Source of the DNA: Xestospongia bergquistia | Lineage: Eukaryota; Porifera; Demospongiae; Haplosclerida; Petrosiidae | Direction: 5' to 3' | Assembly: GCA_963965975.1 (NCBI GenBank) | Contig: OZ014411.1 | Location: forward strand, 5,503,001-5,567,000 | DNA length: 64,000 nt | In this document: positions 1 through 64,000 of the stretch, in pieces | Layout: every line of letters starts with the position of its first letter | Position numbering within the stretch: the first letter of the stretch is position 1 | Position numbers and translations under genes: made by a program | The notes under the pieces: model-generated | The model's input: only the letters and a program-made list of their open reading frames with translations | Database searches by the model: none | What the model was told of the DNA's origin: nothing

Positions 1-714
1 CGTGTCTCTCCCATGAGAAGGAGCTTTGCCACATCTTGTACAAGCTGTTTCTCTTTTGGGGTGCGTTGGTGGTTGTCTGGATGGATTGCTGGCATGGCTT
101 TGTGGTGTGGGTCGTCTCTGCTTGAGAGCCTTGTGCTTCCCAGTTTTGATAGCATCTAGGTCTTCCTTTATTGTGGTTTCTCTGATCTCAGGTTGTTGCT
201 TCTTAACTGCCTCACTCTGTCTGGCCATCTTTGCTGCTTTTTCCAAGGTGAGATTCTCATCTAGTTGCATTCTTTCAGATAATACCTGGTCTGCGATGCC
301 GACTACAATTCTGTCCCGAATCATCTCGTCGTGTAGGGACTCTGTACTCGCATTTCTCCGCTAAGTTGTATAGTGCCGTGATGAATACATCCACAGGCTC
401 ACTTTCTTCCTGTCGTCCAGAGTTGAATTTTGCTCGTTCATATATGATATTTTTTTCTTTATGAAATAATTGTCAAACTTTCCTTTTACCGTGTCGTATT
501 TTTTCATGTCCTCGACTGATAGCTTAAAAGCTTGGAAAATGTCATCAGCATCGTCTCCCATAGAATAAATCAAAGTATTCACCTGGTTCTCTTCACTTTT
601 CTCGACCAGGCCAGAGGCTTGTCTGAATCGCTTGAACCTTCTGATCCACCGAGGCCATTCCTCCGTGTGGGTGAAGTTAAATGGTTCAGGAGCAGTGACT
701 TGGTATGAAGTCAT
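1..714 (-). pseudogene. Ty3/gypsy Gag fragment, frameshifted, cut by the window edge
   Basis: This encodes the N-terminal part of a retrotransposon Gag of the common metazoan K02A2.6-like Ty3/gypsy type. The ATG is at 714-712. The first frame (714-361) carries the typical opening ending in PRWIRRFKRFRQASGL. Homology then moves to a second frame (a FITALYNLAEKCEY stretch near 400-340) and a third (LHDEMIRDRIVVG near 330-300, then a Gln/Lys-rich tail to position 1). Two frameshifts therefore break it. The zinc knuckles and Pol would lie beyond the left edge of the window. Gag family recognition is firm; whether the rest of the element exists cannot be seen. Confidence 0.75.
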
Positions 715-725
715 CAAGACACCAT

Positions 726-880
726 GTAGTGGTTTGGTTTGAGAGAGATATATTTATTCTTTTAACACAACCAAACTCAAGTGATAACGGACTAACTAAC
801 AAACAAAACCTGTTTTCTTATATACCAAAATACATAATAATATTCGTAGTAAGTGTTAGTTAATAAGTTGCATACATTAC
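726..880 (-). repeat. Possible 5' LTR of the gag element
   Basis: Read on the minus strand, this stretch begins TGTAATG at 880 and ends ACTACA near 726, just before TGGTGTC, which could be a primer-binding site 10-15 bases upstream of the gag ATG. Only one copy is inside the window, so the LTR identity is inferred from position and TG...CA ends. The Fringe copy A duplication starts right beside it, so the element probably inserted at or near that border. Confidence 0.3.
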
Positions 881-1547
881 ACCTATCTCTTAAATTTTTA
901 ATAAAATCAGGTATCCATTATTATGATGATGATGATATCTGTCAACCTCAATATATTGTTGATATAAGCTATTAGTAATGACTTGTTGTATTTGTGCATA
1001 TCATATTGCATCTAGAAATCATGCACGCTACTTCAATACTGATCTGTTCATTTCTTAAGTGTTGTAATGCTTGTCCTCCTATGGACTTCATTATTTAAAT
1101 TAGTTTTGGTTTGCATGCTCCACATCAGAGGGAGCACATTCATCTCATGCATCTTCCCTCTTACCATGACTGGCGCCATAAGGCCACATGGTCTACCAAT
1201 CCCCTTATAGCAATGTCTCGACAAGCCCAAATTTGTTTGTTCTGGGCCTAAATAAAGAAGGAATCTAAGCTTTATCATGTTCTTCATTATTAATGTCCTT
1301 TATATGATACTAATTTAGTGGTGGTAGGAGCAATTGATTACAAAAAAGCAGAAAGGAAAGAATCATGAAACACCTATGTAAATAATTGAAATTTCTACTC
1401 TTTCCATGCTATTATTTTTTGACTCACACAGAGCTAACTGCCTAGAGATTTGTTTAGACTTATAGTATAACAATATATCACAATACTAACATCATTTAAC
1501 ATGCATGTGTTATTTTGTTGTTTAATATATACTATTTAATTTAATAG

Positions 1548-4500
1548 GTTCATGTTGTAACTGACAGTGCTAAACTAACTGAGGGAGACCAATGGTTGCA
1601 TTTATCCAAAGCAATGGGTAAGTTGTACTAGAGTTTATTTAATAGTAAAATATTTATCAATTGCAAGTACAAATATGAATATATAGTAAGCATAATTTTA
1701 TATTACAATATATAATGTTTCCTTCTTGAAATATAAATGCACATCATTATCAATGTCCTTTTGTGATGTAAATTTTGAGCTTGTGTATATTTTAATGTGA
1801 AGTTAACTGAACTACTTGCAAGTATTATATACCATTAAGCATGGTAGTGCTTAATATGTAGGGATGGGCTGAGGAAAAAAGTGGCCACCACATATTATCT
1901 TTTGCAGATCATAGCCTGAAATCTCTCTAATAACAATGAAATGGACTTTTATAATCACTTACCTTTCGTTTTTGAGTGTTTTCATAACTAATGAGGTTTC
2001 CAGTAAAATCCAAAAACCTTTGCTAAAGTAGAAAACTGGCAAATTATTCTTTCTGATTCTGACATCATCAGTAGGTCACCCATGCATACGAAATCTTGAC
2101 AATATCTTTAGCTAAAGATATTGTCAAGATTTCGTCACTAAAATCCTAAGTGTAGTTAGGTTTGTGGTAGTACAGCTTTTTATAACTTCAAAATGTTCAG
2201 GAAGAAAACTCACCAGGCAAACAACTGCCTTTTACTACAATTCCATGCTTATTTATTATTCACCATGTCTATTATTCATGATTATTGTTGCATTAAAGTG
2301 TGCTTCTCTCTCTACTATTCAAAATAATGAAGTTTCGGACCCTCACTGCATTATACACGAGTAGCCAATCAGTATCAATCTTATAAGCTTTTCTTCAATC
2401 CTAAATATATGTCGCTCTGGAAGAATCAATTTTGTATTCACTCCTGGATATATTTGACCTTAAAAGACCAGTTTTTAATGTCCAAATTGTAGTTAACAGT
2501 ATTAGGCCTTCTTCACTTTAATATAAAACTTGGCTACTTATGTATATGGGTATATGTCTTCATTCTTTCCTTGTTTCTTTTCCTTTTGGCATTGTTATTC
2601 CTACATTTTTAAAATGTTTTTATTACTTCTTAGTTGTCACACATTAAATATGTATCCAAGTTGATAAAATATCTCTAAACCAATTCTAGTATATGTTAAA
2701 TCTCAAAAATTGCCAAGTGCCTTAGTGTGCATGAGGCACTAATCCAAATGGTGAAGCAAAACCTCAACCTGGTTTTTATATGAGGTATGATCACACTAAG
2801 AAATGTGATAATTTCTTTACTGAACCTGGAACTACAGGTGTGCAAAAACATTTGATCAGCTATGTTTGCAGTGAAATGCTTACTTGATGTTTAATGATGC
2901 AATAAATAAAGAAAAAAAGCAGAAATATTTAAAACAATTAAAAGATGTGTGTATAAGATGTCTAGAACTGTGTGAAGGTAAATATGATCAGGGACTAAGT
3001 TAAAAGCTAGGTGTAGAGAAATTATGCTACAAATATTAAATTTTACTATATATATCCTGGACAGACTAAGAGATCAAAGTCACATTTGTCACTTATTACT
3101 TTGAGAGGAAAACTTTACATATCCACATATTCCTAGTTATAAAGTACCCTTGACAATTACAATGTAGTTATCACATCAGAAACATATGTATAAGAGTGTA
3201 CTTTGAAAAGTAATGTAGATATTTACAATAATTATATTTGTTAGGTTTCACTGTACATCATGCTGACTGTCCTGTTGGTCATGACTCAGCTAGTCTCTGC
3301 TGCAAATCAGGAGTTGACTTTGATAATTATTACAGAACAATAGAAGCAGGACAAAAGTATGAGTAAGTCACATTACAAGTACTTATGTACATCTGACATA
3401 GCCAACTATCTAGCCTCTAGTTTGACCACATACTGGTGAGTGATTTGTTTTGTGAGACTAGTAGTGAGCCTACTGTAATTTCTGCACAAATTTGTTAGTT
3501 TAAGAACGTTGATTACTGGAATCCAGTACACAACACTATGCAAAATTAATATTATGTAGCACAAATACCTTGAGCCATAGTCAACATGTACGTAAAACCT
3601 ATTCTTAGTAGCAAGTACAGGAAATTGCATGTAGTTTTTCCCAGATAGGTAATCTCAATCATGGACTACCACATCACTAATTGTATATCTAAAACTAAAT
3701 AAAATCATGCTAGCTACTAAAACTAAAACTAAATGAAAATAATTTCTGTACCAAATGTAATACTAGTACTGATACTAATACAGACTTGACAAAAAGTATT
3801 GTTAAAAAACAGGCACAGTGTTTGTCAAAAAGAAGTCTTTCTATCAAAGAAAATTTCGATTTTATTATAGTGTGAAAGCTTAATATTATGTATACAAAAG
3901 GTTCCAAACTAAGGGAAACATTTCTTAAAGGATAGTTTTTCAAATGACTAGACTTCTAAACAGAAACCTTGAGTACTAGCGTGCATGCTGAACTGTTGAA
4001 ATATATTATGACAAAAGTTTCAAATAATTTGAAGGTTGTTTAACCAAACCTTTGAATTACAAAGAGTGGTCTTTCTCCTAGCTCTATTCAGCATTTAGTA
4101 CTCTATTGCTCCTTTTAGATGGTTTTGTCACTTTGATGATGATCTTTATGTCAATGTTCCTCGTCTTGTTTCTACCCTCCAGAAGTATAATCCATTTAAA
4201 GAGCACCGATATATTGGACAGTTTCCTTATTGTCCAGATGCGAAATCCATTAATACATATAAAAACGTCTTACCAGCTATATTAAAACCTGTGAGTTTTA
4301 AAGTTATATACTAGTAGTGTAATAGTACCATTGCTGTCATTGTCAATTAGCTGCTGGCTATATAGGTTGGTTTCATAATTTTTGTAGAGTATTTATTTCA
4401 AAAATTATGTCACTGAAAATATTTAAATGTTAGCATACACTGTTAAAACTACTTAGTTGTTTGAATATTTTAAATTTTTGCCTTTTTAATTCCATTTTCA

Positions 4501-7500
4501 GTAAAGTGTGCTATTTGTAACCATTATAAATAACAATGAAAGTAAACAAAAATTATAGCATATAACATTTCTGTTATTGTACTGTGTATTACATTTGAAT
4601 TACAAGTGAATTCACTTTTCTTGTTTAGTTTAATGAAACATTTCTTTATGCTGGGGGACCAGTTTACTGTCTAAGTGCCAAACTAATGAAGGAAGTTGAA
4701 AGACATTTACGGTAAGTGTAGTTTGTATCATATCTACACATACAACAGTACATTCAATTCAAACATGTAGGTGAAAATGGTTTATTACAGACTTGTTCCA
4801 TAGTAGTTTGTTGATACTGATAACACTTGATAACATTGTTATTGTTCTAAAGCCCTATTGATAGATATCAATATAATGTCCTCCATATATTCCAGCTTTG
4901 ATTAAGTAAGATCTTTTGATTTTCTATCAACCTTGTTTAAATGGTATTAGAAAGTAGTCGATAACTTTTAATATTTATGATTTACTATACAGCTATTGTA
5001 TCATTTGTATGTATATATTTTATTTGTTATTAATTACATTTATGTGTAATTTTAGAGGAAAAGAGTTTCCTAATTTGTGCAAACGGTTACAAATTGGACC
5101 AGAGGATCAACTAGTAGGAACAGTTGTACAGATCTTTCTTGGATACAATTTTACAATAGAGCCAGAATTTCATTTTCAAGGGATAATGGATATTCCTTCA
5201 AGTACATACAAGGAAAAGGTTTGTCAAATTTGTACTTGTAAATGTATCTGGTAAAAGTTTGTGAAATCTTGATAACCAGGAAAGTCCCCAATTGTGGTTT
5301 CTAGAGATAATAATTAGCTTCACATAAGATGACTCATTTTAGATAAGAGTATTTGTAAATTTATTATCACATTTCATGTCTTATTTTGTTGTCAATGTTC
5401 CTTTATACTGACCACATGTGGCTATAACTAAATTCATTTATCATCACAGTGTCATACCCCAATGCTACCAAATCATACAATATTAATTTTATTCTTTTCA
5501 ATATGTAGATAACAATTAACCTTGATGGCTATGATGTTCCTAATGCTACTTTTACAAATGCCACAGATCCTTCCAGGTAGTTCACTAATAAATAAAGTAA
5601 TACCAATTGTAACCTCTTTCTGTGGTCGGTAACTAGTACAATGTATTTTTATAACTCACGGGCCCATTACTGTTATCTTATTATGGTACATTATAATTCT
5701 AGTTTGTAGTATATCACATTGACAATTGACTTTGTTGTAGGTCCTACACATTTACTATATGACCATAATGTAATGTAGACCCTTTAATTAACATAATATT
5801 ATATTAGGTAATTTTGAAAGACTAAAATATTGGAAGGCTTAGCATGAAACAATTTTGTGTTACACAATATAAAGCACTTCAAATTTATATTACATGTAAG
5901 TAAATGAGGAAGGAATGAACAAAACCTTAATATGTTAAGCAAATACAAAAACATAGGTTAATTTTCCATATCTGCCTTTTGACAAAGGTAGTCTAAAAGA
6001 ATCACAAATAGAAGCGAGAATCCTATATCATAGCAAGATAACAATGTGTCTACAAGCCATCACCCATGAACTTTGATTACACATAGACGCAGGCAGCTTT
6101 TAATGCTAGTACTGAAACATGGAATTCTTTCTCAGAATGATTTGACTTAAATTTTGTGCAAACAATATTAAGAATCCAAGGAAGAAAAGATTTGTATCCA
6201 CATAATCAGCTCCTCAAACATCTCCTGCAGTTGGCTAGTCTTGCTGACAAAATGTACAATGAGTTAATCCAAGCCTTGAGCAATATGACTCCCTTTGCCA
6301 TTGTTGAGTGTTTCAAATTTAACACTAGGATTCACAATTCTGGCTAATCTGTTGCAACTTGCGTTGCTAAGATAAAAGCTCTAGGAGAACACTGGATTTG
6401 GTTGGGAGTCACATCAATGAGATGGCATGGGACCGTCTCATTTGGGAAACTAATGATAATAGTATGCAACTACGAGGCGCCATTGTATCCAAATTGAATG
6501 CATTCAATGGTATAGTTAACATGTTATGATTTACTTTTTAATGTTCATTCTTTGTTAAATAATGTGTGATTTACTAAAATAATAATGCTTGATATATTAA
6601 ATAATGTATGATCTAATAAATCATGACTTATTTAATATACCATGATAAATTTCCAATTTTGATACAAATGGCCCCCCATGTACAACACCATCTACTCCCA
6701 GAAGCAGGTCTAACATATAAGAAAGCCCTTGAGATGGCACAAGTAATGGAAGTGGTAGCTTGTGATATTAACAATTTCCAGAAACAAATACTAATTCTTA
6801 CAACAGTACAATCTCTGCAAGAACAAAAATTTAAGTTTTCATCTATGCTATCAATGTGGCAGGAATCATTTTGCAAGCACATGTCGTTTTTAACAGGATA
6901 GTTGTGGCAAAGTTGGCCATATCACTTGAATTTGCTGCAGCAAACCTAAGGTCTCAGAGAAACCTCATAAGGTCATGCTGTGTATTCAATTTTACGAGAC
7001 CTTCCCTCTGTTGATACAATTTTGTCTCTACGGCAACTTGACAGGAAATTCTAAAACAATTGTTTTGACAGTCTGTGTGAAGAGGTGGTCCTTTGCATGA
7101 AATTATACGATTGTTGTCTGTAGTTAGTCAAACAATTATAAACTTCACACTACTAAACCTACTTCACACCCACACAGGAGAAAACATGGGCTTATGAGGA
7201 TCTATAGAAGTCTAAGTTGAATATAAGTCACATGCAAGTTCAAGTTCTTGTTGTCAAAAGAGCAGAGTATGAGTTTTATTTTGATGGAACTGGCTTGAGA
7301 AGATTAGACTTCTGTTCACACTGTAGCAATGTCAAACACTTTATATAACCTACTACAAAAACACAACAGTCTTTTTTGTTATTGTCTAGGAATAATGTAT
7401 ATGTGAGTGTATATGTAAGAGTTATACATCACCTTTGGAACTCTATCCACATGTAGGAACTAGGAACAGACCTATTAATATTATGATGATGTGGTCTATT

Positions 7501-7986
7501 ACATATTCAGCAATATTATATATAGAGTATTAATATAGTGACAGGAGCTCTTAGACAATTACACACAAAATTTAATCTATGCAAAATTTTAGATGAAGAC
7601 CTACATCAATATTGTCCTTTATTTCTGTCCTATATAAACTAGTTGTAGTAAAACATTGTTTATTATCTCCTAAACTGCACTGTACATTATAATATAGTAT
7701 GATTTGGCAATACACCATATCAATAAAAGACAATATAAAAAAGATCAAAATACAACACATTAGTAACATTAATTAATATGTGATTAAATGCATTTTAATA
7801 AGCTAAAGATCATGTTTTATACTGTGTTTTTACTGTAGGTATCTTTCATTTCATTGTTCTCTGTATCCTGAGTTAGACTGGTGCAATGCTAACATTCATA
7901 GCATAGATGATGTAATAAAGTTGATTTCTAAGAGTCCCAATAGACTTTATGATGATATATGCCATGATAATAATAGGTTGTTCTAA
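1548..7986 (+). CDS. Fringe-like beta-1,3-glycosyltransferase, copy A, exons 2-8
   Basis: Fringe enzymes add sugar to O-fucose on EGF repeats (for example Notch) in the Golgi; that is family knowledge, and the substrate here is unknown. Exons: 1548-1617, 3245-3362, 4119-4290, 4629-4711, 5056-5218, 5509-5576, 7839-7986. All borders are GT-AG and phases match throughout. Visible motifs in order are the VTDS strand, the LCCK motif of exon 3, WFCHFDDD with the metal-binding DDD in exon 4, YAGGPVY in exon 5, and the C-terminal [12 protein letters not shown] before the stop in exon 8. The first exon (cytoplasmic tail, membrane anchor, first strand of the catalytic domain) is not present upstream within the window; it may lie left of position 1 or be missing. 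The protein part is about 91% identical to copy B, with an intact frame, so it may be functional. Intron 7 holds an old gag relic. Confidence 0.85.
2088..2135. repeat. Perfect 24+24 bp palindrome in intron 2 of copy A
   Basis: Both arms read ACGAAATCTTGACAATATCT followed by TTAG towards the centre, with no loop and no mismatch. At the matching place in copy B (around 29187-29210) only one arm exists. The palindrome therefore arose in copy A after the duplication, as expected from a template-switch (foldback) replication error. Confidence 0.9.
6130..6960 (+). pseudogene. Ancient gag-like relic inside Fringe intron 7 (copy A)
   Basis: Scattered stretches resemble a retrotransposon Gag: a capsid-like opening near 6139-6340, a [15 protein letters not shown] stretch (6708-6755) typical of the region before the zinc knuckle, and the remains of a CCHC knuckle near 6846-6885. 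Many stops and shifts break it. The same relic sits at the same place in copy B (about 41870-42690), so it predates the duplication. Confidence 0.6.
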
Positions 7987-8334
7987 TTTTATATGTTCTG
8001 CCAATGATTAGTCTAATTTTTTTAAAACAATTATTTTTGAATAATTTTTTCATATTAATAAGAAACATGAGGTATCTATCTACAGAATAACTCAGATGTT
8101 CATAAACATGATATCTATCAAATAGATACCTCTTGTTTCTTCTCGACACAAAAAGAGAGTTTATACAATTTTGAGCCACAAAACAAACCCAGTTATACCA
8201 CAAGACTAATGCAAGCTAGTATGATGACTCAGCAGAATCTGTTAGACAATACATTGGAGATTTCTACAGGAAATAGAGGTCAATAAACAAACTTTAAAAG
8301 GTCTAATTTTATATCAAATATGACTCACTTGTCA

Positions 8335-8700
8335 AACTAGATTGAATGATCAGCTAGTCAGTCACTTGAATAGTCGGTCAGTTAGATAGTCAAAATAATC
8401 AGTCGAATCATCAGCTAGTAGTCACTTGAATAGTCGGTCAGTTAGATAGTCAAAATAATCAGTCCAAACATCAGTCAAATAGTCAATTGAATAGTCAATC
8501 AGTCAGTCAGTTGTATAGTCACAGGAGAGACAATAGTCAGGTGATAGCCAGTCAGTCAGTCAGTAAAGTACTTATTTGAATAATCAATCAGTCAGTCAAT
8601 CAGATAGTCAATCAAATAGACAGACACTCATCAAGTCACTGAAGTCAGTCATATAGTCAAATGCTTGATAGTTGAATGGTCAGTCAATCAGCTGTCCAGT
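8335..8700. repeat. AGTC-type minisatellite, left block
   Basis: The stretch is built from degenerate AGTCAGTCAGTCAAATAGTC-like units, with one near-exact repeat of about 60 bases (around 8341-8405 and 8401-8466). It begins exactly where homology to copy B ends. A second block of the same kind lies at 10620-11340, so the two enclose the hAT relic. Confidence 0.85.
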
Positions 8701-9876
8701 AGTCAAAGTTAGAATTGCTGTGGCAGATGCTGTCAGTGTGGGAAAGCTACTTTTATGTTTCAGATGTGAGAACACATGATTTGAAAGAGATTGCTAAAAC
8801 CAATGGATTGGGTGAGCCATTACATTGGCCTGACTATAAAGAGGTACGGTTTGCTGAGTTCAGCCATCATCTGTTTGCTGTTTTCCTGCGAAATTACCGA
8901 TGTTATATTAAATATTGCGAAAAGCAAAATGATGTAGAATCACTGGGGTTTCTTAGAAAGTGGACTGACAAAGATTTGCTACACCTGGTGACCTTGTTAG
9001 CTGATGTTACCTACCTGTTGAAAGGGTTACAGAAAAGCCTTCAGAAACAAACATGCATACTTAGTGACCTTTCCAAAGTAAGAGAAAGATTTGTCAAGGA
9101 ACTGGAAAATGTTAAAGGTAGTCCCTTAACTGGTGGATGGGAGGAAGCGTTTCTTACTGGCATTGATGAGAATAATATGTTTCTTGGCATACAATTAACA
9201 GAACAGAACAGCAACAGCTCATGTATATGTCCCTAGTTCTAGTAGGAGGCTGTTCTCTGCAGTTCGTCTGGAAATTATCAATAGTCTTCAAAATTTCCTG
9301 TCAGATTGTCTTGCAATTGATGATGATTTGAAAGCTGCAGTAAATTCATTGAGACCAGAACATTTTCCGCATCTAAATGATGACAAAATACGACTAGTTC
9401 ACAGGGTCCTATTAGCTGATTTTAAACTCAGAGAGGTTAGTCAGTCACTAAAGATTGTGTTGGATGCAGTTCAAGGTGCAAGTAAACTGTCTAGCTCTCA
9501 GTTACTCAAGAAGCTGTTACAAAAGGATGATGATGATTACAGACCAACATGTATAGTATTAGCTAGAATTGTAACCACAATACCACACTTGATGGATGTT
9601 GAGAGAATCATTTCAAGTTATAATCGTATTAAATCAACCGATCGTTCATCATTATCCAATGATACTTTGAATGACTATTTAGTCATACGTCACAACATGC
9701 CTTGTGTTGCTCAATTTGATGTGTGACCAGCAGTAGAAGAATGCAAGAAGTGTGTCCAGAGAAAACCATGGCAAAGTCAAGACATAGCATATTTCATGTG
9801 TCAAGGATATGTTGTAGCTTTTTTTGGAACATCACACAAGAAGAAAAGTACTGATGCACCTAAAGTAACATTTTAA
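8700..9876 (+). pseudogene. hAT-family transposase, C-terminal half, decayed
   Basis: The reading frame resembles domesticated or transposon hAT proteins of the ZNF862/KIAA1586 type: a LGEPLHWPDYKEVRFAEF stretch near 8806-8860, then FLRKWTDKDLLHLVTLLAD (8950-9010). After a frameshift at about 9200-9250 follows the hAT dimerisation region (LMDVERIISSYNRIKSTDRS and LSNDTLNDYLVIRHNMP, 9590-9705). A TGA at 9724-9726 interrupts the frame, which then reads on to TAA at 9874-9876. There is no credible start codon, and the BED finger and first catalytic region are absent. It is flanked on both sides by AGTC minisatellite. Confidence 0.7.
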
Positions 9877-10079
9877 ATGCTTTATTTTCTTTGTTTATGA
9901 TTTTGATTTTTTTACAATTTTTAAAAAAATATATGTATGATGTGGAGAATGTGAGAGTGGGCAGTGATAAATTTTTTCAAAATTTAGGCACTGACTAGTT
10001 GCTTCTACAACCACATTGCTTTTACACCAACTTTGCTATAGTAATAGAATCATGGCTTCAATTGAACCTATAACCAAAT

Positions 10080-10122
10080 ACTATTTCAACTGAACTAACC
10101 TAGTTAGTTAAGTTGAAATAGT
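10080..10122. repeat. Inverted repeat, 20 bp arms
   Basis: ACTATTTCAACTGAACTAAC (10080-10099) pairs with 10103-10122 with one mismatch and a 3-base loop. It lies between the hAT relic and the right minisatellite. It could be the centre of a small foldback element; no terminal sites were recognised. Confidence 0.75.
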
Positions 10123-10619
10123 TAAATAGTGTCTATTTCTTGTTCATAGCAGGGCTGGGATCAAAATACAATTACAATTACATTCTATCAAATACAAATC
10201 CAATTATTGCAAACTACAAAGACTTCTTTCTGGCTTCTAGTTGGCTTTATATATAACTTAATTAGACCAGTTTCGGTTTTGTGGTAACTCAATATTGGGC
10301 TTACATCATATCATGAGATTATGATAATGAAACGATGTTAGAAGTGACAAAATACTATTTTAAGTGTGGATTTCCTGTCAGACAAATAGGCACTGCCCTC
10401 TCCTGATGGAAAGCTATTAGTAACAAAAAATAAATGTCACATTCTGTCCTTAACAAAATGTCATATTCTGGCTTTAAAATGACGTAGTTACAGCTACAAA
10501 AGCTGCCTCTTATGCCAATCTACTTAAATGTTTCATTGTTACATATCTCGAACTTTATAGAGCGACATGCTGTCATTCTGTCAAAAGAATTGGCTTGACT
10601 TATGCAAAATGCATGTGCA

Positions 10620-11340
10620 TGACTGCTACTCTACTTAGTCAAATGATGAGTCAGTCAGTCAGTAAGTCACTTAGTCAGTCAAATAGACAATCACATGGTT
10701 AGGTCAGTCAGCCAGACAGTCAGTTGAAAATAATCAGTCTAATTGTCAGTCAAATAGTCAATTAGTCACTACTGAAGAGTCAGTCAGTCCAATAATCAAT
10801 CAATAGCCAGTGCAATCAAACACTCAGTGTCAAATAGTCAAACGGTGTCAGTCAGTCAGTCAGCAAGTCAACAAGTTTTTAGTTGAATTACCAGAGAGTC
10901 GACAGTCAGTCAGTCAACTAGCTAGTTCAGACCAGCACTCATCAAGTCAGTCAAAAAGTCAAATGCTTTGTTGAATAGTTGCTACAGCCAGTCAGTCAAG
11001 TACTTGGTTGAAGGTTCAATCAGTCAGTCAATCATTCAGGCAGTCAGCCACTCAGAAAGTCAATGAACGATCAAACCTGGTCCAGCAGTCAAATAATCAG
11101 CCTGTTAGTTATTTCAATATATAGTCAGTCAACACATCAGTCTGCTAGTCAGTCATTAGTCAGTTGAATAGACAGTCAGTCAGTAAGTCAAGTAGTCAGT
11201 CATTCAGTTAAATAGTCTGTAAAAACAGTCATTAGTCAGTCAAGTAGTTGAATCAATTGTCAAATCAGGTACTTGGTTGAATGATCAGTTAGTCAGTCAG
11301 CCAGTCACTTGAAAAGTCAGTCAAATAGTCAGTTGAATAG
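10620..11340. repeat. AGTC-type minisatellite, right block
   Basis: About 700 bases of degenerate AGTCAGTCAGTC, AAATAGTC and TTGAATAGTC units match the composition of 8335-8700. The units are too diverged for a fixed period. The shared unit type suggests both blocks belong to one mobile or satellite unit around the hAT relic. Confidence 0.85.
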
Positions 11341-12400
11341 TTTTGATGCTAAGACATTATTTTCTAATATTCTTTGAAACGAAGACTGCAGCTCCATGGC
11401 GCACAACTTGCAATCTCTATCTTTTTGTCCTTTGTAATAACACGTTTCACTTATATCATCATAGTCAAATCCAAAGAACTGGGCACCAGACGCCCTTTCT
11501 CGCATTAGGCGAGTGAGCGTCTGAGGACGAGGTGTTCTGCCAACGGTCACAGACAATTATTATTTTTGTTCGGGCTATAATTTTGTTTGAAACAAACTGT
11601 TCACGTATTATACTCTGTCCGAGTTGAGAAGAGCCACCCAGACATGTGAATAACTTTGCCGTTTTACGTGCTATCCACATGGGACTTGCACCAATCGATT
11701 GAGCTTGCAAATGCGCATTTTATATATAAAATTTGGCTCTCTGGTGTCACGAGAAAGTAGCAAATTACAAAACTCCATACATTTTCAATGGCATACCTTT
11801 GACACACTTCAAATTATACACCTTCGAGGATTTAATAAATAACAATTTTCGCCTTGAGAAGTCAGTCATCTGTCACGTGAAAATTCTAAATTACAGTTCT
11901 AATTATGTGAGACTGAGAATGGCTTCTTGATCAAAATCATCAACTAACAGGCATTGTTTCAGAGATCTTGAGTCCGTTTATACCTGTTGAGTTCTTTGAA
12001 TAGTAATAGAACTCGCAACAACCTCTTTTCTATGTGATCTTTGTCTCTTTCTCTTAGGCAACAGGAGAGTGTGACCATGTGTTCTCATAATATGCACGTG
12101 AACAAATAATGAAAAACTTATAAATATACTTCAGCGCTAATTGCATTCAATAGGAGAAGAAATACGTCACCTTACCTTCCGTGCATAAAACACCTTTGTT
12201 TGTAATAACGGGTTCTCCAGAATGAGTGGCTAAAGACAGGAAGCTTGCTATCAAAAATTCATGAAGATAGGCGTGGCGATTACAGAGCCATGAATAATGT
12301 AAGTTTATTAAGATGTATGAATAAAACATTAAGATGCGTGTGTGCAACATTGAAGAATGGATGATGATGACTAATTTTTTCTGAACTTTCTGCTGCTTGT
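11341..12400. other. No recognised gene
   Basis: Short open frames occur on both strands here, but none resembles a known family and none has convincing splice context. The promoter and first exon of the USP-type gene should lie in this stretch, because the first recognisable USP exon (12409) opens at a splice acceptor with no upstream in-frame ATG. Confidence 0.5.
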
Positions 12401-12408
12401 GAAAGTAG

Positions 12409-13922
12409 CAAAAAGTTTGATGAAGTTGGACTACAGAATCTAGGAAATACATGTTTTGCAAATGCAATAGTGCAATCACTGATTCATTGTCCAGACTTTC
12501 ACAGATATTTGATGTCACATAAAGAAAGTGGTATGTAACTTTAATATTTTTGTCAATTGTACATTGAATTGTCTGTCTTTTTTTAAGAATGCAGAGGTAT
12601 ATTTTGTATGGTATGTGTACTAAAAAAACAAAACAAGAATTACAAAATAGTTCAACTTCAATTGCTCCTAAGGAGTTGTACAAAAATATGAATAGTAAGT
12701 CATAATATACAATATTACTATGAATCATCTTTCCAAAGAAATATTACTATATTGGCAGTTTAATAATCAAGAGGATGCCCATGAACTTCTATGTGGAATT
12801 CTTAAGAACCTAGAAGATGCAGACATTAGGTAATTATTATTTTCAAACAATAATGTAACAAACAATATTAACATAATGTTCTATGTAGTTCTCAAATAAA
12901 CATTGGCATTGAGACTGCAGGTGAGTAAATGATTTATATGTTGATGACATTAAAATCCTTTTAAAAAATACAGTTCGATGTGTAGAATGTAATGCAGTAA
13001 AAATAACAGAAATGTATCAGCCTCGCATTCAAATTGATACACAGGTTGGTTAAAATACAACAGCTAGCTGTGTTGAAGTAACTGTTTTTCAGAGTGAAAA
13101 TGTACATAAAGGTATTAGTAAAAATCACAAAGAAGAAACGTTGTCTCTTGATGATCTTGTACATTGCGAACGGTACATTTCCAGCATTTTCGAACTGATA
13201 GTAATATATTCTCTACTAGATGTGAGAAAGATGCTCAAGCTGTTTTGAAGCATGACATATCCCACCTGCCATCAACGCTAATAATTCATATCAGAAGGTA
13301 GATAAATTTATGAAATTAGATGACTAGTGTTACCACTAAATTAAATGTAAGGTTTACCTGGGAGAGTACACATGCTAAGAAAGATAGTCGGCATGTACAT
13401 ATTACTGAGTCAGTACAAGTCCATGATAAAAAGGTGCTTCTATCAACTGAAGTTACGAGATGACATAATTAACTTGTTCATATTTAGGCAAACACAAAAC
13501 AATATATTCTGTCCTCCATTATTGTGCACATTGGCTCTACCCCACAAGCAGGTCATTATGTGTCATATGCTCGTACAGCTGAGGGATGGTATGAGTTTGA
13601 TGATGTATTGGTAAGTTTTTTAATTCAGTATCAATATCATAAAAAATTCATGATAGGTGACACCAACAGACCTGGCAAATGTTTTAACAAAGGAAGCATA
13701 TATTCTATTCTATACTGAAGTTTGTGGCTGAGGTTTAGCACACACTTGAGTTTGACATTGATCTCAGTGAAATGGTGTATAATATGATGTGTAAATTACA
13801 ACATTCCAATCAACACTTTTCTGTCATTTTCACACTAATATAGGTGAAACATGAAATCAAAAAGAAGCTAAGTTTATCAAATATGACAAAACTAACAGAA
13901 TCCACTCTTCCTACAAAGAAAG
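12409..13922 (+). CDS. Ubiquitin-specific protease (USP, peptidase C19) domain, multi-exon
   Basis: USPs remove ubiquitin from proteins. Likely exons: 12409-12530, a piece ending 12694, 12739-12829, 12889-12920, 12974-13044, 13093-13172, 13220-13297, 13352-13433, 13488-13610, 13657 to about 13717, and 13844-13922. The Cys box is GLQNLGNTCFANA (12436-12475) with catalytic Cys. NNQEDAHELL is the second conserved block. CVEC and CERC form the zinc ribbon pair. The His box is GHYVSYARTAEGWYEFDD (13551-13605), and the domain ends AYILFYTE. Introns are short with matching phases from 12739 onward. The join between the first two exons does not keep frame with simple GT-AG sites, so a small frameshift is likely there. 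The last exons run in phase into the Ulp1 domain downstream, so the two peptidases appear to be one transcript. A host USP gene with a fused Ulp1 is the alternative to a transposon-borne gene. Confidence 0.75.
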
Positions 13923-13972
13923 GTTGTTGCTGCTATTAATTACATTTACCATAGTATACTACATGTATTTAG

Positions 13973-15065
13973 ATATGGAGAAGTGTATTCAAATGCAGTC
14001 ACTTACTTCAACAGTTGTGTCAATTTCTTGGGAGAATGCACAGCACACATACAAACAGCAAATTGATGTCAAAGGGACTGATCTTCAGTGTCTACGTCAG
14101 GTGTGGGAATCAAGTTCAAGTGGTGAATGTTGGCTCAATGACAATGTATGAAATGCAACAGATTACCAATAAAAACATTTAAATAACATTCCAGATAGTC
14201 AATGGCTATATCCTCATAATATGTAATAGTATTAAGAAAAAACTGTAAGTAAAGACATAAGAAGAGCTGACATTAACTCTTTATAGGGAGTGAACATACT
14301 ACCCATTAGTTCTTTTTTTTGGAGGCTTTAAAAGACAAAGGAATTGACAATATACTTGAAAAGTGGTATAAAAGGTAGAACTTCATTATCCATTACTACC
14401 AATTGCCTCACTTGAACAGATCAAAATGTTTTCAGAATTTAACACGTGGATTATACCTGTCAACAGATCTGCTCATTGGACAATGATGGTATATAACACA
14501 GTCCTCACTTTTAGTGTTACTGTATATGTATTCTAAACAGGTCATTGACTTCAAGAGAAGGATCATACATTACACAGATTCCTATGTCTGTCCTACCAAT
14601 ATAACATGGGCCGAAAAAGCAATAACGTGAGACAAAAATATTACCGTGTTCATTACACCTTCCTGTTATGTAACGAATAGGAAATTTATAGATGAAAGAT
14701 ATATGCAGGAAACAGGAAATAACTTTGACTGGACAAAATGGGACAGAAATGTTCATCCTGTAAGTAGAAATACAATATATCACAATTAATGTTTGAAGGA
14801 AAACTTTATTACAATAGCATGCACCACTTCAACAAAACTCAATTGATTGTGGGACATTTGCAGTAAAAGTATGTAGTGGTATTGTGATGGTTTCCTTTTA
14901 ATACTAAAAATATAGATGGCACTATGTATTGCTAGCACAACTGATGCAGACTTTACCCAGGTATAAGGTTTATAAATCATAAAGCTATGTTCATTTACCA
15001 GTACAGAATGATGTACCAAGATTTATATACGAGGTCATGTATGAAATTCTCAATCAACACCTTTT
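13973..15065 (+). CDS. Ulp1/SENP-type (C48) cysteine protease domain fused after the USP
   Basis: Ulp1/SENP proteases cleave SUMO-type modifiers. Exons: 13973-14145, 14195-14244, 14287-14374, 14436-14488, 14541-14626, 14681-14759, 14818-14868, 14916-14960 and 15007-15065. The domain opens with WLNDNIVNGYI. Catalytic His is in WIIPVNRSAHWTMM, the Asp in VIDFKRRIIHYTDS, and Gln plus Cys in PLQQNSIDCGTF; all four catalytic positions are present. From 14541 on every intron joins in phase. The exon at 14287-14374 has a run of eight T where the frame shifts by one, and its joins to the neighbouring exons are out of phase, so the domain may be partly disabled or a base may be miscounted in the homopolymer. 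The preceding USP exon (ending 13922, phase 1) joins 13973 in phase, which is the evidence for one polypeptide. Confidence 0.75.
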
Positions 15066-15169
15066 GTAAGTTGCTAATAACTTAACCATGACACATGTAT
15101 TACATCAGGGAACACAATGAAGATCGATTAAATCTGCAAAAGAATTCAGCTCTTGCCTGTGCAATTAAA

Positions 15170-15412
15170 AGTAATCCAATCAGAGGAAGTGCTAGCAATG
15201 GTGGCCTACAGCCCTCAAAGTGTAAGTCTCAATTAATGGGCATCTTATTTTACCATATGATAGTAACTAATACAATACAACCAACAAATACCAAAGTCAC
15301 ATCACAAGTCAGTAATCCAACCATAGGAAGTGGTACCAAAGGTGGTCTACAGCTCTTAAAGAGTAAGTTTTAACTCATGAGCAACTTACTTTGTGTATGA
15401 TAGCAACCAAGA
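15170..15412 (+). repeat. Tandemly duplicated exon-intron unit in the linker
   Basis: An AGTAATCCAA...GGAAGTG... unit that ends at a GTAAGT donor, together with its short following intron, occurs twice with a 141-base period (15170-15310 and 15311-15412). The predicted exons 15109-15221 and 15264-15362 carry SNPIRGSASNGGLQPSK and SNPTIGSGTKGGLQLLK, are in phase with each other, and join the Ulp1 exon at 15065 in phase. The peptide is low-complexity linker with no domain that I recognise. Confidence 0.7.
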
Positions 15413-15441
15413 TCAATTTATGCTTCACAATTTTCTCACAG

Positions 15442-16660
15442 CAGTTAAGAAGAGGGTCAGTTCCATAATACCACAATGGTTTGTGTCTGATGATGCTAAG
15501 CAATTTTTATAATGCCTGGAGGTCAGTGTTTGGTGAAGTCAACAACAAACTGTTATGCACCTGGCACGTGGATAGGGCATGGTGTGAGAAACTGTCGTTG
15601 ATAAAAGACAAACAGACACAGGTAACTGTGTATCACAACTTGCATGTTTTACTGGAGGAGAAAGACATACAGAAATTTCAAATACTTCTAACAAAAACAA
15701 TTAAACAACTTCAGATGAATGACGAAACATCTCCATTTGCAGAATATTTTATCAGAACCTACGTAGATAGAAAACAACAATGGGCACAATGCTATAGACA
15801 GGGATCGTTTATTAATACGAACATGTATGTTGAGCCTTTCTATCGTGTATTAAAGTATATATACATGAATGGTAGGATCAATAAAAGAGTGGACAATTGT
15901 ATCAATACATTAATGAAAATTACAAGGGACAAAGCATTCGAATGACTTATAAAACTAACCAAAGGAAAGAAGACAAAGAGATTGATTGACATACACAAAA
16001 GACATTTAACCAGCAAGAACATGACAATAGATTCAGTTGAACAAGTTAAAGATGGAGTATGGGATGTGACATCATCATGTGGTAATGACAAATATAGAGT
16101 GACTATAGAGAATGAGGTATGCCCAGTGAATTGTAGACTAAGTTGTAATGACTGCAACACATGTGTCCACTCCTAATCCTGTACATGTCAAGACTATACT
16201 ACAATAGGAAACATATGCAAACACATTCATTTAATGGTAGAATTTCAACAACACAACAGTCAAGAACAACTAAATGAAAACAACTCAACTAATGATGGAA
16301 AGAATTCAGACAAAGAATTAAATGACTTACTTAAAGCAATAATGTCAGATGGTGGTGATTTGGACATTATTGAAACCAGACAACACGTTTTTAACAAAAT
16401 TCAGACTATTACAACATTAGTAGAACAATGTACTGATAAACAGACATTACAAACAATAAACACACAGCTTGGTACCACAATAGGACTAATAAAATGTCAT
16501 TTAGAGCAGACAAAACCAGTACTTCCACTGACACAACATGAACCAGTAAATAAAACTATAGCTCCACAACGACCATTCTTCAGCACTCAAAAAAGACAAA
16601 AAAACCATCAGTTAGACTAGCAAAGCCAAAGAACACTAAAAAAAAGAAATTGAAAAACAA
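15442..16660 (+). pseudogene. Mutator-like (MULE) transposase, C-terminal part with SWIM finger
   Basis: The frame shows the MULE catalytic core: PQWFVSDDAKQF (15470-15507) with an acidic catalytic residue, then after a one-base frameshift YNAWRSVFG and LLCTWHVDRAW, then MYVEPFYRVLKYIYM with the catalytic Glu (15820-15870). The CHC-type SWIM zinc finger SCTCQDYTTIGNICKHIH is at 16177-16230. In-frame stops at 15943-15945 (TGA) and 16174-16176 (TAA) and a frameshift near 16600 disable it. The N-terminal third of a usual MULE transposase, with the first catalytic Asp, is missing; where it should be, the Ulp1 domain and linker stand. The splice phase at 15362/15442 would join linker to transposase. 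Confidence 0.75.
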
Positions 16661-16760
16661 TTAAACAATGACACAAGATTGTATCTGACGAAGAAAGCCA
16701 CATATTGTATGACTAAATCTAACATTAAACAATAAAATAACAATTACTTTCCCTTTATAG

Positions 16761-17260
16761 ATACTCTAATACTGTTATGTACCAAAGATAGAGCAGATAC
16801 GATCATTAATGGAACAGCAAACAAATTAACACTGGTACAAATGAAAAAGAAAATGGACAACCTACCTGATGAGATAATTGACTTTGATATCTCTAATGTT
16901 CAGGATTACTTGACAAATGAAGCATGGGAAGCATTACAACAAGTAGGTAAGGTGACATTACACTTCAAACATACTATCATCAACACAAAACCACAGTGAC
17001 TACCAAATGTCTTGAATGGATGTGCTCTCATTGTCAACTATCTACAACACACAGAAACATGATAGAATGTGATGATTGCTGCAGATGGTTTCACTGGTAA
17101 GTATATTAAATGGTATATTATATATAGTTGATTTGGTAATAATATACAGACTAAGATTAACATATAATATTACCATCTATTTTGTAGGACATTTTGTGAA
17201 TATTGAAAATCCACCAAATGCTGCATAGATCTGCTCAAGTTGCATTAAGATAAAGTCAAT
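16761..17260 (+). pseudogene. PHD finger exons at the end of the MULE locus
   Basis: An exon of about 16761-16944 (no known domain) joins in phase to 16987-17099, which encodes WMCSHCQLSTTHRNMIEC, then DDCCRWFHW: the first half of a PHD finger, a reader of histone tails. The next exon (from about 17188) gives VNIENPPNAA, a stop where Trp is expected, then ICSSC, in a frame shifted by one base. The PHD is therefore complete in outline but broken. A C-terminal PHD is common in metazoan transposases of this style. Confidence 0.65.
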
Positions 17261-17471
17261 TAAAATAGAAGAATGACTACACTAGATATAATCACTTACT
17301 TTTGAGTTTGTTTACTCCACAAGACATCACTTGCTTTTTACTTTTACTACTTTTGAGTTTGTAATTATTAATTGTTACTCCGCCTACTGTTAATTTTGTT
17401 GCTATGAATATATAATATACCATTCCTATGGAAACATTCAGCCGCTTCTTCTCCAGAGCATAGACTTAGTA

Positions 17472-20400
17472 ATGATGTGGTGGAAGAAAAAAAGGAATGC
17501 CTACTACTTTGTCTTCCTCATTCTTATATTAGCTATACTTTTTGTTATCCTTTCTAAATACAAAGTTGGATTATCACCACCGTCATCGTTGATACCAAAT
17601 CGCAAAGTATGGAAGACAAATCGAAAGAATCATTCGTCCAAATGCTATCGAGTAGACCTAAAAAAACTTAATAGTATTTATTTAAGTGTGAAGACGTCCA
17701 AGAAATTCCACCAAAAACGTCTGGCTCCTCTGTTGGTGACATGGATGCAAGTATTAAACCCACATCAGGTTAGGATTGATGTTATATATATATATATACC
17801 ATAGGTGTAGGAACAGGGGGGGCACAGGGGGCACATGTCCCCCCAATAGTTTTGGTATATTGTGAGATGGTTTCACAATCAACTGATTTAGATTAGCCAC
17901 TTTTCAAACCCTATCCTCATAGTACAATTAACACCTGTAGATGCACATTTTATGTAAAAACATTTCAAAAGTTTTTGTCAGTATAAACAACAGAAGAAGG
18001 TTTTATTTTGGTTGTTTTTGAAATACTTCATTGCTAAACTGAACAATGTTAAAATGTTACATATGTGCCTCCCGAATGACAAAATTGTTAAAGGAAGTTA
18101 AGGAACTATGAAACATTATGTGACTGTGGTTTGTAGTAAATATGTGTTAATGTGAAGTATGTTAATCAGCATGTTGAAAAGAAGAGACCTGGTTGTTCAT
18201 TGACAAGAATCATTTGCTAAACTGGGATATGACAGAGTTAGGCCAGAGCAGATAAAGGTATATAAGCTTTATTATGGAATGTAGATCCTATATGTTCAGA
18301 ACAGAGAGAAGGTATTTCTGATTGTAGAAATGTACATAATTTAGTAACGAGGCTTTTCCTGATAATAATAATAATAATTATTATTAATGTCACACACAGA
18401 AGACTGCCCAGCTACCAATGGCTTACGAGTGACGAATTAATTACAAAATAATATAAATTTGGATTAAGTAATAAACTTAGAGTGACTAAACAAAACAAGA
18501 GAGAAAAACAAAATTAACGACTATATGACTAAATTCAATCTTAAAATGAACATTTCGTTGAGATACATCGATGGCATATGGCTGAATTCATTTGATAAAA
18601 TGATAGTGAGTTTGTCTGTGGGGGGAAGTGAGTAAAATGATGGTTCTTTGGAAGTGATTGTGTTGTAGAGTTTGAGACGTGTGTTATTGTACTTTGGACA
18701 GAACAGGACAAAATGAGATACATCTTCTACTGAATTTGTGTTACAAAGAGTACATAGTCTATCTTTAAGAGGTAGCTTAGGAACATGAAAATGCCCCCTC
18801 TCAACTGCTAGGGGCAGACAACCCCCATGTATGGCCGCCATTGTCCAACATCTCTTCGCAGTCATATTGACAAGCACATAACTAGGTGGCAATGACTCCT
18901 GTTGTAGTTGTCTATATATTACTAACTTACCTTCTGTCTCAGATGAAGGATCTAAAGGTTTATTTAGTAGAGACTGCCAGTCCTCATTGGCTATAGTGTG
19001 TATTATATTATGTAGTTCTAAAGGTATTAGGCTCATGGTATTATAATATCCTCTTATTTTACACATTAATTTTATGCAATGCCAAGACCAAGTGTGTTTT
19101 CCTAAATTACCTAAGTTAGTGAATTGTTTGAATAGACTTTGTAGTAAGGGGTCACATGTAGTACTATTAGTTGTATAAAGAGTTTAAGAATGATATTCAT
19201 TTGTTTATAATGGATGGGAAGCCATCCCATTTCTCCTGTTAAAGCAACTATGGTTAACTGCTCTTGGTAATCCCATATACAAGCACTGTAGTCTAATATT
19301 AGAGTTACTAATAATTTATATAACAATGTATATGTCTGATAAAGAAAGCCACCAAAATCTTTAGAACGTGCACAAACTCCTGCCAGAGCTTTCCTGGCTG
19401 ATCTTGCAGTATGTTCTAAAGTTTGTTTACAGTCCAAATATTCATTAAACCATATTCATAAGTATTTATATTCATTACAATAGTCTATGATGGTACTATT
19501 ACATGCAAAGGGAAAAGATGATCTGGCTAATATGCAGTACTTTAGTTTTATTGATGTTCATAGCTAAACGATTCTTGTCACACCATGTAGCTACTCTACA
19601 AATAAGCTGTTGTAAATCATTTTCATTATTGGCAAACAATGCAATATCATCAGCATACAGAAGGATACACATAACTATGTCCTCTTCTGTATTTACTCCT
19701 AAATTTAAATTTTTAACATAGGGAACTAGGTCATTAATATATAAATTAAAAAGTGCTGGCGATAGGAGGCAACTCTGTTGACACCCCTATTTACTGTGAA
19801 CCACTCAGTGCCAGTACCATTTATTTCTAAACAATAATTAACTCTAGAATATAATGCTTTAAGATTTTCTAACAAATTACCATTAATTCCATAACATAAC
19901 TTATACCAAAGTAAATTCCTATCTACACTATGAAATACCTTCTTTAAATCAATAAACTATATAAATGTATCCTTATTGATAAGGTTTCTATTTTGTGCCA
20001 TTAAGTAAAGAATGAGAGCATGTTCAAGACCACTTCTAAATCTTAGTTGTTCTTTTACGAGTATTTCATTGTCTTCTAGCCAGTAAGTTAATCGTTTGTT
20101 TAATATACTTGTATATGAATTACATTGGAGAGCAATTCCCTTATACTTTAGAGGGTCAGTAAGATTGCCTGATTTTGGGACTGGTAATATAATTGCTTTA
20201 TGCCATAAATTAGGACAACAGCTAGTTTGGAAACATGTTCTAAAAAGCTGGATAGTAAAAGGAATAAGATTAGGATGTTTAAAGTAAAGCTAGGTTCACA
20301 ATATGGACGCAAGCTCTTGCATTACGTTACGTTGCGTTTACGTATTCTACTTGCGTTTTGTGAACATAAAAACGGGTGAAATGTTTGACGAACGCAGGGA

Positions 20401-23400
20401 TTACGCAAGATTGAACAAATTTCAATCTTGCGTTTCTGTAGTAGCGTTTGACCAATCAAGTTCAGTGTACTGAACCACGTGCTTAATAAAAATGGCGGAG
20501 GATCAGGATGATACTGAAATGCTCATAGAGACTGTTAGAAGTTTTCCCTGTCTTTGGAATATGTCACTCAGGGAGTATAAAGACAATAGAGTGAAAGAAA
20601 ACGCCTGGAAAAAAATTTCAGAGAAGTTGGCCACCAGTGTTGATGACTGCAAAAGGAGGTGGAAAAACCTAAGAGACAAGTTTGTCAGAGAACGTAAAAT
20701 TTCAACCAAGAGGCCAACTGGAACATCTGGTCCACCTACAGTTTCTCAGTGGAAATATTACAACATCATGTGTTTTATCCAAGACACAGTTCGCCATCGA
20801 AAGTATGTTTTTGTAGTGTAAAGAAATTGATTTATACTATAATATAATTATTGTAATTATTATATATAATTATATTTATATAATGTGCGTGTGTTTATAG
20901 TACGAGTAGCAACATTGCCACCAAAGATGACAGTTACGACAGAATAGAAAATGCCTCCCTGGTAGAGAGTGATGAAGAAATCGGCAGTATTAATAAGTAT
21001 GGAAATTGTTTTATACCTTCATCTTAATTGGTTGTCACTTTTATAGGACAACCGACACTGATGATGACATGTTGTCACTATTAGACACTAAATCAACAAA
21101 TATACCAGACACACCAATTGATGTGCCCAGGTCTACATTTATTACATCATGTTCCACATCTTCATCCTTATCACCTAGTCCGTCTGATAGGAAAGGAGAC
21201 CCGCCTGTAAAAAAACGTAAAGTAGACAAAAAGGCACACGTTGAATCAGCAATAATAGATACATTGAAGCATATTAGAGAGACCAACAATGTGAAAAGTA
21301 ATCACATTTCTGATGATGAAGACTACCATTTTGCTATGCAAGTACTAGCTAGTATTAAACGTCTGGAGAATAAAAGAAAGGCTCTGGCGAAGTTACATAT
21401 TCATCATTATTTAACAAGTGTAGAGTATGGATTTGACTCAAATTATGGACCAGTGGCTAATCAATATCCACCCATGGCTACTTGTTATTCATCTCCACCC
21501 ATGGGTCTACCTACACATGGAAGTGACCAATCTCACTGAAGCTAACACTCATACTAATTAATGTTACATGACACATAATATTCCCTAATTACCTTAACTG
21601 TTATACATGTTGTAATATTAAATTCAAACTGTATGATTAATTAAATTGAAAAAATGGAACATTTCACTTGTATGATGTCCTGTGAATATGTTTATCTTGC
21701 CACGGAACTGCTCCTTCTGAACTACTAAAGTAGTCAGAAAAACACTCACGAACTGATTTTGCTGTCCAGCTATAATGGTTGCTGCCAACCTTGCCTATCT
21801 TCTGAAGCCCATTGTCACCAATAGTATGCTCTCGCCAACTACCATTGATAGTATTACCTTCACCATCCTCTCCATCTGTGAAACCCGGAGGGCAATATAC
21901 TGGGGATTCCTTTTCTCGGAGGTAATTATGAAGTGCAAGGGTAGCTTTTGTATATGCTACTACTCTGTCTGGATTTGCATTTATGGGACGTCTGAATATC
22001 CTAAACCTAGCCGCGAGAATACCAAATGTATTTTCTATTATCCTCCTAGCACGGCTCAGACGATAATTAAAGATAGCTTCATGGTCAGGCAGGTTTTTTC
22101 CAGGAAATGGTCGCATAAGGTCTTTACGAAGTGGAAAACCTTCATCACCAATGAAAACATATGGTAAGATGACATCTGGCACATCTGGAACACTTGCTGG
22201 CTGAGGAAGGGGTAAGGATTGTGATTCTAGATACTGGCCCAGTAATGAGTTTGAAAATATGCCACTATCACTTTCATTATGAATGAATAAACGTTCTATT
22301 ACGCAACGAAAGTCATGACGGAACGGAACGCAAACGGTTACGTAACATAACGTTCCATATTGTGAACCTAGCTTAATCTGCATATATGTTATCAGGTCCA
22401 CAAGTTAGGTGCTAGATAAATTGCCATATGGATTTCATCAAACAAATTGAGTAGACCTTATGCGCGATCCCATACAAATGCAAGCAAAACAAAATGCTTT
22501 GCTAGGTAGCCATCTTAAGTGGAAGACTGCACTCCGTAACACGTGTGTGAACACTGTAATGATGAATTTCTCCAAATATTATGACCAGTTTGACTGTCAA
22601 GCACAGAAGAGATACAGAGAAAAACTGGATATGGCTTGTTTGCCAGTTGATCCATATGTTTCAAAGAATTTCGTCAGTGCAAGGAGTGGATCTATACGGG
22701 AACTCTGTCCTGAAATAGAATACCCTGACTTTTTGAACTTATACTACCAGCTCATACACAAGAGAACAGCTAAAAGCCACAAGAGTATGGATGGCTATAA
22801 CATTTTTGTTCAGGGCTGGGTAGGGATCATGGTACAAGATGATATTGTTGTGCTAAAGGCTAATGTTCGACACTCACAGAGCATTTCATCACCTCTTCTA
22901 CATCCCTGGGTAGCTGCTAAGATAAATGGCACAGTAATATACGTACACTGTACTTGTATGGCAGGCTTGGGTGAGGCTTGTTCTCATACTGCTGCTCTAC
23001 TTTTCTGTGCTGAAGCCAATAGCCAAAAGAAGAAATATATCATGTACTTCACCCCTGTGTTTATGGTTACCATCTGGTTGTAAAAAGGTTGACTATGCAC
23101 CAATTTCTAATATTGACTTTAGGACACACAGAAAGAAAAATAGAGTAGAGCCATGCAGCTGTAGTAGTAGTACTACCAATAACGCAAGCCTGGGTATACC
23201 TAGTCCAACAGATGATGAATTGACAAGATTTTACAGTAAAAATATGCCAAGTAAATTACTGCTACTTCATTGCCTGGAGTCCAAATGACCTGGTCATTCT
23301 CAAAATTAATTACAATAATTCTTTCGTAAAGCATTAACATTTTTATGAATGGAGTGTTACCTGAACTTATTGGCAGGTGGTATTCAAGGTTGATGTCCAT

Positions 23401-26400
23401 GAGTAAATGAAAAGGAGAATTCTGAATCATGATCAGATGATGATGAATGATGTTATTGTAGAGGTAATGCTATAGCTGGAGATAGGATGTATAATGTCAC
23501 ATTAAGAGGTTTCACATGGATTGCCTAAATATTAACTCGGTTCCAGATGGCAAGTGTTTTGTCCAGACTGTCAACTTGAACAGTAAATTTGCTACTCTAT
23601 TAATTAATACCAACTAATATTCAGTTTATTAATTCTTTTCAACATTTCATAAAAAGAATGACATGCACGTATGCAATCATATAACATAGGCAACGTACAG
23701 AAATAAAGAAATTCACCATTATACAATAATAAGTTATAGCAAGTTCTCTGGTCTAACTTGCTTCACATTTCTCCTTCTCTTGTAATCACTCAATTGTCAA
23801 TGACTTTTGTGTTTCTGAGGACTACTAACAAAGCTAAAAATGCTGGCTATATGGTCGGGAGAGAGGGGATCATTACCTTTTCAGGGGTGTAGCCAGAATT
23901 TTGGATAGGGGGGTGCTTGCCTGTATTCACTAGCCACGGGTTTTTCTCCACACAAACATTATACACATCACACTATGCACTGCGCTGTGTGACTGTGTAT
24001 CTATGATCAAAACAATTATTAATCTGCTAAAATATTACAAAGTCTAAGACGATGAAGATGTCTTCGACTGAATTCATCTATGATGGCCTCCACATCACAG
24101 TTGGTATCGCAATGGACATGCAGTAATGAGAGGGCTGTGAGTCTCTCATTTGTCATTGTAGAGCGATAGGGCAACTTCGATTGTGGTTCACATGCAATAT
24201 CTAAACACAGAGAGAAAAGCTAGCTAGATTAGGTATCAACTATAGATATCCATTACCTTCACTATCAGAACTTTGAATGTCTTTGCTTTCAAGTGGAACC
24301 TCGTCGCTAGGAGAGGAGAGTGGCGACGCAGGACGAAGAAAAGTTTCTAAGGGACATCTTGCTACCACCTGGAGTGATACGACTAGCGCATGCGCATTTA
24401 TCGCTAACGATCGCTGCGCCGCGCCAGCCCCGCCCTCTCTAGCTTTGACGATATTGGCGCATTCGCTATATAGCGGCTCGCGCCCTCGTCATTCGGCCAG
24501 CACAAAGGCTTGAAGATGGACTAAGGGGGTGTTTTAGCACCCTCAGGACCCCCCTGGCTACGCAACTGTTTTTCTCCATTAACAAAGTGAGCACTACACT
24601 GCCATGTGTGCACATTTGGTTCCCAGTTTTTCTGTTCGACAGCTGCTATCCATTTATCATGCCTTCCTTTATCTGCAGGAAACCTGTAGAAACTCAATCC
24701 ACTGCCTTTAGAGTACTTACCGAAGCATCCAGTTGCACAACAGCTTTTCACCATTTTCCTCAATGGAGGATGGCCAATCACGCAATCGGTGACGTCATGT
24801 GCATAAGGATCATCAATATCAATCTGCTACTTCCTCTGGTAAGGTCTCACGTTGCCAGCTCCTCCCTTTTTTCGGGATAGGTCTGGTAGGAGAGCACTTT
24901 ATAATTGCTGACTCAACAAAATCACTACGTGTTCTCTCAAGCTTTTCAGTGCCTTTCAGTGTAAATGCGTTAAGCAGGTTTCTTGTAGTGTACAGAATAG
25001 TTTATGGATATATACAAGAGAATATTCTAGAAAAATACTGGTAACTGGCGTTGTGTTTGATCGTCCTGTCGCAAACTGTATTGTCAATGAAGAAGGGTTG
25101 TTGTCGTCAACAAGATTATCAAGAGACATAGGTCCTCCTGTGAAATTATTCACAATGAATCTGATGACTCACTTGATCCTGCCTTCCATCACCATTATTG
25201 AGAAAGTGTGGAAATTTTTATCTGCAAACTTGGAGGTCCTGACAGATGCATGATTAAAACGCTTCTGTATATTTGTTTTTCACTTACTAACACATTAAAA
25301 TTTCCATTTTCTCATAATGTAAGTCAACAAATTAAGAGTTCAGAGTGCTCTTTACCTTTAATCTGTGATGGTGCTTCTGCAGTAAGATCATCAGGATTAA
25401 TATTAGTGTATTTAAGGCAATTGATTCCAATGGAGAACTTTCAGCATAAGCACGAATTAGTCTTGATATTTCATTAACAAACAAATTTCCACATTTTCCT
25501 GACGGAAATTTGAAGATGTTATGAACCCAATGAAGAGCTTCATCATAGCATTTATCAATAACTTCAACCAGATCTGAATCACAAAGGTTACCCCAAACAC
25601 AAGGCACAAAGGAAACAAGTTCAAAGTCAGAAAAAGGGGAGATACTTAATGGCTTATCTGGTAAAGTGACAGAAGAAGAACCACTTGACACTCCTAGGGA
25701 CATCATATGGCAAGTTATGGCAATTTCCAATACGAGAGGTTAGACAATTGACACAAAAATATTACCTTTCAATTCATACAGGAGCATCTTTTGCAGAGGC
25801 CATTGCCATTACCTTGGAAAGCATCAAGCAGAAGATAAAGCTTTAATGTCAGCCATCTTTTATTAACCAAGAGCATACGGGCCTCCACTCGTCACTGTAA
25901 ATGACACTTCAATCCAGAACAGTAAAGATCTTCCAGGTATCTTTATAACGTGGTTGAGGTTGTATAGAATTAAATACACGTTGTAGCATCCTAGTTACCA
26001 TGGGATGTTGTTCTATCTGATGGCCATCCACCTTGTCATGGACTGAAAATATGGCTGAACGGTAAGAATTTACGGAACGATACTTATAACCTTGTTCATA
26101 TAATTCAGCTAAGAAATTTAAGACATCTGCTATAGGACCAGAAATGGGATTTCTATCCCTTGAATGACATCAGCACTCCCACTTGTGAAAGAGTGAGTTG
26201 TAGTTTGAGTTGGACTTAGATGTCCGGGATGCCAAAACCAGTCTTGAAGCCTGCTCAGAAAGGTCTCTCCTTTAGCAGCCTTCCCTAATATAGGCCATGT
26301 GGCCAACTGCACTGTGTCCCCCTGAAAAGGAGGAGGAACTGGGTATACTTGACATACTACATCCCTGTGTACTAGTAGAAGGTATTGATACCCCACCAGA

Positions 26401-29400
26401 AGTGACAACAATGTTAGATACCATACCTGAATCTTCCATACAGGGTCTATCTAGACCACATTGGCCCTCTGGTGCCGAACCTCTGACAGGGCCATTAAAA
26501 CTATGGGGGGTTTGCATATCCTTGGAACGAATTACAACTTTGTAGGAAGGCATCAATTCCTTCTGCCTGGGGGTCTGGTCTCCAGCTGAAGAATCATGGA
26601 ATTGTCCATGTAGAGGTAAGCCATCACATCTTTCTCATTCTTCACAAACGATTAAATTGCCAGAAATGCTGTCAACAACTCCAGGTAGTTGATGTAAAAT
26701 TGACTTTCTTCATAAGTCCACGGGCCACCTGTCCGAATGTCTTGACAAACTGCTCCCCAACCCAATTTCGAAGCATCCATTTGAATCTTTAGGAACCAAG
26801 ATGGAAGTTTCAGGCTGGATCCGTTCCAAAGTCTCGCTGTCTAATTTTGGGTCTCGTGTCTCATCCCCCTCCTGTGCACTAAATCGCTCTGTCCATGATT
26901 GTTTAGTTTTGTTGTCAGCAAAACATCTGTGTTGGCTCAGACACTTCAAAGATGGGTTTACTCCCCATATCTGCCTCTTCTGATCATTCACCCATCTCTT
27001 TACCTGAGACGTCATCTGCCTCGATATGCCCAGCTTCTTTACTGGAGGCATCAGATGACCTGTCATGCACTTTGTCAATACCGATGATAAAGATCCCAAC
27101 TGAGACATCATGTCCTGAAACATCTGCTTTATCTCCGACTGGAGACTATACCACGTCCAAGTTGAGAAGAGCCCTTTATTAAAAAAAAAAAGGTGTTTTA
27201 TGCATGGAATGTAAGGTGTATTATAGATTAAGATATGAACTAATTGAAGGGATGGCTTTGAATCAAGGCAATGTTTAGAGTGCCAGTAATAGAATGCCAT
27301 ACTTTAGCGGGAAATTAAAACATTTCAGGTTAAAATCATAGTATTTAGAATCTATAAAGGGTCAGTATGGGATTCCATTACTAGCGGTATAGATATTGTC
27401 TTGATTTAATTACATACAATATCATTGTACGCAACACACACTGTGTTGACACATTAACGTAATTGCTCATTATGGCATGTCTCATAATGTTGAAGCAAGC
27501 CTTTATAAAGTAGATAGGAGACTTCACAGTACAATCAGGAAATGGACAAGAGAAACGTGATTCTTGCTTTAGTCCAGTTTTTCCATGAACTTTTTCCTGA
27601 TGATCTTTCTATATATTTGATCTGCTGAATCTCTTTGAACAAGCTTAAATACGACACATATGTTCCTTCTCTTGAGCATAAAAGCCTGTAAAGTATTCAT
27701 CTAGCCTGTCTTTGCCTATACTTTTGTGCCAGTGACTCCAATGTCTCTAGAGACTGTTTGGTAGACAACTGAAGATTACAAGCCGGACATTGATTGTTAT
27801 TTTAATTTTAGCTGACTGCAATCCTGTCCAAATGTCGCCATTAATTTTTTAACAATATTCATAGTCAGTTTATTCATGGCATTCTTCCGCTTTATTACTG
27901 GTCTTAACGGGATTCGACCTAATTGACTATCATATAATTAAACAACCCATCTATTACAACAGTGTAAAGGACATTGCAAATGAATTTTTGGACTTAAACT
28001 TTTGATAAAATCAGGTATCCATTATTATGATGATGATGATATCTGTCAACCTCAATATATTGTTGATATAAGCTATTAGTAATGACTTGTTATATTTGTG
28101 CATATCATATTGCATCTAGAAATCATGCATGCTACTTCAATACTGATCTGTTCATTTCTTAGGTGTTGTAATGCTTGTCCTCCTATGGACTTTATTATTT
28201 AAATTAGTTTCGGTTTGCATGCTCCACATCAGAGGGAGCACATTCATCTCATTCATCCTCCCTCTTACCATGGCTGGCGCCGTAAGGCCACATGGTCTAC
28301 CAATCCCCTTATAGCAATGTCTTGACAAGCCCAAATTTGTTTGTTCTGGGCCTAAATAAAGAAGGAATCTAACCTTTATCATGTGCTTCATTATTAATGT
28401 CCTTTATATGATACTAATTTAGTGGTGGTAGGAGCAAATGATTACAAAAAAGCAGAAAGGAAAGAATCATGAAACACCTATGTAAATAATTAAAATTTCT
28501 ACTCTTTCCACGCTATTATTTTTTGACTCACACACAGCTAACTGCCTAGAGATTTGTTTAGACTTATAGTATAACAATATATCACAATACTAACATCATT
28601 TAACATGCATGTGTTATTTTGTTGTTCAATACATACTATTTAATTTAATAGGTTCATGTTGTAACTGACAGTGAAAAACTAACTGAGGGAGACAAATGGT
28701 TGCATTTATCCAAAGCAATGGGTAAGTTGTACTAGATTTTATTTAATAGTAAAATATTTCTCAATTTCAAGTACAAATATGAATATATAGTAAGCATAAT
28801 TTTATATAACCATATATAATGTTTCCTTCTTGAAATATAAATGCTCATCATTATCGATGTCCTTTTGTGATGCAAATTTTGAGCTTGAGTATATTTTAAT
28901 GTGAAGTTAACTGAACTACTTGCAAGTATTATATACCATTAAGCATGGTAGTGGTTAATATGTAGGGATGGGCTGAGGAAAAAAGTGGCCACCACATATT
29001 ATCTTTTGCAGATCATAGCCTGAAATTTCTCTAATAACAATGAAATGGACTTTTATAATCACTTACCTTTTGTTTTCGAGTCTTTTCATAACTAATGAGG
29101 TTTCCAATAAAATCAAAAAGATTTGCTAAAGTAGAAAACTGGCAAATTATTCTTTCTGATTCTGACATCATCAGTAGGTCACCCATGCCTAAAGATGTTG
29201 TCAAGATTTTGCCACTAAAAATCCTAAGTGTAGTTAGGTTTGTGGTAGTACAGCTTTTTTATAACTTCAAAATTTTCAGCAAGAAAACTCATCAGGTGAA
29301 CAACTGCATTTTACTACAACTCCATGCTTATTCATTATTCATGATTATTGTTGCATTAAAGTATACTTCTCTCTCTACTATTCAAAATAATTAAATTTCG

Positions 29401-32400
29401 GACCCTAAATGCATTATACATAAGTAGCCAATCATGTATGCAAAAACATTTGATCAGCTATGTTTGCAGTGAAATGCTTACTTGATGTTTAACGATGCAA
29501 TAAATAAATTTATTATAAGCAGAAATATTTAAAACAATTAAAAGATGTGTATAAGATATCTACTAAATCAATAATAATGATAACATATATGACATTTATA
29601 TAGCATACATAAGATAGCGTTATAGTGTCATAACACACAATAATAAACACATTACTACATCCCTTCCCCCTTAGAAAATATATTACATAATTTATTACAT
29701 AGACTTATACAACTAAAATAAAATCGAATAGTATTATGGTACCAGTCTGGATGATTCCTTCGACGAGAGGATCATTTGTTCATTCGTTCGAGGTTCAGGA
29801 AATTCGCCTCCCATCGGAATTAGGTCATAATTAATTGGTTCTTCACTTGGCTCAATATGAGCAACTGGTGTTGGACTAACTTAACTACGTATGATACCGG
29901 ACCATTTACTTGACATACCACTCCAGGTAGCCATTGTTCTAAATTCTTCAAGTACACATTATCTCCAATCTTAAACTCACATAACTTAGTACCTCTATCA
30001 TGACACTCCTTTTTCCTAATCTTGAACGTTCCTATTGAGGTCTGGGTGTAAATGATCTAATCGAGACTTTAGTTTATGACCAAACATTAACTCTGCAAGT
30101 GAGTGTTCTGTCACACTCTGAGGGGTATTACGATAAGTAAATAAAAACTTTGAAATCCTCATGTTCAAAGTTCCTTCAGTCTGTTTTTTTATCCCTCGTT
30201 TGACAATTTGTACTGCTCTTTCTGCTTGGCCATTGCTAGATGGATGGTAAGGTGCTACTCTAGTACTGCTCTTTCTGCTTGGCCATTGCTAGATGGATGG
30301 TAAGATGCTACTCTAGTGTGCACAATGCCATTGTTGTCCATAAATTCTTTAAATTCACGACTAGAAAATGATGTACCATTATCAGAAACTACCTTGTCAG
30401 GAATTCCAAAATTTGAAAACAAATGTTGAAGCTTCTCTATCGTCTCTGCTGATGACGTCGAGTTTACGGGTATTGCATCTATCCATTTTGAGTAAGCATC
30501 CATCACAATTAACAGTGTATGACCCAACACTGGACCCGCATGATCAACATGAATTCGGCTCCAAGGGCTTGTTGGATACTCCCATGGATGTAATGGTGCT
30601 GGTGCTATCTTTGGCCACCAAACATATGACCTTGCTAATGCCTTCATTCTTGATACTCCCAGGTGACATTGATGAAGTTCATCTAAGACTGTCTTCCTGC
30701 AATGTGGTGGAACAACCACACGAGATCCAAACAGGATGCAGTTGTCTAATACACTTATGTTAGGTAGTTCCAATTTATACCTAACATATGGTTTCAGCTC
30801 TACATCTCCATCAATATTTTCTGGCCACCCATGTCTTATCAAGTGCCTCACTCTCAATAGACTTTGTCTCTATTTGTCCATTTAATGATTTCGGACACTG
30901 ATATTGGTGTGGAGTTCAAATGCTCAATCAAATTAATTAGCTCTGTTGGTATGGCATCTTCTTGACCCACGTCTGACAATGGAAGAGGGCTATGTCCATC
31001 TGCATTTGCCAACTCCTTCCCAGGTTTGTACTGAACTGAATACTCATAGCCACTTAACAACAAAGCCCATCTGGTTACTCTTGCAGATGCTGTCATAGGG
31101 ATACCTTTGTTCTCTCCGAAAAGATACATTAAAGGCTTATGATCTGCATAAATGGTGAATTTACGACCCACTAGGTGCTTATGAAATTTAGTTATACCAA
31201 AAATAATGGCCAGGGACTCCTTGTCGATCTGAGCATACTTTGATTCTGTTTTGTTAAGAGTTCTGGACACATATGCTATGGGTTTTTCATCACCATCATC
31301 AAAGTTATGTGACAGTACCGCTCCTACCCCATAGGGTGAAGCATCACATGCAAGGGTGAGGTGTTTGCTGCAGTCATAATGAGTTAACAGGCGGGGTGAC
31401 TTTAACAACAACTTGGCTTCTGTAAAAGCTCTATCTTGATCTTTCCCCCACTGCCATCTTCTCGACTAAGTAACTGATAAGGACTCAAAACAGAAGAGAG
31501 GTTTGGTAAGAATTTACTGTAAAAATTGATGAGGCCCAAAAATGATCTCAACTCAAATACATTGTTGGGTCTACGTGCATGTGGGATTGCACTGACCTTT
31601 TTTCTGTTGGTTTGATACCTTCTTTTGAGATCCGATGTCCCAGATAATCCACTTCTGGCAACATGAACAAACACTTCTTCCTCATTAGACGCATTCCTGC
31701 TTCTGACAATTTCTTGAGGACACATTCTAAGTTATCGAGATGTTCTTGTTCTGACCTACCAGAGATTAATATATCATTGAGGTATGCCACGACGGATGGC
31801 ATCCCTTGCATGAGGTTATCCATGGCTCGTTGAAAAATACCTGGTGCTGACGACACCCCAAACAGTAACCTTGTATATCTATAGAGTCCTCTGTGGGTGT
31901 TTATTGTTACATATTGCCTTGATGACTCCTCTAATTGTCGTTGGAGATATGCATGTGATAAGTCTAACTTTGAAAAAGACACTCCACCGGACATTGCTGT
32001 AAAAAGGTCCTCCACTCTCTGGACTGGATACAGATCCACTTTTGATGCTTTATTAATTGTCATCTTATAATCTCCACAAATTCTAACGTTTCCATCATCC
32101 TTCAATACTGGAATGATGGGTGCTGCCCAGTCTGCAAATTCCACTTTTTCCAGTACTCCCATTGATTCTAGTCTCTCCAGTTCCTTATCTACCTTCGAAC
32201 GGAGTGCAAATGGTACTGGGCGTGGACGACAATCTCGGGGTGGCTCTCTCTTCTACTACAATCCTGGCAGATATCCCTTTGATGGTACCTAGTTCATTCT
32301 GAAAAATGTCAGAGTATTTTGAAATGAGTGTTGTTAACTCTTTCTTCACTTGGACCTGATTTAACATGTGCCAGTCCAGTTTTAACTTCATCAACCAGTC

Positions 32401-35400
32401 TCTTCCGAGTAGATTAGGTCCTTCAGACTCTACAATAATTAATGGTAATTTCTCTTCATCCCCTTGATGGTTCACAACCACTTCACAAGTGCCATAGATT
32501 TTAATTGTACCTCCGGTATATGTCTTCAATTTTATTCCTGCCGTGTGTAATGGCGGTCTACTCTTTGGGCTCCATAGCCTTTTGTACTCTTGTGTGTGTC
32601 ATCACTGACACTGATGCTCCTGTGTCAATCTCCATCTCAACCTCTTTGCCATTAATATTATCAACTGTCTTCAATGGTTTCGTCTTACTTGAGGGTAACA
32701 TATATACTTGAGAAATAAGGTCTTCCTCCAACTCATGAATGTTCATACTTGACTTGCTTGACCTCCTTTGGGCATTTCTACAACATCTGACCAGGTGCTC
32801 TTTCTTGTTGCAACCATGACAAACAGAGTCTTTAAACCTGCAACTTGGTGCTAAGTGGTTTCCTCCACAACGATAACAAGTAAGCTTTTTAGCACTGCTA
32901 AATTTCTGAGTTTTCTTGTCCACCTTATGAATTTGTGTCTGGGTGGAACTAACATCTGCTCTCTGAATATCTCTTACGTCTTTCTCTGCTGAATCCATTG
33001 CAAGTATAAGTTGCAAAGTACGTTTCAAAGTCAGGGTGGGTTCAGCCAACAGTCGTCGCTGAATACTCAAGTTGTCAAATACCACACACTAAAGGATCAC
33101 ATAGCATGTCGTCTAACATCTCCCCAAATTCACAAAACTCGGACAGTTGTCTCAGCTCAGCTACAAACGTTGCCACTGTCTCTCCTGGACAAACAAAGGA
33201 ACAGATGATGAATGGATCTATTCATCTACTGTTTGTCTGTTCTTTGTCTTTTGATTATTTCATCTTTTTAATAAACTACATTTATATATTCTTGGTTAAT
33301 CATTCTATCAGTCTGTCTCTTTATCTTTATTTATCCATCTGTCTGTGATGACTTGGAATAGAGTCACAGAGATATAGAGCAATCTTTGATATAACTTTGA
33401 TAACACTTTAATACCACTTTTAGTAATCAATAATAATGATAACATATATGACATTTATATAGCATACATAAGATAGCGTTATAGTGGGACAGGACAGATA
33501 ATTGTATTCATAATACACAATAATACATACATTACTACAGAAGGTAAATATGATCAGGGACTAAGTTAAAAGCTAGGTGTAGAGAAATTATGCTATGCTA
33601 CAAATATTAAAGTTTACTTTATATATCCTGAACAGACTAAGATATCAGTCACATTTGTCACTTATTACTGTGAGAGGAAAACTTTACATATCCACATATT
33701 CCTAGTTATAAAGTACCCTTTGTCATGTATTGTTATTGATTATTGTGTGGGTTCTGTTTTGTTGTTTTGCGCATACTCAAATGAAGCATTGCCTCATGTC
33801 ACTTAACTGATTTTTGTGTGTTTTTGTTGATATCTTTGATAATCTTATTTACGAAAGAACCTTAGTTATCACATTGGCGACGAGGATGTCGATTAAGCCA
33901 CTATTTTGTCAATTAAAAGAGTTTGATCCCCGGGAAGAGTCTTACTCTACCTATGAAGAACGGGTGGCACTTTTCTTCCAAGCTAACGACGTAGCAGAGG
34001 ACATGAAGGTCCCTGTGTTCCTAAGCATGGTAGGATTTAAGAATTACGCCCTTTTACGAGATTTGCTGATACCTGCTAAACCTAGTGATAAGTCACTGGA
34101 TGATTTGCTTGAGACACTCAAGAAGCACTTTGACCCTACACCATCGGTTTTAGGCGAACGATTTAACTTTCACTGTCACAGTCAAGGCAACTCGGAAAGT
34201 ATTGCTGAATATGTGGCTGAACTGAAATGCCTAGCCACCCACTGTAGCTTTGAGGCATATCTAGATGAAGCCCTCAGGGATAGGTTTGTATTTGAACTCA
34301 AAGAAACGGCCATCCAAAAGAGGTTGTTAGCATAAAAGAATCTAACTTTTCTTACTGCTGTAGAGATTGCTCAAAGTATGGAAAGAGTGGACACACAAGC
34401 GAAGATTATGAAAGGAGAGAGACGAGGAGTAGAGTCTGAGATTCAGAAAGTGTACTCACCAAATAGTAATGGTGGAGGAACACAATGTTATCGTTGTGGT
34501 AGGTCAAACCACATTCATAGTCAGTGTCGCTTCAAGGATGCCATATGTCACTGCTGTAAGAAGCGTGGTCATCTGCAAGTCATGTGTCGGAAGAAGGCAG
34601 AGCAAATATCGACAGAGCCTACTAGACTACGACTGGTAATGAAGGCACAAAAGCAAAACAATAGTAAAATGAAATGGATGAGTGTTTCGGATGATGAGGA
34701 CTCACTGGCATTGTTTAATCTCCAACGTGGGGAATCGCCCCCATATCAAGTGAAAGTACTAATCAACAATTAAATCGTGTTAATGGAGATTGACACGGGG
34801 GCAGCAATCACCTTGATGTCAATTAATGAGTTCCGAAAGTTATTCCCGCGGAGACAGTTGCAAAAGTCAAAATTAACACTGAAGACATATACGTCAAAAG
34901 AGTTACAAATTGTAGGAGAAACTGATGTGACGGTGACTTATCAGAGTCAGAGACATCATCTGAAGTTGGTTGTTATTGAAGGGGCGGGTCCAGCCTTGAT
35001 GGGCAGGGACTGGTTAGCTATTGTGAAGTTGGACTGGTCCAAAGTCTGTCGTACTTCACGGGATGGTAAAGTGAAGCCACTACTAGAAAAATATAAAGAA
35101 GTCTTCACAGGTAATTTGGTACAATGACGGAACATGTTGCCAAATTACACTTGAAGGGAAACCCCAAACCCAAGGCCTGTACCTTTTACCCTTAAAAAAG
35201 CTGCTGAAGCTGAATTAGACAGATTGTTGTCATTGGGCTTAATTGAGCCTGTAAATTATTGTGAATGGGCTGCTCCTATTGTAACTGTTCCAAAACGAGA
35301 TGGAAAACTACGGCTGTGTGGTGATTACAAAGTAACTATCAATCCGGTACTTGACGTTGACCAATATCCGTTACCGAAACCAGACAACCTGTTTACATCA

Positions 35401-38400
35401 TTGTCTGGGGGAAATAAATTTTCTGTCCTTGACCTCTCCCAGGCATATCAACAATTACGTCTGGACGAAGAGTCCCAGAAACTAGTGACTATTAATACTC
35501 ATCGGGGCCTGTATCGCTACACCCGCTTGCCGTTTGGAGTGGCATCAGCACCTGCCCTCTTTCAGAGAATAATGGATATCATTCTTCAAGGAATACCACA
35601 TACGATTTGTTATATAGATGATATTTGTGTCACTGGTGCTAACAATGATGAACACGTCCGTAATCTCGAAGAAGTTCTGAGACGTCTAAAACACCATGGT
35701 ATAACTGTTAAAACATCAAAATGTAAGTTTTTCTGTAAAAGTGTTGAGTACTTGGGTCATGTAGTGGATGCAGAAGGGTTGCATGCTAAGAGTGACAAAA
35801 TAGATGCTATTGTAAATGCTCCCAAACCCCAGAATATTCAGGAGCTGTGATCCCTTCTAGGTTTAATCAATTATTATGGGAAATTTATTTCTAATTTAGC
35901 CACAATATTACAACCACTAAATAACTTGTTAAGAAGTGATGTGAGGTGGATGTGGTCTACAAGATGTGATGAAGCTGTAAATTCTGCTAGACAAGCATTA
36001 GTGTCATCTAAAGTTTTGATACATTATGACCCTTCACTACCCAATGTGCTAGCAACAGATATGCTTTGCAATATGGTGTTGGGGCGGTGTTGTCCCATGT
36101 GTGTGAAGACGGTAGTGAAAAGCCAATCGCTTATGCATCAAGAACACTAACTAAGACTGAGAAATTATGCTCAAATAGAAAGAGAAGCATTATCTATAGT
36201 GTTTGGCATTAAGAAATTCAATCAGTATTTGTATGGGTGCAAATTCCACCTGTTAACAGATCATAAGCCCCTCACTTCTATATTTAACCCTAAGAAAGGC
36301 ATTATCCCTCATTCTGCAGCTTGATTGCAGAGATGGGCATTAATATTGTCAGTTTATACCTACACTATTGAATATAAGTCCACTCAGGTTCATGGGAATG
36401 CAGATGCATTGTCCCGCCTTCCTCTTGAAGGAGAGTCAGCTATTGATCAAGATAGTGTTGTTAGTAACCTTTTTAATTTGGCCCAAATAGATCAATTACC
36501 AGTTGATAGTGTTCAGATACAGTCTGTAACTAGTAAAGACATTGTCCTGAGTAAGGTGCTACAGTATTGCAGAGAAGGTTGGCCATCTACCATATCAGAT
36601 AGTCTTAAACCTTATGCTAATAGAGCTAATGAACTCTCTATTGAATGTGGTGTTTTTATGTGGGGTGTACGTGTGATAGTACCTAGCAATCTTCAGCGTA
36701 AAGTCTTGGATATGTTGCATGAAAGTCATCCAGGCATTAATAAAATGAAATTGTTAGCAAGAAGCTATTGTTGGTGGCCTGGCATAGATCAGGACATACT
36801 GAAACTTACAAAGTCTTGTACAGCATGTTTATCGGTTGCGCCTACCCCAGCTGTTTCATCACTACACCCATGGCTTTGGCCAAGTAAGCCTTGGCAGCGG
36901 ATTCATGTAGACTTTGCTGGCCCTCTTGGGACGTATGTATTTTCTCATTATGGATTCATATTCCAAATGGCCAGAAATTTGTGAGATGCCTAGTACAACA
37001 ACTATATAAACTATTGAAGCGTTACGTAAAGTATTTTCAGTTTTTGGACTGCCAGAGCAGTTAGTGTCTGACAATGGACCACAGTTTGTCTCAAGCGAGT
37101 TTGCTCGTTTCATGAAAGAGAATGTATTAAACATTTTCGTTCTGCTCCCTATCACCCTGCCACTAATGGACTTGTCGAGAGACTAGATCAAACTTTTAAG
37201 AAAGCTATGATTAAGGGGAGGAAAGATGACAGATCAGAACAGCACATTTTGTCCAATTTCCTCATGAAATATAGATCTACGCCTCATTCTGTTACAGGTG
37301 TAGCTCCGTGTGAGTTGATGTTTAAACGACACATTCGTACTGTGTTGGATTTACTAAAACCAAATGTATCTAATTGTGTTAGTAATAAACAAGCTACTCA
37401 GAAGAGTTATCATGATAAAAAGTCTCAGAAACGAACCATAGATGTTGGACAGTTGGTAATGGTTCGCAACTATTGTAAAACTGGACCTGAATTGATTGAA
37501 GGTACAGTTATTAAGAAGAGTGGAGAGGTGACATTTCTGGTCGAAATTGCTGATGGTCAGGTGTGGAAGAGACACATTGATCAGTTGATTGTAAAAGGGA
37601 GAATTGACTTTGATTATGATCACCCTGGCATAGAATATTCTAGTGATCTCTCTACAGATCAATTGGGTAAGAGTGAGCCACTTACCAGTCCTACCGCTCA
37701 AAATAATGCTTCCGTTCAGAAACCCTCGACATTTAATGATGCTGAAGAGTCTTTTGGAATCGGTGTTATCCTCAACGATCTCGTCAACCTCCTGAATGAT
37801 TTATTGATATACATGTACCTTAATGTTGTTGGTAATGTATTATCAGTGTATGTATTATTTTATGTAGTGTTTTTAAGTAGGGAGGAATGTCATGTATTGT
37901 TATTGATTATTGTGTGGGTTCTGTTTTGTTGTTTTGCGCATGCTGAAATGGAGCATTGCCTCATGTCACTTAACTGATTTTTGTATGGTTGGTGTGTTTT
38001 TGTTGATATCTTTGATAATCTTATTTACGAAAGAACCTTAGTTATCACACCCTTGACAATTACAGTGTAGTTATCACATCAGAAACATATGTATAAGAGT
38101 GTACTTTGAAAAGTAATGTAGATATTTACAATAATTATATTTGTTAGGTTTCACTGTACACCATGCTGACTGTCCTGTTGGTCATGACTCAGCTAGTCTC
38201 TGCTGTAAATCAGGAGTCGACTTTGATAATTATTACAGAACAATAGAAGCAGGACAAAAGTATGGGTAAGTCACAATACAAGTACTTATGTACATCTGAC
38301 ATAGCCAACTATCCAGCCTCTAGTTTGACCACATACTGGTGACTGATTTGTTTTGTGAGACTAGTAGTGAGCCTACTGTAGTTATTCTACAAATTTGTTA

Positions 38401-41400
38401 GTTTAAGAACGTTGATTACTGGAATTCAGTACACAACTCTATGCAAAATTAATATTATGTAGCACAAATGCCTTGAGCCATAGTCAACATGTACGTAAAA
38501 CCTATTCTTAGTAGCAAGTACAGGAAATTGCATGTAGTTTTTCCCAGATAGGTAATCTCAATCCTGGACTACCACATCACTAATTGTATATCTAAAACTA
38601 AATAAAATCATGCTGGCTACTAAAACTAAATGAAAATAATTTCTGTACCAAATGTAATACTAGTACTGATACTAATACTGTAGTTTCATCTGGGGATGAG
38701 CTATGAACAGTTAAACAGACAATAATGGTTTGTCACTTTGGGTCATGGTCTGGACATACATACTGTAAAATTAATATGTTATTTTAACAACTAATTTGTA
38801 GCTCAAATATGGATTACTATGGAATATAGAATTCATGTGAATTACTCATAGTATTATTTGTTGCTGTGTAAAAGTACAACATAGCTTACAAATGACACGG
38901 TGAATAATTCACATGAATTATAGATTATAGATTCTATAGTAATCCAAATTTAAGCCACAAATTGGTTGGTAAATTAATTGATTATTTTTTACAGTGATAT
39001 ATATGCACAATATATATAAAATGGCCAACTTCATCTTGAACCAACCTTCCTCGAAGTATTATCCTCAAGAATTTTAAGCCATTTAAATTTAAATCAGATG
39101 TACAATTACTTATAAACCCTATTGATAAGTGTTAAATAGTGTTTGGTCCCATGAATAAAAAGCTTTGTAGTACTATGATCATTGCCAATCTTTAAATAAG
39201 GATTACAACATGTCCAATAGATGGGTGTGTTAGTTGTGATGTTAAAATTTGATCACTTATTTTTGTAGCTAAGATTGTTGAAATTTCTGATGCTTAATTT
39301 GTTTACTGATAAGGTTCATATGTTTTCTTGCTTTGAAGCTTTGTTGACTTGCTTGCCTATTAGTACTGCTCATCTGCAAGCAACCAAGTCTAGTTGTGGA
39401 TCATTCAGACTTGACATAAAGTATTGCTAAAAAACAGGCACAGTGTTTGTCAAAAAGAAGTCTTTCTATCAAAGAAAATTATGATTTTATTATAGTGTGA
39501 AAGCTTACTATTATGTATGCAAAAGGTTCCAAACTAAGGGAAACATTTCTTAAAGGATAGTTTTTCAAATGACTAGACTTCTAAACAGAAACCTTGAGTA
39601 CTAGTGTGCATGCTGAACAGTTGAAATATATTATGACAAAAGTTTCAAATAATTTGAAGGTTGTTTAACCAAACCTTTGAATTCAAAAAGTGGTCTTCCT
39701 CCTAGCTCTATTCTGTATTTAGTACTCATTATTGTTCCTTTTAGATGGTTTTGTCACTTTGATGATGATCTTTATGTCAATGTTCCTCGTCTTGTTTCTA
39801 CCCTCCAGAAGTATAGTCCACTTAAAGAGCACCGATATATTGGACAGTTTCCTTATTGTCCAGATGCGGGATCCATTGATAGATATAAAAAATACTTACC
39901 AGCTATATTAAAACCTGTGAGTTTTAAAGTTATATACTAGTAGTGTAATAGTACCATTGCTGTCATTGTCAATTAGCTGGCTAGATAGGTTTTTTTCATA
40001 ATTTTTGTGGAGTATTTATTTCAAAAATTATGTCACTGAAAATATTTAAATGTTGGCATACAGTGTTAAAACTACTTAGTTGTTTGAATATTTTAAATTT
40101 GTGCCTTTTTAATTCCATTTTCAGTAAAGTGTGCTATTTGTAACCATTATAAATAACAATGAAAGTAAACAAAAATTATAGCATATAACATTTCTGTTAT
40201 CGTAACTGTGTATTACATTTGAATTACAAGTGAATTCACTTTTCTTGTTTAGTTTAATGAAACATTTCGTTATGCTGGGGGACCAGTTTACTGCCTCAGT
40301 GCTAAACTAATGAAGGAAGTTGAAAGACATCTACGGTAAGTGTAGTTTGTATCATATCTACACATATACAGTACATTCAATTCAAACATGTAGGTGAAAA
40401 TGGTTTATTACAGACTTGTTCCATAGATAGTTTGTTGATATTGATAACACTTGATAACATTGTTATTGTTCCAAAGCCCTATTGATAGATATCAATATAA
40501 TGTCTTCCATATATTCCAGCTTTGATTAAGTAAGATCTTTTGATTTTCTATCAACCTTGTTTAAATGGTATTAGAAAGTGGTCTAACTTTTAATATTTAT
40601 GATGTACTATACAGCTATTGTATGTATATATTTTATTTCTTATTAATTGCATTTATTGTGTAATTTTAGAGGAAAAGAGTTTCCTAATTTGTGCAAACGG
40701 TTACAAATTGGACCAGAGGATCAACTAGTAGGAACAGTTGTACAGATCTTTCTTGGATACAATTTTACAAGAGAGCCAGGATTTCATTTTCAAGAGATAA
40801 TGCATATTCCTTCAAGTACATACAAGGAACAGGTCTGTCAAAGTTGTACTTGTAAATGAATCTGGTAAAAGTTTCTTTTTTCTTATACGTCAATTTTAAA
40901 CAAATGACACTCCTTAAACAGTTAGCCCACTGCCTTTATGTACAATATTTTTGTGAAATCTTGATAACCAGTTGTGCTTTCTAGAGATAATAATTAGCTT
41001 TCACATAAGATGACTCATTTTAGATAAGAGTATTTGTAAATTTATTATCACATTTCATGTCTTATTTTGTTGTCAATGTTCCTTTATACTGACCACATGT
41101 GGCTATAACTAAATTCATTTATCATCACAGTGTCATACCACAATGCTACCAGATCATACAATATTTATCCTTTTCAATATGTAGATAACAATTAATCTTA
41201 ATGGCAATGATGTTCCTAATGCCATTTTTACAAATGCCGCAGATCCTTCCAGGTAGTTCACTAATAAATAAAATAATATCAATTGTAACCTCTTTCTGTA
41301 GTTGGTAACTAGTACAATGTATTTTTCAAACTCATGGGCCCATTACTGTTATCTTATTATGGTACATTATAATTCTAGTTTGTAGCAGTGGAGTAGGAAC

Positions 41401-43274
41401 AGGGGGTGCAGAGGGTGCAGTTACACACCCAATAATTTTAATGTGGGAGCAGTGCACCCATATACAATGCAAACTCCCTGTTATAGTAAAGCTGATTATT
41501 GATTATATTATATACAATAATATGTACATTAAAATTTTATATTACATGTAAGTAAATGAGGAAGGAATGAACAAAACCTTAATATGTTAAGCAAATACAA
41601 AAACATAGGTTAATTTTCCATATCTGCCTTTTGACAAAGGTAGTCTAAAAGAATCACAAATAGAAGCAAGAATCCTATATCATTGTATTTACAGTTCAAA
41701 GATAACAATGTGTCTACAAGCCATTACCCATGAACTTTGATTACACGTAGACATGGGCAATATATGCAATGCGTATGTTTTGTGTCTTACTGTATTTGTG
41801 GTTATGTAAACCTATTTAATGGTGACTTGTGGGAAGATTGCTGCTTTTAATGCTAGTACTGAAACATGGAATTCTTTCTCAGAATGGTTTGACTTCAATT
41901 TTGTGCAAACAATATTAAGAATCCAAGGAAGAAGAGATTTGTATTGCTAACTGTGTGTGGACCATCAACATAATCAGTTCCTCCTGCAGTTGGCTAATGA
42001 AAAAAATGTACAATGAATTAATCCAAGCCTAAGCAATATGACTGCCTTTTCCATTGTTGAATGTTTCAAATTTAACACTATGATTCACAATTCTGGCTAA
42101 TCTGTTGCAACTTGCGTTGCTAAGATAAAAGCTCTAGGAGAACACTGGATTTGGTTGGGAGTCACGTCAATGAGATGGCATGGGACCGTCTCATTTGGTG
42201 AGCTAATGATAATAGTATGCAACTACGAGGCGCCATTGTATCCAAATTAAATGCATTCAATGGTATAGTTAACATGTTATGATTTACTTTTTAATGATCA
42301 TTCTTTGTTAAATAACGTGTGATTTACTAAATAATGCTTGATTTATTAAATAATGTATGATCTAATAAATCATGACTTATTTAATATACCATGATAAATT
42401 TCCAATTTTGATACAAATGGCCCCCCATGTATAACACCATCTACTCCAAGAAGCAAGTCTATCATATAAGAAAGCCCTTGAGATGGCACAAGCAATGGAA
42501 GTAGTAGCTCGTGATATTAACAACTTCCAGTAACAAATACTAATTCTTACAACAGTACAATCTCTGCAAGAACAAAAATCTAAGTTTTCATCATGCTATC
42601 AATGTGGCAAGAACATTTTGCAAGTACATGTCGTTTTTAACAGGATAGTTGTGGCAAAATTGGCCATATCACTTGAATTTGCTGCAGCAAGGTCTCAGAG
42701 AAACCTCAAAAGGTCATTCAGTTTTACAAGACCTTCCCTCTGTCGATACGATTTTGTCTGTACAGCAACTTGACAGGAAATTCTAAAACAATTGTTTTGA
42801 CAGTCTGTGTGAAAAGGTGGTCCTTTGCGTGAAATTATACAAAGGGGCTTTGTTGTCTATAATTAGTCAAACATTTATAAACCACACACTACTAAACCCA
42901 CTTCACACCCACATAGGAGAAAACATGGGCTTATGAGAATCTATAGATGTCTAAGTTGAATATGAGACACATGCAAGTTCAAGTTCTTTCCAAAAGACCA
43001 GGGTACAAGTTTTATTTGGATGGAACTGGCTTGAGAAGATTAGACTTCTGTTCACACTGTAATATGTGGTTAAATGCTTTATATTTTAATAAGTTAAAGA
43101 TCATGTTTTATACTGTGTTTTTATTGTAGGTATCTTTCATTTCATTGTTCTCTGTATCCTGAGTTAGACTGGTGCAATGCTAACATTCATAGTATAGATG
43201 ATGTAATAAAGTTGATTTCTAAGAGTCACAATAGAATTTATGATGATATATGCCATGATAATATGTTGTTCTAA
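17472..43274 (+). CDS. Fringe-like beta-1,3-glycosyltransferase, copy B, eight exons
   Basis: Exons: 17472-17768, 28652-28721, 38148-38265, 39745-39916, 40253-40335, 40670-40832, 41185-41252 and 43130-43274, giving about 370 residues, normal for Fringe. Exon 1 starts [15 protein letters not shown] and has one membrane segment (about residues 11-29), as in type II Golgi enzymes. It ends with [17 protein letters not shown] and LLVTWM, the classic first block of the Fringe catalytic domain. Exon 1 ends in phase 0 (CAG|GTTAGG) and exon 2 starts in phase 0 (V-H-V-V-T-D-S), giving a smooth join. [19 protein letters not shown] and the final Cys-rich tail are intact. Intron 1 spans 10.9 kb of nested transposons and intron 2 holds two gypsy elements. 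The exon 1 to exon 2 link across 10.9 kb is inferred from domain continuity, not from a transcript. Confidence 0.8.
20492..21539 (+). CDS. Harbinger MADF-BESS (Myb/SANT-like) DNA-binding protein
   Basis: Harbinger elements carry a second gene for a Myb/MADF protein that helps the transposase enter the nucleus and bind the ends. Exons 20492-20802, 20901-20996 and 21047-21539 join in phase to give 299 residues without a stop. The MADF domain covers about residues 8-95 ([34 protein letters not shown]). A basic [10 protein letters not shown] nuclear-localisation-like motif follows, and the C-terminal BESS motif is [17 protein letters not shown]. The start ATG (20492) lies about 200 bases inside the left terminus. 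The frame is fully open although the partner transposase is truncated. Confidence 0.85.
21664..22300 (-). pseudogene. HARBI1-like transposase (DDE_Tnp_4), C-terminal half only
   Basis: From about 22290 the frame reads [16 protein letters not shown], then [20 protein letters not shown] (second catalytic Asp), [18 protein letters not shown] (catalytic Glu) and a tail to the stop at 21664. The first half of the transposase, including the first catalytic Asp, is gone: the sequence runs straight from the right terminus into ESDSG. This is an internal-deletion derivative that cannot move by itself. Confidence 0.85.
22460..23585 (+). pseudogene. SWIM finger / YqaJ-type nuclease / PHD element gene, internally deleted
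   Basis: Metazoan genomes carry many mobile genes that combine a SWIM zinc finger, a YqaJ-family exonuclease and a PHD finger. Here the N-terminal part is open (22460-23083) and holds the SWIM motif [20 protein letters not shown]. After a frameshift near 23040, [20 protein letters not shown] continues the family pattern. The next homologous block is the far C-terminus of the nuclease, [20 protein letters not shown] (23250-23310). A broken PHD follows, with [14 protein letters not shown] near 23515-23560. The nuclease catalytic core between these blocks is deleted. Confidence 0.65.
23740..24754 (-). pseudogene. THAP zinc-finger gene fragment, split by a hAT element
   Basis: From ATG at 24754 the minus strand encodes a THAP-type C2CH finger: [10 protein letters not shown], then [13 protein letters not shown] and [15 protein letters not shown], ending at 24569. 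The frame then runs into the hAT element. On the far side (23881 downward) it resumes as [14 protein letters not shown], with a stop soon after. THAP fingers bind DNA and are common in P-element-like and other transposon proteins. The neighbouring SWIM/YqaJ gene lies on the opposite strand, so the two may or may not belong to one element. Confidence 0.8.
23882..24568 (-). mobile_element. hAT-like transposon remnant inserted in the THAP gene
   Basis: The ends are imperfect inverted repeats: CAGGGGTGTAGCCAG (23882) and CAGTTGCGTAGCCAG (complement, ending 24568), each followed further in by a GGTGCT motif. On the minus strand near 24180-24040 the sequence encodes a hAT dimerisation-type stretch ([31 protein letters not shown]). 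The target duplication visible is only AAAA, not the 8 bp usual for hAT, so the flank may have decayed. The right part (24360-24500) is unusually GC- and CpG-rich for this window. Confidence 0.7.
24880..25330. other. No recognised gene
   Basis: Open frames on both strands (for example 25053-25253 plus) do not resemble any family I know. This is probably further transposon debris within Fringe B intron 1. Confidence 0.4.
25332..25730 (-). pseudogene. Retroelement-associated ORF fragment upstream of an absent RT
   Basis: The frame contains [20 protein letters not shown], then [15 protein letters not shown] and SSPLESIAL followed by LLQK. I recognise this block from proteins that precede a reverse transcriptase in invertebrate retroelements (pattern: HW-N-F--P-GK-G--F--E--RL---A---S-LE-IAL). 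The polymerase itself is not seen here. Function of the block is unknown to me. Confidence 0.45.
25760..27300 (-). mobile_element. DIRS-like tyrosine-recombinase retrotransposon, RT deleted
   Basis: Three parts follow each other on the minus strand. First (about 27170-26850) is a Gag-like segment with [20 protein letters not shown]. Then (26790-26580) comes an RNase H of the DIRS type, [19 protein letters not shown] followed by a YMDNS active-site motif. Then (26240-25900) comes the start of a tyrosine recombinase, [18 protein letters not shown] and [20 protein letters not shown]. The reverse transcriptase between Gag and RNase H is missing, the recombinase catalytic Arg/Tyr part is not seen, and several stops break it. 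DIRS elements integrate by recombinase, not by integrase. Confidence 0.7.
29566..33539 (-). mobile_element. Ty3/gypsy retrotransposon 1, decayed
   Basis: The terminal repeats are 33423-33539 and 29566-29659 (the latter lacks about 21 bases). On the minus strand: the end of Gag with two zinc knuckles ([26 protein letters not shown], 32890-32770), protease with [11 protein letters not shown] (32620), reverse transcriptase (32160-31550) with YLND in place of the YxDD active site, RNase H with [14 protein letters not shown] (31340), and integrase with VDHAGP and VVSDNGTSF. The Cys pair of the integrase HHCC finger is deleted. Gag lacks its N-terminus. A 53-base tandem duplication shifts the integrase frame. 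It sits in intron 2 of Fringe B; no clean target duplication is visible. Confidence 0.88.
30212..30317. repeat. 53-bp tandem duplication in gypsy 1 integrase
   Basis: Two adjacent copies (30212-30264, 30265-30317) differ at one base. Each covers the [10 protein letters not shown] motif of the integrase. The length is not a multiple of three, so it breaks the frame. Confidence 0.95.
33721..33873 (+). repeat. 5' LTR of gypsy 2
   Basis: 153 bases with TG...CA ends, followed by the primer-binding site. It matches 37888-38049 except for three substitutions and a 9-base gap. Confidence 0.93.
33886..37700 (+). pseudogene. Gypsy 2 Gag-Pol reading frame, interrupted
   Basis: One reading frame carries nearly the whole polyprotein from ATG 33886: Gag, two zinc knuckles ([28 protein letters not shown]), protease ([11 protein letters not shown], 34787), reverse transcriptase (35224-35850) with ICYIDDICV intact, RNase H, integrase (zinc finger, VDFAGP near 36910), and a C-terminal chromatin-contact part to about 37700. 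It is broken by TAA at 34333-34336, TAA near 34772, compensating shifts at 35110-35180, a stop at 35848-35850, shifts in RNase H (36060-36170) and a shift in the integrase core (36930-37140). It is therefore inactive despite young LTRs. Confidence 0.9.
37888..38049 (+). repeat. 3' LTR of gypsy 2
   Basis: 162 bases with TG...CA ends, preceded by a polypurine tract and followed by the CCCTT target duplication. Confidence 0.93.
38762..38995. mobile_element. Foldback MITE in Fringe B intron 3
   Basis: The two halves are inverted copies over about 90 bases each: ACTGTAAAA...CTAATTTGTAGCTCAAAT...GGATTACTAT on the left and the complement ending TTTTTTACAGT on the right, both containing TTCATGTGAATTA near the centre. 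It lies in an insertion (38682-39408) absent from copy A. Family unknown. Confidence 0.75.
41870..42690 (+). pseudogene. Ancient gag-like relic inside Fringe intron 7 (copy B)
   Basis: This is the counterpart of 6130-6960. The zinc-knuckle remnant reads SCYQCGKN near 42595 in this copy, clearer than in copy A. It is broken throughout. Confidence 0.6.
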
Positions 43275-43628
43275 TTTTATATGTTCTGCCAATGATTAGT
43301 CTAATTTTTTTAGAACAATTATTTTTGAATAACATTCTTTCATATTAATAAGAAAGATGAGGTATCTATCTACAGAATAAATCAGATGTTCATAAACATG
43401 ATATCTACCAAATAGATATCTCATGTTCTTCTCAACACCAAAAGAGACTTTATACAATTTTGAGCCGCAAGACAAACCCAGTTATACCACAAAACTAATG
43501 CAAGCTAGTATGATGACTCAGGAAATCTGGTTAGACAATGCATTAGAGATTTCTACAAGAAATAAAGCTCAATAAAACTTAAACAAACTTTAAAAGGTCT
43601 AATATTATATCAAATATGTCTCACTTGT

Positions 43629-44547
43629 ATATAGCAGCTACACTATTAATATTATGATGACTCAAACATTAAACAGCTCAGTTCCAACAATAATAAAATC
43701 ATTAACGCTGCCAAAGTCCCTAAATTCTAAACTAGACTGTAAAGTGTACTCTTAATCCTAAAACCATAAACTTAATAAAGTAGGATTATTTTTATCACAT
43801 TATAATATTTCCAATTATATAGAAAGTATTAATTATTGATTATGTATATAAGTAATTAATACTGCTTGATTATATACCTTCTAGACATTGTGAACTTAAG
43901 CATACATACTATGAATGATAATAATGATGATGTCATTGTCCAGATACCACTATTATAACTATCAAAAGCAATGGGTGTATTTAAAATCTATACAATTTGT
44001 GCATACAGGTGTGGGGGTGGAGCTAATACTGGCTGATAATAATAATAATAATATTAAACAAAAGAACAAATTACAGTGATTTTTAACTGCTTAACGTACA
44101 TGTACTCTAGCATTTAGAATACTAATGTATTAATAACTAATCTATATAATAACTCATTGATGTGATTGTTTCAGTTTTGTATGCTAATCAATCATTGATC
44201 ATATGCACTAACTGACAAATACATGAATTGTATTTCATCTGCTGCACAGTCAGCTTGTGCCAAGGTAGTATAAGAGTTCTCTACAAATGATGTACATGTA
44301 ATGTAGTTGTGGTCAGTCAGTGGTTGTAAATCTCCATATATTAAGGTGGATATAATTAATTCAAATAAAAAGACATGAAATGTAGTCAAGTCCCTACTTT
44401 TTGTTTTTAATTTATTATGACAGTGATAACTGCACAATGATTAATTACATGTGTTAATTAAGTTCAGTGCCAATCTTTTTAGCTTGCATGTTCTTCACTA
44501 CTCGTGTTCATGACTCTATTCCTTAATCTGAGCCTGTACATATATTA
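43629..44547. other. No recognised gene
   Basis: AT-rich sequence beyond the duplication end. I see no coding or repeat structure apart from short ATA runs. Confidence 0.5.
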
Positions 44548-44551
44548 TTAA

Positions 44552-45160
44552 CCTCGCTGTGCGTGGGCGCATAGCGAGGGTTACTGTAGTCTGTCAGTGT
44601 GTGTATGTGTGTCTGTTACCCGGGCAAATGGCTTTGAGCTGCTTTAACTCGGCAAACACAGCACTGGTAGCCACCAAACTATAGTGGACAGTAGGAAAAC
44701 TTCTGTACTTCATAAGAATACTGCCAAAAGGAGCGTCAGACGAACAAAAAGCTTTAAAAGTCTGAAAAACCTTTGAAAAAAGCACAGCTTTCAGTGAAGA
44801 TTCGAGAATTCAATAAAAACCTCCTACATACAGCTTATGACATTTTTCAACTTTTTAAAGTGAGAATTTTTGCAAAAATACTTTGGAAAGTTATGACAGT
44901 TTTACTAACTTTTGGCACATTGAGCGCGAACTAAAAATACTAGCACCATAGCTGTCATTGGAGAATCACTAACTTTTACTAAGAAGTTGGAAAGTATTGG
45001 ACCTTTTGTCAATTAGAGTGCAAAGTACCCAGTAGACGCACTAAAAGGCAACCCTTTTTTCCCTTTGATTAAAGAGAAATCTGAGTTATCAATATTCTAT
45101 CTTGCGCACACGTAAGATTACGTCACTTGAGGAGCGTCTCTGGGTAAGACCGCAGCGAGG
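44552..45160. mobile_element. piggyBac-like MITE with TTAA target duplication
   Basis: The ends CCTCGCTG (44552) and CAGCGAGG (45160) are inverted repeats, flanked on both sides by TTAA (44548-44551, 45161-45164), the piggyBac target. The 609-base body has no coding capacity. A diverged relative lies inverted at about 54550-54879. Confidence 0.8.
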
Positions 45161-45507
45161 TTAAGCACTTTAGTGGTAATTTTAATACATGTACAAGGAT
45201 ATATTATACTATTGCTTAATGATTGACTGTATAGAAAATAGTTAATGTCAGACAGCCATTTTATAATACACAAACTGTATTTGAATTCACACAATATATA
45301 TAGGCAAGTTTCAAAATATAGTTGAAATAAATGCACTATATAGTTGAACAAAACTACACTAAGTCATTTGCAAATCATGATTTGCAATCTTTTTATTATG
45401 GAAGTGAGCTTGAGTTTTCTTTGCGGAACATAATTATCTTGATAATTGTGACCTTAAGAGATAGTATTACTAAAACTACAGCAATCCAAGCACACACCTT
45501 AACAACA

Positions 45508-46153
45508 TCAGAAAACATAGTATAATGAAGTATATAAACTTACAATTGGACCAACAGCTCTAGTTGTGTTAATACAATTGTTATAACTCCTATATATATA
45601 TATTAGAAACAGTAAGTGTCATATAGTAACTACATAAATTGATCTTACAAGGAATCATTAATATTGTATGTACAAGTTACAATAGTGCCAGCTGTAAGAA
45701 CAATTGTGGAAATGACACCAAACACCACAGATATTACGGAGAGTACAACATCTGCTATTAACAATATCATGTTTCTATAATAATATAAATAAACCAATGA
45801 TTATTAATGGTGCAAAAATGTTACTATTCTATTTACCTTATAAGCCCCAGCACTATCTTTAAGACACCTATCGTTAAGAGTAAAATTGATATTAAAGAGA
45901 TTATAGCTTCTCCCCATATGACAAATAGACAAGGACTATTCGATGAAGATAATGCACGCGGATGTACGAAAAGCGTACACGAGCGCATAAAAATCTCATT
46001 GTATATTTGGGCAAATGAGCCCATAGCAGATAAAGAAAATATTAAACCAATAAAGTATATGACACAAGAAATGACTTGAAATATGAGCGTTTTACTGGTC
46101 AGCTCTTCTCTCTTGAACTTGTTTTTAAGCTCTGCAAAATCCATTTTGCTCAT
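45508..46153 (-). CDS. Small multi-pass membrane protein
   Basis: Exons 46153-45837, 45774-45649 and 45559-45508 join in phase (GT-AG) to give about 164 residues. After a short polar N-terminus (MSKMDFAELKNKFKREEL) there are three clear hydrophobic spans (about residues 25-48, 73-105, 108-138) and a weaker one at the C-terminus, so a three- or four-pass topology. A possible small extracellular loop has two Cys (RSCTL, SPCLF). This resembles tetraspan/MARVEL-type proteins only in layout; I do not recognise a family. The ATG at 46153 is the first in frame. Confidence 0.55.
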
Positions 46154-46283
46154 ATGTCTCTATCTTATCAGACGTACAAATATCGACTGAACTCTCCTTT
46201 TATATAGTTTATAAAAATTAAATTATGGATTTGAGAATAGTTTTCCATAATTGTTATTGGCATGTTGATACAAAATATAAATT

Positions 46284-46289
<6 letters not shown>

Positions 46290-46346
<57 letters not shown>
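46290..46346. repeat. (TA)n microsatellite
   Basis: An almost pure run of TA dinucleotides, about 55 bases. Confidence 0.95.
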
Positions 46347-47419
46347 GTAGATATTATTTTGTCGCCATTATACCTGTCGAGAACATTGAAAGCTGTAAGA
46401 ACAAAAACTGTAGCTTATAAAAAGTGTTGCTTTTAACATGTGTAGCAGTCAAATCTCTATGTAGTAACCATGAAATAAAAACAATTTTAGAGATCAAGCA
46501 AATGTTTTATATGCTTATATAGAACTAGGGTTGCTTATATTCAAACTACTATTACAATTTGTGGGTGTTTAATATCCTGTAACATTAATTTTAGATAATG
46601 TAAAAGCTAACACTTGTACAAAAGTATTTTTTACATTATTAAATGACTTAGCATGTATCCATAGAAACAACCTTCAAACTATACCCAAAATGATATTAAT
46701 CCTTATGCATATGTTTCTTTGACAGTGATTGTACTATCTGATTGTAATAGGTATGTATATATAGACGAATCTTTTGTGCTATCTAAAGTAGAGTCTTTGA
46801 CAGGGGATTCAGCTGAGATTGAATATCCAATTTTAATAGATGTAGACAAATCTTTGTGCCATAAGGTAGGGTTGACATCAGTGACAGGAGGTTCTTCAAT
46901 GGCTTTTGTTATTGTACATAGTAACATATACCAAGACACAAGAATGTGTATGTGGTCTAACCATAGCTGCAAAACTTGTGAGAGGTGGATAGTGTTATCA
47001 TAGCTAGCATTCATTTCCAGAGATATGATTTCTAAATAGCTTACTTGAAGCACCTCTCAACTGTTCTCCATCTGTATTCAATATGAGATAACAACTTAAC
47101 ACTCTTGCTTCACCATTACTGATCCCACTAATGCCATCTTTCCATACAACAACGAGCCAAACATTGCTAGCCTGACCAACATTTGACTTTGCAAAATTTG
47201 AAGGCAAGACATAAAAATAAATGAAATATGAGTCGCAAACACCAACCAAACCCACTGTCAATAGAAGGTTCAGTAGGACACTCAGCTTCTATACAAAAAC
47301 AGGAATGCAAGATAGAGGTTTATGCAAGGTTGGTTCTTTTAAGAATGAAGGAATTGACAACATGGCAAAACTTAAGGATAGTCAGATATATATATATATA
47401 TATATGAAACTAATATATC

Positions 47420-47900
47420 AGTGTCATATTTAAAGAAAGTGTAGCAAGAACTGATCTAGATATAGGAATGATTCCAGTGTGGATTTCAATTTTTTTTGGT
47501 AAACATGCATATATTTACTTATTAATGGGGCATACAAGGTACGATTGACTTCGTGAAGAAGACCATCTTTTTTGATAATAACCCAGGTCTGAGACTCTTT
47601 CATGCTCAAAAAAGATCAAGCCTTTGTCTGAAAGAATGGTCAAAAGTTCTAACAAAACAGATGTATTATTATGAAGAAGCTTAAGAGATGAGCCTTTTTT
47701 TTCTAGCAGATCTTGTAACTTAAATGGCAAGTACATCAAGTGTGCACAGAGGAAATGGGAATAATTAATGATACCAACAGACTTACCAATTTACAAATTT
47801 TATCTAGTAAAAACACAAAATCCTCAATTCCTGCACATACAACAAGTTTAGCAGATCCAAAGAACACTGAAGTGATGTGTTGCCCCCTAATACAAAAATT
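47420..47900 (-). pseudogene. COR-like (ROCO GTPase) fragment, decayed
   Basis: On the minus strand, GATHHFSVFFGSAKLVVCAG (about 47880-47820) and, after a short gap or intron, LMYLPFKLQDLLEKKGSSLK with SVLLELLTILSDKGLIFFEH (47735-47590) are followed in another frame by TWVIIKKDGLLHEVN (47575-47530) and TGIIPISRSVLATL (47475-47430). This order of a leucine-rich block, a WV-KK--LL-EVN motif and a GI-PIS motif is what I know from COR domains of ROCO-type proteins, which are expanded in sponges. Frames change at least twice. Family assignment is tentative. Confidence 0.35.
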
Positions 47901-47929
47901 AGTAAAATGTGTATTTAGTTAGTCAAAAA

Positions 47930-49428
47930 GGCTGCTTTAGTAATATTTACATTCCACTTGTACTAACTGAATGAAGACTATAATGCATCATTACTCACAA
48001 TTATGAAGTAGAGGAGAGGGATGTAAGTAGTAGTTCAATTACAAGAATTTGTGAATAATAATGAATAACGAATCACCTACAATCACAATGTAATTCTTTT
48101 AGTTATACAGTAGAGAAGGTGCTGGGCATATATTCATGAACTTTTGTCAGTTCTCTTGATTAATATTTTGTTGCTAAAGTAACTAAAATATGAACTAAAG
48201 CCCATTATTGTGGGTACAAAGGTTTCCTTTTTGGTAGCCTGACAAAGACTGAGCTTACATTCTAATGTTCTAGTGTTGATAATAACATTTCAAAGGAATA
48301 CTTATAATTCTGCAAATTTAACATTATATGGATAGAATTGTCTGTACCCCACTATAGGTCTGTTTATAATGCACTAGGAAGAAAAATTGAAAATTTCTGT
48401 TGAGTAGTTTTGAAGTAAACGTGCAATATATTTCTTAATTTTAATGATGTAAAATTATGACGTAGACTATTTTCATTCTGAAATTTACAGCAAAAGCTTC
48501 TTGTAAAGGGTTATGTGAATTTTAAGTAAATATCTGCTATGTATCAAGTAATGTAACAATTTTTTGCGACTTTGTCATTTTTCTATTGCTGACTTCCAAA
48601 ATATATAGAATGAAACAGCACTATTTTCTGATCACATATTGGTATTTATTATATAAAATAATTATTGTATACCTTAACAATCTTGATGATCTTCTAAAGA
48701 CATCCCATGTTCCATAATACCTTGACATAATAGTTAGCATTGAACAAATACACTAAATGACGACTGGCTTTTACAAGCCTAGCTTTAACATTAATACTAT
48801 AATGTACACATACTCATCACAAAACTAACTTACACTGCCAACACAACTATATGAAAACAAAAAGATGAAATCATGCATATACATATATTGTAAATACATG
48901 TACATGTACTTAGAGTAATCATCCTAGCTAGTCAGCGCCAAGATTTATGCTTCATTAATATGATCAGTAATAAATACATGTATGCAATACATACTGAAAT
49001 ACAAATACTATATTTTTATCTTCCTTTCTTTAATATTAAGTCATTATTATATTATTATTATTATTTCGTATTTAAATTACCTGAAGGATATAAGTCTGCA
49101 TATGCTGAACCACTTAATTAAATTATAGCACACATCAGTATATAAACATAGTGCATGCACATAGGCTTTGACAAGTACATGTACATGTGGTAATTTATAT
49201 ATAGAAGAGTAATGCTCACCTTTATGTAGTCTACATTATTATATTCAATTAAAAGAGTGATGCTCAATGTAAGTCATTTCACTGTGACGGAGTGAAACAC
49301 AATAAAGTGAAGATCACTTTCTTTTTTCTTTTTTATGTATGTATATAATTATAATGGTATGAGATAAATTGTTTGCTTATAATAACGACCACATTCAACA
49401 TAATGCCAAACATATTATACTTCTGCAA
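47930..49428. other. No recognised gene
   Basis: AT-rich intergenic sequence downstream of the glycosyltransferase at 49429. I see only short simple repeats such as ATT runs near 49040. Confidence 0.5.
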
Positions 49429-50922
49429 TTAAATATGTATGACATTTAAGTCATCAGTTTTACAAGTAACGCTATCAATGAGATGTTCATTTGGTAATGG
49501 CCCACATAACAAACCAGCCACCCAGGAATATCCACTAGCTCCTCTCACTTGTGCATAAGACTCTGCAAGAAGTAGCATGTCAACTAATGCAAAAATAGCC
49601 CCTTCTTTTTCATGTTGTCCTGGTTTTACACGTCTATTCATTGTATCTAGATGTACTAAATAATTGTTCAATGTTCTAAATCTTCCTCCAAAAGTATTTA
49701 CAGCCATTTCTTTAACAACGTTAGAATCTGCTGCTAAAAATATAAGACTCTTTTTACCTAAAAATTTGTCAGCTGTTTTCACTGCACATTGTAATGCAGC
49801 CTTCCATCGTTGTCGTCCTTTTAAAATTTTTGGATGTCCTGCCCATGTATCATGAGCAGTTTTAACTCCACTAAAACCCGTCCTTAAATGAACTCCTACA
49901 TATGGTTGGTTAGTCAGTTTTAATGCTTGCTTAGCTCTAGAAAATTCTTGAATTATAACATTGTCTAATTTAAATAAATATCTAAAAACAATTCCAAGAA
50001 TGTCATCTAACTCATGATTAGAGAGTTGAGAAAGTCCTGCAAGTTTAAATCCATCACTGAGCCACTTTTGATTAGTTTGAGATAGTTTACTAACAAGCGA
50101 TACTTCCATATTAGTTATCATAACAAACAGACTTTCATTTCCAGCAATAGTAGTAAGACGTTTATTCCAGTCTTTTATTGACATACTTACATATGGATAT
50201 TTGCCTCCCTCCATAACAGAAATTTTTACCATATGAGGCATACCCTTATTGCTGCCTGGTTTTCCATTCAAAACATCATGTAAATATTGATCAGTCCACT
50301 TTATCATGTTCGGCTGTAAATGAACTCTTTCAGCAGATGATTCCCAGTCTAAAATAAGTCTTCTGTTACTAAATATGGCCAACAAAAGAGAAAACGTTAT
50401 CCCTTTTAATCTGTCAGCAAATCCACCACATAACTGATTTCCTGGGCATTGCCATACTAACGTTCTTGTATCACTTGTCATAGTACGATGACGCTTAACA
50501 TAATCATCAAGAACAATAAGAAATTTCTCATATTTTTTGGGGAAAAAGCCTTCTTTATCAGGATAACAAGAAAGAGGAGTCCCTAGCAAAATATTTTTTT
50601 GAAAATCTAGAGACACTTTATCCAATAATTTATTAGTTTGTTCATTTTGTAGTGTGACTATGCTCTTGTTTGATATCTGGCTCTGAAACTGCAACACTTT
50701 ATTCCCTCCATATACATTCCAGGTTATATTTGAGTCATAGTGTTGATGAGGAGCCAGGGATGCTGCTGGTGTTGTTTCTATCACTGATCCGTCCTCGTAT
50801 GAAATGACTGGAATAGGCAATTTAACTAGTTTATTTTTATCTGCCGTATATCGAAACGTAAAGACGATATAACAAATCACTATCAACAACACAAGTAGAA
50901 AAGAATGTTCAGAACGAGCCAT
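49429..50922 (-). CDS. Type II membrane glycosyltransferase, fucosyltransferase-like, single exon
   Basis: About 497 residues from ATG 50922 (MARSEHSF); upstream in-frame codons exist, but this start puts a single anchor (LLVLLIVICYIVFTF) at residues 8-22, as expected for a Golgi type II enzyme. The lumenal part has TLVWQCPGNQLCGGFADRLK, then NRRLILDWE, YVGVHLRTGFSG and KSLIFLAADSNVVKEMA, matching the layout of GT-B fucosyltransferases, whose HxRTG-type motif contacts the GDP-sugar. This points to a fucosyltransferase of the GT11/GT23/GT37/GT65 superfamily; donor and acceptor are inferred only. The catalytic part is uninterrupted. A paralogue lies on the plus strand at 54933-57378, so the pair is divergent with a galaxin-like gene between. 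Confidence 0.65.
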   Translation of the reverse strand: MARSEHSFLLVLLIVICYIVFTFRYTADKNKLVKLPIPVISYEDGSVIETTPAASLAPHQHYDSNITWNVYGGNKVLQFQSQISNKSIVTLQNEQTNKLLDKVSLDFQKNILLGTPLSCYPDKEGFFPKKYEKFLIVLDDYVKRHRTMTSDTRTLVWQCPGNQLCGGFADRLKGITFSLLLAIFSNRRLILDWESSAERVHLQPNMIKWTDQYLHDVLNGKPGSNKGMPHMVKISVMEGGKYPYVSMSIKDWNKRLTTIAGNESLFVMITNMEVSLVSKLSQTNQKWLSDGFKLAGLSQLSNHELDDILGIVFRYLFKLDNVIIQEFSRAKQALKLTNQPYVGVHLRTGFSGVKTAHDTWAGHPKILKGRQRWKAALQCAVKTADKFLGKKSLIFLAADSNVVKEMAVNTFGGRFRTLNNYLVHLDTMNRRVKPGQHEKEGAIFALVDMLLLAESYAQVRGASGYSWVAGLLCGPLPNEHLIDSVTCKTDDLNVIHI

Positions 50923-50992
50923 AACGTTATGCTCCACCCTCGACTTGATCCACCCCCTATCAAGTGGGGAGTGTTTATTTTGTGGTTGCAAG

Positions 50993-53187
50993 AATTTGCT
51001 ATGAATATATTTAAAGTAACCACAAGGTGTGACTTACCATGAATGTCATTATAGAATAAAAACGGGTGCACCCCAGGCACCCCTTAGATCTGTCCTTCAT
51101 CTTACAGGCAACTACAACGGTATTTGCAAGCGTACGACATAAACTGAGAAAAAGCTCGCAATGTTAAGAAATTATAAACAAAATCACAGTTATTTTACTA
51201 TCAAAACTAACTAGTCTATATAAACAGGAAGTATGATATAAAAATATATATTATATATTATACGAGCATTTGCGTTGCAGCTCTTGGTTTTAAAATTATA
51301 GCGATAAATATTTCTGACTTCAATTCGCTTTCTATGCAAAATGCGATTGTATCGGGGTAGCTAATGTATAGTGCTGAAGCAATTGTATTAATTAATGCGT
51401 ATCTTTCAATACCATTTGTCTTACTTATGTATCTAGCTATAGCCACAAGGCTTCTGTACTTTTAAAATTTAGTGCTTTCTTCCTATATATTTTGTAGTGA
51501 CTTTTGTTTTCTTCAACAAAAGAAAACACCATAGCATTCAAATTTATATTCCACCTAGAGTTGGATGTTTTTATCATATAAAAGATCTGTGGTAGCAATT
51601 AAGGTAAACTGCAGTCTAGTACAGTAATATTTAAATTATGCAGTAATATTCATAAGTGAATTAAGTTACATAAATTCCCAAGAAGTCATATTTATTGGGC
51701 AAACATATGCATGGCTATACACATAATAGCAATTAATTGGACACCTGTTTTATATGTAGGTGTACTATTTAATAATGCATGGTTGACAAGATAGCATGTT
51801 ATTAAAGGTCTAGGAAAAGGGGAATGCCCTTATAAAGCCATACTGCATGAGTGTATATTGTGTTATTATGTATTGGCTGTACTTTTGGTCAATAGTGTAT
51901 ATTCACACCAGCAATAAGAAAACATACAATTCTCTTTTCCTTGTGTGACACATCTTATTGTTAACTGTGTAACTATTTTCTTTGACGGAAAAGGGGAGAT
52001 TGCTCGTATTATAGTACTGATGTTGATTAAAACATTTTTTAAACAGCTGTGTTATATGTAGTCATATATAATAATTATAAACAACATATAAACTCGTCAT
52101 AATCATTATATAATAATTATTAAATGAAGAGCAGCAACATTTTAACCACAATTATGCACGATTGCTTTTCAATAATGCTATTTCAAGTAATGATGTGTTA
52201 TACATGACAATTTAGACTGTGCAATGTGTCAGTGCTAGCACTGACTGCAATGACAACCAGAGGCTGTGTAGTCAGTCTATATTAGACTAGTGTGACTCAT
52301 GATAAATAGACTTGATTTGTAAATGCAATTGTTTCTGCACTGGTTATACAACATTACTAACAATTTTTTGGCTCTTAATTCTCAATTTTGTTAACTTAAT
52401 TTTACATAGTCATTTCAAATATATTCATTTATCAGGAAGTATGGAACAGTGATTATACTAATATATGTAGATTTGTTAACTGAATAGCATAATTTACTAT
52501 GATTATTATCAACACGGTTACTAATATCTGTAAAAACAAAATATTATGACATATTTATTGGCAATTTTAATGATGCTGAAAAAGACTTTTTAAAAACATT
52601 TTTCTTTTAAATGTCAAAAAACAAAATGACAATGCACAAACTTTGCTTGTTGTTAACAAAGCTACAACTATATCCATATGATATATATATAAGCTATTAA
52701 AGATTAAACTGGAAAGAGACAGTTGCCAAGAGACATTAAAGAGATACACAATTACACACACACAAAATAAATTATTGATAACTGACATGACTCCAAAAAA
52801 GTCTTTAACAGTCATGATCAAACCCTGCATGTATGTGTCCAACATTAATTAATATTAGCTAGACTGTAGATTCTATATATCACTTAATCAGCATCCAGAC
52901 ATGCAGGCATCTATCCATCTCAATACAACAGGTTATCAGAGTTTAGTGTTGTTAGTGTCATGCAGTTTACAAGCTTAGTGCCATAAAAATATAATTAAGT
53001 TGTAAAATTTAGTTATGAAAGGAATGACAATTTTTTTATAATTAGTGCAGCAAAATACAAAAGTCATGATCAAAAAGGATTATAATTTTATTTTGTAAAG
53101 CATTGATAATGACAATATATATATATCAAAAGTCAAATTGTTATCATTATAATAATAATAAAACATGCCAAAAGAATAAAAAATCAT
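50993..53187. other. No recognised gene
   Basis: Intergenic and AT-rich. Frames such as 51258-51446 and 52567-52845 (minus) are short and unlike known families. Confidence 0.5.
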
Positions 53188-53776
53188 TCAGCAATGAGAA
53201 TTTTTACTTCGAATTTGTCCATGACAGCACTGATGAGTATTTGGGTTGTAATTCATGGTACCACAGCAAGCAATTCTTCCACCTGACTTGATACGAATCA
53301 CTCCATTACAGCATATTTGATATATAGGGTTATAACTCATAGTGTAACAACAGGCAGTTCTGCCACCTGATTTAGATCGAACTATTCCATTGCAGCATAT
53401 ATGAGTGTATGGATTAAAACTGACAGTACCACAGCAAGCAATTTTCCCACCATATTTTGATTGGATAGTACCACTGCAGCATATTTGATTGTATGGATTA
53501 TAATTCATAGTACCACAACAAGCAATTCTACCACCTGACTTTAAACGAGGCACTCCATTACAGCATATTTGGTGGACTGGATTGTATGTATATCCTCCAC
53601 AAAATGCTACATAAAAAGATGTAAATATAATTGTGAACATGAAGTTGGTCAGCATTCATGCATGTGTATGAGGCTTTTTCCAAGTGATATAAATGCATTA
53701 TCTTACCAGCAGATACAAGTGTGACTCCAAAACTATTCATCACCAAGAGAATTACTACTATGTTTGCAGTAGCCAT
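53188..53776 (-). CDS. Secreted galaxin-like di-cysteine repeat protein
   Basis: Two exons (53776-53707 and 53606-53188) join in phase to give 162 residues. Residues 1-23 (MATANIVVILLVMNSFGV...) form a signal peptide ending VSA. The mature protein is five repeats of about 27 residues with the pattern CCGTMNYNPYNQICCSGTI and a K-GGRIA linker; each repeat has paired cysteines. The pattern matches galaxin, the coral skeletal matrix protein, and related metazoan secreted proteins. One repeat has CCYTM in place of CCGTM. There is no transmembrane segment after the signal peptide, so it should be secreted and disulfide-bonded. Function is inferred as extracellular matrix or mucus; skeletal use cannot be claimed. 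Confidence 0.8.
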
Positions 53777-54549
53777 GACAAGTTTGTGCTTTTTGTCTTC
53801 AGACTCCTACGTTTTGTAGAAATTTAGCCTTGCCAACAGTGTTTAGTCTGGCGTTGCTGATCCTTCGCTATCAGAGAGGAAGGGTCTGGCGACAAGGATA
53901 TATAGCCGATAAAAGAATCGTACAGCAGGAATGAGGATGTGGGTAGAGCATACTCTAGCACGTGTTAAGAGAGTGAAAAACACTTTAAACAAAATGGCTG
54001 TTGCGGTATGTATTGATGCCTGATGGTCTTTCGAATAGAAGCACAGACCGACCTTTACTAACTGGTGTTTAAGAGCAGAGTTTCGAGCAGTTTCAAATTA
54101 TAACACATGTTGCACTGTATACACTCTATAACTATATCATTATAGTAGTGTGTTTTAATTAAATATTAATGATATATATATATATGTTTATATATATAAT
54201 ACAAAAGCTATAAAATTTGATACATCAATGAGTGATAGTCAATGCTCAGTAGCAATGTTTATTTCAAAAAAGCTCCTCTTTCATGTCTTACTTCTACTAC
54301 CACTAAAGTACATGCAGAGCCCTCTCTGCCGTTTCTATAATATAGTGATGTTAGTTTGTTTGCAATTGCCATACATGCATTAAAACTTACTATTAACAGG
54401 ATTATATGAAGCAGTGACATTCAAAGTAAAGTGGAAGTTTTTAAAGACATAATATAGCTTTTGTAACTATACATACCAGTAATCTCATGACAACTATATA
54501 CTGCTCCTTCTACTATTTACAGCCATACAACTGTTGGCAAAGAAAACTG

Positions 54550-54879
54550 TCAAGGTGAGTAAAATTGGCATAACTTCAAAACGAAATATTTTTAAAAAAA
54601 TTCTTCTGTGAAATTTATAGATAGTGTTTTACACTCATGATAGTGTTATTGGAGCGGGAGTGAACATCCGTTCTGTCTTAAGCTTGTGCTTTTTGAAAAG
54701 TCTTCCCAATCTTTCAAGCTTCTGTCTTCAGTTGACAGCCTTTTATTTAAAAAACAACTTTATAGTGGTGAACATTTCGTGTTTTTCTGTTAAGTTTTGT
54801 AGCTGTAGACATTGTCATTGCCGAGTTAGAGCAGTTCAAAGTGCATTGCCATAACCTCGCCCACGAAGAGCGGCAAGGG
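54550..54879. repeat. Diverged, inverted relative of the 44552 MITE
   Basis: The right end CCCTTGCCGCTC (complement) abuts TTAA at 54880-54883. The body, read on the minus strand, matches the MITE (for example CTGCTCTAACTCGGCAA against CTGCTTTAACTCGGCAA at 44640). The left end is not defined. Confidence 0.6.
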
Positions 54880-54932
54880 TTAAATATGTTGTTTTAAAAA
54901 AGGCGTAGCTATAGTGACGTCATGCTTTAACA

Positions 54933-57378
<2,446 letters not shown>

Positions 57379-58142
57379 GTTTATCATGCATGTATTTATA
57401 GAAAATATTACAAATAGTTATTAAATATTGCAGCATATCTCTATTATGAAAAACTAAAAAAATTACGTATTTTTAACAGGGTGAGTTGAATAACTCCTGC
57501 CTGTATATATATTAATTTTATAGAAACTATTCTATATAACATAGCAAATTGGCTAACATTATTGTCATTGTCACTCTTGCTACATATATTTACTAGTATA
57601 TATTATTATTTTGGTTACCATGCAAGACAAGATGTAAACAACAAATTTTACTACACTTTCAACATCTGCGACATGTTAAAATTGGTTTGTGTATCATCAA
57701 ATTGTGGTGTAAATATGTTTACATTAACATTCCAATGATATTAAAACATCATAGATGTATAGTTTAATTTCAATTATACATTACATGAATTGTTATATGT
57801 TCTTTATTAAGACATACCCTTGCATTGTCACTAAAAGACAGTGATGTTATAACCAAGCAAACATACACTATTAAGTCAACATGCATGTTAATTATGTTAT
57901 ACATGTAAACATGTTTTCAGCGATCCTTATATCAATAGCAAGTATGAACACATGCACGCTGTCACGAATTAAAAAATTCTTGAGCTTGTGCATGTCTTAT
58001 CAAAGACTGGTACTTGTACTACGGATAATGACATCACTTTTATTCAGGATATTTCAGTGTAAGGAACAACAGAATTCTGTGCACTAAATAATGGACAAAA
58101 CCATTATAAAATTTTTGTAATAGTTTGAACATATGCATTTCA
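57379..58142. other. No recognised gene; converging 3' ends
   Basis: This lies between the glycosyltransferase stop (plus) and the delta-tubulin stop (minus). Only AT-rich sequence is seen. Confidence 0.5.
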
Positions 58143-60560
58143 TTATAGTGATGTGTATGTATCAATAAGTGAGTAAAGGTGATGGAAACTGGTATCAAAT
58201 TCATCGCTGTCAATGCCATATTTTTTATACCAATGTAGATATGCTTTTGATTCATACAGTAATGACGATCTCTCCTGTACTGTTTTAAAGAAACTGACAA
58301 CAGAATTACTGTTTGTTAAACTAGTCATACACTTATGATTTCTTAGTTTACTCTCCTCACTAAACCAGAAATCTACTGGAAATGGATTCCACAACACTGG
58401 CTGATAATGGTCTTTAAACTGTTTCTCTACTAATTTACTAGTAGCAGTTAAAGATTGTATAGACTGAGGGTTGCTACGACACACAAGGATTGCTGATAAT
58501 AGTTTGTGTCTATGATGTTTCGATGGGAAAATAGACTGGAGTAATTGTTGCCATGTTGATGTTGGCTTTGTTAGTGATGCATGGGAAGTTGTGATAAACT
58601 TGTAGTCTTTATCTGGTGTCAAAGAACGTATCATTTCCCAGGGCTCTATACAGAACATCCTAATAAATAAAATTTAATGCGCATGTTAATGTCAAAGAAT
58701 GAGGAAACTGTGTCAACACATGATTGTATAAAGTATATAATAGTAAAGAGTGGATTGAAATTAAATAAAACTTTAATTATGACTATAATATAAGCTATGA
58801 CGCATTATATTGTACATGGAACAGATCTCATCACAATATCATTGCAATAAAATAGAAAAGTTTAATGCTATTATATACATTTGTATAATAAAAGATAAAC
58901 AAATAGTATAACAAATGAACTTCAATATAGAGATGTCTACAATTCTTTATCCTCATATTGCTTGGCTTTGTTAGACCTTACACAAAGTATAAATGTAACA
59001 TTCAGCACTGGTTGTATTGTATAATGAAAATTTCACTTAAAATTCTGTAATGACTTTAAATGTCTATTGGCTAAATGATTTTACTTATTTATAATTTTTC
59101 TACAATAATAATTATTTATGAAATGTATTTATCATTGACCTTCTTTTAGAATTGGTTGTCTGCAATGGCCGAAAAATATTAGATACTGTATCACTAATAT
59201 CATTGTTCATTGTTGCCATGGTAACATTACTACCACTCTTCAAACACTTACTAAGGATGACATCATTATTAAATAAAACAACACAATCAGCATTCAGTTG
59301 TAATTGAGGCAAAGTAAGGAGTGAATTATACCACTGTAATGGTGTCTCCCCTAATGTAAACGGTGTCACAGTAATAGTCATTAAGTACTGGATAGGAAAT
59401 TCATCTCGTAATGCCTCCATAATGCTACAAGTCAGACCTAATGATTAGTATATGGAAGTGACAGTAGACACAATAACATTATATTATAGTCAATATGAAT
59501 ACATTAAGTACAACATCTCACTCTAAACTTTCAAGAAAAACACAAACTCTAAAGATTAGACAGTGTTCTCTGACACTTTGTAAGTATTATTATACAAAAG
59601 TGCACCCCATTGCCTTTTAAATTGTGCTTAAACTTAGCTATTGTCACTGTTAAAAAATTTCTTGATTTCTTATTACTTTATAAACACACGAGTGACTTGG
59701 AAAAGACATCAACATTGTTATTGAATAGCTCCAGCTAAAATTATATTTGTTAAAGTAAAGAGCCAACACCAATGTCTTCATTAGAGGACCAAGGACAATA
59801 ATGAATAGGATATATATATACACACGAGAAGAACAAGGACAAACAAGGAAAAAATATATAAATAATCTTGAATTGTAGTCGTCAAAAAAGAGAAGTAATT
59901 TTCAAAATAAATAAATAATGCATGGTCAAGTATAATAAGCAGCTGCTAATTACATGTATGGAAGGTTACTGAATGTTTCATTTCTAATAAAATACCAGTT
60001 ATGTAGATCTCTAACAAAGATATTGAAATTGATGTTATAAGTATGATATATATATATGACATGCACTATATATATATATATATATAGTGCATATTATCCT
60101 GGGTCTTAAAACCTAATAGTTGTTGATGGAAGACGTCTCAATTGAAGGTTTTGAAGAAATGACAGTGCATCTCTTTAAAACTATCAAAATACATGCACTA
60201 CTCACCTGAACCAGTTCCACCAGCTATACTGTGTACAAGGACAGTTCCCATAAAGCAGTCACATTCTTCAGCTATTTGTCGTATTGACTCAATAGTTAGA
60301 TTTGTCATCGTTACACCTTTATTTAAACCACATGCCCAATTATTTGCACAACTTCCATTCTCAATAACAACATTATGAGAGAATAATGAGGACTTTGGAC
60401 CAGTCACTTTGTGAATTACTTTATGCTCAGTATCAACTAGAACGCACGGTAATTTACCAGATGGCAGCAAGTATGGTGTTTGATGCTCAGAAAGTAACTG
60501 CTCACATAGTTTGCTTCCTAGTTGGTTGCCGCACTGACCAACATGGACAAAGACAGCCAT
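58143..60560 (-). CDS. TUBD1: Delta-tubulin
   Basis: Delta-tubulin is needed for triplet microtubules of centrioles and basal bodies. Exons 60560-60206, 59437-59140 and 58659-58143 join in phase to about 389 residues, shorter than the usual ~450, so part of the intermediate domain may be reduced or an exon missed. The N-terminus MAVFVHVGQCGNQLG is the tubulin opening, and GGTGSG (tubulin signature, GTP phosphate loop) spans the first intron. ADCVVLFNND and NIFRPLQ lie in exon 2, and the C-terminal SKAYLHWYKKYGID helix in exon 3. The extended N-terminus upstream of this ATG is not needed. Delta rather than alpha, beta or gamma is inferred from the divergent central and C-terminal parts. Confidence 0.8.
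60061..60092. repeat. Palindrome around a (TA)n run, delta-tubulin intron 1
   Basis: ATGCACTATATA...TATATAGTGCAT, a perfect 32-base palindrome, could extrude as a cruciform. Confidence 0.85.
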
Positions 60561-60720
60561 CAGCAGGAGAAAGTTATCCAAATTTTAACCCCTTCTTTTT
60601 GCATTCTCTCACGTGAGCAGAAGTTGCTTGTCTGGAGGATCTAAACGAACTGTTATAAAGTTCGATGGAAGGAACAAGTGATAATGAAGAAGAGTGTTTA
60701 GATAAGATTTTTATTTGTTA
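60545..60720. repeat. Delta-tubulin 5' region, source of an inverted duplication
   Basis: Read on the minus strand, this holds two blocks: AAATCTTATCTAAACACTCT (about 60712-60665) and GCAACTTCTGCTCACGTGAG through the ATG (about 60627-60548). Both recur on the plus strand at 62140-62490 in the same order. The stretch includes the start codon and the upstream region where the promoter should be. Confidence 0.75.
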
Positions 60721-61843
60721 TAACAGAAAAATGAGACAATGATACTTTACATTAGTAATATGAAATTAACACAAATATTTTGACACATATACAGACAAAC
60801 AAAAATATATCTATACTATTTAATGTCACACTCAGTATTACAGAATTGTCAAATGTAGTTATACTATTTAATGTCAAGTATTGCATTTAGGTTTGGAATA
60901 GTACATGTAAGGTACATCCATAATAGACAGAAATCACACTGTATCTACTCAAACATTTCAGAAAAATATATCATTATCATCTTTAAAACAGTCCCCACAA
61001 ACGTTTGCATCTTTCTTGTAAGTGTTTTCTTAGCTATATTGATTTGTAATTGAGTTGGTTTTGATGTAGTTGCTGTAGTTGTTGCTTTCTTCTTAGTTGA
61101 AAAAACTTTTGTTGGTCTCACAATCTTCATTTGATGACACTTTCCTTTTAACTGGTAAAGACATTTTAGATAGATATTGTGTGATAGTTTTTATCACTGT
61201 GATTGCTCCTTGAAGGTGCTTATATTAGCTGTAGATATGGTATGAGTTCTTTACAGTGTTCACCTAATAGTTCTAGTTCATGAAGTTTGCTGATAAACGA
61301 TATTTTTGTTGACATTATATTGCTGCTAGCTCTTGTCACAAGAGTATGTTGATAAAATAGGAGTAGCTATCAGATGTCTCTGAATTGTCTTCATGTTTTT
61401 AAAGTATAGCAGTTGTAGTATTCATATGTACAAGATGAATAAGTAATCATGAGGGCAAATTCTACACTCTTTGCATTGTATTCGACAGCCACAATTACTC
61501 AGAGATTTTGTACTGTGTTAATAATATCTTTGTGATGTGACAGTCCTTTTTGTTGTTTGCACTGACATAATTGAAGAAGGGTTTAAAGCTGTAGTTCATT
61601 TGTGTCATCTGTTTACTTCACACATCCTATGAGAGCTCTTTCCCATATCAACATGCTTTAATAAACCACTTCGATACAAATAATTCTTTCTATATATTGT
61701 ACATAAATGTGTATTTGTTTTGTCTTCTAGTGAAAGCCACTTTGTTTATTAAGGTATGACTATTGCACACTGTCAGAGTAATACTAATTATGAAGATTAA
61801 TTAATTTATAGTACTTTGGTCATAGGTTGTTTCATGCCATTAC

Positions 61844-62059
61844 TTAAACTATCACTTGTTTTTGAAGATTTTTTGTTAAATAAAGTTCCCTCTGAATGAC
61901 ACTCTCAAGACTGTCAACACTCAGTCTGAATCTGCCTACACATGCAGACAGGCTCTTGTGGGGATCGCTTATGAACTCATTAACGGCAACTATGAATATG
62001 ATTGCCAACAAAAAAACTGTTAAAATAATTAAAAATAAAGCTATACTTTCAAGGGCCAA
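61844..62059 (-). CDS. Possible exon: single membrane segment
   Basis: An open frame of about 71 codons with one strong hydrophobic span (ALFLIILTVFLLAIIFIVAV) and a polar C-terminus ends at 61844. There is no ATG, so it would have to be an exon of a spliced gene; a donor-like GGTAAGG lies upstream at about 62153-62147. I cannot assign a family, and it may be chance. Confidence 0.25.
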   Translation of the reverse strand: MALESIALFLIILTVFLLAIIFIVAVNEFISDPHKSLSACVGRFRLSVDSLESVIQRELYLTKNLQKQVIV

Positions 62060-62139
62060 GAATAAAACTAGTCCAACTTAAGCAAACTAGAACAACACTA
62101 CTAATTATAATAATTTTTATCATATTTTAATTTTACAGG

Positions 62140-62490
62140 GGTTTAAAATCCTTACCTAAACACTCTTCTTCATATTTATTGTTCCTTCTATCTATATTTA
62201 TACAGGTCCTTTACTAACTATATTTGTCAATTCAGTAATACTGAGCATGACACTAAATAGTATAGTTGTCTGCTTGTATCAAAATATTTGTTTTATTGTG
62301 TTCACTTCATATATATTACTAGTGTAAATATCATTATGTCCTTTATATGTTACAAAAAAATAAAAATCCTTACCTAAACACATAAGGCAATCAATTCACA
62401 ACATGCAACTTTTGCTCACATAAGAGATAACTTGAAAAGAAGGGGTTAAAATTTGGATAACTTTCTCCGGCTAATGGGTGTCTAGACAAA
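62140..62490. repeat. Inverted, split copy of the delta-tubulin 5' region
   Basis: 62145-62190 and 62405-62490 match the minus strand of 60720-60548, including an uninterrupted AAGAAGGGGTTAAAATTTGG stretch and a start-codon region changed to ATGGGTGTCTAG. Between the two blocks is about 200 bases of other sequence with a second copy of AAAATCCTTACCTAAACAC (62360-62381). Confidence 0.75.
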
Positions 62491-62761
62491 GATAGCAGCC
62501 ATCATTGTACAGGCATGTTTCAGGTGCCAGAGGACACACATTAACAAATTAACATAATTAGGATTTAATGAACTCATATAAATACGATAATATCACTGAT
62601 TTTTTGCAGACTGTAGTGGGAGCAAGGACTATAGCTATTATATGCATATTTCCCTATGTAAACCAATAATTGTAATAATCAATTTATTAAGGGAAGCCTT
62701 AAAAAAGGAGGCTATGTCTAATTAACATAATGTACAGATTGGAATATAAATGGTCCAGTTT

Positions 62762-63745
62762 TTAGTTGCAAATTTGGACAAGTTCTTCTGGCGACACATT
62801 ACTGCCACTTAATAAAACAACTATCCTTTTCCCAACTATATCATCAACTTTACCACACCTAAGAGCAGCAAACGCTGCTGCCCCAGATGATTCCACAACT
62901 AAACCATTGTCATATAATACCCGAACACTTTCCTTTATTTCATCATCATTCACAAGAACGATTCCTTCAACAAACTGTTTAACAATCTTAAAAGTATTGG
63001 AACCAACGAATGGTGGTGCCAATCCTCCTGCAATGCTTTTTACATCACTTTTTTGCATGGGATGTCCTTCAATTAAGCTAAGGTGCATTAGAGATGCTCC
63101 TTCAGGCTCCACTCCAATGATTCGAGTCTGTGAGCCATTTCCAGTTATTTTTGCGTATGAAGAAATCCCTGATAGTAGACCTCCACCACCACAACAAACT
63201 AAGATGATGTCTACATGACTTAATTCCTCATATATTTCCTTTCCAATACTACCATATCCAGTAATAAGATATGGGTCATTAAAAGGATGCATAAAAATCA
63301 TACCTTTTTCAGCAACATATCGGTCAACTGTTGGTTGTAAATCATGTGCTGCCATTAATTCTACATCAAGTTCGTATCTTTGTATCCTTTCTACTCTGTT
63401 CTTTGGAGTTGATGAGGGCATTAGAACACACCCTTTTAAATTCATTTCTTTGCATACATACGCAAATGATCTACCATAATTACCAGCAGACATGGTGATC
63501 AATTTTCTATCTCCTTTCTTAGCTTCCTCTGGTGCGTTCTCCATTTGATTTACAATGCCTCTTATTTTAAATGAACCCATATTCTGCATTCCCTCCATTT
63601 TGAAGTACAAGTCAACATCAGCTTCTACTCCAAACCGACGTGCATTTACACATATCAAAGGTGTTTTGTCCACATATTGACTTCTCTCAATAACCTCTAT
63701 AGCTTGAGATAGCAGTGCCAAAGAGACAGGTAAGTCATTCGCCAT
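62762..63745 (-). CDS. PLP-dependent serine/threonine dehydratase or serine racemase, intronless
   Basis: Fold-type II PLP enzymes of this family deaminate L-serine/L-threonine or racemise serine. The 327 residues from ATG 63745 (MANDLPVSLALLSQ) match the usual length. Visible are GSFKIRG with the Schiff-base lysine (about residue 58), the SAGNYGRSFAY substrate loop (family SxGNH, here with Tyr in place of His), the CCGGGGLLSG phosphate-binding glycine loop, and SGSNVS near the end. No ACT regulatory domain follows, so this is the short catabolic or racemase form. It is uninterrupted, unlike its neighbours. Which reaction it catalyses cannot be decided from sequence alone. Confidence 0.8.
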   Translation of the reverse strand: MANDLPVSLALLSQAIEVIERSQYVDKTPLICVNARRFGVEADVDLYFKMEGMQNMGSFKIRGIVNQMENAPEEAKKGDRKLITMSAGNYGRSFAYVCKEMNLKGCVLMPSSTPKNRVERIQRYELDVELMAAHDLQPTVDRYVAEKGMIFMHPFNDPYLITGYGSIGKEIYEELSHVDIILVCCGGGGLLSGISSYAKITGNGSQTRIIGVEPEGASLMHLSLIEGHPMQKSDVKSIAGGLAPPFVGSNTFKIVKQFVEGIVLVNDDEIKESVRVLYDNGLVVESSGAAAFAALRCGKVDDIVGKRIVVLLSGSNVSPEELVQICN

Positions 63746-64000
63746 TTTGCAAAGACAGACGCCCACTCGCTAATAATTATTATTATTATTATAATGAGTA
63801 AAAATTAGTTATTAATTTACTCTGGATTGTACAAGCAAGTATAAACAAACTTGTTCACTAGCGGGGTCGGTATGAAAACATTGATGGATAGATGGAGTGG
63901 TAGACAGAACGTATAAATTGTAATTAATTTTTATACAAATGGCGTCTCATACAAGGTACAGGTCCAGCATCCATGAAAATTGTTCCATTTAAGTAAATGA
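63746..64000. other. 5' flank of the dehydratase gene
   Basis: Contains a TTA/ATT triplet run (63773-63795) and no recognised coding sequence. The promoter should be here, but I see no clear element. Confidence 0.4.

What the first reader, a model, noticed from the sequence alone, without database searches (positions are those of the whole stretch)
12409..17260. USP + Ulp1 + MULE transposase + SWIM + PHD in one plus-strand array
Two different peptidases of the ubiquitin/SUMO systems (C19 and C48), each with its full set of catalytic residues visible, stand directly upstream of a Mutator-like transposase with SWIM and PHD fingers. The USP to Ulp1 exons join in phase (13922 to 13973), and the linker to transposase exons also can (15362 to 15442). 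The transposase lacks its N-terminal third, where the linker and Ulp1 now stand. Plant MULEs of the Kaonashi group are known to carry Ulp1-like genes; a USP and Ulp1 tandem ahead of a metazoan MULE core is, to my knowledge, not a described combination. It may be a transposon that captured modifier-removing enzymes, or a host fusion gene next to a transposon relic.
Basis: partly seen in the sequence, partly recalled or inferred. Interest (0 to 1): 0.8.

Follow-up and report, generated by a model that had tools for sequence, protein, structure and literature searches.

The report
Jumping gene with two modifier-removing enzymes
This stretch is one decayed copy of a mobile DNA element (Mutator type) that carries, ahead of its transposase, two different enzymes for stripping the protein tags ubiquitin and SUMO; each enzyme type has been reported beside transposases before, but the pair together in one element was not found in the papers searched.

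Summary
Window 12222-17449 is one insertion of a Mutator-like DNA transposon (MULE): short terminal inverted repeats, an 8-bp target duplication (TCTCCAGA), and inside, in order, a C19 USP, a C48 Ulp1 and a MULE transposase with SWIM and PHD modules. The block recurs at other loci, so the peptidases travel with the transposase and are not a neighbouring host gene. A second family, about 45% identical in the transposase, has the same order, with active-site motifs of both peptidases spread over decayed copies. A third group has the USP.

The missing transposase N-terminal third is a local deletion of about 1.2 kb at 15409/15410; fuller copies hold two C2H2 fingers and the first catalytic Asp there. 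The proposed 15362-15442 splice is therefore not native; the 13922-13973 join stands. This copy is dead.

Ulp1 in MULEs, OTU in MULEs and Ginger, and C19 beside another transposase are published. USP plus Ulp1 in one MULE was not found in ten paper searches. I call it a new variant of a known kind. Most likely role, inferred: protecting transposase and insertion chromatin from ubiquitin/SUMO-dependent turnover or silencing.

The parts
12214..12221 (.). left copy of the target site duplication, TCTCCAGA
   Evidence: same 8 bases directly outside both ends
12222..12242 (+). left terminal inverted repeat (..GTGGCTAAAGACAGGAA)
   Evidence: 18 of 21 match to the reverse complement of the right end of copy L040; the pattern GYGGCTAAAGACAGGAA with up to 1 mismatch occurs 39 times in the genome, the reversed control 0
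12222..17449 (+). whole element as inserted here (5,228 bp), family F1
   Evidence: TIRs, TSD and recurrence of the block in dispersed loci
12404..12531 (+). USP (C19) Cys-box exon, GLQNLGNTCFANAIVQSL
   Evidence: PF00443 E=1.3e-9; donor GT after it kept in 5 of 5 copies covering it, window included
12762..12830 (+). USP NQEDAHE exon
   Evidence: also in L042, L043 and the duplicate L041, there as NQENAHE
12973..13044 (+). USP CxxC zinc-ribbon half (VRCVECN)
13488..13613 (+). USP His-box exon, IVHIGSTPQAGHYVSYARTAEGWYEFDD
   Evidence: PF00443 E=8.7e-9
13973..14148 (+). Ulp1 (C48) first exon with WLNDNV
   Evidence: joins the USP exon in phase; acceptor AG kept in 4 of 4 copies covering it, window included; SENP2 alignment
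14195..14245 (+). Ulp1 exon IVNGYILIICNSIKKKL
14375..14489 (+). Ulp1 exon with catalytic His (SAHWTMM)
14541..14627 (+). Ulp1 exon with catalytic Asp (YTDS)
14818..14868 (+). Ulp1 exon with Gln and catalytic Cys (LQQNSIDCGTF)
   Evidence: flanking AG and GT kept in 4 of 4 copies covering them, window included
15139..15361 (+). linker exons (two related GG-LQ-K repeats)
   Evidence: donor at the end kept in 5 of 5 copies covering it, window included
15409..15410 (.). deletion junction: about 1.2 kb present in L040 (two C2H2 fingers, Cys/His module, first catalytic Asp) is missing here
   Evidence: L040 has 1,183 bases between the flanking blocks
15411..16173 (+). rest of MULE transposase core (second Asp SDDA, Glu NMYVEP), with a frameshift and a stop
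   Evidence: the naming of the Asp and Glu residues is recalled
16117..16240 (+). SWIM-type Cys/His module, interrupted by a stop at 16174
   Evidence: PF04434 below cut-off; motif CTC..C.H seen
17005..17106 (+). first half of a PHD finger (CSHC..ECDDCCRWFHW)
   Evidence: PF00628 E=1.8e-4, 21.9 bits against a cut-off of 24
17440..17449 (-). right terminal inverted repeat, shortened to AGCCGCTTCT in this copy
   Evidence: longer form CCTGTCTTTAGCCGCTTCT in L040, L042, L043
17450..17457 (.). right copy of the target site duplication, TCTCCAGA

Best explanation
The array is one dead copy of a Mutator-like DNA transposon whose coding part holds a USP-type ubiquitin peptidase and an Ulp1-type SUMO peptidase ahead of a zinc-finger MULE transposase with SWIM and PHD modules. 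Shown: a single mobile unit, peptidases and transposase copied together, and the same order in a second diverged family. Probable but not shown: all domains are exons of one spliced gene and one long protein. Inferred: the zinc fingers and PHD bring the protein to element ends and chromatin, where the two peptidases remove ubiquitin and SUMO from the transposase itself and from local chromatin or repair proteins. That would lengthen the transposase's life and weaken ubiquitin/SUMO-dependent silencing during transposition. The window copy can do none of this now.
For: TIRs and an 8-bp TSD in the window. TSDs in 5 of the 6 two-ended elements looked at: window, L042 and L054 exact, L055 and L056 7 of 8, L043 none. 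TIR pattern 39 hits against 0 for the reversed control. The block recurs at other loci. Order USP, then Ulp1, then MULE on one strand far above random placement: 9 of 45, 6 of 13 and 11 of 73 places, random means 0.01, 0.03 and 0.16. Second family: Ulp1 in 2 of 3 copies read (C3, L048; L046 lacks that part), USP in 3 of 3; copy L048 alone shows USP, Ulp1, C2H2, core and PHD in order. Exon composites of it give C48 E=5.4e-8 and 1.5e-5 and C19 E=1.8e-12. Third group with USP: C19 E=2.1e-10 and 3.4e-10. Unrooted tree splits the peptidase families from a clade of 12 in which none was seen, support 0.898; 3 of the 12 were read far enough upstream, 9 only by absence from the genome lists. Most splice sites are conserved between copies. 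Of 11 loci searched for the C2H2 exon by a motif, 2 (both F1) matched, and neither has an ATG before it in its open frame, so it seems to need upstream exons.
Against: No transcript or protein evidence. Within family F1 the peptidase exons show little constraint: distinct changes 10 silent and 34 replacement in USP (p=0.74), 18 and 35 in Ulp1 (p=0.08), 68 and 153 in transposase (p=0.04), with 5, 2 and 18 nonsense changes; this is as expected of dead copies but no help for function. No second-family copy has every active-site motif: L048 has Asn at the Ulp1 Asp, C3 lacks His in the USP His box, and the Ulp1 Cys box was seen only in L048. One USP acceptor site is AG in the window and its duplicate but AT in L042 and L043. 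The function of the peptidases is inferred only. Families in which no peptidase was seen persist in the same genome, so they are not required for transposition in general.
Confidence: 0.6

Rival explanations
1. A passenger capture (Pack-MULE-like): an ancestral element picked up a host USP-Ulp1 gene once and it has been copied along without function.
For: F1 copies show weak or no constraint on the USP; MULEs are known for acquiring host gene fragments (abstract of PMC6446971 in the listing).
Against: The pair and many active-site motifs survive in a second family whose transposase is only about 45% identical and whose USP is far more diverged, and the USP also in a third group.
Confidence: 0.2
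2. The peptidases and the transposase are separate genes within one element: a peptidase helper gene followed by a transposase gene, as the Ulp1-bearing gene is one of three coding genes in plant Kaonashi MULEs.
For: Plant MULEs keep the Ulp1 gene as a separate coding gene (PMC13317346, passages). Nothing here proves a joined transcript.
Against: All lie on one strand, with conserved splice sites up to the linker exons between Ulp1 and C2H2, and no ATG stands before the C2H2 exon in the 2 F1 copies where the motif search found it.
Confidence: 0.3
3. A host USP-Ulp1 fusion gene that happens to stand beside a MULE relic.
For: The window alone could be read so.
Against: TIR and TSD enclose both. 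Of the 9 USP-Ulp1 pairs found in the genome, 5 were read in full or in part (window, L040, L041, L043, L057) and all 5 are family-F1 copies; 4 were not read.
Confidence: 0.02

Closest known systems
Ulp1-bearing MULEs: Kaonashi/KIU (VANDAL) of plants, and MuDR-type elements of hydra and lancelet
   Same: MULE transposon with an Ulp1 (C48) domain; MuDR elements with Ulp1 are stated for hydra and lancelet in PMC2836005 (passages), plant KIU in PMC13317346 (passages)
   Different: no USP is mentioned for them in the passages read; the plant Ulp1 lies in a separate gene; here Ulp1 stands upstream of the transposase and behind a USP
Ginger1 DNA transposons (OTU or Ulp1, one with PHD)
   Same: ubiquitin/SUMO-type cysteine protease and PHD finger in a transposase; the paper proposes a role of the ubiquitin pathway in transposition (PMC2836005, passages)
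   Different: Gypsy-integrase type core, C-terminal protease, either OTU or Ulp1 but not both; here a MULE core, N-terminal position, two protease classes
Transposase_11 plus peptidase C19 protein of Trichomonas vaginalis (XP_001314237.1, named in PMC2836005)
   Same: a C19 peptidase tied to a transposase
   Different: another transposase class; no Ulp1 is mentioned
MuDR-6_HM (hydra) with OTU; Rehavkus with PHD
   Same: MULE with an ovarian-tumour type deubiquitinase domain; MULE-like element with PHD (Table 1 of PMC6446971, section read)
   Different: OTU instead of USP plus Ulp1

Membership tests
Mutator-like elements (MULE) | MULE/RNase H-like transposase core | tested here: met
   PF10551 4.4e-8 and PF21056 6.8e-11 on copy L040; PF10551 2.8e-11 on the second family. 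The window's own exon has no Pfam hit
Mutator-like elements (MULE) | terminal inverted repeats | tested here: met
   about 20 bp; 39 pattern hits against 0 for the control
Mutator-like elements (MULE) | target site duplication of 8-11 bp | tested here: met
   8 bp; 3 exact and 2 of 7/8 among 6 elements; L043 has none
Mutator-like elements (MULE) | SWIM-type zinc module after the core | tested here: inconclusive
   motif visible, Pfam SWIM below cut-off in the window and no hit for the second-family piece L046:3427-3999
Peptidase C19 (USP) | Cys and His boxes with QEDAHE and Asp | tested here: met
   PF00443 over cut-off for each of two exons; motifs
Peptidase C19 (USP) | cleaves ubiquitin | not testable with these tools
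   needs an assay
Peptidase C48 (Ulp1/SENP) | His-Asp-Gln-Cys catalytic set in a C48 domain | tested here: met
   PF02902 4.3e-8; SENP2 3.8e-7 with HW, DS, Q and DCG aligned, on an exon composite
Peptidase C48 (Ulp1/SENP) | cleaves SUMO rather than another modifier | not testable with these tools
   sequence nearest to SENP2, an Ulp1-like SUMO protease and SENP1
Kaonashi/KIU MULEs | non-TIR plant VANDAL element with Ulp1 in a VANC-type gene | tested here: not met
   TIRs present; peptidases upstream of the transposase on the same strand; ZSWIM1-3-like core
Ginger1 | Gypsy-integrase type transposase | tested here: not met
   core matches MULE and ZSWIM1-3 models, no integrase model; TSD is 8 bp

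The most novel reading that the evidence does not exclude
A transposase that is itself a double deconjugase: one long protein that binds element ends and chromatin (C2H2, SWIM, PHD), cuts DNA (DDE), and strips both ubiquitin and SUMO, so that each transposition event carries its own countermeasure against SUMO- and ubiquitin-dependent silencing or turnover. The trait would have been kept since before families F1 and F2 split.
Probability: 0.25. Interest if true: 0.8.

Novelty: new variant of a known kind. Interest (0 to 1): 0.5.

Why it matters
Modifier-removing proteases have turned up in several unrelated transposons (Ulp1 in MULEs and Ginger, OTU in MULEs, Ginger and Helitrons), and in the passages read their role there is unknown or only proposed. 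An element with a ubiquitin and a SUMO peptidase side by side, in two families about 45% identical in the transposase, is a natural test case: both activities can be measured and each can be inactivated separately in a transposition assay.

Tried and rejected
Rejected: host fusion gene (TIR, TSD and copies enclose the whole block). Rejected: replacement of the transposase N-terminus by Ulp1 (L040, L016 at C14 and, in part, L039 and L042 hold transposase sequence that the window lacks at this junction). Rejected: splice 15362-15442 as native (coding in L040). Selection test within F1: mostly neutral, so it does not support function. Searches for relatives elsewhere: 1 scan of genome contigs with the 393-aa second-family core and 1 of viral contigs with a 374-aa relative found none; no other animal genomes were searched, so distribution across animals is untested, and the organism was not identified. 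Rfam gave 0 hits in the window. Ulp1 motifs were not found in the third group, but its four loci read (L038, L047, L049, L050) look internally deleted, so Ulp1 may simply be lost there (L038 was not in the scan).

Rows dropped before counts: the co-location lists were typed after merging neighbouring rows by hand: 108 places from 135 MULE rows, 13 from 26 Ulp1 rows, 73 from 117 PF00443 rows, all 45 USP rows. Three contig lengths in the random placement were approximate. For the tree, six loci that repeat others (L009, L010, L011, L017, L018, L036) were left out beforehand; L001-L008 gave no hit; L013 and L034 were dropped as repeats and L043, L049, L050 as too short. In one search the window was not paired with its segmental duplicate.
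Full report
Setting. The window is bases 5503001-5567000 of contig C1 in a genome of 146 Mb and 21 contigs that is not named. I did not identify the organism.

What is there. Three-frame translation shows USP exons from 12404 to 13613, Ulp1 exons from 13973 to 14868, linker exons to 15361, transposase pieces from about 15411 to 16620 and a half PHD finger at 17005-17106. Pfam supports USP on single exons (1.3e-9 and 8.7e-9). Ulp1 is supported only when its exons are put together (4.3e-8; SENP2 3.8e-7). The transposase is recognised by Pfam when the fuller copy L040 is read (PF21056 6.8e-11, PF10551 4.4e-8) but not from the window's exon alone. SWIM and the half PHD are below Pfam's cut-offs in the window.

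It is one mobile element. Comparing window 10000-19500 with fetched loci shows parts of the block from about 12245 to 17439 repeated elsewhere, mostly at about 81-98% identity. At the left end ATGAGTGGCTAAAGACAGGAA is an inverted copy, 18 of 21, of the right end of L040. The window's right end is a shortened form. TCTCCAGA stands directly outside both ends, at 12214-12221 and 17450-17457. The TIR pattern has 39 hits genome-wide with up to one mismatch; its reversed control has none. Of 6 elements with both ends read, 3 have exact 8-bp duplications (window TCTCCAGA, L042 AGGAGGGC, L054 CTGCTTCT), 2 have 7 of 8 (L055, L056) and L043 has none. L054 and L055 are tiny derivatives of about 125 and 50 bp with the same ends.

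Peptidases and transposase belong together. The USP Cys exon has 45 hits in the genome, 11 of them at 89-100% identity. The Ulp1 composite has 26 hits at 13 places. The transposase core has 135 rows. On the same strand and in order, 9 of 45 USP places have Ulp1 within 3 kb, 6 of 13 Ulp1 places have a MULE core within 5 kb, and 11 of 73 PF00443 places have a MULE core within 6 kb; random placement gives 0.01, 0.03 and 0.16 on average (inputs merged by hand as told under Tried and rejected). Most PF00443 places without a core are probably ordinary host USPs; that was not tested. Of the F1-like USP places without a detected core, L043, L056 and L057 were read and lack most of the transposase: L043 has both TIRs, L056 a left end and a right TIR, L057 a left TIR.

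Why this copy looks truncated. At 15409/15410 L040 has 1,183 more bases. Read in L040, they encode two C2H2 fingers (zf-C2H2 8.4e-5, 23.3 bits against a cut-off of 25.2), a Cys/His module that I would recall as FAR1/FLYWCH-like but that no Pfam model called, and the part of the core with the first catalytic Asp (CIDSTHGT; residue role recalled). The bases around 15442 are inside an exon there. The window copy also has a frameshift in the core and stops at 15943 and 16174. A second copy 32 kb upstream (C1:5.483-5.489 Mb, L041) shares flanks and the deletion and is a segmental duplicate, not an independent insertion.

Conservation beyond the family. A second family (C3:7.80 Mb, C2:0.79 Mb, C3:6.66 Mb) is 42-45% identical in the core. 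L048 alone has, in order, USP (SNCY, QDSHE, RHY), Ulp1 (YLTDE, CHWTL, VDCG), a C2H2 piece, the core with both Asp motifs, and PHD. C3 has USP, Ulp1, the later core and PHD. L046 has USP, C2H2, core and a SWIM motif but lacks the Ulp1 part. No single copy shows every active-site motif: L048 has an Asn where C3 has the Ulp1 Asp, C3 has Leu where L048 has the USP His, and the Ulp1 Cys box was seen only in L048. A third group (L038, L047, L049, L050) has the USP; Ulp1 was not seen, but these loci look internally deleted. Three relatives read with about 3.7-5.1 kb upstream (L051 with L021, L052 with L019, L053) show neither USP motifs nor an Ulp1 set; one isolated Asp-Ser match in L051 I take for chance. 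The unrooted FastTree of 31 sequences puts the peptidase families on one side and these three with nine others on the other, support 0.898; for the nine, absence rests only on the genome lists, which hold the best candidates. One acquisition of the pair before F1 and F2 split is the simplest reading; it is not proven, as the tree has no outgroup and the F2 USP is much diverged.

Selection. Within F1, pooled pairwise dN/dS is 0.70 for USP, 0.51 for Ulp1 and 0.56 for transposase (pairs not independent). Counting distinct changes, none is strongly constrained (p 0.74, 0.08 and 0.04). Dead copies dominate. The argument for function rests on the between-family conservation.

One protein or two? Splice sites in the USP-Ulp1 part are kept in nearly all copies that cover them; the acceptor before the QEDAHE exon is AG in the window and its duplicate but AT in L042 and L043, so that boundary is uncertain. 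Of 11 loci searched, the C2H2 motif was found in 2, both F1; there the exon begins right after an AG and a stop, with no ATG before it. In L053, a relative without peptidases, an open frame beginning with ATG leads into the C2H2 finger. This favours one joined gene but does not show it.

How it may work (inference). Zinc fingers and PHD would target element ends and chromatin, the DDE core cuts, and the N-terminal peptidases remove ubiquitin and SUMO from the transposase and nearby proteins. Bao and colleagues proposed for Ginger and Ulp1-MULEs that such proteases act in transposition or repair (PMC2836005, passages). In Arabidopsis, KIU-carrying VANDALs escape epigenetic silencing through VANC-type proteins, though the role of their Ulp1 domain is unknown (PMC13317346, passages).

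What is known. Of PMC6446971 I read a word search and section 6 with Table 1: OTU in MuDR-6_HM, PHD in Rehavkus, no occurrence in the main text of peptidase, ubiquitin, Ulp1 or sponge. PMC2836005: passages only. PMC13317346, PMC13359780, PMC10027918: passages only. PMC12062965: a word search with no occurrence. That a USP-Ulp1 pair in one MULE was not found in print rests on the listings of searches of open-access papers; Repbase reports are not held and could hold such an element.

Verdict. Real and correctly seen in its main parts, wrongly explained in two details, a new variant of a known kind. Identity as one mobile element: about 0.95. Single joined protein: about 0.65. Proposed role: about 0.35.

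Noticed in passing
about 10114-18894, and G000:C1:5481001-5490000 (L041): The region around the element is a segmental duplicate at about 90-95% of a stretch 32 kb upstream, with the same MULE insertion and the same internal deletion.
   Followed up: partly
18521-20289, minus strand: Open frames with a YADD reverse-transcriptase motif, probably a non-LTR retrotransposon remnant; named from the motif, not searched.
   Followed up: no
10640-11340: Long irregular run of cagtcagt-like repeats next to the element; a 60-bp array of similar make-up lies at 8344-8503.
   Followed up: no
L054 (C14:1456121-1456320) and L055 (C1:13921101-13921250): Miniature derivatives of the element, about 125 and 50 bp, with the same ends and 8-bp duplications (8 of 8 and 7 of 8); the 50-bp one is little more than two TIRs.
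   Followed up: partly
L021, L028, L053: Related MULEs in the same genome in which no peptidase was seen (L028 not read far upstream), with core, SWIM-like and PHD-like modules; the core type matches the ZSWIM1/3 model in related copies, so they may be relatives of the source of animal ZSWIM1/3 genes.
   Followed up: no
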